A stretch of DNA of 64,000 bases. Source: Rasiella rasia. GTDB lineage: Bacteria > Bacteroidota > Bacteroidia > Flavobacteriales > Flavobacteriaceae. Shown piece after piece: positions 1 to 64,000 of this stretch. The stretch is from positions 124,001 to 188,000 of the forward strand of contig NZ_CP049057.1 in NCBI RefSeq assembly GCF_011044175.1, given 5' to 3'. Numbering within the stretch: the first letter of the stretch is position 1; each line of letters opens with the position of its first letter. A program made the translations under genes and the position numbers. Under the pieces are notes generated by a model. That model made no database searches, was not told where the DNA came from, and saw nothing but the letters and a program-made list of their open reading frames with translations.

Positions 1-96
1 CTTCAAAAGTGAAAATAATTACCTGTTTAGCATAAACTACTTCACCCAACTGTCATAAATACGACTTGAATTGTAATAATTAATCTTTCAGCTAGC

Positions 97-1428
97 TTAT
101 AGCAACCCTCTTGCCTTAATTTCTAGATATTTATTAATGGTATTTACGGTGAGATCTTCGGGTGCAGTCAATACCGTTTGAATACCGCGCTGTTGTAATT
201 CGCGTACCATTAACTTTTTATCGAATTGAAATTGTTGCGCAATGGTTTTGTCAAAAATATCGGCTAAATTCTCTGGTTGCGCGTCGCTTAACTTTCGCAA
301 TTCGGTATTTTCAAAGAAAATTACTACTAACACGTGTTTTTTGGCAATAGCTTGTAAATATGGAAGTTGCCTATGTAGCGAAGAAATATGTTCAAAGTTT
401 GTATACAGTAGTAGTAGACTTCTATGTGTAATTCGGCGACGCACAAGCGCCTGTAACATGCCAATGTCTGAATCTAAAAACTTAGAGTCTATATTGTAGA
501 GTGTATCTAAAATGTTGTTGAGATATGTTTTTTTAGCCTGAGCAGGAAGAAAGTTACCAATGGTATTGCTAAAATCTATCAGGCCCACCTTGTCGTTCTT
601 TTTAAGGGCTATGTTGCTAAATGCTAGCGTACTGTTTATGGCATAATCTACTAATTTCAGCTCGTTAAAAGGCATTTTCATAACACGACTGGTATCTATA
701 ATACTGTAAACCGGTTGCATTTTTTCGTCCTGAAATTGATTCACCATCAACCGGGCATGCTTTGCCGATGCCTTCCAATTAACAGTTCTAACATCATCGC
801 CCACCACATATTCTTTAATTTGCTCAAACTCCATTGTATGGCCAATCTTTCTTATCTTTTTAAGACCAATATGTGATAGCCTGTTGTCTATTGCAAGAAA
901 GTCGTATTTCTTCATCTGTATAAACGAAGGATATACCTTCACCATTTGCTCGTTACTAAACGTGTATCGCTTACGTAGCAACCCAATAACCGAAGTAACA
1001 AATAGGTTTAAGTTTCCGAAGACATACTCACCACGCTCAACAGGACGCGCCATATACATAAAGGTGTTACGCTGCTTTCCTTGTAGATTAATTACCTTAA
1101 AAAAATCTCTTTTCTGGAATTGTACCGGTAGTTCATCTACAATGCCTACTTTAATACTAAAGGCATAGCTGTTATCTAGTTGTATTAAAACTTCATTATT
1201 ATCGCTATTTGAAAATTTTTCTGGAAGTATTCTTTTAGCAGAAAGTCCCGCACGACTGTACAGCATGGCAACTTCAAACAGCATGAGTACACAAATTCCT
1301 AAAACCACTAACCACGTAATACCATACAAACCATTCCAGCCGTACGAAAGTAAGAACAGTACAACTATCGCAGCCACGACATAAAAAAATCGCGGTGTTA
1401 GGTAAAGTGATTTAAAGAATTTAATCAT
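97..1428 (-). CDS. DUF58 domain-containing membrane protein
   Basis: A 443-residue protein with two N-terminal membrane segments (about residues 14-30 and 36-57) and the DUF58 signature at about 206-224 (EYVVGDDVRTVNWKASAKH). A VWA-like fold follows, in which IIDTSR at 243-248 sits where the metal-site strand would be. DUF58 proteins are the usual partners of MoxR AAA ATPases, and the MoxR gene lies directly upstream: its TAA and this ATG share one base. It is the last gene of a six-gene minus-strand operon. The exact biochemical role of DUF58 is not known; assembly or maturation of an envelope or metal complex is inferred from the MoxR partnership. Confidence 0.9.
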   Translation of the reverse strand: MIKFFKSLYLTPRFFYVVAAIVVLFLLSYGWNGLYGITWLVVLGICVLMLFEVAMLYSRAGLSAKRILPEKFSNSDNNEVLIQLDNSYAFSIKVGIVDELPVQFQKRDFFKVINLQGKQRNTFMYMARPVERGEYVFGNLNLFVTSVIGLLRKRYTFSNEQMVKVYPSFIQMKKYDFLAIDNRLSHIGLKKIRKIGHTMEFEQIKEYVVGDDVRTVNWKASAKHARLMVNQFQDEKMQPVYSIIDTSRVMKMPFNELKLVDYAINSTLAFSNIALKKNDKVGLIDFSNTIGNFLPAQAKKTYLNNILDTLYNIDSKFLDSDIGMLQALVRRRITHRSLLLLYTNFEHISSLHRQLPYLQAIAKKHVLVVIFFENTELRKLSDAQPENLADIFDKTIAQQFQFDKKLMVRELQQRGIQTVLTAPEDLTVNTINKYLEIKARGLL

Positions 1429-2444
1429 TAACGAGGTATTTCAATACTTTGTGCTATCATATCAATAACTGTTTCTGGGGTCATACCTTCCATTTCACGT
1501 TCTGGAGATAGTATAATACGATGACGTAGTACGGGTGCAAGTCCGCGCTTTACATCGTCTGGAGTGACAAAATCACGTCCGTTAATAGCTGCAAACGCCT
1601 TAGATGCATTCATAATTGCCAATGAGGCTCTAGGCGAACCACCTAGGTACAAATGCGGATGATTACGTGTTTTATCTACTACTTGGGCGATATAATTAAA
1701 TATTTTGTCTTCTATTAGAATCTCCTGTACCTGTCCGCGAAATTTTTTAAGATCTTCGGAAGAAAGTACCCCTTCAATTGCATCTTGCGCCACACCTAAC
1801 TTTCTATCGTGATGCGTTTTTAGTATGGTTACTTCTTCCTCTAGTTTTGGATATCCAACTTTAATTTTAAAAATAAAACGGTCTAGCTGTGCTTCGGGTA
1901 GGGCGTAGGTACCTTCTTGTTCGACCGGGTTTTGTGTAGCGAGCACCATAAACGGGTAGTCCATGACGTATTTTTCGCCATCCATGGTTATTTGTCGTTC
2001 TTCCATTACCTCAAACAGTGCTGCTTGGGTTTTGGCTGGCGCACGGTTAATTTCGTCAATAAGTACAACATTACTAAAAATAGGTCCCTTCTTAAATTCG
2101 AAAGCAGACGATTTCATATTTAAGATTGAAGTACCCAACACGTCACTAGGCATAAGATCTGGCGTAAACTGAATACGACTAAAATCTGTTTTTAACGTCT
2201 TGGCAAATAGTTTGGCTGTTATAGTTTTGGCGATACCTGGTACTCCTTCAATTAAAACATGCCCATTGGCTAAAAGGCCAACTATAAGCAGTTCTATAAA
2301 ATCTTCTTGCCCAATAATTACCTTTCCTAATTGGCTCTTTATTTCGTTTACCGCTACTTTTAATTCTTCTAGTGGGATACGATTATTAAATTGCAAGTCT
2401 TCAGACTGTTGCTGTGGTACTGGGTTTTCTTCAGGATTTTCCAT
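1428..2444 (-). CDS. MoxR family AAA+ ATPase
   Basis: A 338-residue AAA+ ATPase. Walker A is GVPGIAKT at 67-74 (the A-K-T form usual in MoxR) and Walker B is VVLIDE ending at residues 130-131, followed by the sensor-1 stretch VLATQNP. MoxR proteins act as chaperone-like ATPases that work with VWA/DUF58 partners. The gene overlaps the preceding DUF4350 gene by 14 nt and shares one base with the downstream DUF58 gene, so it is translationally coupled on both sides. The family assignment is secure; the client protein is unknown. Confidence 0.95.
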   Translation of the reverse strand: MENPEENPVPQQQSEDLQFNNRIPLEELKVAVNEIKSQLGKVIIGQEDFIELLIVGLLANGHVLIEGVPGIAKTITAKLFAKTLKTDFSRIQFTPDLMPSDVLGTSILNMKSSAFEFKKGPIFSNVVLIDEINRAPAKTQAALFEVMEERQITMDGEKYVMDYPFMVLATQNPVEQEGTYALPEAQLDRFIFKIKVGYPKLEEEVTILKTHHDRKLGVAQDAIEGVLSSEDLKKFRGQVQEILIEDKIFNYIAQVVDKTRNHPHLYLGGSPRASLAIMNASKAFAAINGRDFVTPDDVKRGLAPVLRHRIILSPEREMEGMTPETVIDMIAQSIEIPR

Positions 2445-3648
2445 CTGTCTTCTGTTTATAGGTAGTAATTTTTGTATGTAACTTAAATAGCGTTTCGGGT
2501 GTTATTTGTTCAAGCGCTTGAATTTGCTGTATAAAAGTAAACAACGCTTTGGTATCTTCTTCGGTATTTCCGCTTCTTGCAGCAACCGTTTTCATAAATC
2601 GGCTGTTCATTGTTTCTGTAGGAATGCGTAAACGGGTTCTAATAAACTCTAAAAACAACGCAATTTGTTTGTTTGCAATGGCACCATAATCTTTCTGGTC
2701 CCAGTACATACCTGCAATAGTTCTAGTATACTCAAATGTTTTGTTAGATGGAGGTGCAACCACCGCAATTTTTCTTTGCTTACGTTTTCCTTCAAACAAC
2801 ACAAAAAGAAGTGCTCCAATTAACATCATGTAATAGGCCCAACGCAAGTATTTGTTGTTAAGTAGAATGTGCAAAGGCGATGTTTGTATTGGCTTTCCAG
2901 ATTTATAATGGCTGTCCCAATACAATGGTTTGTCTGTGTTGATGTAAGCTAGAACACCTTCAGTGTAGTTAACGTTATCTTTTTCTAAGATGAAATAGTT
3001 TGTAAAAACTTCAGGTTGGCTGTGTAAATAAACTGTACCCTTGCCAAACGAAGTTTTAATAAAATTGGGCTTAGGCTCTGAATTTACTAGACTGTCTAAG
3101 TAAGATTCTGTTACTCCTAAGACAGTTTGTGATAAGGTGTCTGCGAACATAAACGGTCTTATGGTAAGGCTACGTTCTATATGATACGGTTGCTTTGCTT
3201 TTAAATTTTCATTTACCAATGCTAACAGTGGCTCAGTACCTAAATTATTTATGTGGTACTCTGTAGTCATGTCTAAGGAAAGCGTATCGAGTAGTTTTAC
3301 CGCAAAACTATTGGAAGATAGAAACAACGTATTACCTCTTTCGGTCCAAGTTAAAAGCTCTTCTAACTCAACAGTATCAAAGCCGAGGTAGTTATTAACA
3401 AAGAAATAAGTGCCTTCTAAAGTGGTGTCTGCCAGCACTTCATAGGGTGGCCGATGCTGTTCAATAAAATTATCTTCTAACTTTTCACTGAGTAAATCGT
3501 GCAAGACGTAGGTGCCCAGCGGAATTTTATCTACCCTACTATAACTAGGAAACCAACTAATGGGCTGTCTTTTGGTAGCTTCTGCATACACCAAAAGAGC
3601 CACAAGAAGCAGCATTGAAAAGAACACTATTTTTTGGAGTTTTGTCAT
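2431..3648 (-). CDS. DUF4350 domain-containing membrane protein
   Basis: A 405-residue protein with an N-terminal membrane anchor (about residues 7-24), a periplasmic DUF4350-like domain, and a second membrane helix near residue 270 followed by a basic cytoplasmic stretch (EGKRKQRK). DUF4350 proteins recur between DUF4129 and MoxR genes in Bacteroidota and share the fold of ABC-associated periplasmic GldG/IFT52-like domains; function is not established. Its ATG overlaps the stop of the DUF4129 gene by 4 nt (ATGA), and its 3' end overlaps moxR by 14 nt. Confidence 0.85.
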   Translation of the reverse strand: MTKLQKIVFFSMLLLVALLVYAEATKRQPISWFPSYSRVDKIPLGTYVLHDLLSEKLEDNFIEQHRPPYEVLADTTLEGTYFFVNNYLGFDTVELEELLTWTERGNTLFLSSNSFAVKLLDTLSLDMTTEYHINNLGTEPLLALVNENLKAKQPYHIERSLTIRPFMFADTLSQTVLGVTESYLDSLVNSEPKPNFIKTSFGKGTVYLHSQPEVFTNYFILEKDNVNYTEGVLAYINTDKPLYWDSHYKSGKPIQTSPLHILLNNKYLRWAYYMMLIGALLFVLFEGKRKQRKIAVVAPPSNKTFEYTRTIAGMYWDQKDYGAIANKQIALFLEFIRTRLRIPTETMNSRFMKTVAARSGNTEEDTKALFTFIQQIQALEQITPETLFKLHTKITTYKQKTDGKS

Positions 3649-4433
3649 AGTCCTTTAGGAATGCTTTTTTCTAATGCATTAAACGTACGTTGGGCTTTGC
3701 GGAAATCTTCTTCGGTTACCGTAAAGTTGCCGTACCAGATATAGTCGTACAGGACGGTGGCCTTTCTAAATCCAGTATTTATAGCTTCTGAAGTTATTTC
3801 AGTAAAATAATCGCTATTTGTTTTATCAAATTCATAATCTATTAATTCTGCTTCGGTAAGCTGCTTCAATATTAGGAGGTAGTAATAGCGAACCGCCAAT
3901 CGGTATTGTTTTTTATCCAGCGCTTTTTCAATAAGCTTTTTAATATCTCGCGTCCTAATGATTTCTTCATCTTCAGAAAAAAAGATGTCGGGCTTTGTTT
4001 TTGAGTGTAGGAGTTTTGCACCAGGGTTTAACTTAAAGAAGAGCCAAACAACAAATGCAATTAGAGTTAATAGAATGAGGTAGGGGAGTACGTTTATAAC
4101 AAACGCCCATAGTGTGCTATTTTCGGCATCATCTATAAAGAGATTCCAGAAAGAGCGCCAAATATTTCCGACCCACCTCCAAAACTTACTCCAAATATTG
4201 CTTATCCAATCTAAGAATTGAGTCCACCAGTTGTCTGCTTCTTGCGTGGGTTTATAATTAAAATCACTATCATTTTTATACTCCTCGAGGGTTTCTTTAT
4301 CTAAGCTTAGCGGAGTTTTTTGACTGGTACTGTCGTATTGTATTACGGTTTCTTCAATAGCAGGAATACTATCTTGCGCCACGGAAATTTCCGCAGAGAA
4401 AAAAATAAGTAGTATGAAGATGAACTTTTTCAA
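3645..4433 (-). CDS. DUF4129 domain-containing membrane protein
   Basis: A 262-residue protein: N-terminal signal peptide (cleavage after about residue 20, VAQ/DS), a tryptophan-rich segment at 69-96, one membrane helix at about 109-133, and a cytoplasmic C-terminal domain of the DUF4129 type from about residue 165. DUF4129 domains often sit at the C-terminus of transglutaminase-like proteins and in MoxR/DUF58 operons. Here the transglutaminase part is absent. The gene is followed by DUF4350 with a 4-nt overlap; 158 nt separate its start from the preceding gene. Confidence 0.85.
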   Translation of the reverse strand: MKKFIFILLIFFSAEISVAQDSIPAIEETVIQYDSTSQKTPLSLDKETLEEYKNDSDFNYKPTQEADNWWTQFLDWISNIWSKFWRWVGNIWRSFWNLFIDDAENSTLWAFVINVLPYLILLTLIAFVVWLFFKLNPGAKLLHSKTKPDIFFSEDEEIIRTRDIKKLIEKALDKKQYRLAVRYYYLLILKQLTEAELIDYEFDKTNSDYFTEITSEAINTGFRKATVLYDYIWYGNFTVTEEDFRKAQRTFNALEKSIPKGL

Positions 4434-4591
4434 CGAGAATAAAGAGTATAAATTAGTAGGGTATTAAATTTTGAAAGTCTAGAGTATAATTTACCATCCC
4501 ACAGCGTTGAATTTAAAGTACATAACGGTTTTTTCATTGAATTGATTTCCTAAACATTTGGGGTTTTGCCAATGCCATATCTTTATCCAAG

Positions 4592-5467
4592 TTATTCACG
4601 TTGTCCTATACTTTCTATGGTTTCTATGGTTCCGGTAAAATTTTTCTTTTCATTTAAGTTGAAATAGATAAAACCAGTTGCGATTACAATAATGATATAT
4701 AACAGGTATTGCACAATCATAGCAAAGGCGTTAAGGGCTATATATCCCCAATCGAACATTGCGCTTGGGTCGCCACCTAAAGTATTTGCTACTGTAAACA
4801 TTTTTATAAAAAAGTAAATGTATTGGGGTATTTGAGCAATCATCATGATGATATAATACAAAATAACAGTTACCAAAAGCGTGGCAAAAGTAATCCACCA
4901 TTCATTTTTAATAAGCTGAAAACTATAGCTAATAGCATCTGTAACAGATCGCTTTTCAAAAACATAAATAGCGTAAGTAGATGCTAAAACAACACCAAAA
5001 TAAATACCAGGAAGTACACAAAACACAAAACCAAAGACGGTGATAATCATTGTAAGGAAACTAACACCCATAAGTCCCCAGAAGTTCTTTTTAACTTCAG
5101 AAATCACCTCTTTTTTGTCTATGATTCCACCAGAATTTATATACGATTTTATCGCATACATTACAGTGCCATACATGAGACCGTAATATAGAATTCCAGA
5201 AATAATAATTAGCACAAGCGCAATGATAAGCGATGCGCCAAACTGTCCGCTGGTATAAAACAACGGATTAGCCTCTACGGCACCAATAGAACCAAACATG
5301 GTTTGCATGTAAAAAACATACGCGATAACTAAAATTACCAATGCTGGGCCTGCAATCCTAAAAACAAGGCTAAATAGAGGTTTCCATTGTAGCCTAATAA
5401 ACTTAAAAGTATCGCCAAGAATGGCTCCAAGTTCGCGTTGTTTTTTAAATACAATAGGTTCGTGCAT
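4592..5467 (-). CDS. Multi-spanning membrane protein of the MoxR operon
   Basis: A 291-residue integral membrane protein with an amphipathic N-terminal stretch and about six hydrophobic helices (near 30-55, 75-100, 130-160, 185-215 and 245-275). The hydrophobic pattern resembles the glycerophosphodiester-phosphodiesterase membrane domain/DUF4013-type proteins often found beside SpoIIM and RDD genes, but I cannot assign a family with certainty. It lies 27 nt downstream of the SpoIIM-like gene and 158 nt upstream of the DUF4129 gene, so it probably belongs to the same transcription unit. Confidence 0.75.
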   Translation of the reverse strand: MHEPIVFKKQRELGAILGDTFKFIRLQWKPLFSLVFRIAGPALVILVIAYVFYMQTMFGSIGAVEANPLFYTSGQFGASLIIALVLIIISGILYYGLMYGTVMYAIKSYINSGGIIDKKEVISEVKKNFWGLMGVSFLTMIITVFGFVFCVLPGIYFGVVLASTYAIYVFEKRSVTDAISYSFQLIKNEWWITFATLLVTVILYYIIMMIAQIPQYIYFFIKMFTVANTLGGDPSAMFDWGYIALNAFAMIVQYLLYIIIVIATGFIYFNLNEKKNFTGTIETIESIGQRE

Positions 5468-5494
5468 AATGTTGGATTACGGTATTAAGTTGGT

Positions 5495-6487
5495 CTACAG
5501 AATTTGGTTCTTGTTACTTTCTGCAAGCTTTTGTTTTAGTTTTCTTTTTAAATGTAATGGATAGAAGACATAATAAAATAATATGAGCGCCAAAGACCCT
5601 CCTATAATTATTATTGCGAGCCAATCGGGCATTTCGGTATGACGGGTTACAAAACCCTCTAAAAAACCAGCAATAATGAAAAATGGAATGGTACTAATAA
5701 GTATTTTAACGCCATCTTTTGCACCACGAACAAACGATTGCACACGAGAGTAGGTGCCTGGAAATAAAATACTATTACCTAAAACCAATCCGGCACAGCC
5801 TGCAATAATAATGACTGATATTTCTATTGTTCCATGAATCCAGATTGTTCTAGCACTTTCCCAAAACAATCCTTGATCATAAAAGAAGTATTGAAAAGAA
5901 CCTAGCATGATAGCGTTGCGCATTAATATAAATAATGTACCTAAAGACAAAAATAGACCAAACGCAAAGGCCATGAGGGCTACTCTAATATTATTGATGG
6001 TAATACCCAACGACATGTTGAGCTCATTCATCTCCTTGTACACCCGCATGGGGTCACCATCTTCAATATTCTCTAGCGTCATGTTTACATACCCATCACC
6101 CAGTATAAGGCGCACAAAATCGCCGTCTGTAGCGGCAGAGTATGCACCAACAATCGTAAAGATGGCAAATGTAACAAACGCAATGAGCAGCTGTTTGTGG
6201 TATTGTGAAAAGAACAGAGGAAATTCTTGCGTGAAAAAAGTAATAAAACGTTTGCGCGATTCTCGCTTCGTCTTATAAATTTTTTGATGCGCCAGCACAG
6301 AGAGCCCATTTAGATATCGCAAGGTGTTACTTTTGGGGTAAAATGTTTGGGCAAAACTAAGGTGATCTGTGACTTCTACGTACAATGCGCTCAATTCGTC
6401 TGGTGGGACTTGAATATTATTCCGTAGAACACTTTCAAATCTTAACCATTTATCTTTATTTTGTTTCGCAAAAGCGGCTTCGCGCAT
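5495..6487 (-). CDS. SpoIIM-like (stage II sporulation protein M family) membrane protein
   Basis: About 330 residues. A soluble N-terminal part of about 90 residues is followed by several membrane helices of the SpoIIM/DUF95 type. The family is widespread in non-sporulating bacteria next to RDD and MoxR genes, so no role in sporulation is implied. I place the start at the internal ATG (MREAAFAKQNK), because flavobacterial homologues that I recall begin there; a start 21 nt upstream at 6508 is also open. It is the first gene of the minus-strand MoxR operon and is divergent from the RDD gene. Confidence 0.85.
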   Translation of the reverse strand: MREAAFAKQNKDKWLRFESVLRNNIQVPPDELSALYVEVTDHLSFAQTFYPKSNTLRYLNGLSVLAHQKIYKTKRESRKRFITFFTQEFPLFFSQYHKQLLIAFVTFAIFTIVGAYSAATDGDFVRLILGDGYVNMTLENIEDGDPMRVYKEMNELNMSLGITINNIRVALMAFAFGLFLSLGTLFILMRNAIMLGSFQYFFYDQGLFWESARTIWIHGTIEISVIIIAGCAGLVLGNSILFPGTYSRVQSFVRGAKDGVKILISTIPFFIIAGFLEGFVTRHTEMPDWLAIIIIGGSLALILFYYVFYPLHLKRKLKQKLAESNKNQIL

Positions 6488-6521
6488 ACGTAGCAAGGTT
6501 TTTTTCAAAGTAACAGATTTA

Positions 6522-7238
6522 ATGGATAATTTTCAAATAGAAACAGCCCAAAATGTTAACATAGCTCAAAATGTAGGTGGGGTTGGTGAACGGGTATTAG
6601 CATTCATTATAGACTATGCAATTATATTCTTGTATATCATTCTGGTTTCTATTGCATTAGGGGCGTTAGGATTGGATGACGATTTCGTTTTCTTAGTATA
6701 CATGACTGTAGGCTTGCCTATTTTTTGCTATAGTTTATTATGGGAAACTTTCTGGAATGGAAGAAGCCCCGGAAAAGCATTAATGAAATTACGCGTCGTA
6801 AAACTTGACGGAAGCAAACCTGCATTTTCTAATTATTTTATTAGATGGTTGTTACGTATCATAGACATAGGAGTAACAAGTGGCGCATTAGCACTTGTTA
6901 CCGTTTTGTTGAACGGGAAAGGGCAGCGTTTAGGAGATATTGCCGCCGCAACTACGGTAATAACTGAGAAGAAAGTAATAGGGTTGGCGCAAACCCTCGT
7001 CATGGATATTCCTGAAGACTATGTAGCTAAATATCCACAAGTCACGGTTTTTACCGATGCCGAAATGTCAACCATAAAAAGTCTTTTTTGGGACGCAAAA
7101 TACAATAGCAATCACAACGTCATTCTAAAACTTACCCAACGCCTTTCTACGGTTATGGAAGTGACCCCAGAAGAAACACCTATTGCCTTTGTAGACAAAG
7201 TGATAAAAGACTATAACTTCTATACTCAAAACATGTGA
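6522..7238 (+). CDS. RDD family membrane protein
   Basis: A 238-residue protein. An N-terminal segment (QNVNIAQNVGGVGERVLAFI) leads into an RDD domain with helices near 26-50, 55-75 and 105-125, including the conserved R..D region (GERVLAFIIDYAI) and the typical GRSPGKALMKLRVV loop. The C-terminal 80 residues are soluble. RDD proteins have been linked to ion transport or antiport in a few cases. It is divergent from the SpoIIM-like gene, and its last codons overlap the next gene by 4 nt (ATGTGA), so the two are coupled. Confidence 0.9.
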   Translation: MDNFQIETAQNVNIAQNVGGVGERVLAFIIDYAIIFLYIILVSIALGALGLDDDFVFLVYMTVGLPIFCYSLLWETFWNGRSPGKALMKLRVVKLDGSKPAFSNYFIRWLLRIIDIGVTSGALALVTVLLNGKGQRLGDIAAATTVITEKKVIGLAQTLVMDIPEDYVAKYPQVTVFTDAEMSTIKSLFWDAKYNSNHNVILKLTQRLSTVMEVTPEETPIAFVDKVIKDYNFYTQNM

Positions 7239-7885
7239 TTTTATCTTTCGTTTCTCCGCCACCAATCGATCTATTTCTCGTTATTGACATACTGGGCACT
7301 ATTGCGTTTGCTGTATCGGGTGCGCTTACGGCAATGAAAAAACGAATGGATTTCTTCGGTATTTTCATTATTGCTTTTGTAACCTCTGTTGGAGGCGGTA
7401 CATTACGCGATGTACTAATAGATGCCAATGTGGCTTGGATGCGTGACTTAACCTTCGTTTATGTGATTATAGGCGCAACTATTTTAGCAATTATCTTTCG
7501 GAAAAAATTAGGGTATGTACGGCGTTCCTTATTTCTTTTCGATACTATTGGAATTGCACTGTACACAGTGGTTGGGGTTCAAAAAGGAATTGCCGCAGAT
7601 TTCCCACCACTTATTTGTATTGCGCTAGGAACCATGTCTGCGTGTTTTGGTGGTGTTATTAGAGATATTCTGTGTAATGAAATTCCGGTGATATTTAGAA
7701 AGAACATTTATGCTACAGCTTGTATTGTGGGAGGTGCGGTTTACTTTTTATTACTCAAAACAAGCCTTTCATCTAACTTCATCATTATTATCGCTGGTTC
7801 TGTAGTCATTACCATTAGATTATTTGCCGTTACATTTAACTGGTCATTACCTAGTATCTACGGCAAGCAAGATGCGGAAAGTTGA
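7235..7885 (+). CDS. TRIC-type (UPF0126) cation channel family protein
   Basis: A 216-residue membrane protein with about seven helices arranged as two repeats, each carrying a conserved glycine-rich motif: SVGGGTLRDVL in the first half and CFGGVIRDIL in the second. This is the UPF0126/YicG family, whose bacterial members include homotrimeric TRIC cation channels. It starts inside the RDD gene with a 4-nt overlap and ends 12 nt before the convergent cyclophilin gene. Family assignment is firm; the transported ion is not deducible. Confidence 0.92.
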   Translation: MILSFVSPPPIDLFLVIDILGTIAFAVSGALTAMKKRMDFFGIFIIAFVTSVGGGTLRDVLIDANVAWMRDLTFVYVIIGATILAIIFRKKLGYVRRSLFLFDTIGIALYTVVGVQKGIAADFPPLICIALGTMSACFGGVIRDILCNEIPVIFRKNIYATACIVGGAVYFLLLKTSLSSNFIIIIAGSVVITIRLFAVTFNWSLPSIYGKQDAES

Positions 7886-7897
7886 AGATGCTACAAA

Positions 7898-8620
7898 TTA
7901 TTTGACGATTTCGGCAGTAATATATACATTCTGTAAAGGCCATTCACCCTCATCTGTTTCTAAAACAGCTATTTTTTCAACAACACTCATTCCTTTGGTG
8001 ATTTTACCAAACACCGTGTAATTACCATTTAAATGTTTTGTAGATGTTTGAGGTCCTAGAAAGATAAAAAACTCGAAAGGCATCGTTTTTTTATCCGGAT
8101 TTTCACGGTATTCTTTTGCACCAGAGACACTTCCATAGCTATGATTTCTACCATTAATCTCGGCAGGTAGGAGATATGTTGCACCTATATCTGCACGTTT
8201 CTTGTTGGTAGATGGTAAATCGCTATTACCCCCTTGGATTATAAATTTAGGCACTGTTCTATGAAAGAAGGTGTCACTAAAATAGCCGCTTTTCACCAAG
8301 TATATAAAATTGGCACGGTGTAAAGGGGTGTCTTCATAAAGCGACATGTAAATGGTACCTAAACGTGTGGTAATCTTCACTTCTGTTTCCGGATTTTCTT
8401 GTCCGTATTGAGTTAGAAATTCAACCACATTTTCTTCTGTAATTTTTGGATATTCTGGTAGCGTTACTTCGGAAATTTCCTGACTAGAAGAATCATTAGT
8501 ACTAGTTGTAGTTTCATCTATAACTGACGTAGTTTTTGTTTTTTCTACGGAAGTCTTTTTGGTATCTTCACAACTCGAAACAAAGCATACTAATATTCCC
8601 AAAGCCAATAGTACTCTCAT
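7898..8620 (-). CDS. Cyclophilin-type peptidyl-prolyl isomerase lipoprotein
   Basis: A 240-residue lipoprotein. The lipobox VSSC places the lipidated Cys at residue 17; a Thr/Ser/Lys-rich linker runs to about residue 70, followed by a cyclophilin domain. Seen motifs are FFHR (catalytic Arg), IIQGG and the FGKI strand. The Trp that usually precedes the TVFG stretch is His here (TKHLNGNYTVFG), as in many bacterial cyclophilins. It probably assists folding of envelope proteins. Its ATG is separated from the divergent Nudix ATG by only two bases. Confidence 0.92.
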   Translation of the reverse strand: MRVLLALGILVCFVSSCEDTKKTSVEKTKTTSVIDETTTSTNDSSSQEISEVTLPEYPKITEENVVEFLTQYGQENPETEVKITTRLGTIYMSLYEDTPLHRANFIYLVKSGYFSDTFFHRTVPKFIIQGGNSDLPSTNKKRADIGATYLLPAEINGRNHSYGSVSGAKEYRENPDKKTMPFEFFIFLGPQTSTKHLNGNYTVFGKITKGMSVVEKIAVLETDEGEWPLQNVYITAEIVK

Positions 8621-8622
8621 AA

Positions 8623-9267
8623 ATGGATTTTTCAGAATTTAACGAAAGGATTGTAAAAATAGAAAAAATGGAATTGCCCGGCGAGCAGTTTCATCTTAAA
8701 ATGGCACCCATAGAACGATTGCTAGAGCTAAAAAAACTTGCGCGAGAAAAGAATTCTGCCAAAAAAGCAGCTGTACTCGTTCTATTTTACCCTTCTTTAA
8801 CCAATGAAACACACTTTGTGCTAATTTTAAGAAAGACCTATAAAGGAGTACACTCTGCACAAATTGGTTTTCCTGGTGGCAAATGGGAGGAAGGCGATTT
8901 AAATTATAAAGAAACCGCTTTACGTGAGGCAGAAGAAGAGGTTGGGATGCCTGCAAACGAAGTTTCTGTACTAAAAGAACTGACAGAAATTTATATACCC
9001 CCCAGCAACTTTTTTGTGCAACCATATCTAGGCGTTACCACCAAGTATCCAGATTTTGTTGCTCAGGAAGAAGAAGTAGAAGCAATTCTTGAAGTACCGC
9101 TTCAAGAATTTTTAGTTGATGGTGCACGTACTACTGAAATTTTAGCCACATCGTATGCAGAACGTATTCAAGTACCTGCGTTTTTGTTGCAAGGACACGT
9201 GGTGTGGGGTGCTACTGCCATGATGCTCAATGAAGTGCGCGAAATGCTAAAACAGCTGCTATCCTAG
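8623..9267 (+). CDS. Nudix hydrolase, CoA pyrophosphatase type
   Basis: A 214-residue protein with a complete Nudix box in the form GGKWEEGDLNYKETALREAE plus EEVG, preceded by the GFPGG element characteristic of the CoA/acyl-CoA diphosphatase (NudL-like) branch. It is predicted to hydrolyse CoA to phosphopantetheine and 3',5'-ADP. The N-terminal LPGEQFHLKMAP stretch matches flavobacterial relatives as I recall them, which supports the start at 8623 even though it leaves no room for a promoter outside the divergent gene. Confidence 0.9.
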   Translation: MDFSEFNERIVKIEKMELPGEQFHLKMAPIERLLELKKLAREKNSAKKAAVLVLFYPSLTNETHFVLILRKTYKGVHSAQIGFPGGKWEEGDLNYKETALREAEEEVGMPANEVSVLKELTEIYIPPSNFFVQPYLGVTTKYPDFVAQEEEVEAILEVPLQEFLVDGARTTEILATSYAERIQVPAFLLQGHVVWGATAMMLNEVREMLKQLLS

Positions 9268-9340
9268 CATAATTTAGTATCTTAGCGGTTCGGTTTTGCG
9301 CGATTAGTGCATACCATTATTAAAAATTGAATATTGTAAT

Positions 9341-10144
9341 ATGGGGCTTTTTAAAAAGAATCCATTTGGACATATACTTTTCCTGAAACGGTGGCTCATA
9401 CGTATACTTGGAGCCCTTACACATAGACGGTTCAAAGGATTTAATAAACTTGAAATAGACGGAAGTGAAATTTTAAAAAATCTTCCCGAAAGCAACGTGC
9501 TTTTTGTTTCTAATCACCAAACCTATTTTGCCGATGTTGTGGCAATGTTTCATGTGTTTAATGCTAGTTTGAGCGGTCGTGAAGACAACATAAAGAATAT
9601 TGGTTACTTATGGAACCCTAAGCTTAACCTTTATTTTGTAGCTGCCAAAGAAACTATGCAATCTGGGTTACTACCTAAAATTTTAGCCTATGCAGGTTCT
9701 GTGAGTATAGAACGTACTTGGCGTGCCGAAGGACAGGATGTGAACAGACAGGTAAAAATGAGCGATGTAAGTAACATCAAAAAAGCGTTAGATGATGGTT
9801 GGGTAATTACTTTTCCTCAAGGTACCACCAAACCTTGGAAACCTATTAGGCGTGGTACAGCGCATATCATTAAACGAAATAAGCCGCTAGTAGTACCCAT
9901 TGTTATAGATGGCTTTAGACGTTCATTCGATAAAAAAGGCATTCGTATTAAGAAACGTGGTATTTTACAATCTATGGAGATTAAAAAGCCACTCGACATT
10001 GACTTCGAAAATGAAACAATAGACCAAATTGTAGAGAAGCTTGAGTTTGCCATAGAACAGCATCCTTCATTTTTAAAGGTAATTCCTAAAGAAGAAATCT
10101 TAAGCGAAGAAGAACTCAACAAAGAGCGTCAATGGCGCTATTAA
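9341..10144 (+). CDS. Lysophospholipid (1-acylglycerol-3-phosphate) acyltransferase-like protein
   Basis: A 267-residue PlsC-type acyltransferase. Block I reads NHQTYFAD (H59 and D65, an HX5D spacing rather than the usual HX4D), and block III reads FPQGTT at 158-163 instead of FPEGTR. The remaining sequence fits flavobacterial PlsC-like proteins. It is predicted to acylate lysophosphatidate or a related lysolipid at the inner membrane. It stands alone, 73 nt after the Nudix gene and convergent with the membrane gene at 10213. Confidence 0.85.
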   Translation: MGLFKKNPFGHILFLKRWLIRILGALTHRRFKGFNKLEIDGSEILKNLPESNVLFVSNHQTYFADVVAMFHVFNASLSGREDNIKNIGYLWNPKLNLYFVAAKETMQSGLLPKILAYAGSVSIERTWRAEGQDVNRQVKMSDVSNIKKALDDGWVITFPQGTTKPWKPIRRGTAHIIKRNKPLVVPIVIDGFRRSFDKKGIRIKKRGILQSMEIKKPLDIDFENETIDQIVEKLEFAIEQHPSFLKVIPKEEILSEEELNKERQWRY

Positions 10145-10212
10145 ATTTATGATTCATGCGCTAGGGCACATTTAGGCCTAAACTGCAAATAACTCTTTAA
10201 GGTGCTATTCAA

Positions 10213-10860
10213 CTACAATTCTATCTTCTTAAGTTCGCGGTAGTTGTGCTTCAATCTGCGCAACATGAGTCCGTAGATTAGGTAATAGAAAAGCATAAGT
10301 AAGCCAATAAATATTGTACCTACAATGAGTTGCGCGATAAAAAATACATGAGTTAAATTTTCCGCAGGAATGGCTCCGTACTCTTGGGTAGATGACAACA
10401 CATTTGCCAATTGCTCCTGATTAAAATATAGGTATATATTCATGGCAATTAATCCCAATGCCGAAATACCAATATTAAAATAAACAAAATAACGAACCGT
10501 TTTTCGAGTCTTTAAAATACTCTCCATTAGTTGTTTTACGGTAGAGGTAACTTGTATGGTTTTATAATTTCGATAAAATAAATAGATAAAGATGGCGACA
10601 ACTACATAACTTACGGTCGAAGAGATAAGCATAAAGGTCTTTAAGCCCATAGCTTCTGTAAATTGTTTGCTAGATTCGGGAAAAAGAAAAATAGATATCA
10701 ATATCCAAAGCAATAATTCACAAATACTAATAATAAAAATCCACTTCACCATAGAAGAAGATTTTTTCAGCAACATGCTATATATGTCGTTGTACGACAG
10801 CTTCGGAAACTTCTGTTCCTTATTCTGCCATTCTTTTTTTAAAGTATCTAAAACATCCAT
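10213..10860 (-). CDS. Membrane protein encoded with an ECF sigma factor
   Basis: A 215-residue protein: about 35 soluble N-terminal residues, then four predicted membrane helices (near 38-58, 75-97, 120-142 and 170-197). I do not recognise a named family. Its start lies 4 nt after the stop of the ECF sigma gene, so the two are co-transcribed. The position suggests a membrane-bound partner that could control the sigma factor, but it has no anti-sigma motif that I can see. Confidence 0.75.
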   Translation of the reverse strand: MDVLDTLKKEWQNKEQKFPKLSYNDIYSMLLKKSSSMVKWIFIISICELLLWILISIFLFPESSKQFTEAMGLKTFMLISSTVSYVVVAIFIYLFYRNYKTIQVTSTVKQLMESILKTRKTVRYFVYFNIGISALGLIAMNIYLYFNQEQLANVLSSTQEYGAIPAENLTHVFFIAQLIVGTIFIGLLMLFYYLIYGLMLRRLKHNYRELKKIEL

Positions 10861-10864
10861 ATGA

Positions 10865-11359
10865 TTACGGATTAAGTATTTTTCGTAATTTTTCTTTTAT
10901 TCTATTCATCTTAACACGGGCGTTTACTTCTGTAATACCCAAGGTTTGTGAAATTTCCCTATAATTTTTGTCTTCTAAATATAGAAAAACTAGGGCCTTA
11001 TCTATATCGTTTAAATCCTTTACGGCGCTGTACATTAATTTTAATTGCTGTTCTACGGTGTCGTCATAGTCTTCGGCTTTAATCTTAAAACTTACACCTT
11101 CAAAATCCTGTGTTTGTACTCTTCGTTTCGACTTTCTATACAGTGTTATTGCTGTATTTAACGCAACTCTATACATCCATGTACTAAACTTTGAGTCACC
11201 CCTAAACTTTGGAAATGCCTTCCAGAGCTGTATCGTAATCTCCTGAAAAAGATCATTATGTGAGTCAGAATCATTCGTGTAAAGACGACAAATCTTATGT
11301 ACGATATTCTGGTTCTCTTCCAGTTGTGTTACAAAACTATGTTCAAGTTTTTTATCCAA
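10865..11359 (-). CDS. ECF-type RNA polymerase sigma factor
   Basis: A 164-residue sigma-70 family protein. Region 2 contains HNDLFQEITIQLWKAFPKF and the FSTWMYRVALNTA segment (about residues 33-75). Region 4 is the helix-turn-helix around NYREISQTLGITEVNARVKM (about 130-150). It is short, with no extra domain, as in ECF factors. It is coupled to the downstream four-helix membrane protein and divergent from the NADH dehydrogenase gene, with 113 nt between the start codons. Confidence 0.93.
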   Translation of the reverse strand: MDKKLEHSFVTQLEENQNIVHKICRLYTNDSDSHNDLFQEITIQLWKAFPKFRGDSKFSTWMYRVALNTAITLYRKSKRRVQTQDFEGVSFKIKAEDYDDTVEQQLKLMYSAVKDLNDIDKALVFLYLEDKNYREISQTLGITEVNARVKMNRIKEKLRKILNP

Positions 11360-11448
11360 TGGTTGTGTGCTAGTTAAATCATTAGTGGGTGGGGTATTCT
11401 TTTTGTTACAATAATCACAAATTTAAAGTAAAACTTTTAGTCATATTG

Positions 11449-11456
11449 TATCTTTG
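11449..11456 (+). promoter_or_regulatory. -7 promoter element for the NADH dehydrogenase gene
   Basis: TATCTTTG is an exact match to the Bacteroidota -7 consensus TAnnTTTG, 16 nt before the chosen ATG at 11473. I see no good -33 TTTG at the expected distance. It supports starting the gene at 11473, because an upstream ATG at 11389 would put this box inside the coding region. Confidence 0.5.
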
Positions 11457-11472
11457 TATTTCAATTGATAGT

Positions 11473-12747
11473 ATGAATATTCCAAAGACTTCAAAACCTA
11501 GAATCGTTATCGTAGGCGGTGGTTTTGCTGGTATTTCTGTGATTAAGCAGCTTCGTAAAGAGGAAGTTCAAATCGTTCTTTTTGACCGAAATAATTACCA
11601 CACCTTTCAACCCCTTTTATATCAAGTTTCCACGGCAGGACTAGAACCAGATTCTATAGCGTATCCGCTTCGTAAAGTATTTAGAAAACATGCCGACTTT
11701 CATTTTAGATTGGGTGATGTTACTTCTGTAAACCCAGAAAAGAACGAGCTTACTACGTCTATTGGTACTATTTCGTACAATTATTTAGTTATTGCTACGG
11801 GTACGCGTACAAATTTCTTCGGAAATGATCAGATTCAAAAGAATAGCATGCCAATGAAAAGCGTGCCTCAAGCTCTTAATATTAGAAGTCTAATGCTTCA
11901 AAATATTGAAGCAGCAGATATTACTTCAGATCTGGACAAACGCAAACGACTGCTCAATTTTGTAATTGTTGGGGCAGGGCCTACAGGTGTTGAGCTTGCA
12001 GGAGCACTAGCCGAATTTAGAAAAGGAATTTTAGGGGTAGATTATCCAGAGTTAGATGAAAAAGAAATGCAAGTACATTTATTAGAAGGTGCAGACCGGG
12101 TGCTTGCCCCGATGAGCGCTTACGCCTCTAAAAAATCGAAAGCATATCTAGAGCGACTAGGAGTACAAATTCACTTAAATACCATTGTTGAAAGTTATGA
12201 TGGCACAACGGCGACTACAAAAAACGGTAAAACCTTCGCTTCCGAAACGTTAATCTGGGCAGCGGGTGTTACAGGTAATCCAATTAATGGAATTCATGGT
12301 GAAGCACTACTAGATAGACCAAATAGGTATAAAGTTGATGTGTTTAATACGGTGCACGGATTTAAAAACGTTTTTGCGCTAGGAGATGTAGCACTTATGG
12401 AAACCGACGCTTTTCCGAAGGGGCATCCGCAAGTAGCGCAGCCCGCAATACAACAGGGAAAGCAGCTAGGAAAAAACCTAAAACGTTTATTTAAAGGCAA
12501 AGACATGAAGCCGTTTTCTTATCTAGATAAAGGTAGTATGGCAACCATTGGGCGAAACAAAGCAGTGGTTGACATTAAAAATCTGCATTTTGGCGGCGCC
12601 TTTGCATGGTTTATCTGGATGTTTATACACCTTTGGTTTTTGGTAGGCTTTAGAAACCGTGTGATAACTTTTTTTAATTGGACCTACAGTTACATTAATT
12701 ACGACCGTGCCGCACGGTTAATAATTAGACCTTTCAAAAAAACTTAG
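11473..12747 (+). CDS. ndh: Type II NADH dehydrogenase (NAD(P)/FAD-dependent oxidoreductase)
   Basis: A 424-residue flavoprotein. The FAD-binding motif is IVGGGFAG near the N-terminus and the NADH-binding motif is IVGAGPTGVELAG near residue 165; the C-terminus carries the membrane-anchoring hydrophobic stretch AWFIWMFIHLWFLVGF. It is predicted to pass electrons from NADH to menaquinone without proton pumping. An in-frame ATG at 11389 would add 28 residues with no family match, so the start is set at 11473. Its stop overlaps the stop of the convergent gene at 12744. Confidence 0.93.
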   Translation: MNIPKTSKPRIVIVGGGFAGISVIKQLRKEEVQIVLFDRNNYHTFQPLLYQVSTAGLEPDSIAYPLRKVFRKHADFHFRLGDVTSVNPEKNELTTSIGTISYNYLVIATGTRTNFFGNDQIQKNSMPMKSVPQALNIRSLMLQNIEAADITSDLDKRKRLLNFVIVGAGPTGVELAGALAEFRKGILGVDYPELDEKEMQVHLLEGADRVLAPMSAYASKKSKAYLERLGVQIHLNTIVESYDGTTATTKNGKTFASETLIWAAGVTGNPINGIHGEALLDRPNRYKVDVFNTVHGFKNVFALGDVALMETDAFPKGHPQVAQPAIQQGKQLGKNLKRLFKGKDMKPFSYLDKGSMATIGRNKAVVDIKNLHFGGAFAWFIWMFIHLWFLVGFRNRVITFFNWTYSYINYDRAARLIIRPFKKT

Positions 12748-13106
12748 TCAATTTTTACTTTAATGGGGCCGCCACTTGAAACGTAAGTGCCTCCAATTTC
12801 ATCGATATTTACGTCTAATTCGTCTGAAGTGTCTATACTTTTAATATTTACCTTCATTTCGTCATAACTATCTATGCTTTTTACATTTACGTTGAGCTCA
12901 TCGTAGGTATTAATATCTACAATACGAACATCCATAGTGTTACTTTCTGAAATAGGCACCAAGCGGTATTCTGTGGTGGTTTCTGGAGATGTTGCAGTTT
13001 CAGAAGCTTGCGCAGTAGGGATTAAGTTTACATCCTTCACAACATTTATGGTAAGACAAACTGCAATAATGGTTAAAATTACTTTGGTGTATGTGTCTGT
13101 TTTCAT
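12744..13106 (-). CDS. Small exported protein with 13-residue repeats
   Basis: A 120-residue protein of unknown function. An N-terminal hydrophobic segment (about residues 8-24) acts as signal or anchor. From residue 60 the protein is three and a half tandem copies of a 13-residue unit: 60-72, 73-85, 86-98 and a partial copy at 99-105, built on V-N-[IV]-K-S-I-D-[ST]-x-D-E-[LM]-x. The alternation of hydrophobic residues suggests a small beta-solenoid or stacked strands. Its stop codon overlaps that of the convergent NADH dehydrogenase gene. Confidence 0.75.
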   Translation of the reverse strand: MKTDTYTKVILTIIAVCLTINVVKDVNLIPTAQASETATSPETTTEYRLVPISESNTMDVRIVDINTYDELNVNVKSIDSYDEMKVNIKSIDTSDELDVNIDEIGGTYVSSGGPIKVKID

Positions 13107-13232
13107 ATTTCTGAATTTATGAATTAATACTACTTTTCTTTGAAATCTTTACTGTTCATGTTGTTGTGACCCGCACTACATAGGTTATAAAGCTCGTGAC
13201 AACACTGTAGTAAACACAAAAATAATACCGAA

Positions 13233-14345
13233 TTACTCCATTATATAGGTAACGATACCTGTCTCTTCGGTTTTGCCACGCAGTGTTTCATCACCAAGGT
13301 CTTTTTTTACAATACCTTTCGGTAAGCTATAGGCTAAATCTGCAAATTCTTCGGAGGCTAAAATATCAACATTAAACACTTTACATTGCTCCTGAATTCG
13401 GGAAGTGGTATTAAGCACATCACCAGAAAAAGCAATTTCTCTTTTTATCTTACCAATCTCGCCTACCATAACATTTCCGCAGTGAATACCTACTTTAAAC
13501 TCAGGAAAGAAACCATACGTATCCATATAGCGCTTCTTTCTGAACATCAACATACGTTTCATATTGTAATAACACCGTATGGTATTTCCACTTTTAAGGC
13601 CGTGCTTCATTTTCCACGAGATTACAATTTCATCACCAACGTATTGGTACACTTCGCCACGTGATTGCACAATGGCTGGTGCAACGTCGTTAAAGAAGTC
13701 TTTCAGAAAATTAAAATAGTGCTTAGGACCTAAACTTTCAGCAATACCAGTAGCATTTTTAATATCGGCAAACATAAAGATACGGCGCTCGCGCTTTGGT
13801 CTAAAGTAACGACCTAAGAGATAATCTGGGAAAACACCAGGACCGTATTTTTCATTCACCATAAGCACAATAAGGGTACCGATTACAATAAATAACCAGA
13901 CTACAAAATTCTTTAAAAACACCCATGTGCCAAAAAACTCTTTAAATGCTTCTAAAACGGTGGCATCGTAAAACGGCAGTCCTAATTCTTCGCTGTAATA
14001 ATACAAAGCTCCAAAGGTGCTTACCACAAGCGCAGCAAGAACGTAAGTGGCAATTATATAAAGTAATGCCTTCCAGAATGCGTTGTTACGCAACCATCGA
14101 TCCATGAGGTTTACGGTTACCGTGCCCCCAATAATTCCCGCAGAAAGCGCAACGATTAAATTAGCTGTAAAAGCCTGTTTAAAATCGTAATCAGAATCGA
14201 GAACCCCATTGCTATACAGCGTTAAAAACTCATAGAAAAATAATAAGTTAGAGATGAGCACCCACGCAAATAAGATGTATAGTGCTCTCCTGAAGTAGTA
14301 ATTAAATTGCCTGCGCGTGTAGCGCTTAAACATTGGTTTCTCCAC
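13233..14345 (-). CDS. Membrane-bound class III adenylate/guanylate cyclase
   Basis: A 370-residue protein with four predicted membrane helices (about 18-42, 60-82, 92-115 and 145-165) and a C-terminal class III cyclase domain (about 185-370). Metal-binding aspartates are D194 (FADIKN) and D238 (YVGDE); transition-state residues are N312 and R316 (LNTTSR). By eye, the two positions that set base specificity are Q234 and A305, not the Lys/Asp(Thr) of adenylate or Glu/Cys of guanylate cyclases. The preceding gene ends immediately before the ATG, so the two are probably co-transcribed. Confidence 0.88.
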   Translation of the reverse strand: MEKPMFKRYTRRQFNYYFRRALYILFAWVLISNLLFFYEFLTLYSNGVLDSDYDFKQAFTANLIVALSAGIIGGTVTVNLMDRWLRNNAFWKALLYIIATYVLAALVVSTFGALYYYSEELGLPFYDATVLEAFKEFFGTWVFLKNFVVWLFIVIGTLIVLMVNEKYGPGVFPDYLLGRYFRPKRERRIFMFADIKNATGIAESLGPKHYFNFLKDFFNDVAPAIVQSRGEVYQYVGDEIVISWKMKHGLKSGNTIRCYYNMKRMLMFRKKRYMDTYGFFPEFKVGIHCGNVMVGEIGKIKREIAFSGDVLNTTSRIQEQCKVFNVDILASEEFADLAYSLPKGIVKKDLGDETLRGKTEETGIVTYIME

Positions 14346-14945
14346 TTAGCAATTTTTATATTTATCATGCAACCCTTTGCCTTCTAAAATCATTGGAATA
14401 ATCTTTTCTATTCTACTCAGCCTAGTAGCTTCACGTTTAGCGCTAGCGATATGCGCTATATATTCACGTTGTTTGCCAGCTGTTAGTGCGTCAAACGCCT
14501 TTTTAAATGGGGCGTTCTCTTTGAAAGCTGTTTTTAGGTCGGGAGAGATTGGCACTGTTTTTTTAGCTTTTACAGGCTTTATTTCTTTGCCAGCTTTACT
14601 GTTTTCAATAGCTTCTTTTACGTATTGCAAAACAAGCTTGGGCTCTACTTGGTCTCCTTCAACAAAACGCCACTGCCTAAGTGCTTTTGTTTTTTCTTCT
14701 TGAGCGTTCACTAATTTATTGGCTTTATCTTTCAGAAATACACCTTGGTGAAACCAAATACCCATGTGGTTTTTAAACGCTCCTAAACCAATAAGAATTT
14801 TTTTATCTAGCAGGTAGGCCGGGGCGCCCCATTTTACTTCTTCGGTTAGTTCTGTGGTGTTTAATATGTTACGAAGCTCGGTAAGTATCGTGCTCCATTT
14901 AGCATGCTTTGCAATATATGCATCAACTTTAGCTGCAGTGGTCAT
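14346..14945 (-). CDS. DUF1801/YdeI (OmdA-like) family protein
   Basis: A 199-residue cytosolic protein. The N-terminal half matches DUF1801 (the KWGAPAYLL region and the WFHQG strand). The C-terminal third is the YdeI/OmpD-associated (OmdA) helical domain, with FKKAFDALTAGKQREYIAHI followed by SAKREATRLSRIEKIIPMI. The function of the family is poorly known; some members are linked to bacteriocin protection. It is directly followed by the cyclase gene. A second OmdA-type protein lies at 38321. Confidence 0.85.
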   Translation of the reverse strand: MTTAAKVDAYIAKHAKWSTILTELRNILNTTELTEEVKWGAPAYLLDKKILIGLGAFKNHMGIWFHQGVFLKDKANKLVNAQEEKTKALRQWRFVEGDQVEPKLVLQYVKEAIENSKAGKEIKPVKAKKTVPISPDLKTAFKENAPFKKAFDALTAGKQREYIAHIASAKREATRLSRIEKIIPMILEGKGLHDKYKNC

Positions 14946-14982
14946 TGTAGTTTAGGTTGTTATATGTTGGTAGTTATAGTTG

Positions 14983-15990
14983 TTATTTCTTTACGAATTG
15001 TAATCTTGTATCACCTTTGTTTGTATGAAGCTGTATAAAATAAACACCGCTTTTGAGATGATTTACAGCTATTTGATGTTGTATAGCGCTTTTATCAACA
15101 TTGGTTTGAGCATACACCTGCTTTCCTTGTATATCGTACAGCGTCATACTTTTTACTGAAATAGAAGCACCATGCACAATGTTTACAATCGTTGTTGCTG
15201 GATTAGGGAATAATTCTATATTATTCTGAAGGCTGTTTTCATCTACCGTGAGAAACGCATCATACAAATCTTGTAGCAAATCTATAGGTTCAATACCTGA
15301 AGCTTGTTCTCCTACATTTAACCGTAAATAGGGCTCATTTGGGTCGTCATCTTGCTTGTAGACGAGTAGATATGCCGTTGTAGACGAGGTTCCGGCTGCT
15401 AAGCACCTAGAGTCTGCTCCTGCAAAATTAGCGCCCTGTAGGGCTGCCATGAGCTTGTCGGCTAACGTACCTGTAGTGCTGTTGAAGTTATTTTCCATAT
15501 TATCTATAACCGTCTGGTTTAATAAAATGTTTCCTTGAATGCTAAAGGTGGCACCTTGGCGGTCTTCTTTATAATCGTCTGCAAGATTTCCTGTGAAGCC
15601 TGCCGTGCGCGGATCGCCATTAGTGTCAAAATCGGCTATACCGTATTGTCTCCATTCTGGGTCGAAAGCTGGGGAAGAACAAGCGTCGTTGGCAATTAAA
15701 TAATCGATTATTTCTGAAGGCGACGCGCCCATCTCCATTTGGGCAATGGCGTTGTTTAAATTGGTATTAGGAATGCATACGTAGGCCTGCGAATTTACAC
15801 CACCCCGCCCGGGAAGAATTTTTGTGATAATATCTATAATGCCTTGAGAGCCTATGCCCGTAACACACGAAGCCCCAGCAGAGCCAATTTCACCCGTAAC
15901 AGGATCTACGGCAATAATTGAAAAGGTATCTTGACTAAAGGAGGTAAGCGATACGAATGTAGCAAGGATAAGTATGTATAGTTTTTTCAT
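14983..15990 (-). CDS. DUF1028 family Ntn-hydrolase-like protein with T9SS sorting domain
   Basis: About 335 residues from the ATG at 15990, which begins a clean signal peptide (cleavage after SFSQ). A DUF1028 domain (TFSIIAVDPVTGEIGSAGAS onward) spans most of the protein. The last 75 residues form a type A T9SS sorting domain (FPNPATTIVNI, then SGVYFIQL, ending in FVKK). DUF1028 proteins have an Ntn-hydrolase-like fold of unclear activity. An upstream in-frame ATG at 16020 would place non-signal residues in front of the signal peptide and overlap the promoter box. Confidence 0.88.
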   Translation of the reverse strand: MKKLYILILATFVSLTSFSQDTFSIIAVDPVTGEIGSAGASCVTGIGSQGIIDIITKILPGRGGVNSQAYVCIPNTNLNNAIAQMEMGASPSEIIDYLIANDACSSPAFDPEWRQYGIADFDTNGDPRTAGFTGNLADDYKEDRQGATFSIQGNILLNQTVIDNMENNFNSTTGTLADKLMAALQGANFAGADSRCLAAGTSSTTAYLLVYKQDDDPNEPYLRLNVGEQASGIEPIDLLQDLYDAFLTVDENSLQNNIELFPNPATTIVNIVHGASISVKSMTLYDIQGKQVYAQTNVDKSAIQHQIAVNHLKSGVYFIQLHTNKGDTRLQFVKK

Positions 15991-16007
15991 GATAAATATC
16001 TTTGTTT

Positions 16008-16015
16008 TAAAGATA
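16008..16015 (-). promoter_or_regulatory. -7-like element upstream of the DUF1028 gene
   Basis: On the minus strand this reads TATCTTTA, one base from the TAnnTTTG consensus, 17 nt before the ATG at 15990. It is one arm of a near-perfect inverted repeat with TATCTTTG on the plus strand at 15997-16004. No -33 box is clear. Confidence 0.35.
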
Positions 16016-16099
16016 CTCAAAATATAGAAACCGCATATACTTTTGCTACAGCAAGCCTAAGGAGTCACTAATGCTACACTAACGTTCTCTAAAAAGCCG

Positions 16100-17497
16100 T
16101 TATTTCTTTATCATTTTCTTTACTGAGGTACCTGTATCTGTTTTTATTTTAAGCAGATATACTCCGCTAGCGAGGTTTGTTACATCTATGGCATGAAACC
16201 CCTTTGCTACTGTTTTTACTAATACACCAAACATTTGATAGAAACCAACTTCTTTTATAGGCTCGTCACTGCTTACAGCTACTAGGGTGCCTGCGGGATT
16301 TGGAGTAATTTTTACGTGGTTAACGGAAAATCCTTGGGTACCTAAAATGGTGGTGTTCTCGTACCAATACTGGTTTCTAAGGTCTGTATCGGGAAATAGA
16401 CAATTGTTTAGCAAATCGATATCACCATCGCTATCCATATCTACCGGAACATTGTAGGCAGTAGTGCCACCTACGGGAGGGTCTATAAATTCTGGTGCAG
16501 CAAAGGTACCTGTACCATCTGTGTTTATATGATATACCTTGCCATACTCAAAGCCTGAGTCGTAGGTGATGTCTATATCACCATCGTTATCTAAATCTAC
16601 CAAATGAATACTCACAAAGCCACCTATTCCAGGTGGTGTTATGGTGTCTGTAAACAACACATTTGGAGTGCCAAAGGTACCTAGCCCATCTGTGTTTTCT
16701 CTCCAAATAACAGATTTGTCTTTGCTAGAAACTAAGTCTAAATCGTTATCACCATCTAAATCTGCGATCTGAAAAAAATTTTCATATAAACCACTGGTCT
16801 CTATACCATGTTGTACAGAAAAATTGCCCAAACCATCGGTGTTTTCAAACCACGACATACGCTCGGTGCCTAAACCATTGGTTACTATATCCAGATCACC
16901 ATCGCCATCTATATCGCCCAAGCGTTGGGTTCTTGCCTGCGATATACCTGCATCTATCGTTTGTATGGGCCCAAAGGTACCGTTACCGTCCAGATGTTCT
17001 TTCCAGTATAAACCGTTGCCATTGCTCACACCTAGTACAACATCCAGGTCGCCATCGTCGTCAATATCGCCCGTAACCACCCCGCCCGCGTCATTTAGAT
17101 TACCTGCAATAAGAAGTAAACCTGTAAACGTACCATTGCCAAGATTTTTATACCAAACAACCCTATCATCTTCAAAATAGCTTACAAGAATGTCGAGATT
17201 TCCGTCGTCATCTAAATCAACTAGACTTTGAGCAAAGGTTTGTACTCCGTTTGAATCTAAGATGTGTTCATTAGCAAAAGTGCCATTGCCGTCTATGTTT
17301 TCTATCCAAAATACGTTTTCAGTGGTAAAAAAAATAATGTCAGGGTCGCCATCTGTATCTAAATCGCCGCTCTGAACACCATACAGTATAGTATCCATGT
17401 TTTCATACACTACATTTTGTGGTCCAAATAGCTGTGCTTGTAAGCCTGTGCAAGCGCATAGGGCTACTAGTATTGTAATTATATAACTTTTAATCAT
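16100..17497 (-). CDS. FG-GAP/VCBS-repeat secreted protein with T9SS sorting domain
   Basis: A 465-residue secreted protein: signal peptide (cleavage after about residue 21, LQAQ), then about eight repeats built on the calcium-binding pattern D-x-D-x-D-x-D-[IL]-[DV] (for example DIDGDGDLDIV). These are typical of the seven-bladed FG-GAP/VCBS propeller. It ends with a T9SS sorting domain (TPNPAGTLVAV, SGVYLLKI, ending KMIKK). The likely location is the cell surface or outside, with a binding or adhesion role. It follows no gene closely and is divergent from the TonB-dependent receptor. Confidence 0.88.
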   Translation of the reverse strand: MIKSYIITILVALCACTGLQAQLFGPQNVVYENMDTILYGVQSGDLDTDGDPDIIFFTTENVFWIENIDGNGTFANEHILDSNGVQTFAQSLVDLDDDGNLDILVSYFEDDRVVWYKNLGNGTFTGLLLIAGNLNDAGGVVTGDIDDDGDLDVVLGVSNGNGLYWKEHLDGNGTFGPIQTIDAGISQARTQRLGDIDGDGDLDIVTNGLGTERMSWFENTDGLGNFSVQHGIETSGLYENFFQIADLDGDNDLDLVSSKDKSVIWRENTDGLGTFGTPNVLFTDTITPPGIGGFVSIHLVDLDNDGDIDITYDSGFEYGKVYHINTDGTGTFAAPEFIDPPVGGTTAYNVPVDMDSDGDIDLLNNCLFPDTDLRNQYWYENTTILGTQGFSVNHVKITPNPAGTLVAVSSDEPIKEVGFYQMFGVLVKTVAKGFHAIDVTNLASGVYLLKIKTDTGTSVKKMIKK

Positions 17498-17637
17498 GGT
17501 GTATTATTTTCTTTTAGTATAATGGTTTGCTCGGTGGGGCTGTTACGACTTACTTCCGTTATTTCGAAAAGATTTGATTGTAAATTATCAATAATTAAGG
17601 ATATTCTATCTCTTTTTGCAGAACTTTATTCAATTTT

Positions 17638-17667
17638 ACATTTGAACCCCTAAATCTTACAATTGAG
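17638..17667 (+). promoter_or_regulatory. LytTR-type direct repeat upstream of the TonB-dependent receptor
   Basis: Two nonamers, ACATTTGAA (17638-17646) and ACAATTGAG (17659-17667), are separated by 12 nt, giving a 21-bp period. The published LytTR-domain target is a pair of [TA][AC][CA]GTTN[AG][TG] repeats with a 12-13 bp spacer. This copy is the weakest of three in the region (two mismatches in the first repeat, one in the second). It ends 63 nt before the receptor ATG. A -7-like GACTTTTG lies at 17701-17708, exactly 42 nt from the second repeat start, as in the other two copies. Confidence 0.55.
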
Positions 17668-17730
17668 TTCCTTTTTTTCGAAAAATAGTTTTACATAGAT
17701 GACTTTTGACCTGTATTTAAAATCAACCAC

Positions 17731-19905
17731 ATGAAAATTTCAATCTTGTCATCAAAATTCTATTTCGTACTATCGCTATGCTTGCTGCTTCCATTGTTAG
17801 CGTTTGCGCAAAGTGAAGTTTCAGGCACCGTAACTCAGAAAAATGGTGCACCCATTTTTGGAGCCAATGTGTATTTAGAAGGTACCTACGACGGGGCTTC
17901 TACAGATGAAAACGGTACCTTCTCTTTTACTACTTCGGAAACTGGAATACAAACGCTGGTTATTTCGTACGTAACCTACGAGCCCTTTATGATGGCGGCA
18001 GATGTAACGCAGTTAAAAGGCTTAAAACTTACCCTTCGCGAAGATGTTAACTCGCTAGACACCGTTGTAATAAGCGCAGGGAGCCTTGAGGCTAGCGACA
18101 ATAGTAAAGTATCTGTTTTAAAACCACTCGATGTAGTGACCACCGCAAGCGCTTTGGGAGACTTTGTGGGTGCTTTACAAACATTGCCAGGCACCACAAC
18201 GGTTGCCGAAGATGGCCGATTGTTTGTACGTGGGGGTGACGCCAACGAGACACAAATTTTTATTGATGGTATACGTGTTTTTTCACCCTATACACCTACA
18301 ACCAATAACATCCCAACACGCGGGCGTTACAGTCCGTTTCTGTTCGATGGTATTACCTTTTCTACAGGTGGCTACTCTGCAGAGTACGGCCAGGCATTAT
18401 CGTCTGTTTTGTTACTCAACACCATAGACGAGCCAGACCAGGAAAAAACGGAAATCGGACTCATGACAGTGGGTGCTGCCTTAGGGAACACCCAGAAATG
18501 GGAAAACCGCTCGTTAAGTGTAAATGCTACCTATATTAATCTTGCACCCTACATCGCGGCCTTTCCAGACCGAAACGACTGGCAAAAACCTTATGAGGGT
18601 ATTTCGGGAGAAACTGTTTTTAGAAATAAATTTAAAAACGGCTTGTTTAAACTATACGCTGCTTTCGATACTACAAACTTTCAGCTAACTCAAGAAGATA
18701 TAAATGTGCCAGAAGGGGTGAATTTTAAATTAAAAAATAATAATTTTTATACCAACGCAAGCTATAGAGGCGACCTAAGCGATACCTGGAAGCTAGAAAC
18801 AGGTGGAAGTTTTACCTATACGCATTCTAACATCGGCGTGTTAGGCAATGATATTAGGGATAGAGAAAATTCGTTTCATCTTAAAGCTAAGTTGCGTAAA
18901 CGCTTTAGTAATAGGGTGAAATTAAACTTTGGAGCAGAACAATTTTTAACCGATTTCAACGAAGACGTAGCTAGTGAATTTTTTAGTGGAGATTACGGTT
19001 ACAACAATAACGTGAGTGCAGCTTTTGCAGAAACCGATCTGATATTTTCAAAGAAGTTTGCAATGAAACTAGGTGTGCGTGGCGAATATAGCCAGTTGTT
19101 TGAGCAGTTCACCGTTTCTCCAAGGGCTTCGGTTGCTTATAAAACCGGGAAGAACAGTCAGCTGTCTGTAGCCTACGGCGATTTCTACCAACAGCCTTTT
19201 CAGGATGTGCTAAAATTTCAGCAAAACTTAAAAGCACAACAAACACAGCATTACATTTTAAATTATCAGTACGTTGCCAATAACCGTATTTTTAGAGCAG
19301 AGGCGTATAGAAAACAGTACAGTAATCTAGTAACTTTTAATACAGAATTTGCAGGCTTTGATAGTGTGTATACCAACAATGGCGATGGGTATGCACAGGG
19401 AATTGATTTTTTCTGGAGAGATAATGAAAGCATAAAAAATGTAGATTATTGGATTAGCTATTCGTTTCTAGATACCGAACGTAAGTACAGAAATTTCCCC
19501 ACAACGGCAACGCCTTCTTTTGCCAATACGCACAACGCTTCTGTGGTGGCAAAGTACTGGGTAGACGACTGGAAGAGCCAGATAGGATTTAGTTACCAAT
19601 ACGGCAGTGGGCGCACATACACCAACCCTAATGTTGTTGGTTTTCTACAAGAAAAAACAAAAGATTTTAATAGTGTGAGTTTAAATTGGGCGTATTTACT
19701 TAGCCAGCAGAAAATTTTATACTTCTCAGTGAACAACGTCTTTGGATTTAATAACGTGAACGGCTATCAATATTCGAGTACGGCAGATTTCAACGGAAAT
19801 TTTAGCAGACGGGAATTGCGTCCAGCAGCAGACCAATTTTTCTTCGTAGGGTTTTTCTGGACCATAAGTGACGACGGAAGCGATAACCAGTTAGATAATT
19901 TGTAA
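17731..19905 (+). CDS. TonB-dependent outer-membrane receptor
   Basis: A 724-residue receptor: signal peptide (cleavage after AFAQ, about residue 27), a carboxypeptidase-regulatory-like beta-sandwich (about 28-110), a plug domain (about 115-225, with LFVRGGDANETQIFIDGIRV), and a beta-barrel ending in an aromatic residue-rich strand (FFFVGFFWTI). The final residues DDGSDNQLDNL extend past it. It is short for a SusC-like protein and has no SusD partner nearby, so it is more likely a siderophore, metal or small-ligand receptor. It is the first gene of the 2TM/LytTR block, preceded by a LytTR-like site. Confidence 0.92.
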   Translation: MKISILSSKFYFVLSLCLLLPLLAFAQSEVSGTVTQKNGAPIFGANVYLEGTYDGASTDENGTFSFTTSETGIQTLVISYVTYEPFMMAADVTQLKGLKLTLREDVNSLDTVVISAGSLEASDNSKVSVLKPLDVVTTASALGDFVGALQTLPGTTTVAEDGRLFVRGGDANETQIFIDGIRVFSPYTPTTNNIPTRGRYSPFLFDGITFSTGGYSAEYGQALSSVLLLNTIDEPDQEKTEIGLMTVGAALGNTQKWENRSLSVNATYINLAPYIAAFPDRNDWQKPYEGISGETVFRNKFKNGLFKLYAAFDTTNFQLTQEDINVPEGVNFKLKNNNFYTNASYRGDLSDTWKLETGGSFTYTHSNIGVLGNDIRDRENSFHLKAKLRKRFSNRVKLNFGAEQFLTDFNEDVASEFFSGDYGYNNNVSAAFAETDLIFSKKFAMKLGVRGEYSQLFEQFTVSPRASVAYKTGKNSQLSVAYGDFYQQPFQDVLKFQQNLKAQQTQHYILNYQYVANNRIFRAEAYRKQYSNLVTFNTEFAGFDSVYTNNGDGYAQGIDFFWRDNESIKNVDYWISYSFLDTERKYRNFPTTATPSFANTHNASVVAKYWVDDWKSQIGFSYQYGSGRTYTNPNVVGFLQEKTKDFNSVSLNWAYLLSQQKILYFSVNNVFGFNNVNGYQYSSTADFNGNFSRRELRPAADQFFFVGFFWTISDDGSDNQLDNL

Positions 19906-19917
19906 TAAGCTTTGGTT

Positions 19918-19947
19918 ACAGTTCAGTCGCCAAAAATGACAATTCGG
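19918..19947 (+). promoter_or_regulatory. LytTR-type direct repeat upstream of the DUF2141 gene
   Basis: ACAGTTCAG (19918-19926) matches the LytTR nonamer consensus completely, and ACAATTCGG (19939-19947) differs at one position; the spacer is 12 nt. The site starts 13 nt after the receptor stop codon and ends 64 nt before the DUF2141 ATG. It is followed by GGTAGTTCGGTTTTT (19946-19960), which is repeated almost exactly after the site at 22397. A weak -7-like GACATTTA sits at 19981-19988, 42 nt from the second repeat start. Confidence 0.7.
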
Positions 19948-20011
19948 TAGTTCGGTTTTTCAAAAACTAAATTTTCCGAAGACATTTACCGAAACTTTAA
20001 AATCACACCTC

Positions 20012-20425
20012 ATGAACGCACTAATAAATTATTTTGCTTTACTACTCACAGGAGTAATGTTGCAAGCACAAAACACGGTAGAAGTAACCATGACTAACTT
20101 TAGCAGCAACGAAGGCACTGTAAAAGTAGGCTTATATGACAGCCAAGGAACATGGTTAGAAAAAGAATACAAATCTGCAGATAGCACCATCGCTAATGAA
20201 ACTGCAAAAGTTACTTTTATTGATGTGCCCGATGGAGTTTATGCCGTATCTTGCTTTCACGATGAAGATGATGATGGTGTTTTTGACATGTATTTAGGAT
20301 TTATGCCTAAAGAAGATTACGGATGCAGTAATGGCGCTACTGGTATGTTTGGCCCGCCAAAATGGGAAGATGCCAAGTTTACACTGAAAAAAAACGAGAC
20401 AAAACTAGTATCAATAAAATTATAG
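20012..20425 (+). CDS. DUF2141 domain-containing secreted protein
   Basis: A 137-residue secreted protein with a signal peptide (cleavage after LQAQ, about residue 20) and a DUF2141 beta-sandwich: repeated V-x-V strands, the YAVSCFHDEDDDGVFDM segment rich in acidic residues, and the closing KWEDAKFTL strand. The DEDDDG stretch could bind calcium. Function is unknown; DUF2141 proteins frequently lie beside TonB-dependent receptors in Bacteroidota. The next gene begins 4 nt downstream. Confidence 0.88.
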   Translation: MNALINYFALLLTGVMLQAQNTVEVTMTNFSSNEGTVKVGLYDSQGTWLEKEYKSADSTIANETAKVTFIDVPDGVYAVSCFHDEDDDGVFDMYLGFMPKEDYGCSNGATGMFGPPKWEDAKFTLKKNETKLVSIKL

Positions 20426-20429
20426 AATC

Positions 20430-21056
20430 ATGAAGTACATACTTACACTTGTTATTGCTTTTGTGGCTTTAGGAGCCACTGCACAAACCAAATACGAAAC
20501 AGGAATGCGTAAGGCGTTTGAGTTATGGAAAGCAGATAAAAGCGATGAAGCTGCAAACCTCTTTGAGCGTATTGCTCAAGCAGAGACCGATAATTGGTTA
20601 CCTCCATTTTATGTGTCGCAGATTAATGTGTTTCAGAGTTTTTCTGAAAAGGATAAGGAGCAGCTAATCCCGCGATTAAAAAAAGCACAAGATTTCTTGA
20701 ACGATGCCAAGGCGATCTCTAAAAACAATCCTGAAATAATGGTGTTAGAAGCACAGTTACTCACTGCATGGGTTGTATTTGACGGCCAAAAATACGGTAT
20801 GAAATACAGCGGTAAAATCATGGAATTGTACAATAAGGCCGCTGAGATAGCACCTGAGAATCCGCGTGTTGCCTTAGGGAAAGCAGAGTGGGAGATAGGT
20901 GGTGCTAAATGGTTTGGTCAACCTACAGAACCCTACTGCAAAGATCTGAAACGTGCCGCCACGCTTTTTGCTAACTTTACACCAGAAGGAGAATTTTATC
21001 CGCAAGGCGGTGAGAGTAGAGTAGCACAGGTATTGAAAGAAAATAATTGTGAATAA
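20430..21056 (+). CDS. Exported TPR-like helical repeat protein
   Basis: A 208-residue protein with a signal peptide (cleavage after GATAQ, about residue 19) and helical repeats that read as degenerate TPRs (FELWKADKSDEAANLFERIA; YNKAAEIAPENPRVALGKAE). A PQGGESRVAQVLKENNC tail closes the protein. It is probably periplasmic. It is placed 4 nt after DUF2141 and 3 nt before the histidine kinase, so it is in the same operon and may be a sensory or scaffold component; that role is inference. Confidence 0.8.
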   Translation: MKYILTLVIAFVALGATAQTKYETGMRKAFELWKADKSDEAANLFERIAQAETDNWLPPFYVSQINVFQSFSEKDKEQLIPRLKKAQDFLNDAKAISKNNPEIMVLEAQLLTAWVVFDGQKYGMKYSGKIMELYNKAAEIAPENPRVALGKAEWEIGGAKWFGQPTEPYCKDLKRAATLFANFTPEGEFYPQGGESRVAQVLKENNCE

Positions 21057-21059
21057 TAC

Positions 21060-22391
21060 ATGGTTCATTTTATAAAAGAATTAGCAAAAGCATTTTTTGT
21101 AGGTACACTTATTTTTTTGGTGATATCTATCATCGAGTATTTTACGGGCAGCTTAAAATTTACAACAGAGAGTTTATTGAGAGATTTTGGCTATAACCAG
21201 CTGTACGCTGTGCCTTTGTATATGGCCAACATGCCATTCTTTTATTACATAATTAAGAAATATGGCACTACGCTGTTTAAGCTTAGGCCTATGGTAATTG
21301 CATACGCTGGGGCATTAGGACTCACCCTTGTTGCTTTGTTCTTTATTAACATGTTTATTTTTGTTGTGCTGAAAGGTGCTTCGATTTCAAGTTTCTTAAC
21401 CAATCAAGCACCTAACCAATATATACTGGGTCTTTCTGTATCGTTGGTGGTTACCACTATTTTTTACGGTGTTTACTATTACAAGCATAAAAAAGAAACG
21501 CAGGTAACTCAGCAAAAAATTATTGCTAAAACAGCGTCGGCCCAGTTCGATGCGCTTAAAAACCAGTTAGATCCGCATTTTTTGTTTAATAGTTTAAATG
21601 TGCTAACCAGTTTAATTGAAGAAAACCCAGAAGCCGCTACACGATTTACAACCTCACTTTCTAAAGTCTATAGATACGTACTAGAGCAGAAAAATAAAGA
21701 ACTTGTTACAGTTGCCGAAGAACTTAAATTTGCCCGGCTATATATGACGCTAATTAAGATGCGCTTTGAAGACAGCATTGTTTTTACCGCCCCAGAGCAA
21801 GTAAGCAATCCAGAGGCAAAGGTGGTACCATTATCGTTACAACTGTTGTTAGAAAATGCAGTGAAACACAACATGGTAATCTCTTCAAAAAAACTACATA
21901 TTACCATCTTTGAAAAAAATGGAAATCTTGTAATAGAAAATAACTTACAGCCTAAAAAGGTGCTTCGGGAGAGTAGCGGAGTAGGGCTTCAAAATATATA
22001 CCAACGATTTGGATTATTAACGCAGCGTCCTGTATTGGTAGAGAAAAATCAGGAAATGTTTAGGGTCTCTATACCCATGCTTACCAATATATCTACGGTT
22101 ACTAAGAGTCAAGATAGTTATATTTCAGACAAACGTTTAGAACGTGCCAAGGAGTATGTAGAGAAGTTAAAAGGGTTTTATGTTCATTTTACAATTTACC
22201 TAATCTTTATTCCTGTCTTTATTTACTTAAACTTTCAGTCTAACACTAATTTTCCCTGGGCAGCTTTTCCGATAGGAGGATGGGGCTTTGGTGTTTTAGG
22301 ACATGCATCTGAAGTTTTTAACTGGAATCCGCTATTTAATAAAGACTGGGAGGAGCGTAAAATTAGGGACTTAATGAATAAGGAAGACTAA
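21060..22391 (+). CDS. LytS-type sensor histidine kinase with C-terminal 2TM domain
   Basis: A 443-residue kinase. Four N-terminal membrane helices lie at about 12-30, 48-66, 78-103 and 121-141. The His_kinase domain follows with phospho-acceptor H173 in QLDPHFLFNSLN, then a HATPase region (LLLENAVKHN; SSGVGLQNIYQRFG). Residues from about 358 to the end form an extra 2TM domain (LERAKEYVEKLKGFYVHF through WEERKIRDLM) placed after the catalytic core. The kinase therefore has membrane segments at both ends. Its natural partner is the LytTR regulator at 25012, with the 2TM genes in between. Confidence 0.92.
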   Translation: MVHFIKELAKAFFVGTLIFLVISIIEYFTGSLKFTTESLLRDFGYNQLYAVPLYMANMPFFYYIIKKYGTTLFKLRPMVIAYAGALGLTLVALFFINMFIFVVLKGASISSFLTNQAPNQYILGLSVSLVVTTIFYGVYYYKHKKETQVTQQKIIAKTASAQFDALKNQLDPHFLFNSLNVLTSLIEENPEAATRFTTSLSKVYRYVLEQKNKELVTVAEELKFARLYMTLIKMRFEDSIVFTAPEQVSNPEAKVVPLSLQLLLENAVKHNMVISSKKLHITIFEKNGNLVIENNLQPKKVLRESSGVGLQNIYQRFGLLTQRPVLVEKNQEMFRVSIPMLTNISTVTKSQDSYISDKRLERAKEYVEKLKGFYVHFTIYLIFIPVFIYLNFQSNTNFPWAAFPIGGWGFGVLGHASEVFNWNPLFNKDWEERKIRDLMNKED

Positions 22392-22396
22392 AAAAT

Positions 22397-22426
22397 ACAA
22401 TTCAGACTGTAAAATTTACAGTTGGG
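22397..22426 (+). promoter_or_regulatory. LytTR-type direct repeat upstream of the 2TM gene array
   Basis: ACAATTCAG (22397-22405, one mismatch) and ACAGTTGGG (22418-22426, full match to the LytTR nonamer consensus) are 12 nt apart. The pair starts 5 nt after the kinase stop codon and ends 64 nt before the first 2TM ATG, the same distance as at the DUF2141 site. GGTAGTTCTGTTTTT (22425-22439) copies the element after that site with one change. A -7-like TACTTTAG is at 22460-22467. The pair also overlaps a perfect 8-bp inverted repeat, ACTGTAAA-A-TTTACAGT (22406-22422). Confidence 0.7.
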
Positions 22427-22490
22427 TAGTTCTGTTTTTATCTTGCAACCAAAGTGCGCTACTTTAGCACTATAATTTAAAAAAAAAATT

Positions 22491-22790
22491 ATGGAAACGC
22501 TAAACAACAACAGAGAATTTAGACTACAACAAGCTAAGGAAAAAGTAGAAAAGCTTAAAGGATTTTATACGCACTTCACCATCTATTTAATCTTTGTTCC
22601 CATATTCATAAGCATTAATTATTTTGGTGGGAGTAATTTTCCGTGGGCAGTATTTCCAATTATAGGATGGGGTTTCGGAGTTTTTGGACATGCCTCTGAA
22701 ACATTTGGATGGAATCCTTTTTTTGGCAAGAATTGGGAAGAACGCAAAATGAAAGAATTTATGGATTCTGATACGTCAATCAATTTATAG
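22491..22790 (+). CDS. 2TM domain protein (first of four)
   Basis: A 99-residue protein made almost entirely of one 2TM domain: an amphipathic helix (KEKVEKLKGFYTHF, about 14-30), helix 1 (about 29-45), a short loop containing NFPW, helix 2 (about 51-68, with PIIGWGFGVFGHA), and the closing NWEERKMKEFM. It is about 69% identical (56 of 81 by hand alignment) to the C-terminal 2TM domain of the kinase just upstream. The function of 2TM domains is not known. A run of A (AAAAAAAAATT) precedes the ATG. Confidence 0.9.
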   Translation: METLNNNREFRLQQAKEKVEKLKGFYTHFTIYLIFVPIFISINYFGGSNFPWAVFPIIGWGFGVFGHASETFGWNPFFGKNWEERKMKEFMDSDTSINL

Positions 22791-22835
22791 AACATCCTTA
22801 CATTGAAGAAGACTATCAACCTTAAAGAACTTACC

Positions 22836-23138
22836 ATGAACAATAATACAGAAAAACAGAACAAATACATTCGCGCTAAGGCACGAGTGGCAGAGATAAA
22901 GAAGTTTTACACAAGTTTGATATCGTACGCAATATTTATAACCCTACTGGGTGCGTTAAATTACTATGTGAACGAATGGCGCTATATGTGGTTTTTATGG
23001 GCTGCTTTTGGTTGGGGAATAGGCTTACTTTTTCAAGCAGGAAAAGCGTTTCAGTGGAGTCCTTTTATGGGTAAAAATTGGGAAGAACGTAAACTAAAAG
23101 AGTTTCTAGAAGAGGAAGAAAAACAAGATTGGAATTAA
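22836..23138 (+). CDS. 2TM domain protein (second of four)
   Basis: A 100-residue 2TM protein with the same order of elements: amphipathic helix with AEIKKFYTSL, helix 1, a WRYMWFLW loop, helix 2 with FGWGIGLLFQAG, then KNWEERKLKEFL. It is more diverged from the kinase domain: the conserved GHA triplet reads FQA here. The start is set at the ATG (MNNNTEKQNK); a TTG at 22803 is open in frame but adds residues without family similarity. It follows the first 2TM gene by 45 nt. Confidence 0.88.
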   Translation: MNNNTEKQNKYIRAKARVAEIKKFYTSLISYAIFITLLGALNYYVNEWRYMWFLWAAFGWGIGLLFQAGKAFQWSPFMGKNWEERKLKEFLEEEEKQDWN

Positions 23139-23148
23139 AGAAATTAGT

Positions 23149-23481
23149 ATGAAATCACCAGAAAACACACCCTACGAACGCGCCTTGAAAAGAGTAGAAA
23201 ACATAAAGAAATTTTATGCGCATTTACGAGCTTACCTCATTATTAATATAGCATTACTACTTATTAAAGCCAATGTGTTTGATCTTTTTAAAGGAAACGG
23301 ATTTGAAGATTTACACTTCGAGAGATGGTTAGATTTAAATGTATATGGTACCGCAATTTTATGGGGTATTGGGCTCCTAATACATGGATTGTATGCTTTT
23401 CAGTATAAATTCAAATTCTTTAAGAAATGGGAGGAGAATAAAATGAAAGAATTCATGGACAACGAAGATAAAAAATACTAA
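23149..23481 (+). CDS. 2TM domain protein (third of four)
   Basis: A 110-residue 2TM protein: RVENIKKFYAHLRAYLI opens helix 1, there is a longer inter-helix loop (about 55-75, with KGNGFEDLHFERW), then helix 2 with ILWGIGLLIHGLYAF and the closing KKWEENKMKEFMDNED. The closing motif is changed to WEENK instead of WEERK. It starts 10 nt after the second copy and is followed 5 nt later by the fourth, so the array is one transcript. Confidence 0.88.
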   Translation: MKSPENTPYERALKRVENIKKFYAHLRAYLIINIALLLIKANVFDLFKGNGFEDLHFERWLDLNVYGTAILWGIGLLIHGLYAFQYKFKFFKKWEENKMKEFMDNEDKKY

Positions 23482-23486
23482 GTAGC

Positions 23487-23813
23487 ATGATGAATACGTC
23501 AGACAAAGAAAAATTTGAGCGCGCTAAAAAGCAAGTAGCAGAAATAAAAGGATTTTATGTGCACTTAAGCATATATTTATTTGTAAATCTAATACTACTT
23601 CTTATAGCGTTTGGCCTATTTAGCGATGGATTCTTTTCTATGCATATGCCGCACTGGGGACACTTTACAACACCTTTTTTCTGGGGTATCGGACTATTCT
23701 TTCACGGTCTAAAAGTCTTTGGACATAAGATGAAATTTCTTAAAAACTGGGAAGACCGTAAAATTAAAGAGTATATAGATCGCGAAGAACGTGATTTCGA
23801 AAAATTTAATTAA
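23487..23813 (+). CDS. 2TM domain protein (fourth of four)
   Basis: A 108-residue 2TM protein: KQVAEIKGFYVHLSIYL leads into helix 1, the loop is His-rich (MHMPHWGHF, about 52-60), helix 2 holds FFWGIGLFFHGLKVFGH, and the closing motif is NWEDRKIKEYI. It is closest in layout to the third copy (long loop, IHG/FHG in helix 2). The His-rich loop is not present in the others. Its stop overlaps a possible upstream ATG of the amidohydrolase gene by one base. Confidence 0.88.
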   Translation: MMNTSDKEKFERAKKQVAEIKGFYVHLSIYLFVNLILLLIAFGLFSDGFFSMHMPHWGHFTTPFFWGIGLFFHGLKVFGHKMKFLKNWEDRKIKEYIDREERDFEKFN

Positions 23814-23830
23814 TGCTGAAATTTTCAACT

Positions 23831-24958
23831 ATGAAAACACTTTTAAAACTATTACTCTTGCTATGTGTTTCGGTGGTATCTGCACAAAAATTTGTAATCA
23901 CCAATGTAACTGTCTTCGATGGAGAAGCGGTTACCGATACTATTTCAGTTTTAGTTGAAGACGGAGTTATTACAGAAATTGCTAAAACCATTACAACAGA
24001 TGCAACGACCGTAGATGGTACTGGTAAATTTCTAATGCCCGCCCTCACAAACTGTCATGTACATGCATGGAGTAATGATGCGTTAACAGAAGCTGCACAA
24101 GCAGGGGTAACAAACGTCCTAGACATGCATGGTGTTGAAATGGCGCAAGGCATGATGAAGTCGTTAAAAGATTCTACTAACTACGCTCGCTGTTTTGTTG
24201 CCGGAGCAGCGGCTACAGCGCCTGGCGGACATGGAACTCAATACGGTTTTCCTACACCTACCTTAATCAAACCTGAAGAAGCAGAAGGCTTTATTAGTGA
24301 TCGCATAGCAGCGGGGGCAGATTACATAAAAATTATTGTTGAACCCTGGAAGGAAACCTTAAGTCATGAAACGGTAGGCGCGCTCATAGCAGCTGCACAT
24401 GCTAAAGACAAAAGAGCTGTTGTGCATATTTCTAAAGCTGAAGATGCAAAAAAAGTACTTGAAAATGGTGCTGATGGCTTGGTGCATGTATGGTGGGATA
24501 CGTTAATTTCTACAGAACAACTAAAAACATGGTCTAGAAACAAAGATTGCTTTATTATGCCAACACTCTTAACAAGTCAGCTGGTATTGCCTATGATAAG
24601 GAAATCTGCTCCAGAAGGAAAACTGTTATCTGATGAGCAATTAGAACAGCAAGTAAAGATGATCTATGACGCTGGTATCGATATTTTAGCTGGTACAGAC
24701 CCCCCGAACGCAGGTATTAATTATGGAACTGATTTATACAAAGAACTTAAATTACTCTCTAAAGCAGGAGTTCCAAACTTGGTTGTTTTAAAATCTGCAA
24801 CATCCTTACCCGCTAAATATTTTCCCTTAGGTAAAACAGGGAGCATAAAAGAGGGTTATAAAGCAGACATGCTCTTATTAAATGCCAGCCCTATTCAAGA
24901 TATTGACAATATAAGTAACATAGCTGTTGTATGGAAAGATGGAAAAAAGGTTCGTTAA
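23831..24958 (+). CDS. Exported metal-dependent amidohydrolase
   Basis: About 375 residues from the ATG at 23831, which begins a signal peptide (LLLLLCVSVVSAQ). The amidohydrolase fold shows CHVH (first metal pair), VVHIS and GLVHVWW (later metal His), and the AGTDPP aspartate strand; the C-terminal KTGSIKEGYKADMLLL motif is typical of the composite domain. Substrate is unknown; imidazolonepropionase- and prolidase-like relatives act on cyclic amides or dipeptides. An in-frame ATG at 23813 would overlap the last 2TM stop codon. It is an unexpected enzyme inside a two-component operon. Confidence 0.88.
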   Translation: MKTLLKLLLLLCVSVVSAQKFVITNVTVFDGEAVTDTISVLVEDGVITEIAKTITTDATTVDGTGKFLMPALTNCHVHAWSNDALTEAAQAGVTNVLDMHGVEMAQGMMKSLKDSTNYARCFVAGAAATAPGGHGTQYGFPTPTLIKPEEAEGFISDRIAAGADYIKIIVEPWKETLSHETVGALIAAAHAKDKRAVVHISKAEDAKKVLENGADGLVHVWWDTLISTEQLKTWSRNKDCFIMPTLLTSQLVLPMIRKSAPEGKLLSDEQLEQQVKMIYDAGIDILAGTDPPNAGINYGTDLYKELKLLSKAGVPNLVVLKSATSLPAKYFPLGKTGSIKEGYKADMLLLNASPIQDIDNISNIAVVWKDGKKVR

Positions 24959-25011
24959 TTTGAACCGTTTTGTACTTTTATAAAAACTAAAATCAACCAC
25001 TAAATTTTAAT

Positions 25012-25767
25012 ATGAACGTTCTCATTATTGAAGATGAAAAACCAGCTGCAAGACGCCTTCAGCGTATGTTGGAACGCATAGACGTAAAAGTAGCAACTTT
25101 GCTCCATAGCGTAGAAGAAGCAATTAATTGGTTTTCTAACAATACACATCCCGACCTTATTTTTTTAGACATACAACTTAGCGACGGATTGTCTTTTGAA
25201 ATTTTTGATGAGGTAGACGTAAGGAGTGCTATTATTTTTACAACTGCTTTCGATGAATATGCCTTACAAGCTTTTAAACTCAATAGCATAGATTATATCT
25301 TAAAACCCATAGATGAAGATGATCTAAAGACAGCTGTAACTAAATACCAGTCGTTACAGCCAAAGGCAGCAAACCTCCAGCTTAATTTTGAAGACATCAA
25401 AAAATTACTTGTCAACCCAGTAGAGCGAGAATACAAAAAACGGTTTACCACCAAAATAGGGCAGCATATAAAGATGATTTCGGTAGATGAAATTGAGTGT
25501 TTTTATTCTGAAAATAAAGGCACCTACGCCCACACCGTAGAAGGGAGAGATTATCTGCTAGATACAACCTTAGAACAGTTAGAAAACGAACTAGAACCCC
25601 AGACGTTTTTCAGAATTAGTAGAAAATATTACATCAATATTAATGCTATAAAAGATATAATTAGCTATACCAATAGTAGGTTGCAGCTTAAACTTAACAG
25701 CTATAAGGAACAAGAGGTTATTGTAGCAAGAGAACGAGTAAAAGACTTCAAACTTTGGCTTGAATAG
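25012..25767 (+). CDS. LytTR family response regulator
   Basis: A 251-residue response regulator: receiver domain (about 1-120) with phospho-acceptor D53 in LIFLDIQL and conserved early acidic residues (IIEDE), then a LytTR DNA-binding domain (about 145-251, with KMISVDEIECFYSENKGT and FFRISRKYYININAI). It should be phosphorylated by the LytS-type kinase at 21060. LytTR domains bind paired nonamers, and three such pairs occur upstream of genes in this same block. The gene is 53 nt after the amidohydrolase and ends the operon, convergent with the gene at 25772. Confidence 0.94.
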   Translation: MNVLIIEDEKPAARRLQRMLERIDVKVATLLHSVEEAINWFSNNTHPDLIFLDIQLSDGLSFEIFDEVDVRSAIIFTTAFDEYALQAFKLNSIDYILKPIDEDDLKTAVTKYQSLQPKAANLQLNFEDIKKLLVNPVEREYKKRFTTKIGQHIKMISVDEIECFYSENKGTYAHTVEGRDYLLDTTLEQLENELEPQTFFRISRKYYININAIKDIISYTNSRLQLKLNSYKEQEVIVARERVKDFKLWLE

Positions 25768-25771
25768 ATCA

Positions 25772-26497
25772 CTAAAACGGTTTGTAGCGTACTAAGACTA
25801 ATTGCACAGTTTCATCGTTTAAAAAATCGCGCACTAAAGAATAATCGCCAAATTTGCGATGCGAGAGACTCCATAAATATTTAGACCGTTCAGGAAAATA
25901 CATTCGTATTAAGTTGTAATCCACATAACTTGTTGAAATGGCAAGCTCTGGCTGGTGCTGTAAAACACTGTCTATAACAACCATTGTAGATGTTAGCGCT
26001 TGTTCATCTAAGGTGTATAGTTGCTGTGGAAGATAAAAACTTGTTTTATAACCTTCATTAGCGAAACGCGGTAGTGCCTTTGGGTAACGTGTTTCAATAA
26101 GTACCTTATCTATTGGGTAATTATGAGATTCTAAAATTGTGTGTACCTGCTGAAATATTCTGCCAACATTCGCTTCATTTAGATTTTTAATATCCAGCCA
26201 CAAAAATGGGGTGGCTCCATCTAAAGCAGCAACATACCTCGAAAAATATAAACCAGTTGAAGGAGCTGGCGGGTGTACTACATCTAGGATATCTGAATGC
26301 TCTACATAGACTAAATCTAATTCTATAGCATCAAAATAAGACAAGCTGCTTGCTAACTTCTCTAAACTATTAACCCGATGCGCACCAATTTTATCATAGT
26401 GTCCTAAGAATTCAAACTTTCTCGGGCTGTATCGATAAAAGAACAAACTGAGCGCCACAACAATTGCGACTAAAACAAGTATTTTTTTCTTATTCAT
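25772..26497 (-). CDS. FAM151/menorin-like membrane-anchored protein (phosphodiesterase-like TIM-barrel fold)
   Basis: A 241-residue protein with an N-terminal membrane anchor (about 5-21) and a domain resembling the FAM151/menorin (DUF2181) family, related to glycerophosphodiester phosphodiesterases. Visible elements are IGAHRVNS, the acidic strand AIELDLVY, DVVHPP and the strand LWLDIKN. These fit the active-site strands of the GDPD fold. Catalysis is not proven for this family. Its ATG lies inside the 3' end of the sulfatase-fold gene (8-nt overlap), so it is coupled to it. Confidence 0.75.
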   Translation of the reverse strand: MNKKKILVLVAIVVALSLFFYRYSPRKFEFLGHYDKIGAHRVNSLEKLASSLSYFDAIELDLVYVEHSDILDVVHPPAPSTGLYFSRYVAALDGATPFLWLDIKNLNEANVGRIFQQVHTILESHNYPIDKVLIETRYPKALPRFANEGYKTSFYLPQQLYTLDEQALTSTMVVIDSVLQHQPELAISTSYVDYNLIRMYFPERSKYLWSLSHRKFGDYSLVRDFLNDETVQLVLVRYKPF

Positions 26498-28088
26498 TTA
26501 TTGTGTCAGAAATTTCAGTCTCCACATGTTCTAAAAGACTTTTTGAGGGGTTGTAACCCTTAAACTGAATAGCGCTTAGTTGTGCGAAGGTGTGTATAAA
26601 ATTTTCTAAGTTGTATACTTCTTTGCGCTGTTGTTTAGCGTTGAAATTTTTGTTTGTTTTATATTTTTCTGAAAACCAAAGTACAAACGGAACTTCATAC
26701 ATGGGGGGTGTGTTGTGGTATTCGTTGTGCCCTAAGAAATCCATAGTGTCATACACTTCGTCGCCATGATCTGAAAAATATACCATAGATGATATACTGT
26801 TCTGTTTCCGAAGTAATTCAATAACATCTCTTATTACAGCATCGTTGTATCGTACGGCATTGTCATAGGCATTGGTTTGTTGTATCGCTTTAGCATGTGC
26901 ATAGGTTAATCTTGGCGGTGCGTCTGTAAAGATATTGTAAGCAGCCGGATATCGTTTTTCATAGCGTAAATGGGTGCCTATGAGGTGTAGAAATATTATT
27001 TTTTTTGAAATTTCCTTTTTTCCTAATATCTGTTCTAGTTTGGGCAATAGATCTTCATCAAGGATTTGGGCATTGTAGTCGTCTGTAGCCAGAAATTGAG
27101 TATGCTTAGCCGCGCTTCCTAAGATGGTAGGGATACTTTCGTATAGTCCGACGGGCTTTTGGTTAGATAGCCAATAAGTTTCAAAACCCGCCATATTCGC
27201 CAATTGAATGATAGATCCGTTGGGATTTGGCTTAATTGTCTGAGCGTTGGAACGCGTTAAAATCTTGTCTAGTGCGGTAATGGTATGCACGTGAGGCGTA
27301 ATTACACTATCTAGAACAATCAATTCGTTTCTTATCTCTGTTAATTTAGGGTTGGTTTCGCGTGGATACCCATAGAGTTGCATATGCCAGCTAGATGTAG
27401 ACTCACCGATAACTACCACATAGGTTTGAGGGGTTTCATCTGAGGCCACATCGGTAAACGCAGGACTCGTTGGTTGGGCGAGGTTATCTTTTAGATTTTG
27501 CTTGGCAATTTTATATTCTTTCCATGTGCTTAATGTTGCATACGGAATGTTTACCGTTCTAAAATTTTTTCTAATAAGATAGACTGAAGCTGTTGCAATA
27601 CCTATGAGAATAACTGTGGCCATTAGTTGTCTCCCACCAATAGACTTTAAGGCAACCGTATTTTTATGGAGTTTCGATTTCAGCAGAAAGAAAAGTGGAA
27701 CTAGTAAAATAATCCCGATAATTATTGTTGGTAGGCTAAAATAATTAGAGAGATAATCTGAAGCTTCGCCTGTATTAGTTTCAAAAATAACAAAGAGGGC
27801 AGAGGCGCTAATACCCACCCCATATTGTAAATAAAAACTAAGTTTTACGAATGCGAAAAATGCTAAGAAAAAATACCCTAAGATGTAGATTGCTTTTTTA
27901 AAACCTCCTTTTGCAAAAGCCAATACTAATGCAACAATTGCGATTGTCATTAAGGAGAATGCAAAGATTTCTGAAGAATAGCTCTCTTTGTTATTAATGA
28001 TGAAATATCCTGCTAATACCACAACTAGGAGCGGTGTAAAAAGCCAAAGCAATGGTCTGTTATCTTTATTTTTTAATAGAGCGCTCAT
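26490..28088 (-). CDS. Phosphoethanolamine transferase-like (sulfatase fold) membrane protein
   Basis: A 532-residue protein with five N-terminal membrane helices (to about residue 185) and a periplasmic sulfatase/alkaline-phosphatase-fold domain. The nucleophile region is VVIGESTSSWHMQLYGYPR, the metal-binding SDHGDE lies near residue 425, and the following GHNE is at about 440. This is the EptA/OpgE type of enzyme that transfers phosphoethanolamine from phosphatidylethanolamine to lipid A or glycans. The acceptor here is unknown. It starts 6 nt after the LETM1-related gene. Confidence 0.85.
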   Translation of the reverse strand: MSALLKNKDNRPLLWLFTPLLVVVLAGYFIINNKESYSSEIFAFSLMTIAIVALVLAFAKGGFKKAIYILGYFFLAFFAFVKLSFYLQYGVGISASALFVIFETNTGEASDYLSNYFSLPTIIIGIILLVPLFFLLKSKLHKNTVALKSIGGRQLMATVILIGIATASVYLIRKNFRTVNIPYATLSTWKEYKIAKQNLKDNLAQPTSPAFTDVASDETPQTYVVVIGESTSSWHMQLYGYPRETNPKLTEIRNELIVLDSVITPHVHTITALDKILTRSNAQTIKPNPNGSIIQLANMAGFETYWLSNQKPVGLYESIPTILGSAAKHTQFLATDDYNAQILDEDLLPKLEQILGKKEISKKIIFLHLIGTHLRYEKRYPAAYNIFTDAPPRLTYAHAKAIQQTNAYDNAVRYNDAVIRDVIELLRKQNSISSMVYFSDHGDEVYDTMDFLGHNEYHNTPPMYEVPFVLWFSEKYKTNKNFNAKQQRKEVYNLENFIHTFAQLSAIQFKGYNPSKSLLEHVETEISDTINE

Positions 28089-28094
28089 ACAAAC

Positions 28095-29285
28095 CTATTT
28101 TTCAATTCTGTTTTCATCGAATGCCGAAGGTAATAATTGTGGTATAAATTTAATGAGTAAAGGTAATAAGAGTGTTCCGCCTGGTAGTAAGAAAATGGTT
28201 AACGACGGTATTGTTTTACAAATATCGAGTAGTTGCGATTTTACTTTTGCTTTTTCTTCTGCTGAAAGTTCCTTAGATGTAGATTTTCCGAGGAGGACAA
28301 TAAGCTCTCCACTTTCATGCAATTCGGTAATTAGGCGGGTTTTATTTCTTACAATCAGCGTTTTTACCGTTTTGGTAGCTTGCTTGTAAAACTGGTTTAC
28401 GGGGTGGGCGTATTCAAATAATTTGACCTGTACGCTTTCGTTTTGGGTAAGAATTACAATGGTTTCTATGCTTGTGGCTAAAGTGCTTTCAGATAGCTCT
28501 AACTGCTCGCATAAGCCTCTCAAGAATTTAGCTTCGCTAGCATCCATGCTGAAATCGTCCCATACGGCTAGGCAGCTAATGTCTAATATAAAAGTACGTT
28601 GATGAGGTGAGGAAGCTTTAACGCTTTCAACAAATTCTTGCTGACTTTTTTTACTGTTGGCATATGCTGCGTTACCTTCAAACAGTTCAATAAGTAATCT
28701 GTCGTACTTATTCTTCTTTTGTTTACTCTGCAAAGCATGAAAACAGGCATAAAGAACTGTGCTTTCAAAACGAGTGATAAATGCCTTTACATCTTGTTTC
28801 CCTAAAAGGTATTGCTCATAAGCTAATACGTCAAGGTAGAGAAAGGCATAGGTAAGTAGCGAAGTAAAATTTCGTTTTAAAAGATTGTTCGATTCATGAA
28901 TTCGAACTGCCATTATACGTTCGAGTTTTGTATGATTTTTTGAATATCTTGCAAACTGATTAAAAAACCCTTTTCTACCCTTTTCTATAAGGTGATAGAA
29001 CTCTAAAATAGATTTTATAGCATCTTTTTGAGTGGCATCGTTATTATGTTCAAAATAGCGTGTAACTAATAGATGAAATAGATTAATTTTGGTGAGCTCA
29101 TCTGTAGTAAGAATTATTTTGGTGGGGATGGGCTGTAGTAACGATGTAATGGAAACACCATGAATAAAACCTGCGCTCTGAAGTTGGTGGTATGAAATAG
29201 ATTCATGTATGTGCGATTCTGAAGAAACAGCATCTGCCCGTATCTTAAAATATTTCGGAATCCATCCACTTGCTGAAGGGTTCAT
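28095..29285 (-). CDS. LETM1-related protein
   Basis: A 396-residue protein, mostly helical and soluble, ending in a membrane segment with the LETM1 signature-like stretch FLLPGGTLLLPLLIKFIPQL near residue 375. This tail resembles the proline-rich membrane helix of mitochondrial LETM1 cation/proton exchangers and of the flavobacterial 'LETM1-related biofilm-associated' proteins. The N-terminal 330 residues have no domain that I recognise. It is the first gene of a three-gene minus-strand operon with the sulfatase-fold and FAM151-like proteins. Confidence 0.8.
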   Translation of the reverse strand: MNPSASGWIPKYFKIRADAVSSESHIHESISYHQLQSAGFIHGVSITSLLQPIPTKIILTTDELTKINLFHLLVTRYFEHNNDATQKDAIKSILEFYHLIEKGRKGFFNQFARYSKNHTKLERIMAVRIHESNNLLKRNFTSLLTYAFLYLDVLAYEQYLLGKQDVKAFITRFESTVLYACFHALQSKQKKNKYDRLLIELFEGNAAYANSKKSQQEFVESVKASSPHQRTFILDISCLAVWDDFSMDASEAKFLRGLCEQLELSESTLATSIETIVILTQNESVQVKLFEYAHPVNQFYKQATKTVKTLIVRNKTRLITELHESGELIVLLGKSTSKELSAEEKAKVKSQLLDICKTIPSLTIFLLPGGTLLLPLLIKFIPQLLPSAFDENRIEK

Positions 29286-29446
29286 TAGGTTGAGTTATGA
29301 GTGTTTTCTTATGTTGTTAACAAAAAATTAACTGCGCACTAAAAACCGTACAGGTATTTTAGACGTACCTATTAATGAAGGTAAAAATAGCCAAATAAAC
29401 CAGCCGTTTCCTACTTTCAAAAAACTATTTTTTAATAATTAAATAT

Positions 29447-30166
29447 ATGAAAATGAAAAGAACTAAAATTTTAGCGGCCATTGGCGGATTGGGAGTAGCA
29501 ATACTTTCGGTAGTCTTTATAGCTGCCGATCACGTAGATGCTCCAGCGGTGGCTTTAACTACCTCAGACATCGCCGATTTGTATGCGTTTGAAGGTAACA
29601 ACCCGAACAACACTGTGCTTATCGCAACCATTCAAGGACCTTTGGTACCTGGTAATGTTACCAACACTGCAACTTTTGAAGAAGATGTAATGGTAGAATT
29701 TAACATAGACAATACAGGTGATTTTGTTGAAGATCTGGTAATTCAAGCAGTGCGAAGAGGAGATTCTATGTATTTCTTCGGACCAACCGCGCCTGCGCAA
29801 ACAGGTTTAAGTAGCGAAGTACAGGTTACTGGACCTATGAGTAGCGTTAAAATTTCAGGAACTGATGAAACCGAAATCGGTACAGCCAATGGAATGACAT
29901 TTTTCGCTGGACCAAGAAGAGATTATTTCTATTTCGATTTTGAGCGATTTAATGCAGTAGCTTCTGGCTCGGTAGCTCCAGAAGGATTTTTACCTCCTGC
30001 AGATGCAACCGACTTTTTTGAAGATTTAAATGTTTTGGCTATTACGGTTGAAGTACCAAATAGTATGCTAGGAACAGCACCTACACACGTAGCAACTGCA
30101 GCGGGACTTGTAGACGGCTTACCAGATGCTTATAATGTTTGGGTTTCTACCAAAAGAAAACAATAA
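29447..30166 (+). CDS. DUF4331 domain-containing exported protein
   Basis: A 239-residue protein with a signal or anchor (about 7-27), then DUF4331 features: AADHVDAPAV right after the signal, DIADLYAF, AGPRRDYFYFDFERFNA and a final NVWVSTKRKQ. DUF4331 proteins are often near ECF sigma/anti-sigma genes in Bacteroidota, as here. Their activity is not known. A lipoprotein gene follows 30 nt downstream. Confidence 0.88.
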   Translation: MKMKRTKILAAIGGLGVAILSVVFIAADHVDAPAVALTTSDIADLYAFEGNNPNNTVLIATIQGPLVPGNVTNTATFEEDVMVEFNIDNTGDFVEDLVIQAVRRGDSMYFFGPTAPAQTGLSSEVQVTGPMSSVKISGTDETEIGTANGMTFFAGPRRDYFYFDFERFNAVASGSVAPEGFLPPADATDFFEDLNVLAITVEVPNSMLGTAPTHVATAAGLVDGLPDAYNVWVSTKRKQ

Positions 30167-30196
30167 TAATTACAAAACATTTATAAAATTACAGAT

Positions 30197-30910
30197 ATGA
30201 AAACACTATATAGATATATAATTTTAGCAGCAGTAGCACTAACTACTACAGCTACGTTTGTACAATGTGCAGACGATGATGACAATGGCAATGCCCTAAA
30301 TGAGCCTACTTGCGACGACGGATTGATGAATGGAGATGAAGAAGGAGTAGATTGCGGTGGTAGTTGCGAACCCTGTGCGGTAATCCTAGATTTTTCTGGA
30401 ACATACGTTCAGGAAGATGTAATGGGTAGACCTGGAATTAACACCGTTTTTGGTGGAAGTGATGAGGTGAAAAACAACTTCAATACAACTATTGTAAGCG
30501 ACCGTAGTTCTTTTCAGCCTATTTTTCAGACGAACTTAGAGGCATATTTCGATGTTTATGCAGTTGCACTTGGGTTAGACCCGGCAGATGTAAACTATGA
30601 AACAAATATACTCGGACTGGATGCGCCAACTTTTACTACGGTATTAGCGCAGTTCGATGCGTTACAGGTTGCGCCTAATGCACAAACAACATATTTTGAC
30701 CCAGCTACAGGTGTTGCCCTTACAGGACGTACCTTATCAGATGATGTAATTGATATTTCGTTAATCCTTATTTTTGGAGGAGGCGATTTAGCAAACTTGA
30801 ATTTTGATGGAGTTCCTATGGGAGAACCATTATTAATCTCAGATGGGGTTGATGCTGGAGATCGTGATTTCTCACTTTCGTTCCCGTACATGTCTACTGT
30901 AAACCAGTAA
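30197..30910 (+). CDS. Lipoprotein with a C-DxG-NG-E-DCGG motif
   Basis: A 237-residue lipoprotein (lipobox TFVQC, Cys at about residue 24). Immediately after it comes a cysteine-rich motif, CDDGLMNGDEEGVDCGGSC (about 39-57), of a kind common in secreted Bacteroidota proteins. The rest is a DUF4331-associated type of domain with no motif that I can name. It is co-transcribed with DUF4331. A strong hairpin follows 19 nt after the stop. Confidence 0.8.
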   Translation: MKTLYRYIILAAVALTTTATFVQCADDDDNGNALNEPTCDDGLMNGDEEGVDCGGSCEPCAVILDFSGTYVQEDVMGRPGINTVFGGSDEVKNNFNTTIVSDRSSFQPIFQTNLEAYFDVYAVALGLDPADVNYETNILGLDAPTFTTVLAQFDALQVAPNAQTTYFDPATGVALTGRTLSDDVIDISLILIFGGGDLANLNFDGVPMGEPLLISDGVDAGDRDFSLSFPYMSTVNQ

Positions 30911-30929
30911 TAAAACTTTTAATTTTACT

Positions 30930-30966
30930 GAAAAGGGCAATATAAATATATTGCTCTTTTCTTTTT
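30930..30966 (+). terminator. Terminator-like hairpin between the lipoprotein and TPR genes
   Basis: A 15-bp stem (30930-30944 with 30947-30961, one G-T pair) is followed by TTTTT. It ends only 9 nt before the ATG of the next gene, so it sits in that gene's leader. It could be a partial terminator that lowers expression of the TPR gene or a stabilising 3' end. Confidence 0.75.
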
Positions 30967-30975
30967 ACAACTATT

Positions 30976-32259
30976 ATGAAACAACTATTTCTTCTCGGTA
31001 TGGTAGCGCTGTTCTTCTCATGCGCTAGCGATACTCAAAAAATTAAGGTCACCAAACTAGAACAATATGAGAAGTTCTTGTCTAACGATTCGCAAAACAC
31101 GTACAAAAATGCCATGGTAGAAAGAGACTTCTGGTCTAATAAACTTTCCGCAGACACTACAGGTGTAGGTAGTTTAGGAGCGTTAGCAGGAGCTTATGCT
31201 ACGTTATTTCAAACCACAGGCGATGCAACCTTTCTATACAATGCAGAAAGTTTATATAAAAAAGGTATTCTAAATTCTGCTCATAACAAAGATGCCTTTC
31301 AGCGAGGTTTAGCTCATAATTATATTAGTCAGCACCGCTTTAAAGAGGCGAAAGAAGTGTTGGAAGAAAGCTATGAGGGTAACTCGAATAAAAAAGCTAC
31401 AGAACTTATGTTGTTTGATGTTTACATGGAGGTTGGTGAATATGACAAGGCTTCGGAAATGTTAGAAAAATCGAAGAATCTTTCAGATTATAACTACCTC
31501 ATTCGCTTGGCAAAATGGAATGATTACAAAGGTGATCTAGATGCTGCGATTCATTTTATTGAAAAAGCTAGAGACATTGCCGACACCCGAAAAAGTAGTC
31601 CGCTTCAATTATGGACCTATACTAATTTAGGTGATTATTACGGTCATGCAGGACGTATTCAAGATGCGTATTGGCAGTATATAAAGGCACTTAATATTCA
31701 GCCAGATAATGCCTATGCTAAGAAGGGAATTGCTTGGATTGCCTACTCCGGAGAGCATGATACCGCAGCTGCCTTACAAATTTTAGATAGCATTTCAGAA
31801 CATCATAAAATACCAGACTACCATCTGTTAAGAGCTGAAATAGCTGAATTTAATAATGACAATGCAGGTAGTACCGCCGAAACAAATAAATTCTTAGATG
31901 CTGTAGCTAAGGGTAATTATGGGGCAATGTACAATGCTTACCTAATTGAAGTATATGCAGATACTAATCCGAAAAAAGCATTAGAACTGGCTCAACAAGA
32001 AGTTTCTAATCGAGCTACACCAGAAACGTATCATTTACTTGCCTTAGCTCAACTAAAGAATGGTTTAAACGAAGATGCGTTGAAAACAATAGAGCGCTTT
32101 GTTTCTGGCAAGACATCAGAACCTATGGCATTGTATCATTCTGCTTTAGTTTATAAAGCCAACGGATTGCTAGAGGAAGTAACACCTTTAAAACAAGAAC
32201 TGTTAGAGGCTGAATTTGAAGTTGGACCGGTATTATTTAGAAAAATTGAAACATTGTAA
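30976..32259 (+). CDS. TPR-repeat lipoprotein
   Basis: A 427-residue lipoprotein (lipobox FFSC, Cys at about residue 16) composed of tetratricopeptide-like helical repeats across about residues 60-410, for example LWTYTNLGDYYGHAGRIQDA and YHLLALAQLKNGLNEDALKT. It is a probable scaffold or binding protein anchored in the envelope. It is the third gene of the DUF4331 group. The terminator-like hairpin just upstream suggests lower or separately controlled expression. Two hairpins downstream close the unit. Confidence 0.85.
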   Translation: MKQLFLLGMVALFFSCASDTQKIKVTKLEQYEKFLSNDSQNTYKNAMVERDFWSNKLSADTTGVGSLGALAGAYATLFQTTGDATFLYNAESLYKKGILNSAHNKDAFQRGLAHNYISQHRFKEAKEVLEESYEGNSNKKATELMLFDVYMEVGEYDKASEMLEKSKNLSDYNYLIRLAKWNDYKGDLDAAIHFIEKARDIADTRKSSPLQLWTYTNLGDYYGHAGRIQDAYWQYIKALNIQPDNAYAKKGIAWIAYSGEHDTAAALQILDSISEHHKIPDYHLLRAEIAEFNNDNAGSTAETNKFLDAVAKGNYGAMYNAYLIEVYADTNPKKALELAQQEVSNRATPETYHLLALAQLKNGLNEDALKTIERFVSGKTSEPMALYHSALVYKANGLLEEVTPLKQELLEAEFEVGPVLFRKIETL

Positions 32260-32323
32260 AACCGTAAGAATAGAAACTTCGTAAATATAGATACAATGGT
32301 TGGTTATCAATTGGATAATCAAT

Positions 32324-32343
32324 AACCGGGAAACCGGTTTTTC
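32324..32343 (+). terminator. GNRA-capped terminator hairpin
   Basis: AACCGG-GAAA-CCGGTT (32324-32339) forms a 6-bp stem with a GAAA tetraloop, followed by TTT. It is the first of two terminator candidates after the TPR gene. An upstream GGTTAT at 32302-32307 could instead pair with ATAACC at 32322-32327. Confidence 0.55.
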
Positions 32344-32362
32344 AGAGTTTTTTTGTTAGTTG

Positions 32363-32393
32363 GGACATCCTTTTTAAAGGATGTCCTTTTTTT
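32363..32393 (+). terminator. Rho-independent terminator after the TPR gene
   Basis: GGACATCCTTT and AAAGGATGTCC (32363-32386) form an 11-bp perfect stem, followed by a seven-T run. It is the main terminator of the DUF4331 unit and lies 18 nt before the stop codon of the convergent anti-sigma gene. Confidence 0.88.
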
Positions 32394-32411
32394 ATGATAA
32401 GAATAATTGAG

Positions 32412-33212
32412 TTACGGGGTGTTACCCACGGTACCCAATACATATAGTTGGCTTAGAGTAGGGGTTTCGCTTCCTCCTTCAGGCTCTAGGGTAATTCCAA
32501 AACCTTCTGCACTGGTAAAGTTTTCAAATTTGTAAAGCCCAGGTTTTACCGATGTTAATTCTTCGAGCAACCCCATGCTACTAGGTGTTAAAGGTTCCAT
32601 TTTTAATGACCACACTTGGTATACTTTACCTTGTGGTGCTGCGGGTAGTTTGTCGGCGTCTAAGTAAGCAATACCTTCGGTTGCGTTGTAGTACATCTTA
32701 GCAGAAGCTTCAGGTGCCACAGCGTCGTTTCCAGGTAAGGGTATTTTTTGAAATGCATCATCACGTAAATCTGCCAAAATACCTTCATTTATTTTCTGAA
32801 GTTCTTCAACATTGTGTAATGTTTCTTCTAATTTGTTATTTTCTGTAGTAGTAAGTTCAATATCTTGCTCTAACGTACTGTTTTGATTCATCATCCAGAA
32901 AAGTCCGCCTAGTACAACTACTGCTGCTGCCCAACCACTAATAGCACTCCAGTTGGTTGATGAGGTATCTGTTCTGTCTAGTTTTGTTACTTTGTTAATG
33001 GTGTTTAGTATGTATGTCCATACCATAGCCGAGAGTGGAGGAGCAACGCTCTCTGCCAATGTAATAAAGGAAGCTTCGATCACTTCAACTTCTTTTTGAA
33101 GTACTTTTGAAGCTGCTACAGCTTCTTGTATCTCAACATCTTCATCTGCTGGTAAAGCCCCACAAACGTAGAGCTCTAATTTTCCTGATTCTATGATTTC
33201 TTCTTCTGTCAT
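32412..33212 (-). CDS. RskA-type anti-sigma factor
   Basis: A 266-residue protein: cytoplasmic N-terminal domain (about 1-85), one membrane helix (about 93-110, GWAAAVVVLGGLFWMM), a coiled-coil stretch (about 113-145, rich in Glu/Asn/Leu), and a periplasmic RskA-like domain (about 165-266, with KVYQVWSLKMEPLTPSSMGL). I see no HxxxCxxC zinc-binding motif, so it is of the non-zinc kind. It begins 1 nt after the stop of the sigma gene and should sequester that factor. Confidence 0.9.
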   Translation of the reverse strand: MTEEEIIESGKLELYVCGALPADEDVEIQEAVAASKVLQKEVEVIEASFITLAESVAPPLSAMVWTYILNTINKVTKLDRTDTSSTNWSAISGWAAAVVVLGGLFWMMNQNSTLEQDIELTTTENNKLEETLHNVEELQKINEGILADLRDDAFQKIPLPGNDAVAPEASAKMYYNATEGIAYLDADKLPAAPQGKVYQVWSLKMEPLTPSSMGLLEELTSVKPGLYKFENFTSAEGFGITLEPEGGSETPTLSQLYVLGTVGNTP

Positions 33213-33213
33213 A

Positions 33214-33753
33214 TTATTGAGGTCCTAAGACCATAAGTCTTAAATCGTTAAGGCAGTTTCTGTTTCTCGTTTTCAGTGTGCCTAAAGGCATTTTTAAATT
33301 CTCTGCCGCATCTTTTTGCGTGTATCCTTGAAAGAAGAGTAGTTCTACTATTTGAATACACACTGGCTTTAATTTTTCAACAAACTTTTTAATGCCTATG
33401 GCATTCGTTTTTTTGTTTAAGTTATCACCCGCCAGTAAAATATCTACGAAATTTGTAGTGCTCAGGTTTTTTTTGCTGTTTTTAAAATTTTTAGATCGTG
33501 TCTTGTCAATAGCAGTATTGCGAGCGATATTAAGTATCCACGTAAAAAACCGTCCTTTTTTGGTATTATAGGAACTGGCGTTATTCCATATTTTAATAAA
33601 TACATCCTGCAAGACCTCCTCTGCAATTTCTTCGTTTAAAACTATGCTGTAAATAATACCGTATATAGCTTCAGAATACATTGTGTAAAGCTTTGAAAAA
33701 GCTTGCTCATTACCATTTTGCATACTGGTAATTAAAAAATCGGGTTGTTCCAT
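33214..33753 (-). CDS. ECF-type sigma factor paired with RskA-like anti-sigma
   Basis: A 179-residue sigma-70 family protein. Region 2 is around EEVLQDVFIKIWNNASSYNT and FFTWILNIARNTAIDKTRS; region 4 is around YTQKDAAENLKMPLGTLKTR. The family resembles SigK-type ECF factors, which are released from an RskA-like anti-sigma by regulated proteolysis. It is co-transcribed with its anti-sigma and divergent from the M36 peptidase gene. Likely targets include the neighbouring DUF4331 unit, but I cannot identify a shared promoter motif. Confidence 0.92.
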   Translation of the reverse strand: MEQPDFLITSMQNGNEQAFSKLYTMYSEAIYGIIYSIVLNEEIAEEVLQDVFIKIWNNASSYNTKKGRFFTWILNIARNTAIDKTRSKNFKNSKKNLSTTNFVDILLAGDNLNKKTNAIGIKKFVEKLKPVCIQIVELLFFQGYTQKDAAENLKMPLGTLKTRNRNCLNDLRLMVLGPQ

Positions 33754-33890
33754 TTATATATATAAGTTGAGGAGGACAAGTTAATCAATTTGTAATATAT
33801 CTTTCAAATTTTATTAAAAACTCAACAATTGATAATTTTTAGTAGAAAAAATTGAATAAATGTTAAAAAAACACAGAGTACAATAAATAT

Positions 33891-33922
33891 TTTGTTGAAA
33901 TACATAAAAACAATTATTTTTA
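33891..33922 (+). promoter_or_regulatory. Candidate promoter of the M36 peptidase gene
   Basis: TTTG (33891-33894) and TATTTTTA (33915-33922) are separated by 20 nt, close to the TTTG-N19-TAnnTTTG layout of Bacteroidota housekeeping promoters, with one mismatch in the -7 box. They lie 45 nt before the ATG in an otherwise very A+T-rich 214-nt gap. Confidence 0.35.
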
Positions 33923-33967
33923 CGACATTAAACCCCAAACCCTTAAAATAATTAAACACCACATCCT

Positions 33968-36900
33968 ATGAAAAAGATTTCCTTTGGAATGTTAGTAGCG
34001 TTCTTTAGCTTGTGTATTGGTCAAACCGTAGCCCAAACGCTTACAAGCCAGATAGATGAAAAGCTATCACAATTGGTTGAATCCAAAAAACTACAGGCAA
34101 ATGACCTTACTTGGGCCATAACCGATCAGAACGTTAGTTCAACAAGCGGCGTTGTACATATATATTATAGACAAGTTGTTAATGGTCTTGAAGTGTATGG
34201 TACTGAGTCTGGGATGCACTTTACTGCAGACGGTTCTGTGCTAACTCAAAACAATAGATTTATTAATGGCGCTGCTAATAGAGCAACAACAGGTGCTAAT
34301 CCTTCTATTTCTGCTGTTCAAGCTGTGCAGGCGGCTGCAGACCAGCTTGGTTATGCACAGTCTGGAGGTCTTTCGGTTATTGAAAGAAAGTCTGGAGCGT
34401 CGCAAGAGACTCTTATCTCAAAAGGTGCTCTATCGCTAAGTAATATACCTGCAAAATTGACCTATCAGTTAGATAATGCAAATCAGCTAACATTAGCTTG
34501 GGACCTTTCTATACAAGAAGTTTCAGGTCATGATTGGTGGAGTGTTCGTGTAAATGCGTCTACTGGAGCTATTATAGACCAAGTGAATTGGATTGTAAGT
34601 TGTAACTTAAGTCATACGCATGGTACAGATGAAATTATAGATTACAATAAAAATTTATACGATATTCCTAATTATACTGAAACGGTGGCACCAACAACAA
34701 CGATGCCTCCTAATAGTTACGAAGTTATAGCAATGCCAATTGAGAGTCCTTATTTTGGTGCTAGAACTATTGAAACGAATCCTGCAGATGTGTTAGCATC
34801 ACCATTTGGATGGCACGATACAAACGGTGTAGCTGGTGCAGAATTTACTGTTACAAAAGGAAATAATGTAGATGCCTATGAAGATGGTGATAACTTCGGA
34901 TTTCAGCCAGACGGTGGAGCAACACTTGATTTTACTGGGGCTGCTTTCCCTTTCAATCAAATTTATACAAATACAAATCAGTATGAATCTGCAGCCATTA
35001 CAAACTTATTCTACTGGAACAACATTATTCATGACGTTCTTTTTCACTACGGTTTTGATGAAGCTGGAGGGAACTTTCAGGAGCTCAATTATAGTGGGTC
35101 AGGAGCTGGAAGTGATTCAGTAAATGCAGAAGCTCAAGACGGTTCTGGTACGTGTAATGCAAACTTCGGAACGCCACCAGATGGTAGTAACCCACAAATG
35201 CAGATGTATATTTGTGGTGATAAAGATGGAGATTTCGATAATTTAGTAGTTGTACACGAGTATGGTCATGGAGTTTCAAATAGATTAACAGGAGGACCAA
35301 GTCAATCTGGATGTTTAGGAAATACCGAGCAAATGGGTGAAGGATGGAGTGATTATCTTGGAGCTATACTTACTATGGAGCCTGGCGATATGGGAACAGA
35401 CTCAAGAGCTGTTGGTACTTATCTTTTTGGTCAAGGACCTGGAGGAGGTGGAATTAGACCTTTCCCCTACAGCACAGATTTCGGTGTAAATCCACAAACT
35501 TATGACGATATCAAAACAGCTGCGGTACCTCACGGTGTTGGTTCTGTTTGGGCTACAACACTCTGGGAAGTTACTTGGGAGTTGATAGCAGAGTACGGCG
35601 TAGATAACAATATCTATAACTTTACAGGAGATGTAAATCTAGATGCAGGTAACGTACAAGCGCTTGCAATTGTAATGGAAGGAATGAAATTACAACCATG
35701 TAGCCCTGGTTTTGTAGATGGTAGAGATGCCATTTTTGCGGCAGACCAAGCTTTATATGGCGGTGCCAATGAATGCTTCTTATGGGATGCATTTGCAAGA
35801 AGAGGTTTAGGAGTAAGTGCTGATCAAGGATCTTCGAATAGCCGTTCTGATGGTACTGAGGCATTTGACACACCATCTGGAACAGCTGATTTTGCTGCGC
35901 CAAACGATGTTTGTGAAGGAAGCCCTGTAATTACAGATCTTGGAGGTGGAAGCCCATTTGGTGGAGTATATTCTGGACCTGGTGTTACCGATGATGGAAA
36001 TGGGAATACTTATTCTTTCGATCCAGTTGCTGCAGGAGCAGGAATCCACACAATTACTTATACAGTACAAGATGGTGCATGTTCTCTAGCTTCTTCAGAC
36101 TCTGATGATATTGAAGTGATTGCTATTGCCGCAGCTCCAGCTACAACAGGAGACGACATTGTTTGTGGAGAAGAAGATGCAACAGTTACTGCTACACCAA
36201 ACGATCCAGCAAATATTATTTTGTGGTACGACGCCGCTTCTGGAGGAAACGTTTTAGCTGAAGGAACATCATACACATTTAGTCCAACAATGACAACGTC
36301 GGTTTACGCACAAGAGCGCCCGCCATTGCCAACGTCTAAGCTAGTTGTGTCTGAACTTACGTTTGAAACACCAGATAGACTTGAAATTCAAAATGTGGGA
36401 GAAGCATTCGATTATAGCGGTTACACCGTTGCAATTAGTGACCAACCTTTCGGAACTCTAAATAACGTGAACCCAGTGACACAAACATTGGGGAATATGG
36501 GAGCAGATTCTGTAGTGGCATGGAGTGATGATTCTGGTAGTGGTGATTACTGGGGTTCTAACATCTGGTGGGGTAATGGTGACGGATGGGTTATCATTAT
36601 TGACGACGTAGGAAATGTTGTAGATTCAGTTTTCTGGAATATGACAGAACAAGATATTTCGGGATTAAATGTTACAATTAACGGATTTAATATAACGGCA
36701 AACGATCTTGATTTTATGGGTGATGGTATTTCACTTACTGTTACTTGTAATAATTCATTTAGAAGAGTTGCAGATACTGATACTGGAGCAGACTTCGCAG
36801 ATGTTTGTTTGGCATCAGATTATGGTACGCCAAATACAGATATCGGTGATGTTTCTGGTGACTTAGGATGTTTAAGTCAGCGTGGAGAAGCAGAAGTATT

Positions 36901-37429
36901 AGTTGGTGTAGATACTACAGATCCAGTTGTTACTTGTCCTGCAGATGAGAGTGTAACGGTAAATGCTGGCGAACAATATACATTGCCAGATTATACAACA
37001 ACAATCGTTGCAACAGATAATTGTACAGTATCTCCAGTAATAACTCAAGATCCTGTTGCAGGTACTCAAGTAGGGCCAGGAGTAACAACAATTACGATTA
37101 CGGCAACAGACGATGCTAGTAACGAAGCATCGTGTACATTCGATGTAACTGTAGAAGAACTCTTAAGTGTAGAAGATATAGCATTAGCTAATGGTATTGC
37201 ATTGGATCCTAATCCAACTGCAGGAATGCTAACACTTAGTAATACTAGTTCTTTAAATCTTACAGACGCTATCATTACAGACGTAAATGGTAGAGTGATA
37301 TCAACCATAGACCTCTCAGGAGCGGGTGCTTCAACTGCAATTTCTTTAGAAAGAGTGGCAACTGGGCTCTATTTTGTAAGAATTAATTCTGAAACAGCTA
37401 GTGTTGTAAAACGAATCGTAAAAAAATAA
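33968..37429 (+). CDS. Secreted M36 (fungalysin) metallopeptidase with T9SS sorting domain
   Basis: An 1153-residue secreted peptidase. Order: signal peptide (about 1-22), FTP-type propeptide (about 50-200), M36 catalytic domain with zinc motif HEYGH at 430-434 and third ligand E458 (GEGWSD), then Ig-like or PKD-type segments (about 640-780), a lamin-tail-like domain starting near SKLVVSELTFETPDRLEIQN, an HYR domain (DPVVTCPADESVTV to CTFDVTV), and a type A T9SS sorting domain (LDPNPTAGMLTL, ending KRIVKK). It probably degrades extracellular protein. It is a single-gene unit with a terminator just after it. Confidence 0.94.
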   Translation: MKKISFGMLVAFFSLCIGQTVAQTLTSQIDEKLSQLVESKKLQANDLTWAITDQNVSSTSGVVHIYYRQVVNGLEVYGTESGMHFTADGSVLTQNNRFINGAANRATTGANPSISAVQAVQAAADQLGYAQSGGLSVIERKSGASQETLISKGALSLSNIPAKLTYQLDNANQLTLAWDLSIQEVSGHDWWSVRVNASTGAIIDQVNWIVSCNLSHTHGTDEIIDYNKNLYDIPNYTETVAPTTTMPPNSYEVIAMPIESPYFGARTIETNPADVLASPFGWHDTNGVAGAEFTVTKGNNVDAYEDGDNFGFQPDGGATLDFTGAAFPFNQIYTNTNQYESAAITNLFYWNNIIHDVLFHYGFDEAGGNFQELNYSGSGAGSDSVNAEAQDGSGTCNANFGTPPDGSNPQMQMYICGDKDGDFDNLVVVHEYGHGVSNRLTGGPSQSGCLGNTEQMGEGWSDYLGAILTMEPGDMGTDSRAVGTYLFGQGPGGGGIRPFPYSTDFGVNPQTYDDIKTAAVPHGVGSVWATTLWEVTWELIAEYGVDNNIYNFTGDVNLDAGNVQALAIVMEGMKLQPCSPGFVDGRDAIFAADQALYGGANECFLWDAFARRGLGVSADQGSSNSRSDGTEAFDTPSGTADFAAPNDVCEGSPVITDLGGGSPFGGVYSGPGVTDDGNGNTYSFDPVAAGAGIHTITYTVQDGACSLASSDSDDIEVIAIAAAPATTGDDIVCGEEDATVTATPNDPANIILWYDAASGGNVLAEGTSYTFSPTMTTSVYAQERPPLPTSKLVVSELTFETPDRLEIQNVGEAFDYSGYTVAISDQPFGTLNNVNPVTQTLGNMGADSVVAWSDDSGSGDYWGSNIWWGNGDGWVIIIDDVGNVVDSVFWNMTEQDISGLNVTINGFNITANDLDFMGDGISLTVTCNNSFRRVADTDTGADFADVCLASDYGTPNTDIGDVSGDLGCLSQRGEAEVLVGVDTTDPVVTCPADESVTVNAGEQYTLPDYTTTIVATDNCTVSPVITQDPVAGTQVGPGVTTITITATDDASNEASCTFDVTVEELLSVEDIALANGIALDPNPTAGMLTLSNTSSLNLTDAIITDVNGRVISTIDLSGAGASTAISLERVATGLYFVRINSETASVVKRIVKK

Positions 37430-37451
37430 ATACGTTAATACATTAAGAATG

Positions 37452-37484
37452 AAACCCTGATAGGTAATTGCCTTTCAGGGTTTT
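37452..37484 (+). terminator. Terminator after the M36 peptidase gene
   Basis: AAACCCTGA (37452-37460) pairs with TCAGGGTTT (37475-37483), a 9-bp perfect stem with a 14-nt loop, followed by a short T run. It starts 22 nt after the stop codon. Confidence 0.75.
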
Positions 37485-37597
37485 AGTTTGGTATTATTTT
37501 TGAAATACCCTTAGTGAAGTATTGTTTTTGTTGTTGAAACATAAAGTAAACCTTGCCTCAAGTGTCCCTAAAAAGAAACAATAGCACTAAACATACA

Positions 37598-37626
37598 AAA
37601 GCCTCTGATGATTCATCAGAGGCTTT
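37598..37626 (-). terminator. Terminator of the superoxide dismutase gene, possibly bidirectional
   Basis: A 14-bp perfect inverted repeat (AAAGCCTCTGATGA at 37598-37611 with its complement at 37613-37626) lies 20 nt beyond the minus-strand stop codon. T runs occur on both sides (TTTTG on the minus strand, TTTATTT on the plus strand), so it may stop transcription from either direction. Confidence 0.85.
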
Positions 37627-37646
37627 ATTTATATGTTAAACAGTGG

Positions 37647-38243
37647 TTATTGAATAATAGCAGCACAACTTATACGTGCTCCTGCAGCTCCCGAAGGTTG
37701 AGAAACAAAATCATCTACCCCTTGATGCACGATAACAGCCTTACCTACAATATCTTTCTTTTCATCGCCGCAACCAATACACCATTGGTCTGTAGTGAAA
37801 TCAATGACACCATTTCCTCTTGCATTCGCCTCGAAATTTCCAATATCTCCAAGGTGATATCCATCTTCTGACCCCCATTTACCATGACTTGTGAATGTTG
37901 GATTCCAATGACCTCCAGTAGATTTACCATCATCTGATGAACAATCGGCTTTTTCATGAAGATGAATGGCGTGAGTTCCTTCAGATAGGCCTTCTATTTC
38001 TGCAGTAAAGTACACCTTTCCTTCATGTTCTATAATGACAACTTTACCTTTAGCTTCACTATCACTTTTTGGGTATAGCTCGAAAGACAGCTTTTTATCT
38101 TTAGCTACCACTTTTTCAGTAGTGTTTTTTGTAACCTCTTCAACAACAACTTCCTCCGTTACTTCTTTTTCCTTCACTTCATCCTTGCAGCTTACTAGCC
38201 CTAAAACGGCTAAGCTCATTATTGCAATGCTAACTTTTTTCAT
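37647..38243 (-). CDS. sodC: Cu/Zn superoxide dismutase lipoprotein
   Basis: A 198-residue lipoprotein (lipobox LVSC, Cys at about residue 19), a Glu/Lys/Val-rich linker to about residue 50, then a Cu/Zn SOD domain. Metal ligands are visible in HAIHLHEKADC, GGHWNP, HLGDIGN and VIVHQGVDD, and the active-site Arg is in GAARISCA-type context (AAGARISCA). It is predicted to dismute superoxide in the periplasm or at the outer membrane. It is a single gene with a strong terminator. Confidence 0.95.
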   Translation of the reverse strand: MKKVSIAIMSLAVLGLVSCKDEVKEKEVTEEVVVEEVTKNTTEKVVAKDKKLSFELYPKSDSEAKGKVVIIEHEGKVYFTAEIEGLSEGTHAIHLHEKADCSSDDGKSTGGHWNPTFTSHGKWGSEDGYHLGDIGNFEANARGNGVIDFTTDQWCIGCGDEKKDIVGKAVIVHQGVDDFVSQPSGAAGARISCAAIIQ

Positions 38244-38320
38244 ATTTAATTGATTTAATTATTTTTCTATCTTCTAAAAGTAGGAAGTATGTTTTTGTTA
38301 CCCAAATATTTCACAAAAAC

Positions 38321-38809
38321 TTACCATTGCTGTTTAATGAGCTCTTTGGTTTCTGTAATACCACGTTTTAAATTTTCGCATAGTATAAGTGTCTTATCTA
38401 TTTGCGTTTGAGCGCTCTTAAATCGTGATATATAATAAATAAGACTTCGTTTTTTTCCAATAGATAATCTTTCAAATAATTGAAAACCCTCTGGGTCGGT
38501 CTCTAAGACAACCATAAAAGCTTCCGGAACTTCTACACCATACTTGCTAGTATCTTCAAACAATTGTAACCAAAAATGCTCTTTAGGGGTTACACCCAGT
38601 TCGGTCTGATATCGTTTTCCAAAACTTATGAGTATTTCATCACCACGCTGGTGTAATTTTCCATGAAAATTAAGTTTTTTGTTGTTGTGATAAGCTGTAA
38701 GTGCCACTCTAGTTTTATTGGCATCTAGAAAAGGTTTGGCAAGTCTCAAAGGAATAATTACACCATGAGTTCCAGTTATGGTTACTTCAAATTTCTCCGA
38801 CTTTATCAT
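38321..38809 (-). CDS. DUF1905/YdeI (OmdA-like) family protein
   Basis: About 162 residues from the ATG at 38809. The N-terminal half is a DUF1905-type beta-barrel (FEVTITGTHGVIIPL; LNFHGKLHQRGDEILISFG). The C-terminal half is OmdA-like helical (FERLSIGKKRSLIYYI). I use 38809 because its ATG overlaps the stop of the upstream hydrolase gene in the coupled form ATGA; a longer reading from 38866 begins inside that gene without family support. It is the second OmdA-type protein in the window. Confidence 0.82.
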   Translation of the reverse strand: MIKSEKFEVTITGTHGVIIPLRLAKPFLDANKTRVALTAYHNNKKLNFHGKLHQRGDEILISFGKRYQTELGVTPKEHFWLQLFEDTSKYGVEVPEAFMVVLETDPEGFQLFERLSIGKKRSLIYYISRFKSAQTQIDKTLILCENLKRGITETKELIKQQW

Positions 38810-40023
38810 GTAATTAATGAAGTAATAACTTGAGTTTCGCTGTGCAATGTTTTGTGAACTGGACATTTGTCGGCTATTTGCAAAATACGCTGTAGCTGTT
38901 TTTCATCTAAGGAGCTGGTGATTTTTATCTCACGGGTAAATGTGTCTATTTTGGCAGATGGATCTTTTTCACATGCTTCACAATCTTTTGCATAATCTTT
39001 CGAATAGCTAGTGTGCACTTCAACGTTTGCAATGGGCCACTTTTTACGCCTTGCATACATCTGAATGGTCATAGCAGTACAGGCAGAAAGACTACCAGCT
39101 AATAATTCGTATGGGGTAGGACCAAAATCTTTACCACCAACACGAATAGGTTCGTCTGCCTTCAAATAATGCGTGCCTAGTTTCATTAATGTTGTGAATC
39201 CGTCTTCATCATCTAAACTAGCTACGGCGGCATGTGTTGTTTTTATGGTTTGTTCTACGGGTACTTCAATGTAGCGCGCCGCCCAACCAGCTATGACTTT
39301 GCCCACGTACGATGCATTCTTCTTATCAATTAATAAATGCTCAGAACCATCGAGTGTTACAAAACTTTTTGGATGTTTGGCAGCGTGATAAATTTCTTCA
39401 GCATTTTTAATAGAAACAGTTGCATCTTGTGGCGAATGCATAATTAAAAGAGCTTTATTTAATTTCCGTGCTGCATTCTCACAAGAATGTGCTTCTAAAT
39501 TATCTATAAATTGTTTTTTAAATGTGAAATCGCGCCCCGCAAGTTGTACAACAGCTTCTCCATCAGATTTTATAGTGTCTAGTTGAGTTCCAAATTGTTT
39601 TTGAACATGCACAGGATTACTAGGCGCGCCAATGGTAGCCAATGCTTCAATACTATCAATTTCTGAAGCCGCAAAAATCGCGGCTGCTCCTCCTAAAGAA
39701 TGCCCAACAAGTAGGCTAGGAGCCTTAAATTCTCGCGCAAGAAATTCTGCAGCACTTACAAGATCTTCAACATTACTAGAAAAATTGGTGTCGGCAAAAT
39801 CTCCATCACTATCTCCTAGACCAGTAAAATCAAAACGTAAAACGCCAAAACCTTCACTAGCCAATGCCTTACTCACATTTCTTACGGCACTAAAATCTTT
39901 TGTGCATGTAAAACAGTGTGCAAAAATTGCGAAATTGTGAGGGTCGCGCTCTAAGGGCAAGTCAATTCTTCCGGAAAGTGTTTTACCGTTTGCGTTGGTG
40001 AAGTTTATTTTACTAGATTTCAT
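38806..40023 (-). CDS. Fusion of alpha/beta hydrolase and OsmC-like peroxidase
   Basis: A 405-residue two-domain protein. The N-terminal hydrolase (about 1-250) has the nucleophile elbow GHSLGG at about 101-106 and a late catalytic-His region (LDGSEHLL). The C-terminal OsmC domain (about 270-405) carries the two peroxidatic/resolving cysteines in SACTAMT and DKCPVHK. OsmC/Ohr proteins reduce organic hydroperoxides; the hydrolase may release the lipid or peptide substrate. It is coupled (ATGA) to the DUF1905 gene. Confidence 0.92.
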   Translation of the reverse strand: MKSSKINFTNANGKTLSGRIDLPLERDPHNFAIFAHCFTCTKDFSAVRNVSKALASEGFGVLRFDFTGLGDSDGDFADTNFSSNVEDLVSAAEFLAREFKAPSLLVGHSLGGAAAIFAASEIDSIEALATIGAPSNPVHVQKQFGTQLDTIKSDGEAVVQLAGRDFTFKKQFIDNLEAHSCENAARKLNKALLIMHSPQDATVSIKNAEEIYHAAKHPKSFVTLDGSEHLLIDKKNASYVGKVIAGWAARYIEVPVEQTIKTTHAAVASLDDEDGFTTLMKLGTHYLKADEPIRVGGKDFGPTPYELLAGSLSACTAMTIQMYARRKKWPIANVEVHTSYSKDYAKDCEACEKDPSAKIDTFTREIKITSSLDEKQLQRILQIADKCPVHKTLHSETQVITSLIT

Positions 40024-40078
40024 ACCGTCTGTTTTTTATGGCGTTAAATATAACCCAGACAAATTTTGTGTTTATTGC

Positions 40079-40759
40079 CTAAGGCGTTGAGCTACCAGAG
40101 AAGTCGGGCGTAAAGGTAATTCCTAACAATAGCCTATTAAAATCTGGACCATCTAGATGAATACGCTGAAATCCAATTCTCGATTTTATGAGGTCGCTAA
40201 ATTTATGACCAACACCTAAACCCAACCAATTTTGTGCAAACGTGGGCTCATTTCCAACATTGAGCCAAATTTCATTATATATATCTGCACTCCATGTGTC
40301 TGAAAATGGATACGTAAATTTCGCCATATACCGAAACCAATGCCTTGTGTCTGTTGTTCCATTTTGTACAATAAATCTATTCTCAAGTCTTGCACGGTGG
40401 TCTATTTTTGCTTTCCCAATAGTATGGTCTAGGAGTATGTCTTCAACAATTCTATGCTCGTCGAAAGACTCAGGAATTTCAGATTGATACGAAAAATCAT
40501 TTCTGAAATAAGCATAACCCGCTCCTACAGAAAGCCCTTTCATTATTCGATATTTTACTCCTGTTCTTATCTTAAACTGTTGTATTTCGCTGGCAAGCTC
40601 AAAGAAGCGAAATTGGGTTTGTAGCTGGACTGAAAACTTCTCGGAAACTTTACTATTGGAGGCCAAGATATACCATGCTCCTAATTCGTCATTTTCAGCA
40701 TTTTGAGATACTGCGTTAACTGCTACTAACAGCAAGATTACCAAACATATTTTTTTCAT
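40079..40759 (-). CDS. DUF2490 family outer-membrane beta-barrel protein
   Basis: A 226-residue protein with a signal peptide (cleavage after AVSQ, about residue 19) and alternating strands of the DUF2490 type (ELGAWYILASNSKVSEKFSV; FKIRTGVKYRIMKGLSVGAGYAYF is in the second third). The final strand is followed by a short FSGSSTP tail rather than a terminal aromatic residue. The function is unknown. It begins 1 nt after the stop of the S9 peptidase gene, so it is co-transcribed. Confidence 0.85.
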   Translation of the reverse strand: MKKICLVILLLVAVNAVSQNAENDELGAWYILASNSKVSEKFSVQLQTQFRFFELASEIQQFKIRTGVKYRIMKGLSVGAGYAYFRNDFSYQSEIPESFDEHRIVEDILLDHTIGKAKIDHRARLENRFIVQNGTTDTRHWFRYMAKFTYPFSDTWSADIYNEIWLNVGNEPTFAQNWLGLGVGHKFSDLIKSRIGFQRIHLDGPDFNRLLLGITFTPDFSGSSTP

Positions 40760-40760
40760 A

Positions 40761-42710
40761 CTATTCTTCTGCTTTTATTTCTACATTTTTAATTTTATCA
40801 CCGTCCATCGGTGACGTACCGTCTCCTTTTAAGTACATATCTAAAAAGGTTTTAATTTTTCCGTAGGCCTCAATCTGATTTTCCTTTTTAACAAAACCAT
40901 GCCCTTCATCTTCAAACAAAACATATTCTACTGGCACACCATTTTTGCGAACACCCGCAACTATCTCGTCACTTTCTACCTGTAATACGCGTGGGTCTTT
41001 TGCGCCTTGCAATACCATTAGAGGCTTAGTTACCTTATCTGTATGAAATAACGGAGAAATCTGACGCAATCTAACGGTGTCTGCCGTATTGGGATCACCC
41101 ATTTCTGTATACAGGGCATCTTTAAAAGACTCCCACCATGGCGGAATGCTCTTTAGTGTTCGTAGCCAATTGGTAACACCAAAGATATTTACACCTACAT
41201 TAAATTCTTCTGGAGCGTAGGTAAGAGCCGCCATCGTCATGTAACCACCGTAAGAGCCACCAATAATGCCAATGCGTTCTCCATCGATGTTTTCTTGCGC
41301 AGCCAGCCAGTCTTTTCCTGCAACACAATCTTTTAAATCTTTATCACCGTGATTGCGGTCGTCCATTTTATAGAATGTTTTTCCGTAGCCACTGCTCCCG
41401 CGATTGTTCACGGCTAAGACAGCATATCCGTGATTTACCAAATACTGAATTGTACTATTAAATCCTTGCCGCGATTGCCCTCCTGGGCCACCGTGTACCC
41501 AAACCAATGCTGGCACAGGGTCTTCTTTAGTAGCTTGCTGTGGCTCATAATAAATCGCAGGAATTTCAAGTCCGTCAAAAGATTTGTAACGGATTACTTT
41601 GGCAGTAACTAAATCTTCATTGTTTATCTCGTCGTTTAAATTTTCCGTTAGGCGCGATAACTTTTTTGTTGAAAGATTATACGAGTAACTATCTGAAGGT
41701 GTATGAGAACCCCCAACACGAAGTAATACGGCTTCTTCATCTCTAGAGAACGATACGCTCGTGATTTCCTTATTTTCAAAACTTGGAAATTCTACTGCTT
41801 TCCCAGACGAAACTTCGGTTACTTCTAGGGTGTTTTTAGCATCTTCATTTATAAAAGTGGTTTGGTAACTTCCTTTATCTGTGAACGAATAGCCATTTAT
41901 ATCCCATTCGCGTGCTACTACCTTTTCCGAAGTACCTTCTTCAAAATTATATTTCATTACATAACTAAACTCGCTACCCTCGTCTGTAGTATAATAGAAG
42001 CCACTACCGTCGGGCGCCATGTCTTGCGGTCGGTTAGCGCTAGGCGCAGTATTAACTTTAGTTTTTTTGTTTGTTTCAGTGTTCAACACAAACAAATCTG
42101 AGTCGTTAGTGTTTATTGGACTCACCAAGGCGATATATTTTTTGTCTTCGCTTATACCTGCAAAATCGAAACCTTCTTCAATTTGGTATATCATTTTTGG
42201 AGTCATAGTTTCTATGTCCATTTCATAATGGTCTAAAAATCTGGGATCTCTTTCATTACTTCCGTAGAAAAAACTTTTACTATCTTTAGACCAACCTCTA
42301 AAAAGTGCTCGTACTTTGGTAGTAGGAGTAAGGGCGGTAATTTCGGCACCATCTTTCATGTAAATTTTGAAAATTTCATCTCCGTTTCCATCCATTCTAA
42401 ATAGAATACGATTGTCTTCTGGAAAATAGGAGATTCCATATATAGATGCGCTGTCACTTTTTGTAATTGGTGTTAACTCACCACCACCTTCTGGAGTTGT
42501 GTACATATTATAGATTCCAGAGCGATTGCTGGTCATTAATATCGTACTCTTATCGGCAGAATACCCATTGGCAAAGGCATTCTCGTTATCCATAAATTGC
42601 TCTATGGTGTATTGCTGTATTTCCCTGTTCTCGGCTACCTCCTCTTTTTTGGTTTCTTTACAACCTATTAAAAGACATAGGATGGCAACGAGTGCGATTA
42701 GTTTTTTCAT
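40761..42710 (-). CDS. S9 family prolyl oligopeptidase lipoprotein
   Basis: A 649-residue lipoprotein (lipobox LIGC, Cys at about residue 17) with an N-terminal beta-propeller (about 40-380, TolB-like repeats) and a C-terminal alpha/beta hydrolase domain. The nucleophile is S486 in GGSYGG, the acid is in GAKDPRV, and the His is in DEGHGF. It is predicted to be an envelope-bound dipeptidyl or acylaminoacyl peptidase. It is followed by DUF2490 and preceded 15 nt upstream by the BNR protein, so the three form one unit. Confidence 0.93.
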   Translation of the reverse strand: MKKLIALVAILCLLIGCKETKKEEVAENREIQQYTIEQFMDNENAFANGYSADKSTILMTSNRSGIYNMYTTPEGGGELTPITKSDSASIYGISYFPEDNRILFRMDGNGDEIFKIYMKDGAEITALTPTTKVRALFRGWSKDSKSFFYGSNERDPRFLDHYEMDIETMTPKMIYQIEEGFDFAGISEDKKYIALVSPINTNDSDLFVLNTETNKKTKVNTAPSANRPQDMAPDGSGFYYTTDEGSEFSYVMKYNFEEGTSEKVVAREWDINGYSFTDKGSYQTTFINEDAKNTLEVTEVSSGKAVEFPSFENKEITSVSFSRDEEAVLLRVGGSHTPSDSYSYNLSTKKLSRLTENLNDEINNEDLVTAKVIRYKSFDGLEIPAIYYEPQQATKEDPVPALVWVHGGPGGQSRQGFNSTIQYLVNHGYAVLAVNNRGSSGYGKTFYKMDDRNHGDKDLKDCVAGKDWLAAQENIDGERIGIIGGSYGGYMTMAALTYAPEEFNVGVNIFGVTNWLRTLKSIPPWWESFKDALYTEMGDPNTADTVRLRQISPLFHTDKVTKPLMVLQGAKDPRVLQVESDEIVAGVRKNGVPVEYVLFEDEGHGFVKKENQIEAYGKIKTFLDMYLKGDGTSPMDGDKIKNVEIKAEE

Positions 42711-42725
42711 TGTTTAGTTGTTTAG

Positions 42726-45700
42726 TTATTCTAATTTGATTGTCTTTGTTTCTTTGAAAGGATCTAAAACTACTTTCTCCATCTTAGACCTATAGGTCGG
42801 CCATTCGGTTACAAAGAAGTTGTTCGTTTTTTCCAGCGCCTTTTCCAGTTCCTCTTTGGCTTGTTGTATCAATATACGCTCGGTTTTAGTTAATCCCTCT
42901 GGACGACTGCCGCTATACCAATTGGCCTGGCCAATGCGCTGCATCACCGTTATTTCGGGATTTCTAGTAATACCTTGTCGCTTGTCTACCGTACCTAAAT
43001 AGTGGGCAACAAGCGAATCTATTTGCTTTCCAATTGCCTTAGAGGCTTTTATTTCTTCCTTGTATTTTTTCTTGTCTTCCTTTGTTAGTTTTTTGCTGAA
43101 ATCGTCTACGGTATTTTTACTTTCAACCAATTGTTTTACGGCATCTGCAGCTGTCTGGGTCATATTCTGAAGCTCCTTGGAAGCACTATAGCTATCGTTT
43201 ATAGCTTGTTGTGAAATCTCTAAACGAGGATCGCTTTCAACCTTAATGTTAGTTGTTGTACTAGCACCATCGTGTTCTAAAGTCACTTTATAATTGCCTG
43301 GTTTTACTGAGGTTCCTCCAGGTTCGTTGCGACGTTTACGTATGGTTCTAGAAGGTCTGTCTACTCCAGCCTCATCCATACGCCAGCGCCATGTGTAAAA
43401 TCCGGTGCTATCAGGTACTTTTCTCTTCAAGGTGCGTATTAGGCGCGTACCGTCATAAATTTTCATGTAAATAGAATCTTTGCTTGGTTTATCTTCGGAA
43501 ATTTCCGATGTTTCGACATCTTCAGTGTCTTCTTCAGTATCGTCCTTAGATTCTTTCGTCGTACTCTTTTTGAAATAGTAGCTAATACGAGCTCCTCCAG
43601 CTCTATTTTCACCATTGTAGAGTGCGTCGCCTCCAAAACGACTCCCTGTTGCTTGCTGGTATGCCGCTTGGTATGCCGTAGGCGGACTAAATACCTTAAT
43701 GTTTTCATTTAAAAGGGAGGTGTTCTTAGCGATCTCTCGCAACGGACGAATATCATCTAATACCCACGCGGCGCGACCAAACGTTCCAATAACCAAATCA
43801 TGCTCACGTTCTTGAATCACTAAATCTTTCACCGAAACCGTTGGAAAACCATGTGTCCATTTCATCCAGCTGCTTCCAGCATTTGTTGAAATGTATAGGC
43901 CGTCGTCTGTTCCTAAAAACAATAAATTCTTTTCTATAGGGTCTTCAACAATACTAAGGGTATAACTTTCTACATCGTTTTCAGCTACTATGCGAGTCCA
44001 TGTTTTACCATAGTTAGTAGTTCTATAGGCGTAAGGTGTGTAATTAAATCGTCTGTAATCGTTAGCAACAAGTAGCGCTTCTCCTTTGTTTTTGTTGCTT
44101 GCTTTTATTTGTACAATCCAACTTCCTTTGGGTAAGTCAGGAATGTTAGTAGACACATCGGTCCATGTTTGTCCGCCATTTTGTGTATAGTGCACACGTC
44201 CGTCATCACTACCAACCCAAAGCATATTTTGTTCAAGTGGAGAGGGTTCAATTACTAAAATAGTAGTGTGGTTTTCGGCTCCGGTGGCATCCATTGTCAG
44301 GCCGCCACTTTCACTTTGCTTTTGTTTTTCTGGGTCGTTGGTTGTAAGATCTGGAGATATTACCTCCCAAGTAAGACCTTTATCTACCGATTTGTGTACA
44401 AATTGACTTCCGAAGTAAATAGTACTATTATTAAAAGGATCAATATTTATGGCGCTATTCCAATTAAAACGCAAGAACACATCTGGGTCTGGGTGAGTGG
44501 GTTTTACTGTATAATTATTACCAGTGATATAGTCGTAGCGACTTACAAAGCCTTGTTGGCTCATACTCCAGCCGTAGCGACTATCGTCTCTGTCTGGCAC
44601 CACATCAAAACCATCACCAAAACTAATTTCTTGCCAATAGCTATTGCGTATTCCTTGCGCTTTCCAAACATAGGCAGGACCTCTCCAGCTTCCGTTGTCC
44701 TGCATACCGCCATAGACATTGTACGGAAATTCATTATCTACATTAATATGATAAAACTGAGCCACGGGCAAATTACCAACAAAACGCCAAGAGGCGCCGC
44801 CATCATGGGTGATGTTTAGTCCGCCGTCGTTTCCGTCCATCATAAAGCTGCCATCATTAGGGTGAATCCACCACGCATGATGATCTGGATGAACACCGTT
44901 ATCTACACCATAAGCTGGCATAAGCTCTGTGAAGTTTTTACCTCCGTCTTCAGAAACGTTCACATAAGTGAATACAGAGTACACCCGATTTTCATTTTGC
45001 GGGTCAACAAAAATGTCGCTATAGTAAAACGGTCGGTTTCCAATATCATTCTTGTCATTTATTTTTTTCCATTTAAATCCGCCATCGGTAGATTTATACA
45101 AGGCATTTTTCTTTGCTTCTACCAACGCATACACAACATTCGGCTTATTTGGCGCTATGGCAAGACCAATACGTCCTAATTCGCCTTTTGGCAAACCGTC
45201 GGCATCGGTACGTTCTTCCCATGTAGTTCCACCATCGTGAGTAATAAATAAGCCGGAACCTTCTCCACCCGATTTAAAGAACCAAGGATCGCGTTTGTGT
45301 TCCCACATGGCAACCATCAACTTATTAGGGTTGGTAGGATCCATTACCATATCGGCAACTCCTGTTTTGTTATTTTGAAAAAGTATTTTATTCCATGTTT
45401 TTCCGCCGTCTGTAGTTTTAAAGACACCTCGTTCTGGGTGTACGCCCCATGGCGAACCAATAGCCCCAACATACACCACGTTAGGATTGGTAGGGTCTAC
45501 CAATATTTTGTGAATATGGCGAGTATTTTCTAAGCCCATGCTTTTCCACGTTTTTCCACCATCTAAGCTTTTATATACCCCAAAACCACCATTCAGGCTG
45601 TTTCTTGGATTTCCTTCGCCAGTTCCTACCCATATTACACTAGGGTTGCTTTGTTGAATAGCAACTGCTCCAATGGAAGCCGTCTTTTCATTATCAAAAA

Positions 45701-45932
45701 TTGGATCCCATTTTACGCCGCCACTCGTACTTTTCCAGAGACCGCCAGAAGCGGTTCCCACGTACATAACGTCTGGGTTAGTGGTTACTACATCTATGGA
45801 AGTAACACGACCCGACATGCCGCCAGGACCAATATTTCTAGGTTTTAAATCTTTTAAGATGTCGTTGGTTAGTTGTTGTGCCGAAAGAGAAGCGGCAATG
45901 CACATAAATGCTAGAAGGAAAAATCGTTTCAT
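42726..45932 (-). CDS. Giant BNR-repeat, sortilin/glycosyl-hydrolase-like exported protein
   Basis: A 1068-residue exported protein: signal peptide (cleavage after SLSAQ, about 19) and a long two-propeller body (about 20-750) with repeated Asp-box motifs of the form S-x-D-G-G-x-T-W (for example KSLDGGKTWK, KTTDGGKTWN). The layout resembles VPS10/sortilin and xyloglucan-hydrolase-like propellers. An acidic linker (about 800-830, Glu/Asp/Thr/Ser-rich) separates it from a C-terminal beta-sandwich and a charged helical end. Catalytic residues cannot be assigned. It is a frequent S9-peptidase neighbour in this family. Confidence 0.88.
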   Translation of the reverse strand: MKRFFLLAFMCIAASLSAQQLTNDILKDLKPRNIGPGGMSGRVTSIDVVTTNPDVMYVGTASGGLWKSTSGGVKWDPIFDNEKTASIGAVAIQQSNPSVIWVGTGEGNPRNSLNGGFGVYKSLDGGKTWKSMGLENTRHIHKILVDPTNPNVVYVGAIGSPWGVHPERGVFKTTDGGKTWNKILFQNNKTGVADMVMDPTNPNKLMVAMWEHKRDPWFFKSGGEGSGLFITHDGGTTWEERTDADGLPKGELGRIGLAIAPNKPNVVYALVEAKKNALYKSTDGGFKWKKINDKNDIGNRPFYYSDIFVDPQNENRVYSVFTYVNVSEDGGKNFTELMPAYGVDNGVHPDHHAWWIHPNDGSFMMDGNDGGLNITHDGGASWRFVGNLPVAQFYHINVDNEFPYNVYGGMQDNGSWRGPAYVWKAQGIRNSYWQEISFGDGFDVVPDRDDSRYGWSMSQQGFVSRYDYITGNNYTVKPTHPDPDVFLRFNWNSAINIDPFNNSTIYFGSQFVHKSVDKGLTWEVISPDLTTNDPEKQKQSESGGLTMDATGAENHTTILVIEPSPLEQNMLWVGSDDGRVHYTQNGGQTWTDVSTNIPDLPKGSWIVQIKASNKNKGEALLVANDYRRFNYTPYAYRTTNYGKTWTRIVAENDVESYTLSIVEDPIEKNLLFLGTDDGLYISTNAGSSWMKWTHGFPTVSVKDLVIQEREHDLVIGTFGRAAWVLDDIRPLREIAKNTSLLNENIKVFSPPTAYQAAYQQATGSRFGGDALYNGENRAGGARISYYFKKSTTKESKDDTEEDTEDVETSEISEDKPSKDSIYMKIYDGTRLIRTLKRKVPDSTGFYTWRWRMDEAGVDRPSRTIRKRRNEPGGTSVKPGNYKVTLEHDGASTTTNIKVESDPRLEISQQAINDSYSASKELQNMTQTAADAVKQLVESKNTVDDFSKKLTKEDKKKYKEEIKASKAIGKQIDSLVAHYLGTVDKRQGITRNPEITVMQRIGQANWYSGSRPEGLTKTERILIQQAKEELEKALEKTNNFFVTEWPTYRSKMEKVVLDPFKETKTIKLE

Positions 45933-45955
45933 TTTTTTCTGAAATTTTTGGTCAT

Positions 45956-45963
45956 TAAAGATA
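45956..45963 (-). promoter_or_regulatory. -7-like element of the BNR/S9/DUF2490 unit
   Basis: TATCTTTA on the minus strand, one base from TAnnTTTG, 23 nt before the BNR gene ATG. No clear -33 box is visible. Confidence 0.35.
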
Positions 45964-46090
45964 CTAAAATTCGAAAGGGATTCATGCGGGTTTGTCTATT
46001 TAACAGTGTACTAAGCATCAACCGTAGATTCTAACTTTTGTTTAACAGTATAGAACATATTGTTATACAATTAAGTATTAATTTTAGAAG

Positions 46091-47233
46091 ATGAAAAAGA
46101 ACCCGCCTAAGACAGGTTTCGTGTTTACAAAACACAATGCACTGGAGCAATCTATTTTTGAACGTCTCTTCGAGATTTTTCAAGAGTTAATTACGCATAC
46201 TTCGGGAGATTTTGATGAGGCGATTGATTGGCTTAGGCAACTAGATGAAGAATATTCGCTTACTACCCCAGAATATACCATAGACGATTTTATTGAAGAA
46301 TTAAAAGAACGAGGCTTTATTCGTGAAGAGTTTAAGCCAGATGGAAGTGGTGGGAAAGGAACTGGAAAGGGCTCGCTAAGTATGACCGAAAAGTTAGAAC
46401 GCTCACTCCGGAAAAGGGCTTTAGAACAAATTTTTGGTAAATTAAAGCGAGGAGGCGTCGGAAATCATAAGTCAAAATATAAAGGTAGAGGAGATGAACA
46501 GTCTGGCGAATTCAGAAACTATCAATTTGGTGACGCCTTAGATAGTATTTCTATGACCGAAAGCCTGAAAAATGCGCAAATTAACCACGGAATAGGCGAC
46601 TTACATCTCACAGAGAATGATCTTGTGGTAGAAGAGACCATGTTTAAAGCGCAAATGAGTACGGTGCTTATGATAGATATAAGCCACAGTATGATTTTAT
46701 ATGGCGAAGATAGAATTACACCTGCTAAGAAAGTAGCTATGGCACTTTCAGAATTAATTACAACACGATACCCGAAAGACACGCTAGATATATTAGTCTT
46801 CGGAAATGATGCATGGCCTATAAAAATTAAAGATTTGCCTTATTTAAATGTAGGGCCATATCATACCAATACGGTAGCGGGGCTACAGTTAGCTATGGAC
46901 ATGCTGCGACGAAAACGTAATACGAATAAGCAAATATTTATGATAACCGATGGTAAACCTAGTTGTTTAAGACTAGCAGACGGGCGTTATTATAAAAATA
47001 GTAATGGATTAGACGAATACATTGTAAATAAATGCTACATGATGGCAGCACAGGCACGCAAATTACATATTCCTATAACTACCTTTATGATTGCGAGTGA
47101 TCCTTACTTACAACAATTTGTAGATCATTTTACTGAAGCCAATCAAGGAAAGGCATTTTATACGGGTCTGCAAGGTCTTGGTGAAATGATATTTACAGAC
47201 TATGAGAACAATAGAAAGAGAAAGTTGAGATAG
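46091..47233 (+). CDS. VWA domain protein partnered with a MoxR-like ATPase
   Basis: A 380-residue cytosolic protein. The N-terminal half is helical and charged, with a glycine/lysine-rich stretch at about 84-95. The C-terminal half is a von Willebrand A domain with a complete MIDAS: D196, S198 and S200 in MIDISHSM, a Thr in the HTNTVAG loop, and the Asp in MITDGKPS. VWA proteins of this type pair with AAA+ ATPases to remodel or metallate protein complexes. The ATPase gene is 25 nt downstream. Confidence 0.9.
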   Translation: MKKNPPKTGFVFTKHNALEQSIFERLFEIFQELITHTSGDFDEAIDWLRQLDEEYSLTTPEYTIDDFIEELKERGFIREEFKPDGSGGKGTGKGSLSMTEKLERSLRKRALEQIFGKLKRGGVGNHKSKYKGRGDEQSGEFRNYQFGDALDSISMTESLKNAQINHGIGDLHLTENDLVVEETMFKAQMSTVLMIDISHSMILYGEDRITPAKKVAMALSELITTRYPKDTLDILVFGNDAWPIKIKDLPYLNVGPYHTNTVAGLQLAMDMLRRKRNTNKQIFMITDGKPSCLRLADGRYYKNSNGLDEYIVNKCYMMAAQARKLHIPITTFMIASDPYLQQFVDHFTEANQGKAFYTGLQGLGEMIFTDYENNRKRKLR

Positions 47234-47258
47234 TTATAAGAAGAAAAGAATACTATAT

Positions 47259-48725
47259 ATGAAAATAGAAGACATAAAAACATTCGGTGAACTTAAGAAA
47301 GCGGGTTACAACTACCAATCTATAAAAGAAGAGCTACGTAGAAACCTGCTTCAAAAACTTCTAAAAAAGGAAGTTGTTTTTGAAGGCATTCACGGATATG
47401 AGTATACCGTAATACCAGAGTTAGAACGGGCAATATTATCTAAACATAATATCAATCTTTTAGGTTTGAGAGGGCAGGCAAAAACAAGGCTTGCCAGGCA
47501 GATGGTTTCATTGTTAGATGAGTATGTTCCAGTGGTAGCAGGTAGTGAGATAAATGACGACCCCTTTATGCCTATCTCTAGATACGCGAAAGAATTATTA
47601 GAAGAAAAAGGCGATAAGACACCTATAGAATGGTTGTATCGAGAAAGTCGATTTTCAGAAAAATTGGCAACACCAGATGTAACAGTAGCCGATATTATTG
47701 GTGATGTAGACCCAATAAAAGCGGCCAATTTAAAACTAACATATGCCGATGATCGTGTAATTCATTTTGGAATGATCCCGCGAGCCAATAGATGTATTTT
47801 TGTCATTAACGAATTACCAGATTTACAGGCGCGTATTCAGGTAGCCTTGTTTAATATTCTACAAGAAGGAGATATTCAGATTCGCGGATTTAAATTGCGA
47901 CTTCCTATGGATATTCAGTTTGTTTTTACCGCAAATCCCGAAGATTACACCAACCGAGGAAGTATTGTTACACCACTAAAAGACAGAATAGGTTCACAAA
48001 TTTTAACCCACTATCCTGAAAGTTTAGAGGTTGCTCGTACTATCACCAAACAAGAGACTACGGCGGCACAAGCAGATAAACCAAATGTATACGTACCAGA
48101 ACTGGCGAAAGATATTTTAGAACAAATTAGTTTTGAAGCCAGAGAAAGTGAGTTCATAGATTCAAAAAGTGGCGTTAGCGCCAGACTTAGCATTACTGCT
48201 TTTGAAAATTTACTAAGTACGGCAGAGCGTCGCGCGTTAATCAACGGTGATGACAAAACTAGTGTTAGGTTAAGTGACTTTATGGGAATTATCCCTGCCA
48301 TAACTGGGAAGGTGGAGCTAGTCTATGAAGGAGAACAAGAAGGGGCTAATGAAGTGGCTAAACAACTTATAGCAGACGCTATTAAGACTGAATTTTTGAA
48401 TTATTTTCCGAAAATTGAGAAACTTCAAAAAGAAGGAGAGCCAGATGTTTATGAAGATGTTATTGGGTGGTTTTTTGAGCAATCGGGCGGTTTTGAACTT
48501 CTAGACACCTTTAACGATGATGAATTTCAACAACAATTAAACAGGGTAGCCCCCCTAAATGATTTGCTAAAGGCATACGGTACCGACTTTAAAGAAGAAG
48601 ATATACTTTTTGCTAAAGAGGTTATCTTGTGGGGCCTAGTAGAGTTTAAGAAGTTAAGCAAGTATAACCTTAGCGACGGACTTAGATTTAAAGATGTGTA
48701 TAGTGGTTATATAAGCGGTCTTTAA
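47259..48725 (+). CDS. MoxR/magnesium-chelatase-like AAA+ ATPase
   Basis: A 488-residue AAA+ protein. Walker A reads GLRGQAKT (about 69-76), the Walker B region is CIFVINELPDL with Asn-Glu in place of Asp-Glu, and sensor 1 is FVFTANPEDY. A long C-terminal helical part follows. It is annotated in relatives as magnesium-chelatase- or sigma-54-interacting-like, but it has no tetrapyrrole context here. With the VWA protein at 46091 it forms the minimal ATPase/VWA pair. Its stop is 9 nt from that of the convergent S41 gene. Confidence 0.9.
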   Translation: MKIEDIKTFGELKKAGYNYQSIKEELRRNLLQKLLKKEVVFEGIHGYEYTVIPELERAILSKHNINLLGLRGQAKTRLARQMVSLLDEYVPVVAGSEINDDPFMPISRYAKELLEEKGDKTPIEWLYRESRFSEKLATPDVTVADIIGDVDPIKAANLKLTYADDRVIHFGMIPRANRCIFVINELPDLQARIQVALFNILQEGDIQIRGFKLRLPMDIQFVFTANPEDYTNRGSIVTPLKDRIGSQILTHYPESLEVARTITKQETTAAQADKPNVYVPELAKDILEQISFEARESEFIDSKSGVSARLSITAFENLLSTAERRALINGDDKTSVRLSDFMGIIPAITGKVELVYEGEQEGANEVAKQLIADAIKTEFLNYFPKIEKLQKEGEPDVYEDVIGWFFEQSGGFELLDTFNDDEFQQQLNRVAPLNDLLKAYGTDFKEEDILFAKEVILWGLVEFKKLSKYNLSDGLRFKDVYSGYISGL

Positions 48726-48734
48726 GAATGATCT

Positions 48735-49808
48735 TTATTGTTTGCTAAGGTGAAGTATGGCTCGGTTAAGTACCGAGTCAGATTTATTTTCAACATCTTG
48801 TAGTGTATTTTTTACTTCAATATCTACCGGTGTACCAAGCCCTTCATAATTAACTCCGTGAGCATCAAAGTAACGTTGATAGCTAAGTGTGGTTACCCAA
48901 CCATTAGGCAGTTTTTTTGATTCCATATTACTATAACTGCCATTTGAAGGTTCACCTATAAGCGTAACATTAGGTAGCTCTTTCAATACAAGGGTGAGTT
49001 CATCTGCAGCGCTTACTGTCTGGTCGTTAAGTAGTACCGCTACAGGTTTATCTAAAAATTGATAGCGTCCGCGTGGACCAAAGTAGTTTTCTTTTTTATT
49101 AGCAAATCTACCTCTCTTTCTTTGCTGCTTGTAATTTCCGAGAATACGTTCCTTTAAAAAACGACCTAAAACATTATTTGTGAAACTAGTATCACCTCCT
49201 ATATTAAAGCGCACATCTAGGACGAGACCTTCTAAATTCTGAAAGCTTTTAAAAATCTGATTCAATAGTGTGTTGGTTAGCGATAGATTCATAAAGTCAT
49301 GAGAACTAAAGCTCCGCGTATACCTAAGATATCCAATTTTTCCATTATCTGTGTACGTAAAAAGGGCTCTTCCTTTGTATTCTGGACCAATAAATTTTAA
49401 TTTTTTGAAACCCTCTTTTAATAACGTAGTCTCAGTCATCTCATTAAAACGTGCTCTTCGTTCTCTCCCTGGGATGGGTCCTAAGCGCTCTAAAATCAGA
49501 GATTTGCGTCCCGCATTATAAAATGAATCTATGCTTGGTGCTCTTAGATTTACGTGGTCGTCCTTAAAGTCTGTAAGCATACTCTTAAATATGCGAAAAA
49601 GTGTTGTGTCTGGTGTCTTTTCAGTTATGAACGCGCGGTTTTTTTTATATTGAAAATTCCAATCAATGTTTTTTTCTTCAAAACTTGCGTAGTTTTCGTC
49701 AAAAAAATGCCAAAATTTTTCGAAAGATTCTACAGGTTTGTTGGTGTTAATTTGTCCAAACAGACTAATACTACAGAAACAGGCAAGTAAGAGTATATAC
49801 TTTTTCAC
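48735..49808 (-). CDS. S41 family peptidase
   Basis: A 357-residue exported protein with a signal peptide (cleavage around FGQ/IN, about residue 19), a helical N-terminal domain (FEKFWHFFDENYASF) and a C-terminal S41 core (VLLNDQTVSAADELTLVLK with the probable nucleophile Ser). The usual lysine of C-terminal processing peptidases, in G-x-x-T-x-G-K, is replaced (GEPSNGSYSN), which fits the tricorn/IRBP-like branch. I see no PDZ domain. It stands alone on the minus strand. Confidence 0.87.
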   Translation of the reverse strand: MKKYILLLACFCSISLFGQINTNKPVESFEKFWHFFDENYASFEEKNIDWNFQYKKNRAFITEKTPDTTLFRIFKSMLTDFKDDHVNLRAPSIDSFYNAGRKSLILERLGPIPGRERRARFNEMTETTLLKEGFKKLKFIGPEYKGRALFTYTDNGKIGYLRYTRSFSSHDFMNLSLTNTLLNQIFKSFQNLEGLVLDVRFNIGGDTSFTNNVLGRFLKERILGNYKQQRKRGRFANKKENYFGPRGRYQFLDKPVAVLLNDQTVSAADELTLVLKELPNVTLIGEPSNGSYSNMESKKLPNGWVTTLSYQRYFDAHGVNYEGLGTPVDIEVKNTLQDVENKSDSVLNRAILHLSKQ

Positions 49809-49938
49809 ACCTCTAAACTACTAATTTTTATTTGAGAGATAGGCTGTTAGTTAATTTTCTAGCTTATAGAACTATTTTTACTTATGCACTTACCTGAAGT
49901 AATTATAAAGTGCGCTAGCTTATTTTCTTCTGAAATCG

Positions 49939-50703
49939 TTAGCTTATTTCTGAAATCGCCTTTATAATGAGTATAATTCCTGAAATTACCATAATAGCAA
50001 TAAGCCAACGCCTGAAGGCTATTTTCGACATACGTTGAAGTAACCATTTACCTATAAGATTACCCACAATTGCTCCTAATCCCATGGCAATACCTAAAAC
50101 CCAAACTTTTGTGCTAAGCAAACCGAAAAAGGCATAACTGCTTATTTGGGCCGCTCCAAGGAAAAAGCTTTGTGCACTCTTAGTGCCAATTAACTCTTCT
50201 TTATCTATTCCCGCATTTAGTAAAAACGGATTAAGTATCGGGCCCATACCACCGGTAAATGTTCCAATTATGGAAATAACAAAGCCTAGGGGAATAAAAT
50301 ACCAGAGTTTTACTGTAAAAGAACGTTCCTTTTTTCCGAAACGATACTGAAATAAAGTGCTTACAAGAAATAATCCAACAATTAATTGAATCCAATATAT
50401 TTTAACCTCAGAAAATAAATACGCAGCCACTACGGCTCCAAGCATAGCCGATGGCACGTAATACCAAAACACTTTCCACCGAATGTGTTTCCAGAATATA
50501 ACAATTCTTGTTGGTCTACTTATAAAGCTGCCAAGATTAATTACCTGCGCGGTTTGTGATGTACCTAGAAGGAAGTTTAAAATAGGAATTTGTAGTAGGG
50601 CACCACCACCGCCACTTATCGTAGAAAGCGTGAACGCCGCAGCTCCTAATAAAAAAAGCCCCAATAATAACCAAATTGAAATTTCAGCAAACATAGTTAG
50701 CAA
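49939..50703 (-). CDS. TauE/SafE family permease
   Basis: A 254-residue integral membrane protein with eight predicted helices in two halves. Glycine-rich signature loops are visible in STISGGGGALLQIPIL (first half) and GTFTGGMGPILNPFLL (second half). The family exports sulfite, sulfonates or related organosulfur anions; the substrate is not deducible. The start may be the ATG at 50694. The LysM terminator just upstream separates it from the LysM gene. Confidence 0.9.
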   Translation of the reverse strand: MLTMFAEISIWLLLGLFLLGAAAFTLSTISGGGGALLQIPILNFLLGTSQTAQVINLGSFISRPTRIVIFWKHIRWKVFWYYVPSAMLGAVVAAYLFSEVKIYWIQLIVGLFLVSTLFQYRFGKKERSFTVKLWYFIPLGFVISIIGTFTGGMGPILNPFLLNAGIDKEELIGTKSAQSFFLGAAQISSYAFFGLLSTKVWVLGIAMGLGAIVGNLIGKWLLQRMSKIAFRRWLIAIMVISGIILIIKAISEIS

Positions 50704-50728
50704 AAAAAATCCCGCACTAGGCGGGATT
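50702..50728 (-). terminator. Terminator after the LysM gene
   Basis: AATCCCGC and GCGGGATT (50708-50728) form an 8-bp stem with a 5-nt loop, followed on the minus strand by a run of eight T. It lies 20 nt after the stop of the LysM gene and ends at the start of the permease gene. Confidence 0.88.
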
Positions 50729-50748
50729 CAATGAATAATAATGAATTC

Positions 50749-51126
50749 CTAAATATTAGGAATTACTAGTTCTTGTCCTGGATGAATCATATCTGGATTC
50801 TTAAGAATGTCTCGATTTGCTTCAAAAATTGCGTTATACTTCATTGGGTCTTTGTAATAATGCTTTGCAATTTTACTTAACGACTCTCCACTTTCTACTG
50901 TGTGACGTGCATAAACTGTTGTGTCTGCTACTTTAATGTCTGCCATAATATCTGACGGATTTTCACCTCCAGCGGCTTTAATCTCATCCCATAACAGATT
51001 TTTCTCGTACTGAGTATTTGCAGTTCCAGTAATGTGTAGTTTGTTTCCATCTACCTTTACATCACCATTCTGAATATTTAATTTTTCACCTAAATTGAGT
51101 ACGTTTTGATATTTTGCTTTAACCAT
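50749..51126 (-). CDS. BON/LysM domain protein (YgaU-like)
   Basis: A 125-residue protein with no signal peptide: a BON-like N-terminal domain (about 5-65, DVKVDGNKLHITGTANTQY) and a C-terminal LysM domain (about 75-124, HTVESGESLSKIAKHYYKD ... HPGQELVIP). It resembles Escherichia coli YgaU (Kbp), a potassium-binding cytoplasmic protein. A similar role is possible. It forms a single-gene unit, with its own -7-like box and terminator. Confidence 0.9.
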   Translation of the reverse strand: MVKAKYQNVLNLGEKLNIQNGDVKVDGNKLHITGTANTQYEKNLLWDEIKAAGGENPSDIMADIKVADTTVYARHTVESGESLSKIAKHYYKDPMKYNAIFEANRDILKNPDMIHPGQELVIPNI

Positions 51127-51153
51127 GATTTGTTGTTTTTGTGTTTCGAATTC

Positions 51154-51161
51154 TAAAGATA
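51154..51161 (-). promoter_or_regulatory. -7-like element of the LysM gene
   Basis: TATCTTTA on the minus strand, 27 nt before the ATG; one base off the TAnnTTTG consensus. No clear -33 box. Confidence 0.4.
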
Positions 51162-51302
51162 CAAAAATTAGGTAATTCTAATCGAATGACTATAATTACA
51201 TTCGCTTTGTTTACCTTAATATTTTAACTAATATTAGATTTTAAACAACTTATTTAACGTAACATTAATGAATCGTTAGCAAAAATTGCAGCTATTGCAG
51301 AG

Positions 51303-51310
51303 TATCTTTG
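51303..51310 (+). promoter_or_regulatory. -7 promoter element of the fasciclin gene
   Basis: TATCTTTG, an exact TAnnTTTG match, 29 nt before the ATG at 51340. The -33 region has only TTG copies at 51286 and 51295, too close for the usual spacing. Confidence 0.5.
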
Positions 51311-51339
51311 GTATAAGTTAATTTAAAACCAACAACGTT

Positions 51340-51969
51340 ATGAAAATGATTAAATTATTTATGTCGCTGGCAGTAGTAGCTATGCTATTTGCTTCTTGTG
51401 ATGATACGAAAAAGAAAGAAGCCGAAGCGAAAGCTGAAAAGGAAAAAATGGAAATGGAAGCCAAAATGAAAGCCGAAGAAGAAGCTATGATGGTGAAAAA
51501 AGAGAAAATGGAGGCGCAAAATACTTCTATTGCTTCTATTGCCATGAGAAATGAAAATTTCTCTACACTCGTATTAGCATTGAAAACAGCTAGTTTGGCG
51601 CAAACCTTTATGGAGCCTGGTGAGTATACTGTATTTGCCCCAACCAACGATGCATTTGCTAAAGTACCAGAAGCTACTATGGACATGCTAATGAAACCAG
51701 AAAATAAAGAGAAACTGCAAAATCTACTTAAGTATCACGTTGTGAAGGGTGAGTGGAGTGCAGAAGCTGTGATGAAGGCAGTAAATGATAACAAAAACGC
51801 GTATAACGTAACTACATTAGCTGGCGAAAACCTAGTTATTTCTGTTAAAGACGGAAAAGTTAAGTTAAAAGATGCAAAAGGTAATACAGCCACTGTTGTG
51901 ATGGCAGATGTTGATGCTTCTAACGGAGTAATACATGCAATTGACAAGGTGGTAATGCCAAAAGGATAA
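51340..51969 (+). CDS. Fasciclin domain lipoprotein with charged coiled-coil linker
   Basis: A 209-residue lipoprotein (lipobox FASC, Cys at about residue 20). A 40-residue Lys/Glu/Met/Ala-rich helical linker (about 25-62) follows, then a fasciclin (FAS1) domain (about 63-207), with YTVFAPTNDAFAKVP (H1-like motif) and GVIHAIDKVVMP (H2-like motif). FAS1 domains mediate adhesion or surface interactions. It is a single-gene unit between its own promoter box and terminator. Confidence 0.93.
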   Translation: MKMIKLFMSLAVVAMLFASCDDTKKKEAEAKAEKEKMEMEAKMKAEEEAMMVKKEKMEAQNTSIASIAMRNENFSTLVLALKTASLAQTFMEPGEYTVFAPTNDAFAKVPEATMDMLMKPENKEKLQNLLKYHVVKGEWSAEAVMKAVNDNKNAYNVTTLAGENLVISVKDGKVKLKDAKGNTATVVMADVDASNGVIHAIDKVVMPKG

Positions 51970-51997
51970 TACCTTTTTTAGTTAAGTAAGTAAGATG

Positions 51998-52023
51998 AAG
52001 GCCTCAGAAATGGGGCCTTTTTT
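51998..52023 (+). terminator. Terminator after the fasciclin gene
   Basis: AAGGCCTC and GGGGCCTT (51998-52019, one G-T pair) form an 8-bp stem with a 6-nt loop and a T run to 52023. The T run overlaps the stop codon of the convergent HEAT gene. Confidence 0.82.
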
Positions 52024-52798
52024 ATAGTATCTTATTTGGAAAACTTTTTGAAATGTAGGCAACCACCTCACGCTGCGTTAGTGCAGTAAATTTCGCATAT
52101 CGTTTTTCACTATGTACATCAATAATTTCAAGTAAGGAATCTTTAACAAGTTGCATGTCTTTCCATTGTTGTAAGGCGCTAATTAATTTAGGTAGACAAT
52201 CTTTCTTATAACTAATTTGTCCTAGTACATGAACTAGGGTGTCTCTAACACGTTTAGTCTCTTCAAATTGTAATTTTGCTAAGAGCGGTAGTACATCTTC
52301 AGGATGAGTACGACCACGTAGTTCAATTCCGTGACATACCTCTCTTCTAATTTCTTTCTCTGGATGTTCTATATATTTTGCTGCCCAAATTAAAACGGGT
52401 TTCGGATTTTTCTGACTCATTTTCTTAAGTGAACCAATAACCGCGTTTCTAACCTTATGGTGTGAGTCGTTTAGGGCTTGGTCAAAAAAGGGTTGTACGG
52501 CTTCAAATTGAAACATACCAATTTCTCCAGCCGCGTTTACCACTGTTTGTCGTACCAATTCACTTTGGTGTGTTGCTAGTTTTTTTAGAAAGGAAATAAT
52601 TGGCAAACGCAAGGAAGTTTCAGCATTGTAAATACGCCCAACTCCCAAATAAGTAACTTTTCTAATGTAAATATCCTCATCATTAAAATAGTGTTCATAA
52701 GGCTCTAGCGTCTTATTTTTTAATGCATGAAGAAGCTCAAACTGAATGTCTGCTGTTTTCTTTGCGCGCTCTTCTTTGGTTAAGTCGTAAAAAGCCAT
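52022..52798 (-). CDS. HEAT-repeat protein
   Basis: A 258-residue soluble protein made of about six HEAT-type helical pairs, for example VRQTVVNAAGEIGMFQFEAV and VRNAVIGSLKKMSQKNPKPV. It has no signal peptide and no catalytic motif that I recognise; it may act as a protein-protein scaffold. It starts 22 nt after the ABC ATPase stop, so it is probably co-transcribed with the ABC and amidohydrolase genes. Confidence 0.85.
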   Translation of the reverse strand: MAFYDLTKEERAKKTADIQFELLHALKNKTLEPYEHYFNDEDIYIRKVTYLGVGRIYNAETSLRLPIISFLKKLATHQSELVRQTVVNAAGEIGMFQFEAVQPFFDQALNDSHHKVRNAVIGSLKKMSQKNPKPVLIWAAKYIEHPEKEIRREVCHGIELRGRTHPEDVLPLLAKLQFEETKRVRDTLVHVLGQISYKKDCLPKLISALQQWKDMQLVKDSLLEIIDVHSEKRYAKFTALTQREVVAYISKSFPNKIL

Positions 52799-52820
52799 TC
52801 TCTAAATTCTGTATACAGTT

Positions 52821-53483
52821 TTAACCAGTAAGGTATTCAAATTTTTGCAAATCGGCTGTCGTAGCCACCTTGTGCAACATACCGTCTTTTAAAACTGTAT
52901 TCTCATTAGAAATAGAGAGTACATCGTGATAATAATGATCGGTAATTAGAATACCTTTCTCTTCTTGTTTAGCGTTTAAAAAATGCTTTAAACTCTCTTT
53001 GTGCAAGGGCTCAACCATAGAGAAAGGCTCATCTAACAGTAGAAAAGGGTGGGGTAGATGCCCTAATAAAATGACTTCAAAATACTTTAATTCTCCTAAA
53101 GATAGGTTGCCAACTCTTTTATGGGTCATGGTTGCAATGTGCGAATCGTAAAACACCATATCTTGTTTTTCTTCGGAAGGATGAAATAACGGAATTACAT
53201 CCCGTACCTTTAAGTTTTTGGGCAGGAAGGAGTGCTGCGGACAGTAACCAATAAGTTGTTTTGGAATAATTTCTGAAGGCAAAATTTTCTTATCGTCTAT
53301 ACTTATTGAAATATTGTCTGCTTTCAGACTTCCATAAAGTAGTTGTAAGAGGGTAGATTTTCCAGAGCCATTTCTTCCGAAGAGGCCTAAAACAGAACCT
53401 TTGGTTAATTCTAAAGCTGCTCCTTGTAATACCTTCTTATTTCCGAAGGACTTAACAACGCTATGTAAATGAAGTCTGTCCAA
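52821..53483 (-). CDS. ABC transporter ATP-binding protein
   Basis: A 220-residue ATPase: Walker A GRNGSGKST (about 36-44), Q-loop region GYCPQHSF, signature LSLGE, Walker B FLLLDEP and switch His in ITDHYYHDV. It closely resembles the LptB/Uup-like single-domain type. No permease large enough for a transporter is adjacent; the only membrane gene is the 103-residue protein that overlaps its start by 23 nt. The exporter it drives is unknown. Confidence 0.9.
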   Translation of the reverse strand: MDRLHLHSVVKSFGNKKVLQGAALELTKGSVLGLFGRNGSGKSTLLQLLYGSLKADNISISIDDKKILPSEIIPKQLIGYCPQHSFLPKNLKVRDVIPLFHPSEEKQDMVFYDSHIATMTHKRVGNLSLGELKYFEVILLGHLPHPFLLLDEPFSMVEPLHKESLKHFLNAKQEEKGILITDHYYHDVLSISNENTVLKDGMLHKVATTADLQKFEYLTG

Positions 53484-53772
53484 AAAATAAAAGGAATAGT
53501 GTTAAAAACAATAAGAAAATGGGTGCGCCAACAATAAAATTGATAGCAAATGCAATTTTAAAAAGATTCCACTTAGTGTGCCCTAAGTTGTAATAGCTGT
53601 AGTATTCGTTTTTTCTAAAAGTTTGAAATCCTAAGATCCCAAAACCAAAACCTAGCGTGCAAAACAATAGATATCCCAAAAACACTCCCCATATGGCCAA
53701 TGCAACCATCCCAAATGCCATGGCAAACGGGAAGATTGCTTTGTAAAATTGCCAATACAGACGAACATTCAT
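53461..53772 (-). CDS. Small membrane protein between the amidohydrolase and ABC genes
   Basis: About 103 residues from the ATG at 53772, with two hydrophobic spans (about 12-45 and 68-96) separated by a polar loop (FRKNEYYSYYNLGHTKWNL). I do not recognise the family. The start is moved from a GTG at 53835 to the ATG one base after the stop of the amidohydrolase gene (TGA-T-ATG), because the longer reading adds only residues that overlap that gene. It overlaps the ABC gene by 23 nt, so it may be the membrane partner of the ATPase. Confidence 0.7.
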   Translation of the reverse strand: MNVRLYWQFYKAIFPFAMAFGMVALAIWGVFLGYLLFCTLGFGFGILGFQTFRKNEYYSYYNLGHTKWNLFKIAFAINFIVGAPIFLLFLTLFLLFFGQTSFT

Positions 53773-53773
53773 A

Positions 53774-56700
53774 TCAATGATTGCACCCGCTATGCATAAA
53801 GCTATTGCTTTCCTGGTGCCAAGGAAATACTTCACTTTGTTTATTATCTTCCCACCAAAACATCTTACGCTTTTTAGGGTTATTTCCTATTTCATTCATG
53901 GTGTTAGCATCGTAGAGACGACCGTTCACCATAACCATTTCTATTGAATTGGTGTTTTCAATATTTTCTAACGGGTTTTTAGAAAGTACAATTAAATCGG
54001 CGAGCTTCCCAACTTCTAGAGAACCTACATCGTTTCCTGCTCCAATATAGTTGGCAGCATTAATAGTTGCCGTTTTTAAGGCTTCGAGGTTGCTCATACC
54101 ACCCGCGGCGATCATCCATGTTTCCCAGTGCGCGCCTAAGCCTTGTAGTTGCCCGTGAGCACCCATATTTACATTTACTCCTGCATCGCTCAATTGCTTT
54201 GCTGTTTTAGACACTAAAACATGTCCGTTTTCATACTCGCTAAGTGGTACCATTGTTCTATGTCTAGACCTAGCGTCAATTACGGCGCGTGGAGAGAAAG
54301 TGAGTAATTTTTCATTTTCCCAGACATTATCGCGTTGGTAATAAAAATATTCTCCGTTAAGGCCTCCATAGTTAACAATTAAAGTTGGAGTGTAGCCAGT
54401 GCCGCTTTTACTCCAAATCTCTAATACGTCTTTATATATTGGGGCTACAGGAATGTTGTGCTCTACACCAGTGTGGCCGTCTATCACCATAGTTATATTA
54501 TGGTAAAAGGTGGAGCCACCTTCTGGCACTACATTAATACCTTCTTCTCTTGCCGCCTGTAGCACTTGCTGCCGTTGTTCTCGTCGTGGCTGGTTGTAGC
54601 TTTTTACACTCTTCGCTCCAAAGGCTTTGGTTCGTCTTATGCTGCTTCTAGCATCATCTAAACTATTAATTACAGCTTTAAAGTCTCCATCGGCTCCATA
54701 CAAGATAAATCCTGTTGAAAAAAGTCGTGGGCCAACCAAACTTCCTGTTTTTTGTAATTCTGAAAGCGTAAATACAGTTTCTGTGTTAGCAGAAGGGTCG
54801 TGTGCTGTGGTAACTCCATAGGCTAGATTGGCCATAAATTGCCAATTTTGTTGGGCTGGAATACCAGAACGAAATGCGCCAATATGGGCATGAGCATCTA
54901 CCATACCTGGCATAATGGTTTTACCGGTAGCATCGTATATTTTAGCATCTGCTGGAATCCCAATTTTTTGTCCAATCCCTATAATTTTGTTGTCTTCAAT
55001 AATAATTGTACCGCTTTCCATTACTTCATCACCATTCATAGTAATTATTCTGGCATTGGTGAATGCAATTTTACCACTCGGGGTATCTGCAGGAACGCTC
55101 AAGCCAATTTTAATCCCTGATGTTGGCATTTCTGAAGGGGTCTTAGCACCTCCGGGGATAAAACTAAATTTCTCTTGTAAGGTGTTGCTGAAGTATTCAT
55201 CGCCTAAGGTCCATAGTATCTTTTTACTATTTGGTGACCAGTGAATGTTAACACCGGCATCTCTTGCAATCTGCTGCACCGGAACCGAATTACTTTTTCC
55301 ATCAATAGTGATTGGTTTTCCGTTTGTTACTAATGGAGCTACATAGACTTTATGTAAGTTTGAAAAGGCAACCCAGTTACCATCAGGGCTTGGCACAATA
55401 TGGTTGGCGTATTTGGAAATGAGATGTTCTTTCTCATCTTCGCCATTTAAAGAGACGCTAATTAATTTTTTAGTCAGATTTCCGAAGTACGTCCCACCAG
55501 TTTGCAAGAAAATTCTTTTACCATCGCTAGAAAAGCTTGGGTTTTCTCCCTTGTTTACCACAAAATTTTCTTCACCTCCAGAGGTGTTTATTGTATAAAT
55601 CCCTGGTTTTTTTGTGTGACTAAATCCTAGGTCTGAATTACCGTTTTCTTTTCTGAATACTATCGTTCGTCCATTTCTGGCGTAGGCCGGAGTTCTGTAT
55701 ATTCCCTTAGCTGTACTAAGCTTTGTTGGAATTCCACCCGAAGCAGGTACTACAAAAAGGGCACCTTTCTCAAGATCGCTCCAACTGACGTATGCAATAT
55801 TGCGTCCATCTGGGGAGATGGTTGGTTCAAACTCAAAATCGGTGCCTGTAGTAATTCTTTTAGGCGTACCATTTGGTAACTCCTTACGCCAAATATAACC
55901 CAATGCATTGAAAACTAAAAATTTTCCATCGGGTGATGTTACAGCATCCCGAATCACCTTAGACGATACGGTGTTTGTTTCTATCGGACTAGTAAAATGA
56001 ACTGTTTCTGCTAGGTCTATAGACACATCTGCTGTAAATGGTATTTCTGAAACTTGAAGCGTTTCACTATTGATTCTGTTAATTTTCCCTCCGCTCCAAA
56101 ATACTAAATCGGTACTGTTAGGCATCCAGTTGAAATTTGGATACACGCCAAAAATAGCCCATGCTTCTTGTTGATCTTTATTCAATTTGTCGTACAAAGG
56201 CCATTCTTCTCCTGTCTCTATATCATGCAGGTACAATACGCTCTTTTCACGTACTCTTTTTACAAACGCTAACTTTTTACCGTCTGGAGAAACCGTAGGT
56301 CTTGCAGCGCCACCAGGGCCACCTGTAATAGTAGTGGTGCTCCCGTCGCTTAAATCATAGCGCTTAATCACGTAGATTTGACTGTTTGGATCTTTGTTAT
56401 ACTGAAAAAATCCGCCAGGATACATATCCTCAGAGTAGTAGAGGTACTTACCATCAGAAGAAACCCAAGGTTCATTTACATCCTGTTGGTCATTTTTGCG
56501 TTCTGTTAATTGTAAACCACTACCTCCAGTAATATGGTATTGCCATAACTCTCCTGCGCCTAAACTTCTACCAGAGGTAAAATGCTTTCGAGCAATTAGC
56601 GAGTTGCCATCTGGCATCCATACAGCATTGTTTAATAATCTGAAATTTTCTTTGGTGACTTGTCTAGCGTTTTCCCCATTTGCATCCATCACCCAAATAT

Positions 56701-57061
56701 TATCACCACCGCCAGCGTCGCTCGTAAATGATATTTTTGAACCGTCTGGACTAAAACGTGGTTGAATTTCAAAAGGGATACCACTTCTTATAACCGTAGC
56801 TTTTCCTCCCGTAATAGGCATGGTGTAAATATCGCCTAACATGTCGAACACTATGGTTTGTCCGTTCGGACTTACGTCTAGGTTCATCCACGTTCCCTCG
56901 TCTGTTGTAAAACGATGTGGTTTATAGTTAAAGCCCATTCCAGGACTTGAAACATCCCAAGAGGTGCTTTCTTCAGAGGTATCTTTCTTTTTTTTCTTTT
57001 GAGCGAACGATGGAATGCTACAGCATATAAGTGTAGCTAGGAGTATGATGCGAATTTTCAT
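53774..57061 (-). CDS. Giant TolB-propeller/amidohydrolase exported protein
   Basis: A 1095-residue exported protein with a signal peptide (cleavage after SFAQ, about 21). The first two thirds are TolB/WD40-like propeller repeats (for example ISPDGRNIAYVSW, VSPDGKKLAF). A C-terminal amidohydrolase domain (about 670-1050) has DAHAHI (first metal pair), GVEHN and the VGSLEVGKLADLIVL closing motif. The propeller may gate access of peptides or cyclic amides. The polypeptide ends in a nonconserved KMFWWEDN... tail. It is the first gene of a unit with the small membrane, ABC and HEAT genes. Confidence 0.93.
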   Translation of the reverse strand: MKIRIILLATLICCSIPSFAQKKKKKDTSEESTSWDVSSPGMGFNYKPHRFTTDEGTWMNLDVSPNGQTIVFDMLGDIYTMPITGGKATVIRSGIPFEIQPRFSPDGSKISFTSDAGGGDNIWVMDANGENARQVTKENFRLLNNAVWMPDGNSLIARKHFTSGRSLGAGELWQYHITGGSGLQLTERKNDQQDVNEPWVSSDGKYLYYSEDMYPGGFFQYNKDPNSQIYVIKRYDLSDGSTTTITGGPGGAARPTVSPDGKKLAFVKRVREKSVLYLHDIETGEEWPLYDKLNKDQQEAWAIFGVYPNFNWMPNSTDLVFWSGGKINRINSETLQVSEIPFTADVSIDLAETVHFTSPIETNTVSSKVIRDAVTSPDGKFLVFNALGYIWRKELPNGTPKRITTGTDFEFEPTISPDGRNIAYVSWSDLEKGALFVVPASGGIPTKLSTAKGIYRTPAYARNGRTIVFRKENGNSDLGFSHTKKPGIYTINTSGGEENFVVNKGENPSFSSDGKRIFLQTGGTYFGNLTKKLISVSLNGEDEKEHLISKYANHIVPSPDGNWVAFSNLHKVYVAPLVTNGKPITIDGKSNSVPVQQIARDAGVNIHWSPNSKKILWTLGDEYFSNTLQEKFSFIPGGAKTPSEMPTSGIKIGLSVPADTPSGKIAFTNARIITMNGDEVMESGTIIIEDNKIIGIGQKIGIPADAKIYDATGKTIMPGMVDAHAHIGAFRSGIPAQQNWQFMANLAYGVTTAHDPSANTETVFTLSELQKTGSLVGPRLFSTGFILYGADGDFKAVINSLDDARSSIRRTKAFGAKSVKSYNQPRREQRQQVLQAAREEGINVVPEGGSTFYHNITMVIDGHTGVEHNIPVAPIYKDVLEIWSKSGTGYTPTLIVNYGGLNGEYFYYQRDNVWENEKLLTFSPRAVIDARSRHRTMVPLSEYENGHVLVSKTAKQLSDAGVNVNMGAHGQLQGLGAHWETWMIAAGGMSNLEALKTATINAANYIGAGNDVGSLEVGKLADLIVLSKNPLENIENTNSIEMVMVNGRLYDANTMNEIGNNPKKRKMFWWEDNKQSEVFPWHQESNSFMHSGCNH

Positions 57062-57156
57062 ATGTTAGTTGGATTTAAAGGCTCTAAAATACGGATTAAT
57101 AAACAGGGGATGAAATTAAAAACGCGAATTGATGCGTGATAAAAATATCCTGAGTG

Positions 57157-57693
57157 TTATTGGCATGCCGCTTGAGTCGATTTATGTTTCCATTGAATCC
57201 AATATTCTTGTAAACCCTCTGGAGTGGTCTTTAGATTGCTAATGGCTAAAGAGTCCCCTTTCATTAAGGCCGTGCTGAGCTGTTCTTTTCGCTGTTGAAG
57301 GGCAGGAGCATGGTTCCATCCTCCCACATGATCAAACGACGTAAACGCTTCGCAGGGGGCTGTAACGGCACTAAAAGGAATTTTTAAGCTGTAAACAACC
57401 GTCCCAGAACCCATACCTTGTGTAGTCATGGTTATTGCTGAGAAATTAACTTTGCTGTACTTTCCTTTCGTATATAACTCCTTAAGTTTGTCACCAACAG
57501 CACTACTCATAGTGTTTGAAAATTGATGGGCTACATCGTCCCTATCCACAAATTCTGGTCCGGTATACGTTCCAAAGCAACCATTCGTATCGCAGGTGAT
57601 GGTAGTATCATTTTTGTCTACACGCGAAATCGTTTTTACTGAATCATTACACCCGTAAAGGCTAATTGCTAAAAGTATCAATAATTGTTTCAT
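57157..57693 (-). CDS. Lipoprotein of unknown function
   Basis: A 178-residue lipoprotein (lipobox LYGC, Cys at about residue 15). No family is recognised. A CDTNGCFGTYTGPEF segment near residue 34-48, two further Cys residues (about 114 and 177) and a Trp-rich C-terminal stretch (WNHAPAL, YWIQWKH) are visible. It lies 5 nt after the stop of recG, so it is likely co-transcribed with it, without an obvious functional link. Confidence 0.75.
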   Translation of the reverse strand: MKQLLILLAISLYGCNDSVKTISRVDKNDTTITCDTNGCFGTYTGPEFVDRDDVAHQFSNTMSSAVGDKLKELYTKGKYSKVNFSAITMTTQGMGSGTVVYSLKIPFSAVTAPCEAFTSFDHVGGWNHAPALQQRKEQLSTALMKGDSLAISNLKTTPEGLQEYWIQWKHKSTQAACQ

Positions 57694-57698
57694 AACTT

Positions 57699-59804
57699 TT
57701 AACTGATGTAATTCCAGATGTTTTTGTATTTCACCAATTGGGCGAACGTATTTTTAATAACTAAATTCTCAGGTGCCGATAGGGTGGGGTCGGCCTTTAA
57801 GGTCTGCAGAGCGTAGCTCCTCGCAAGTTTTAAAATCTCGGTATCCTTTACAATATCTGCAATTCGAAGATTTAAAACACCGCTTTGTTGTGTGCCCATG
57901 ATATCTCCAGGACCTCGTAGTTTTAAGTCTACTTCGCTAATTTCAAATCCGTCGCTAGTGCGAGTCATGGTTTGTAGGCGTGTTTTAGCGTCGCTACTTA
58001 ATTTATGGCTGGTCATTAAAATACAGTAGCTCTGTTCTGCTCCTCGACCTACACGACCTCGTAATTGGTGTAATTGTGATAAGCCAAACCGCTCAGCGCT
58101 TTCAACGACCATTACTGACGCGTTGGGAACATTAACACCTACTTCAATAACGGTTGTAGCTACCATAATCTGGGTTTCACCCCGAATAAAACGGTCCATC
58201 TCAAAATCTTTGTCGGCTGGTTTCATCTTTCCATGCACTATCGAGATCTGGTATTTTGGTGCTGGAAAGTCTCTCGAAATACTTTCATACCCATCCATTA
58301 GGTCTTTATAGTCTAATGCTTCGCTTTCTTGAATTAACGGGTAGACCACATAAATTTGTCTGCCTTTGGCAATTTCGTCTTTCATAAAACGAAAAACTTT
58401 GAGTCTGTTGGTATCATATCGATGTACTGTTGTAATCGATTTTCTACCTGGGGGCAACTCGTCAATTACACTAACATCTAGGTCGCCATAAACGCTCATC
58501 GCCAAGGTGCGGGGGATGGGTGTAGCGGTCATTACCAAAACATGTGGCGGGAACTTATTTTTGTGCCATAATTTACTTCGCTGCGCCACCCCAAATCGAT
58601 GCTGTTCGTCTATAATTGCAAGCCCTAAATTTTTAAATTTCACTTTATCTTCCAGCAATGCATGGGTACCAATTAAGAGGTTTAATTCACCATTTTCCAG
58701 TTGTTCATGAATATTTTTTCTTTCTAAAGTGGTACTTGAGCCAGTTAGTAATAAAACGCTGATATTAAGTAAATTACAGTATTCTTTTAAGTCGTTGTAG
58801 TGTTGGACTGACAAAATTTCAGTCGGAGCCATTAAACAAGCTTGAAAACCGTTGTCAAGTGCTATTAACATTGACATGAACGCTACTATGGTTTTTCCAG
58901 AACCAACATCTCCTTGTAATAAGCGATTCATTTGCGCATTACTACCTAAATCTGCTCTAATTTCTTTTACAACTCGTTTCTGGGCATTGGTTAATTGGAA
59001 GGGTAAATGCTCGCGGAAAAAAGTATTGAAATAGGTGCCAACTTCACGAAATGGATACCCCTTAATTTTCGATTTGTGTAGCATGTTTTTTCTCAGTAAT
59101 TGTAACTGAATAAAAAATAATTCTTCAAATTTTAAACGGTATTGAGCTCTTGCTAATAGGTCGGTATTTTGTGGAAAATGTATATTGAATAAGGCCGATG
59201 GTTTTGGTAAAAGTTTTAAGCTATCTATTATGGGTTGCGATAAACTTTCTGCAAAGTTATTTTTGGTTTCAACAAAGAGTTGTTGCATAAGCGTATTGAT
59301 AACCCGATTGGTAATTCCGCTATTCGTTAATTTTTCGGTAGAAGGATACACGGGCTGCATGGCAGAACGCAAACTTTGTTCGTGCGCCGAAAGAAGCTCC
59401 ATTTCTGGATGCGGCATAGAAAACGCGCCGTTAAACCAATTAACCTTTCCGAAGACTACATATGTGGTATTAATTTTTAAATTTTCCCGAATCCATTTTT
59501 GTCCACGAAACCAAACAAGCTCCATCTTTCCGGTATCGTCTACATATGTGGCCACTAGTCGTTTTCCACGTTTTTGTTCTACTGTTTTTATATGCGTGAT
59601 TTTGCCAATAATCTGTACTTCTGCATTGGTTTGTTGTAACTGCCCAATTTTGTAGTATTGTGTGCGATCTAAATAGCGATTAGGGTAGAGGTTTAGTAGG
59701 TCTTGGTAGGTGTGAATCCCTAATTCCCGCTTCAGTAAATCGGCTCGGTTAGGCCCTACGCCCTTGAGGTAATCTATTGGAGTTTGCAGGAAATTATGAT
59801 TCAT
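57699..59804 (-). CDS. recG: ATP-dependent DNA helicase RecG
   Basis: A 701-residue RecG. The N-terminal wedge/OB-fold region (about 1-200, with the EVQIIGKIT and GKMELVWFRGQKW strands) precedes the helicase core. Walker A is GDVGSGKT at 298-305, the Walker B box is DEQH at 399-402, motif III is MTATPIPRT, and motif VI QLRGRVGRG lies near residue 590. RecG reverses stalled forks and processes branched DNA. The length is normal for the family. It is divergent from the M1 aminopeptidase gene. Confidence 0.97.
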   Translation of the reverse strand: MNHNFLQTPIDYLKGVGPNRADLLKRELGIHTYQDLLNLYPNRYLDRTQYYKIGQLQQTNAEVQIIGKITHIKTVEQKRGKRLVATYVDDTGKMELVWFRGQKWIRENLKINTTYVVFGKVNWFNGAFSMPHPEMELLSAHEQSLRSAMQPVYPSTEKLTNSGITNRVINTLMQQLFVETKNNFAESLSQPIIDSLKLLPKPSALFNIHFPQNTDLLARAQYRLKFEELFFIQLQLLRKNMLHKSKIKGYPFREVGTYFNTFFREHLPFQLTNAQKRVVKEIRADLGSNAQMNRLLQGDVGSGKTIVAFMSMLIALDNGFQACLMAPTEILSVQHYNDLKEYCNLLNISVLLLTGSSTTLERKNIHEQLENGELNLLIGTHALLEDKVKFKNLGLAIIDEQHRFGVAQRSKLWHKNKFPPHVLVMTATPIPRTLAMSVYGDLDVSVIDELPPGRKSITTVHRYDTNRLKVFRFMKDEIAKGRQIYVVYPLIQESEALDYKDLMDGYESISRDFPAPKYQISIVHGKMKPADKDFEMDRFIRGETQIMVATTVIEVGVNVPNASVMVVESAERFGLSQLHQLRGRVGRGAEQSYCILMTSHKLSSDAKTRLQTMTRTSDGFEISEVDLKLRGPGDIMGTQQSGVLNLRIADIVKDTEILKLARSYALQTLKADPTLSAPENLVIKNTFAQLVKYKNIWNYIS

Positions 59805-59838
59805 AGAACGAATTTACTTAATTTGGCAGAACTATTGA

Positions 59839-61905
59839 TTGACACCTTCTATGAAATATTTGTTCCTCTTTTTACTTGTCACTATAGGCAGTTTTGCTCA
59901 GCAAACCGCCCAGGTCGATTTTCAGAAAATTTCAGCAACCATTGAGCCGATTAGTTCTTCGGAAAGCGTTACAGGTTCAATGCGCGTACAGTTTTTGATA
60001 AAACAGGCCACAGACAGTGTGTATCTAGATGCAGTAAAAATGCGAGTTACAAATAAAGCTTTAGAATCTGTAAACGTTTCAGCAACGGCAGATAAAATTT
60101 GGTTTACAGGTGCTTTTCAGCAAGGTAAAAGTTACACCGCATTTTTTGAATACGAAGCAAACCCTAGACAAACACTTTATTTTACAGGAAATCAGGTCTG
60201 GACACAAGGTCAGGGAAAGTATACATCGCATTGGCTTCCTAGTTTAGATGATATGAATGATAAGATTGAATTTGACCTAACTGTCGTTTCAAAATTTGAT
60301 AAAACGGTTGTGGCAAACGGAGCACTAGTGAAAAAGGATTTAAAAGATCTTAAAAGCTACTGGCAATTTGATATGAAACAACCCATGTCAAGCTATTTAG
60401 TGGCTTTTGCTATGGGTGATTTTACGCGATGGGAACAGGTTGCAGCGAGCGACGTACCAATAGAATTGTATCTTTCAACCAAAGACACCGCGCATTTTGA
60501 GCCAACTTACCGTTATACCAAAGAGATTTTCGACTTTTTAGAGTCCGAAATTGGTGTTGCGTATCCTTGGCAAAACTATAAACAAGTGCCCGTTAGGGAT
60601 TTTCTCTACGCAGGTATGGAGAACACTACTTGTACTATTTTTTCTGAAGCTTTTGTGGTAGATCGTATTGGTTTTACAGACAGAAATTATGTTAATGTAA
60701 ATGCACATGAGCTTGCGCACCAGTGGTTTGGAAACCTTATAACCGAAACTTCTGGCACACATCATTGGCTTCAGGAGGGTTTTGCGACCTATTACGCCCT
60801 TTTAGCCGAACGACAGCTATTTGGAGACGATTATTACTATTGGAAGCTTTACCAATCTGCAGAACAGCTTAAGGCGCTAAGTGATGAAGGGAAGGGAGAA
60901 TCTTTACTGAATCCGAAAGCAAGTTCGCTCACTTTTTATGAGAAAGGAGCTTGGGCACTGCATGTTTTACATGAGCAAATAGGTGATAGCGCTTTTAAAT
61001 TGGCGGTAAAAAATTATCTAACCAAGCATGCTTTTAAAAATGTAAGTACAACCGATTTTTTAACTGAAGTACGGACGGCGACCGAAATGGATATAACCGT
61101 GTGGGAAAAAGACTGGTTAGAGCAATCTGCTTTTAAGGCAGAACAGGCTTTTAACTCATTGTTGAAATCTACTTTTATTCAAAATTATTTCGAAGCGGCT
61201 CGCTATGCTGCGATTTCGCTAGAAGAAAAGAAAGAACAACTTAGTACTGCCTTGGCTATAAATGACGATTATATAGGGCAAGAAGTTATATACCAGCTTG
61301 CCAAAGAACCTATAGAGGAGGCGCTCAGTCTTTACAAAGAAGGGTTTGCTAGTGATAATTTGTATACACGGCAAGCAATTGCATTAACTGTTTCGGAAAT
61401 ACCGAAAGAATTACAAAGTGAATTTGAAACCTTACTTTCAGATGCGTCTTACGTTACGCAAGAAGCGGCGCTGTACTTGTTATGGGCAAATTTTCCTGAA
61501 AACCGTGCTTCCTATCTAGACGCTATGGCAAATATAGTAGGATTTCAGAATAAAAATATACGTCAGTTATGGCTTGTGCTTGCGTTGAATACGAAAGGAT
61601 ACAAACCTTTAAAACGTACAGACTTTACCGAAGAGCTGCAAAACTACACTGGTTCTGAATACAGTTTTGAAATCCGCCAGAAAGCCTTTGAATATTGTAA
61701 TGAGATTGGGTTGTATAACGATGTTGTGATAAATAATATGGTAGATGCTGCTGTGCACCATAATTGGCGATTTCGAAATTTTGCTAGAAACCTCCTAAAC
61801 AACTTACTGAAAAATACGGATGTTGAAGAAGCATTATACCAACGAATAGATTCCTTTTCAACGGCAGAAAAAGAGTATCTTACTCGTATAAAAGACAAAA
61901 AATGA
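59839..61905 (+). CDS. M1 family aminopeptidase
   Basis: A 688-residue exported peptidase: signal peptide (cleavage around FAQ/QT, about residue 17), beta-saddle N-terminal domain, then an M1 catalytic domain with AGMENTT (substrate exopeptidase motif, about 256-262), the zinc motif HELAH at 290-294 and the third ligand E313 (HEXXH-X18-E). The C-terminal 200 residues are helical. It is predicted to trim peptides in the periplasm. It is coupled by a 4-nt overlap to the patatin-like gene. Confidence 0.95.
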   Translation: MTPSMKYLFLFLLVTIGSFAQQTAQVDFQKISATIEPISSSESVTGSMRVQFLIKQATDSVYLDAVKMRVTNKALESVNVSATADKIWFTGAFQQGKSYTAFFEYEANPRQTLYFTGNQVWTQGQGKYTSHWLPSLDDMNDKIEFDLTVVSKFDKTVVANGALVKKDLKDLKSYWQFDMKQPMSSYLVAFAMGDFTRWEQVAASDVPIELYLSTKDTAHFEPTYRYTKEIFDFLESEIGVAYPWQNYKQVPVRDFLYAGMENTTCTIFSEAFVVDRIGFTDRNYVNVNAHELAHQWFGNLITETSGTHHWLQEGFATYYALLAERQLFGDDYYYWKLYQSAEQLKALSDEGKGESLLNPKASSLTFYEKGAWALHVLHEQIGDSAFKLAVKNYLTKHAFKNVSTTDFLTEVRTATEMDITVWEKDWLEQSAFKAEQAFNSLLKSTFIQNYFEAARYAAISLEEKKEQLSTALAINDDYIGQEVIYQLAKEPIEEALSLYKEGFASDNLYTRQAIALTVSEIPKELQSEFETLLSDASYVTQEAALYLLWANFPENRASYLDAMANIVGFQNKNIRQLWLVLALNTKGYKPLKRTDFTEELQNYTGSEYSFEIRQKAFEYCNEIGLYNDVVINNMVDAAVHHNWRFRNFARNLLNNLLKNTDVEEALYQRIDSFSTAEKEYLTRIKDKK

Positions 61906-62822
61906 AAGCATTGGTTATTTCGGGAGGTGGTAGTAAAGGCGCATTTGCAGGAGGTGTTGCTCAGTACCTTCTAGAGGATTTACGCCAAGAATACGATCTT
62001 TTTGTAGGTACAAGTACGGGGAGTTTACTAATCTCTCATTTGGCATTGCACAAGGTTGAAAAAATCAAGGAAATTTATACCTCTGTAAATCAGCAAAGTA
62101 TTTTTAGTACTTGTCCGTTTGTAATTAAGAAAACGAAGTACGGTGGAAAAGAGATTGCTATTAATCATTTTACTGTTTTGAGAAACTTTCTGAAGGGGAG
62201 TAAAACCTTCGGCGAAAGCCACAACCTTCGTGCACTTATTGAGGAAACATTTACAGAGGCAGAATTTAATGAATTGAAACAGGGGCCTAAGGAGATTGTT
62301 GTAACGGTTTCGAATTTATCATTGAATCAAGTAGAGTATAAGTCTATTAACGATTTCAGTTATAGTGATTTTCTAGATTGGATTTGGATCTCTTGTAACT
62401 ACGTTCCTTTTATGAGCTTGGTTAAAAAAGATGGCTGTGAATATGCCGATGGCGGTTTTGGGAGTATGGTGCCTATTGAAGAAGCTATACATAGAGGCGC
62501 TACCGAAGTGGATGTTATTATCTTGGAAACAGACGTAACGTATTACAATCGGTTGCCGGTAAAAAATGTTTTTTCTTTGCTGACTTCTATTCATAGCTTT
62601 ATGTTAGATAGGGTTGAAAAACAGAATATTAGAATTGGTAAGTTTGTTGCCGCCAATAAAAATGCGATTATCAATCTGTACTACACGCCTACGGTACTTA
62701 CCACGAACTCACTAGTTTTTAACAAAAAAGATATGTCCTTGTGGTGGGAGCAAGGATTTAGTTATGCCAAGTTGAAAAACAAAGAATTAAATGAAACGAA
62801 GGTTGAAGAAGCCTCTGAATAG
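61902..62822 (+). CDS. Patatin-like phospholipase
   Basis: A 306-residue protein with the patatin catalytic elements: the oxyanion-hole loop GGGSKGAF (about 8-15), the nucleophile elbow GTSTG (S38), and the Asp-Gly partner ADGGFGSMVP near residue 182. It is predicted to be a serine-aspartate dyad lipid acyl hydrolase. There is no signal peptide, so it is likely cytosolic or membrane-associated. It is translationally coupled (ATGA) to the M1 aminopeptidase. Confidence 0.92.
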   Translation: MKALVISGGGSKGAFAGGVAQYLLEDLRQEYDLFVGTSTGSLLISHLALHKVEKIKEIYTSVNQQSIFSTCPFVIKKTKYGGKEIAINHFTVLRNFLKGSKTFGESHNLRALIEETFTEAEFNELKQGPKEIVVTVSNLSLNQVEYKSINDFSYSDFLDWIWISCNYVPFMSLVKKDGCEYADGGFGSMVPIEEAIHRGATEVDVIILETDVTYYNRLPVKNVFSLLTSIHSFMLDRVEKQNIRIGKFVAANKNAIINLYYTPTVLTTNSLVFNKKDMSLWWEQGFSYAKLKNKELNETKVEEASE

Positions 62823-62878
62823 ATAGAGATGCCTATAAAATTATGATGCTACCACAAATTTTCGCAACCTTTTTTGAT

Positions 62879-62898
62879 AAGGGGAAAAACCCTTTTTT
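62879..62898 (+). terminator. Terminator after the patatin-like gene
   Basis: AAGGG and CCCTT (62879-62894) form a short stem around a GAAAAA loop, followed by a T run to 62898. It lies 56 nt after the stop codon. The stem is short, so the call is moderate. Confidence 0.55.
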
Positions 62899-63009
62899 GC
62901 TCAGTCTATTCCCCCAATTTTGAAAGCTTAGTAGTTGTAATCAATTCATTTTCAATACTTTTAGTTTTAGTTAAGATTATAGTTGTGCTTTTAGTGCTTA
63001 TTTTTAGTG

Positions 63010-63017
63010 TAACTTTA
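63010..63017 (+). promoter_or_regulatory. -7-like element of the lipoprotein gene at 63040
   Basis: TAACTTTA, one base off the TAnnTTTG consensus, 22 nt before the ATG. No -33 box is clear in the T-rich upstream sequence. Confidence 0.35.
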
Positions 63018-63039
63018 TGGAACTAAATACATAGAAACT

Positions 63040-63783
63040 ATGAAAACACTAAGAAAATCAATTCAATTTACGGCAATAGCATTGCTTGCAGTTTCATTTC
63101 TAGTAGGATGTGAAGAGCATCAAACTCCTCCTGTAAATGACGACCCACCGCGGGAGTTAATTTCTGTAGAACAAGCTAAAGAAATGTTCGATACTTATTA
63201 TGAACGAAGAGTAACGCTTATACGAACGTACGAAGAGGGTGTAGACAGTACGCGAGAATTTCATCCAACACGTTTTGGAGAATACGATTACGCAACAGTA
63301 AAACAATATATGGCATTTATTGAGTCTGAAGCTAAACTGGCAAATGTAGAAATTGGCGGGTTACGCTTTTATCTCACAAATTATCCTAATGCAAACGAAT
63401 TTAACGATGGCACGGCCGTTAAATATCCGCGTCAAAATTCTTTTGTACTTGTACCAACTACGGTAGTTGACGGAAAGCAACGCGGATTTATAACTCGTGT
63501 AAATTCTACTGGCGGTCGGGATGTTGTTTTGGTAAGCGATTTAGTTCAAGGGGGGCAAGACGATGAAGAAACTCAGGAGAACCAAAGTGTTCAGGAGAGT
63601 AAGGTAACAGGTTTAAATACCCAAAAAGCAGGTTATGGCGCCGCAAAACCTAAATTTTTGTATATAAATGCGATGATGGGGGCCAATATGTCGCAAAATC
63701 CAGGAGACCTAGTAAGTTTATTGTTGAACGAATCTAATCTAGTACCACCGCCGCCTCAGGAAGATACCGATTTTGATGATTAG
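63040..63783 (+). CDS. Lipoprotein of unknown function
   Basis: A 247-residue lipoprotein (lipobox LVGC, Cys at about residue 24), with a proline-rich segment just after it and a globular middle (VEIGGLRFYLTNYPNANEF, VLVPTTVVDGKQRGFI). The tail is acidic and ends in PPPPQEDTDFDD. I recognise no family. The membrane-protein gene that follows starts 14 nt downstream, so the two may be an operon. Confidence 0.8.
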   Translation: MKTLRKSIQFTAIALLAVSFLVGCEEHQTPPVNDDPPRELISVEQAKEMFDTYYERRVTLIRTYEEGVDSTREFHPTRFGEYDYATVKQYMAFIESEAKLANVEIGGLRFYLTNYPNANEFNDGTAVKYPRQNSFVLVPTTVVDGKQRGFITRVNSTGGRDVVLVSDLVQGGQDDEETQENQSVQESKVTGLNTQKAGYGAAKPKFLYINAMMGANMSQNPGDLVSLLLNESNLVPPPPQEDTDFDD

Positions 63784-63797
63784 CCACCCTATGAAAC

Positions 63798-64000
63798 TTG
63801 GACAACCCATTGTTACATACCGTTTTATTTTATGCTGTATTAGCCTTTGAAGGAATAGCCGCGCTATTTGCCTTTATATGTTATAAAAAATATAGTCATA
63901 CGTATTTACGGTTTTTTCCTTGGTTGTTGCTGTATGTCTTTGTTACAGAAGTTTCGGCAATCTTTGTGCTAGAGCGCTTTCACACCAATGTTGTTATCTA
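63798..64000 (+). CDS. Partial membrane protein gene cut by the right edge
   Basis: An open frame runs off the window end. It has no ATG in the visible part; a TTG at 63798 gives LDNPLLHTVLFYAVLAFEGI and then two membrane helices, with a basic cytoplasmic loop (CYKKYSHTYLRF) between them. An ATG at 63791 in another frame ends after 19 codons and is a decoy. The start lies 14 nt after the stop of the lipoprotein gene. The protein is a multi-spanning membrane protein of unknown family. Confidence 0.65.
   Translation, partial: MDNPLLHTVLFYAVLAFEGIAALFAFICYKKYSHTYLRFFPWLLLYVFVTEVSAIFVLERFHTNVVI

Follow-up and report, generated by a model that had tools for sequence, protein, structure and literature searches.

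In a 64-kb stretch of the Rasiella rasia genome (the window), several genes of one block are preceded by pairs of nonamers resembling LytTR-binding sites, and the block itself encodes a LytTR regulator. Are these pairs its operators, and does the regulon end at the block? The initial annotation described three pairs, at 17638, 19918 and 22397, with a 12-nt spacer (21-bp period), zero to two mismatches per nonamer to the LytTR consensus [TA][AC][CA]GTTN[AG][TG], repeat ends 63, 64 and 64 nt before the ATGs, and a -7-like box exactly 42 nt past the start of the second repeat in all three. All these values proved correct on re-checking. The annotation missed a fourth pair, with the same 21-bp period, N12 spacer and box at +42; all four promoters thus have a TAnnTTTG-like box 42 nt past the second-repeat start. 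The sites are as follows, with the scores given by a matrix of 74 columns that was built from sites of other genomes.

17638-17646 and 17659-17667, plus strand: direct repeat pair 1, ACATTTGAA and ACAATTGAG, upstream of the TonB-dependent receptor gene (43.9 bits)
17701..17708, plus strand: -7-like box 1, GACTTTTG, 42 nt from the second-repeat start (ortholog column profile)
19918-19926 and 19939-19947, plus strand: direct repeat pair 2, ACAGTTCAG and ACAATTCGG, upstream of the DUF2141-TPR-kinase unit (61.7 bits)
19981..19988, plus strand: -7-like box 2, GACATTTA (ortholog column profile)
22397-22405 and 22418-22426, plus strand: direct repeat pair 3, ACAATTCAG and ACAGTTGGG, upstream of the first 2TM gene (47.9 bits)
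22460..22467, plus strand: -7-like box 3, TACTTTAG, with a single mismatch to the A..TTT pattern
74-66 and 53-45, minus strand: direct repeat pair 4, ACAATTCAA and ACAGTTGGG, upstream of the second DUF2141 gene, outside the window (37.5 bits)
4..11, minus strand: -7-like box 4, CACTTTTG, at the same +42 offset as in the other three promoters

The genes concerned are listed below.

17731..19905, plus strand: TonB-dependent receptor with a CarboxypepD_reg-like domain (PF13715, PF07715)
20012..20425, plus strand: DUF2141 protein (PF09912)
20430..21056, plus strand: TPR-like protein, encoded tightly next to the kinase (TPR matches under the cut-off; gaps of 4 nt and 3 nt to its neighbours)
21060..22391, plus strand: LytS-type histidine kinase with a C-terminal 2TM domain (PF06580, PF13239)
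22491-22790, 22836-23138, 23149-23481 and 23487-23813, plus strand: four stand-alone 2TM genes (PF13239 in the first three; the fourth by position and sequence)
23813..24958, plus strand: amidohydrolase (PF01979)
25012..25767, plus strand: LytTR response regulator, the proposed binder (receiver PF00072, LytTR PF04397)
G000:C1:123530-123964, just left of the window: second DUF2141 gene, 144 aa, behind the fourth repeat pair

Both the receiver and the LytTR domain score above the cut-off in the 25012-25767 protein, which is therefore a LytTR response regulator, and PF06580 in the 21060-22391 protein identifies a LytS-type kinase. The regulator is, as annotated initially, the only one of its kind in the window; the whole genome yields 13 LytTR hits. 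Compared by eye with the FhRhHRS motif, as far as the available text gives it, the regulator reads FFRISRK: the F, the R and the second R fit, whereas H and S differ. With the domain alone as query, a search for a closely related LytTR domain of solved structure had its best match at E 0.028.

The three reported pairs are real and non-random. The window contains the pattern ACANTTSR-N13-ACANTTSR four times, compared with 0.01 predicted from shuffles, and none of 100 dinucleotide shuffles reached four, which rejects a chance origin. The looser ACANTT-N15-ACANTT occurs 25 times in the 3.39-Mb genome, with S-R following both half-sites in four cases. When the -7 box is included, the four sites are the top matches in the genome, three with zero mismatches and one with a single mismatch; there is one further one-mismatch match (G000:C1:2008830), and at up to three mismatches the 105 matches are little above the background of 74 for the reversed pattern. 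At a threshold of 8 bits, the matrix picks out the four listed sites and nothing else in the window, and it has no hit in the reversed window.

The repeats are conserved. Ortholog loci were taken as the best 80 of at least 352 confirmed relatives, Dokdonia and Leeuwenhoekiella being represented among them. These loci contain 105 exact motif pairs with period 21 and none with period 20 or 22. Flexible spacing can be rejected, since over periods 12-37 the exact motif is enriched at 21 only. The strict.A..TTTG box lies at a single offset in 72 of the 105 pairs. The column profile of the ortholog sites features a T run 9 nt from the second repeat; it occupies the -33 position, and TTG is absent. 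In the flavobacterial sigma-A consensus, TTG stands at -33. Above 20 bits, the matrix produces 159 hits in the 80 loci and none in their reversed sequences, a partly circular comparison, as the matrix was trained on the 105 sites from the same loci; at least one such hit is present in 78 of these best 80 loci. The next gene is a homolog of the TonB-dependent receptor for 33 matrix hits, such a homolog being present in 36 of the 80 loci, and an amidohydrolase homolog is found in eight of these best 80.

The distribution of the sites was assessed in 199 Flavobacteriaceae genomes, sampled evenly from a larger set; the protein searches scored candidates up to a fixed number per genome, and the tallies come from hand-copied tables. 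The full promoter pattern is present in 128 of the 151 genomes with an ortholog of the regulator and in none of the 48 without it, so that the sites go with the block's LytTR regulator. The other 23 regulator-positive genomes have no exact match, but all of them match if one mismatch is allowed (51 matches versus 6 in the reversed control); at this setting 17 of the 48 regulator-less genomes yield 21 matches, versus 8 in the control. Among the candidates scored, the kinase (E <= 1e-80) is found in 147 of the 151 regulator-bearing genomes and in none of the others. Kinase, regulator and site thus have a nearly identical distribution. This co-occurrence is partly linkage, because the regulator-less genomes also lack the kinase and, in many of them, the entire block is probably absent. 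Many of these genomes are small, with 14 of the 48 reaching at least 2.5 Mb. In one genome lacking both kinase and regulator, two sites remain, each with one damaged base; the pair appears to have been lost and the sites to be decaying, which makes this genome a natural experiment. Outside the family, six of 192 other Bacteroidia genomes match once each, versus four reversed-control matches, that is, near background. By eye, two of the six (G270 and G334) look genuine.

It is very unlikely that the sites are bound by another LytTR paralogue, or by several LytTR proteins, with the block's regulator a mere neighbour. The genome does encode twelve LytTR hits besides it, and the half-sites fit the general LytTR consensus. 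However, other LytTR proteins are present in 35 of the 48 ortholog-less genomes, none of which has an exact match to the full promoter, and the nearly common distribution of kinase, regulator and site points to the block's own protein.

We consider it highly probable that the repeats are activator sites for the block's LytTR regulator, through which the kinase-regulator pair would switch on four units. This four-unit model builds on the sequence, position and conservation of the sites and on their co-occurrence with the regulator. The repeats would be two half-sites of the dimeric regulator encoded at 25012-25767. Presumably phosphorylated by the adjacent LytS-type kinase in response to a putative signal, it would occupy both half-sites, on one helix face and two turns apart, and would help RNA polymerase at a promoter with the TAnnTTTG-type -7 box and a T run replacing the -33 TTG. 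The predicted targets, each unit presumably co-transcribed, would be the TonB receptor, the DUF2141-TPR-kinase unit, the unit from 2TM to LytTR, and the distant second DUF2141 gene. Since the target units include the kinase and, probably, the regulator, the circuit would feed back on itself. The autoregulation proposed initially is thus likely, with one site preceding the DUF2141-TPR-kinase unit and another the unit from 2TM to LytTR. Among the best-kept ortholog loci, the LytTR gene starts at most 150 nt after the preceding block gene in 53 of the 68 that bear it. The 53-nt gap upstream of the LytTR gene could also harbour its own promoter.

The promoter architecture matches that of known LytTR activators. 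According to the available text of two papers (PMC6193735, PMC4227749), AgrA of Staphylococcus aureus and HdrR/BrsR of Streptococcus mutans use paired direct repeats of 9 bp, in most cases separated by 12 bp, that lie immediately before the -35 element; HdrR exerts positive feedback on its own operon, and many LytTR systems have 10 nt between the repeats and -35. The R. rasia sites share this layout, and their 9-nt gap to the T run is close to those 10 nt. Repression of these promoters by the regulator is most unlikely: the sign of regulation is not readable from sequence alone, but the pair sits directly before the -33 position, which has no TTG, as in activator-dependent promoters, and AgrA and HdrR, whose sites are arranged in the same way, are activators in the same partly available papers. 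Activation by the block's regulator remains the preferred reading. Unlike AgrA and HdrR/BrsR, the R. rasia system consists of a receiver-LytTR protein and a LytS-type kinase that has a C-terminal 2TM domain, the promoter is of the TAnnTTTG type, and exact ortholog pairs occur at period 21 only. A LytTR Regulatory System (LRS) consists of a LytTR regulator devoid of receiver and kinase and an inhibitory membrane protein, whereas the R. rasia regulator has both a receiver domain and a kinase. Flavobacterial sigma-A promoters carry a TAnnTTTG -7 box, as described in the accessible part of a transcription-start study (PMC9723704), whose main text, to that extent, does not contain the word LytTR. 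The box is common to both; here, a T run stands for TTG and activator-type repeats lie upstream.

Local confinement of the regulon, as proposed in the initial annotation, is not supported: the fourth site is 18 kb from the kinase-regulator block, and in relatives sites outside the block precede genes for DUF2807, DUF2141 and TonB receptors, among others, often, among hand-picked sites, between the PspC and DUF2807 (Toastrack) genes. Forty sites in relatives were chosen by hand among the matches listed, the first ten for similar-looking sequences, and thus illustrate the kinds of target rather than how common each kind is. Relative to the best regulator match, 23 of these are on another contig, 5 lie at distances above 300 kb, and 12 are at about 15-75 kb. 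Five loci (L090, L094, L099, L106, L134), each flanked by about 10 kb to the left and to the right, contain no LytTR gene; the regulator would act there in trans, because its ortholog is encoded elsewhere in the same genome. Control in cis only is thereby rejected. L104, L109 and L111 also lack LytTR in the locus, but end near a contig end, and L110 and L113 contain a LytTR gene. Autoregulation of the block and nothing more is extremely improbable: three of the four window hits do lie inside it, but the fourth precedes a DUF2141 gene 18 kb away, and 28 of the 40 hand-chosen sites are off-contig or beyond 300 kb.

The placement between PspC and DUF2807 in relatives suggests a possible role in envelope stress. 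DUF2807 has been unified into Toastrack, and LytTR occurs beside Toastrack in Firmicutes, according to the available part of PMC11237479. The likeness to LiaRS and PspC-Toastrack systems is that of a two-component pair tied, in relatives, to PspC and DUF2807; the LiaR regulator, however, is receiver-HTH, here replaced by LytTR. A regulator controlling its own Toastrack/PspC genes, as in Lia/PSP, is not seen in R. rasia: the matrix finds nothing above 8 bits in its PadR-PspC-DUF2807 region (G000:C1:108001-118500, PspC being named from sequence). In Flavobacterium johnsoniae, all five coevolved lines were mutated in FJOH_RS09515 (LytTR; lines 2 and 5) or FJOH_RS09520 (kinase; lines 1, 3 and 4), as given in the available text of PMC10197871. 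The consecutive locus tags suggest that, unlike in R. rasia, no 2TM genes intervene, and this pair was set aside as support.

No report of a LytTR regulon of this make-up was found in the open-licence literature, subscription journals lying outside the search. For one Bacteroidetes LytTR regulator, the analysis provides a sharp family-wide motif of predicted binding together with a promoter model, and it brings the uncharacterised 2TM, DUF2141, DUF2807 and DUF4440-like proteins into one predicted circuit. The role of the 2TM and DUF2141 proteins thereby becomes testable. Tentatively, and with considerable doubt, the pair may be a family-wide Flavobacteriaceae LiaRS-like envelope-stress system built on LytTR, with the DUF2807 promoter directly behind PspC in many members and with DUF2141, TonB-receptor and 2TM targets. 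If so, the induced stand-alone 2TM proteins would copy the kinase's own C-terminal membrane domain and damp the kinase as feedback mimics. Over 84 residues, the first of these 2TM proteins shares 67% identity with the C-terminus of the kinase.

The three repeat pairs reported in the initial annotation all stand at the claimed positions, with the period of 21 bp and the distances to the ATGs as described, and in each of them the -7-like box indeed starts 42 nt past the start of the second repeat. A fourth pair is found at the window edge.

Candidate sites in the window
17638 and 17659: 9-mers of repeat pair 1, ending 63 nt before the ATG
19918 and 19939: 9-mers of repeat pair 2, ending 64 nt before the ATG
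22397 and 22418: 9-mers of repeat pair 3, ending 64 nt before the ATG
46-74, minus strand: repeat pair 4, with the -7-like box CACTTTTG at the same +42 position

Repeat pair 4 precedes a DUF2141 gene (144 aa, G000:C1:123530-123964, where G000 is the R. rasia genome) situated just beyond the edge. The pattern ACANTTSR-N13-ACANTTSR has four matches in the window vs. 0.01 expected from shuffles, and the four pairs are the only window matches above 8 bits for a matrix derived from other genomes, the reversed window yielding none above this level. One further match to the full promoter pattern, with one mismatch, is located at G000:C1:2008830-2008899 (minus strand). The gene divergent from that of the TonB receptor (16100-17497, minus strand) encodes a protein with FG-GAP repeats and a sorting tail for type IX secretion.

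The 80 orthologous loci come from a single search with the kinase and are its best among 352 confirmed relatives. Among periods 12 to 37, exact pairs are enriched at 21 only (105 pairs); other periods give zero or one, with none at 20 and 22, and the reversed-motif control yields one pair at period 21. The search pattern left the columns outside the repeats free, and these columns reveal a fixed promoter. Counting from the first base of repeat 1 as offset 0, the profile features repeat 1, ACARTTCAG, at 0-8 and repeat 2, ACAGTTCGG, at 21-29. These are followed by a T run over positions 39-42 (98% T at 40) and by the -7 box at 63-70 (A64 96%, T67 98%, T68 98%, T69 94%, G70 72%). Flavobacterial promoters have TTG at -33, and in the conserved promoter of the orthologous loci the T run stands where this TTG would be. 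The strict box.A..TTTG occurs at offset 63 in 72 of the 105 sites and at offset 64 in three; TAnnTTTG is the flavobacterial sigma-A box (PMC9723704).

The matrix trained on the 105 sites has 159 matches above 20 bits in these same 80 loci, at least one in 78 of them, and none in the reversed sequences. The next downstream homolog is the TonB receptor (33), DUF2141a (29), TPR (29), kinase (25), 2TM (35) or DUF2141b (6), with none in two cases, and for none of the 159 matches is it the LytTR gene. Of the 68 loci with a LytTR gene, 53 have it starting at most 150 nt from the block gene before it, which makes its co-transcription probable.

Of 199 family genomes, drawn evenly from a larger set, 128 contain the full promoter pattern and 151 the LytTR ortholog (E <= 1e-60). 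Site and regulator occur together in 128 genomes, the regulator only in 23, the site only in none, and neither in 48, other LytTR proteins being present in 35 of these 48. The reversed pattern has four matches in three of the 199 genomes. If one mismatch is allowed, all 23 remaining regulator-positive genomes match (51 matches, control 6), as do 17 of the 48 regulator-negative ones (21 matches, control 8). Of the 151 regulator-bearing genomes, 147 also have the kinase (E <= 1e-80); none of the 48 ortholog-negative ones does. We consider it highly likely that the candidate site pairs with the block's LytTR regulator. The co-occurrence of site, regulator and kinase reflects linkage as well as function, since much of it is the joint presence or absence of a single block. 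Among 192 Bacteroidia genomes from other families, six have the pattern, close to the background level (four control matches). Two matches outside the family, G270:C31:42918-42987 and G334:C7:523903-523972, look by eye like genuine promoter copies.

All ten genomes whose orthologous loci were tested have the LytTR ortholog. Informative for trans action are five loci, fully flanked and without the LytTR gene (L090, L094, L099, L106, L134); L110 and L113 have this gene in the locus, and L104, L109 and L111 stop near a contig end. The regulator-negative genome G006 retains a DUF2141 gene as well as a broken TPR remnant in which the frame changes (L221, L222; G006:C8). The kinase, 2TM genes and regulator were not found in the 52 kb read, nor were the kinase (E <= 1e-80) and the regulator (E <= 1e-60) genome-wide. 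Two sites remain, each with one damaged base, before DUF2141 (45.6 bits) and before DUF2807 (33.0 bits), and a third, weaker match (22.9 bits) has no -7 box. These apparently decaying sites fit the prediction from regulator loss.

The repeats lie two helical turns from each other, and 9 nt separate them from a defective -33 downstream. LytTR activators share this arrangement, namely AgrA and the HdrR-type systems; in the latter, a spacing of 12 bp prevails between the repeats, which often stand 10 bp ahead of -35 (PMC4227749, PMC6193735). By analogy with this layout, we infer that the phosphorylated regulator would activate these promoters. The mechanism class is already known; the system and regulon add a new member to it. 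The kinase (21060-22391) is of LytS type, and its 2TM domain is C-terminal, following the catalytic part. Downstream of it are four stand-alone 2TM genes (22491-23813), the first protein being 67% identical to the kinase 2TM domain over 84 residues; a feedback role of these proteins is our guess. In F. johnsoniae, each of five coevolved lines has a mutation in one or the other gene of an adjacent LytTR/kinase pair, FJOH_RS09515/RS09520; in two lines it is the LytTR gene, and the changes discussed are those of these two (PMC10197871).

The initial annotation rightly recognised a regulatory site, and a strongly conserved one, but the regulon, proposed to be autoregulated and locally confined, is wider. 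We hand-picked 40 sites of relatives among the matches listed for the 199 family genomes. Relative to the best regulator match, 23 are on a different contig, five are more than 300 kb away and 12 about 15-75 kb away. The downstream genes form similarity groups: DUF2807 (15), DUF2141 (7), TonB receptor (4), DUF4440-like (3), serine-hydrolase-like (3, named from sequence impression only), and pairs and singletons (8). The Pfam match of one DUF2807 protein is strong (PF10988), and that of one DUF4440-like protein is weak, below the cut-off (PF14534). A relative of the R. rasia DUF2807 protein is encoded in 18 of the 40 pieces, with a PspC relative just upstream in 16 of the 18. DUF2807 belongs to Toastrack, a proposed organiser of membrane-stress signalling (PMC11237479). 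An envelope-stress function with 2TM feedback is possible, if rather doubtful.

The R. rasia array
G000:C1:114335-118354 (L220:6335-10354): PadR-PspC-DUF2807-183 aa-DUF4440-like

The matrix finds no site at the PadR-PspC-DUF2807 operon of R. rasia, and therefore the DUF2807 target differs between species. Relatives carry a site between PspC and the DUF2807 or DUF4440-like gene; the R. rasia array is without one. Finally, the same promoter precedes members of a family of about 480-aa proteins in two genomes (L208:591-2036 and L218); a Pfam scan of the L208 member gave nothing at E 0.001.
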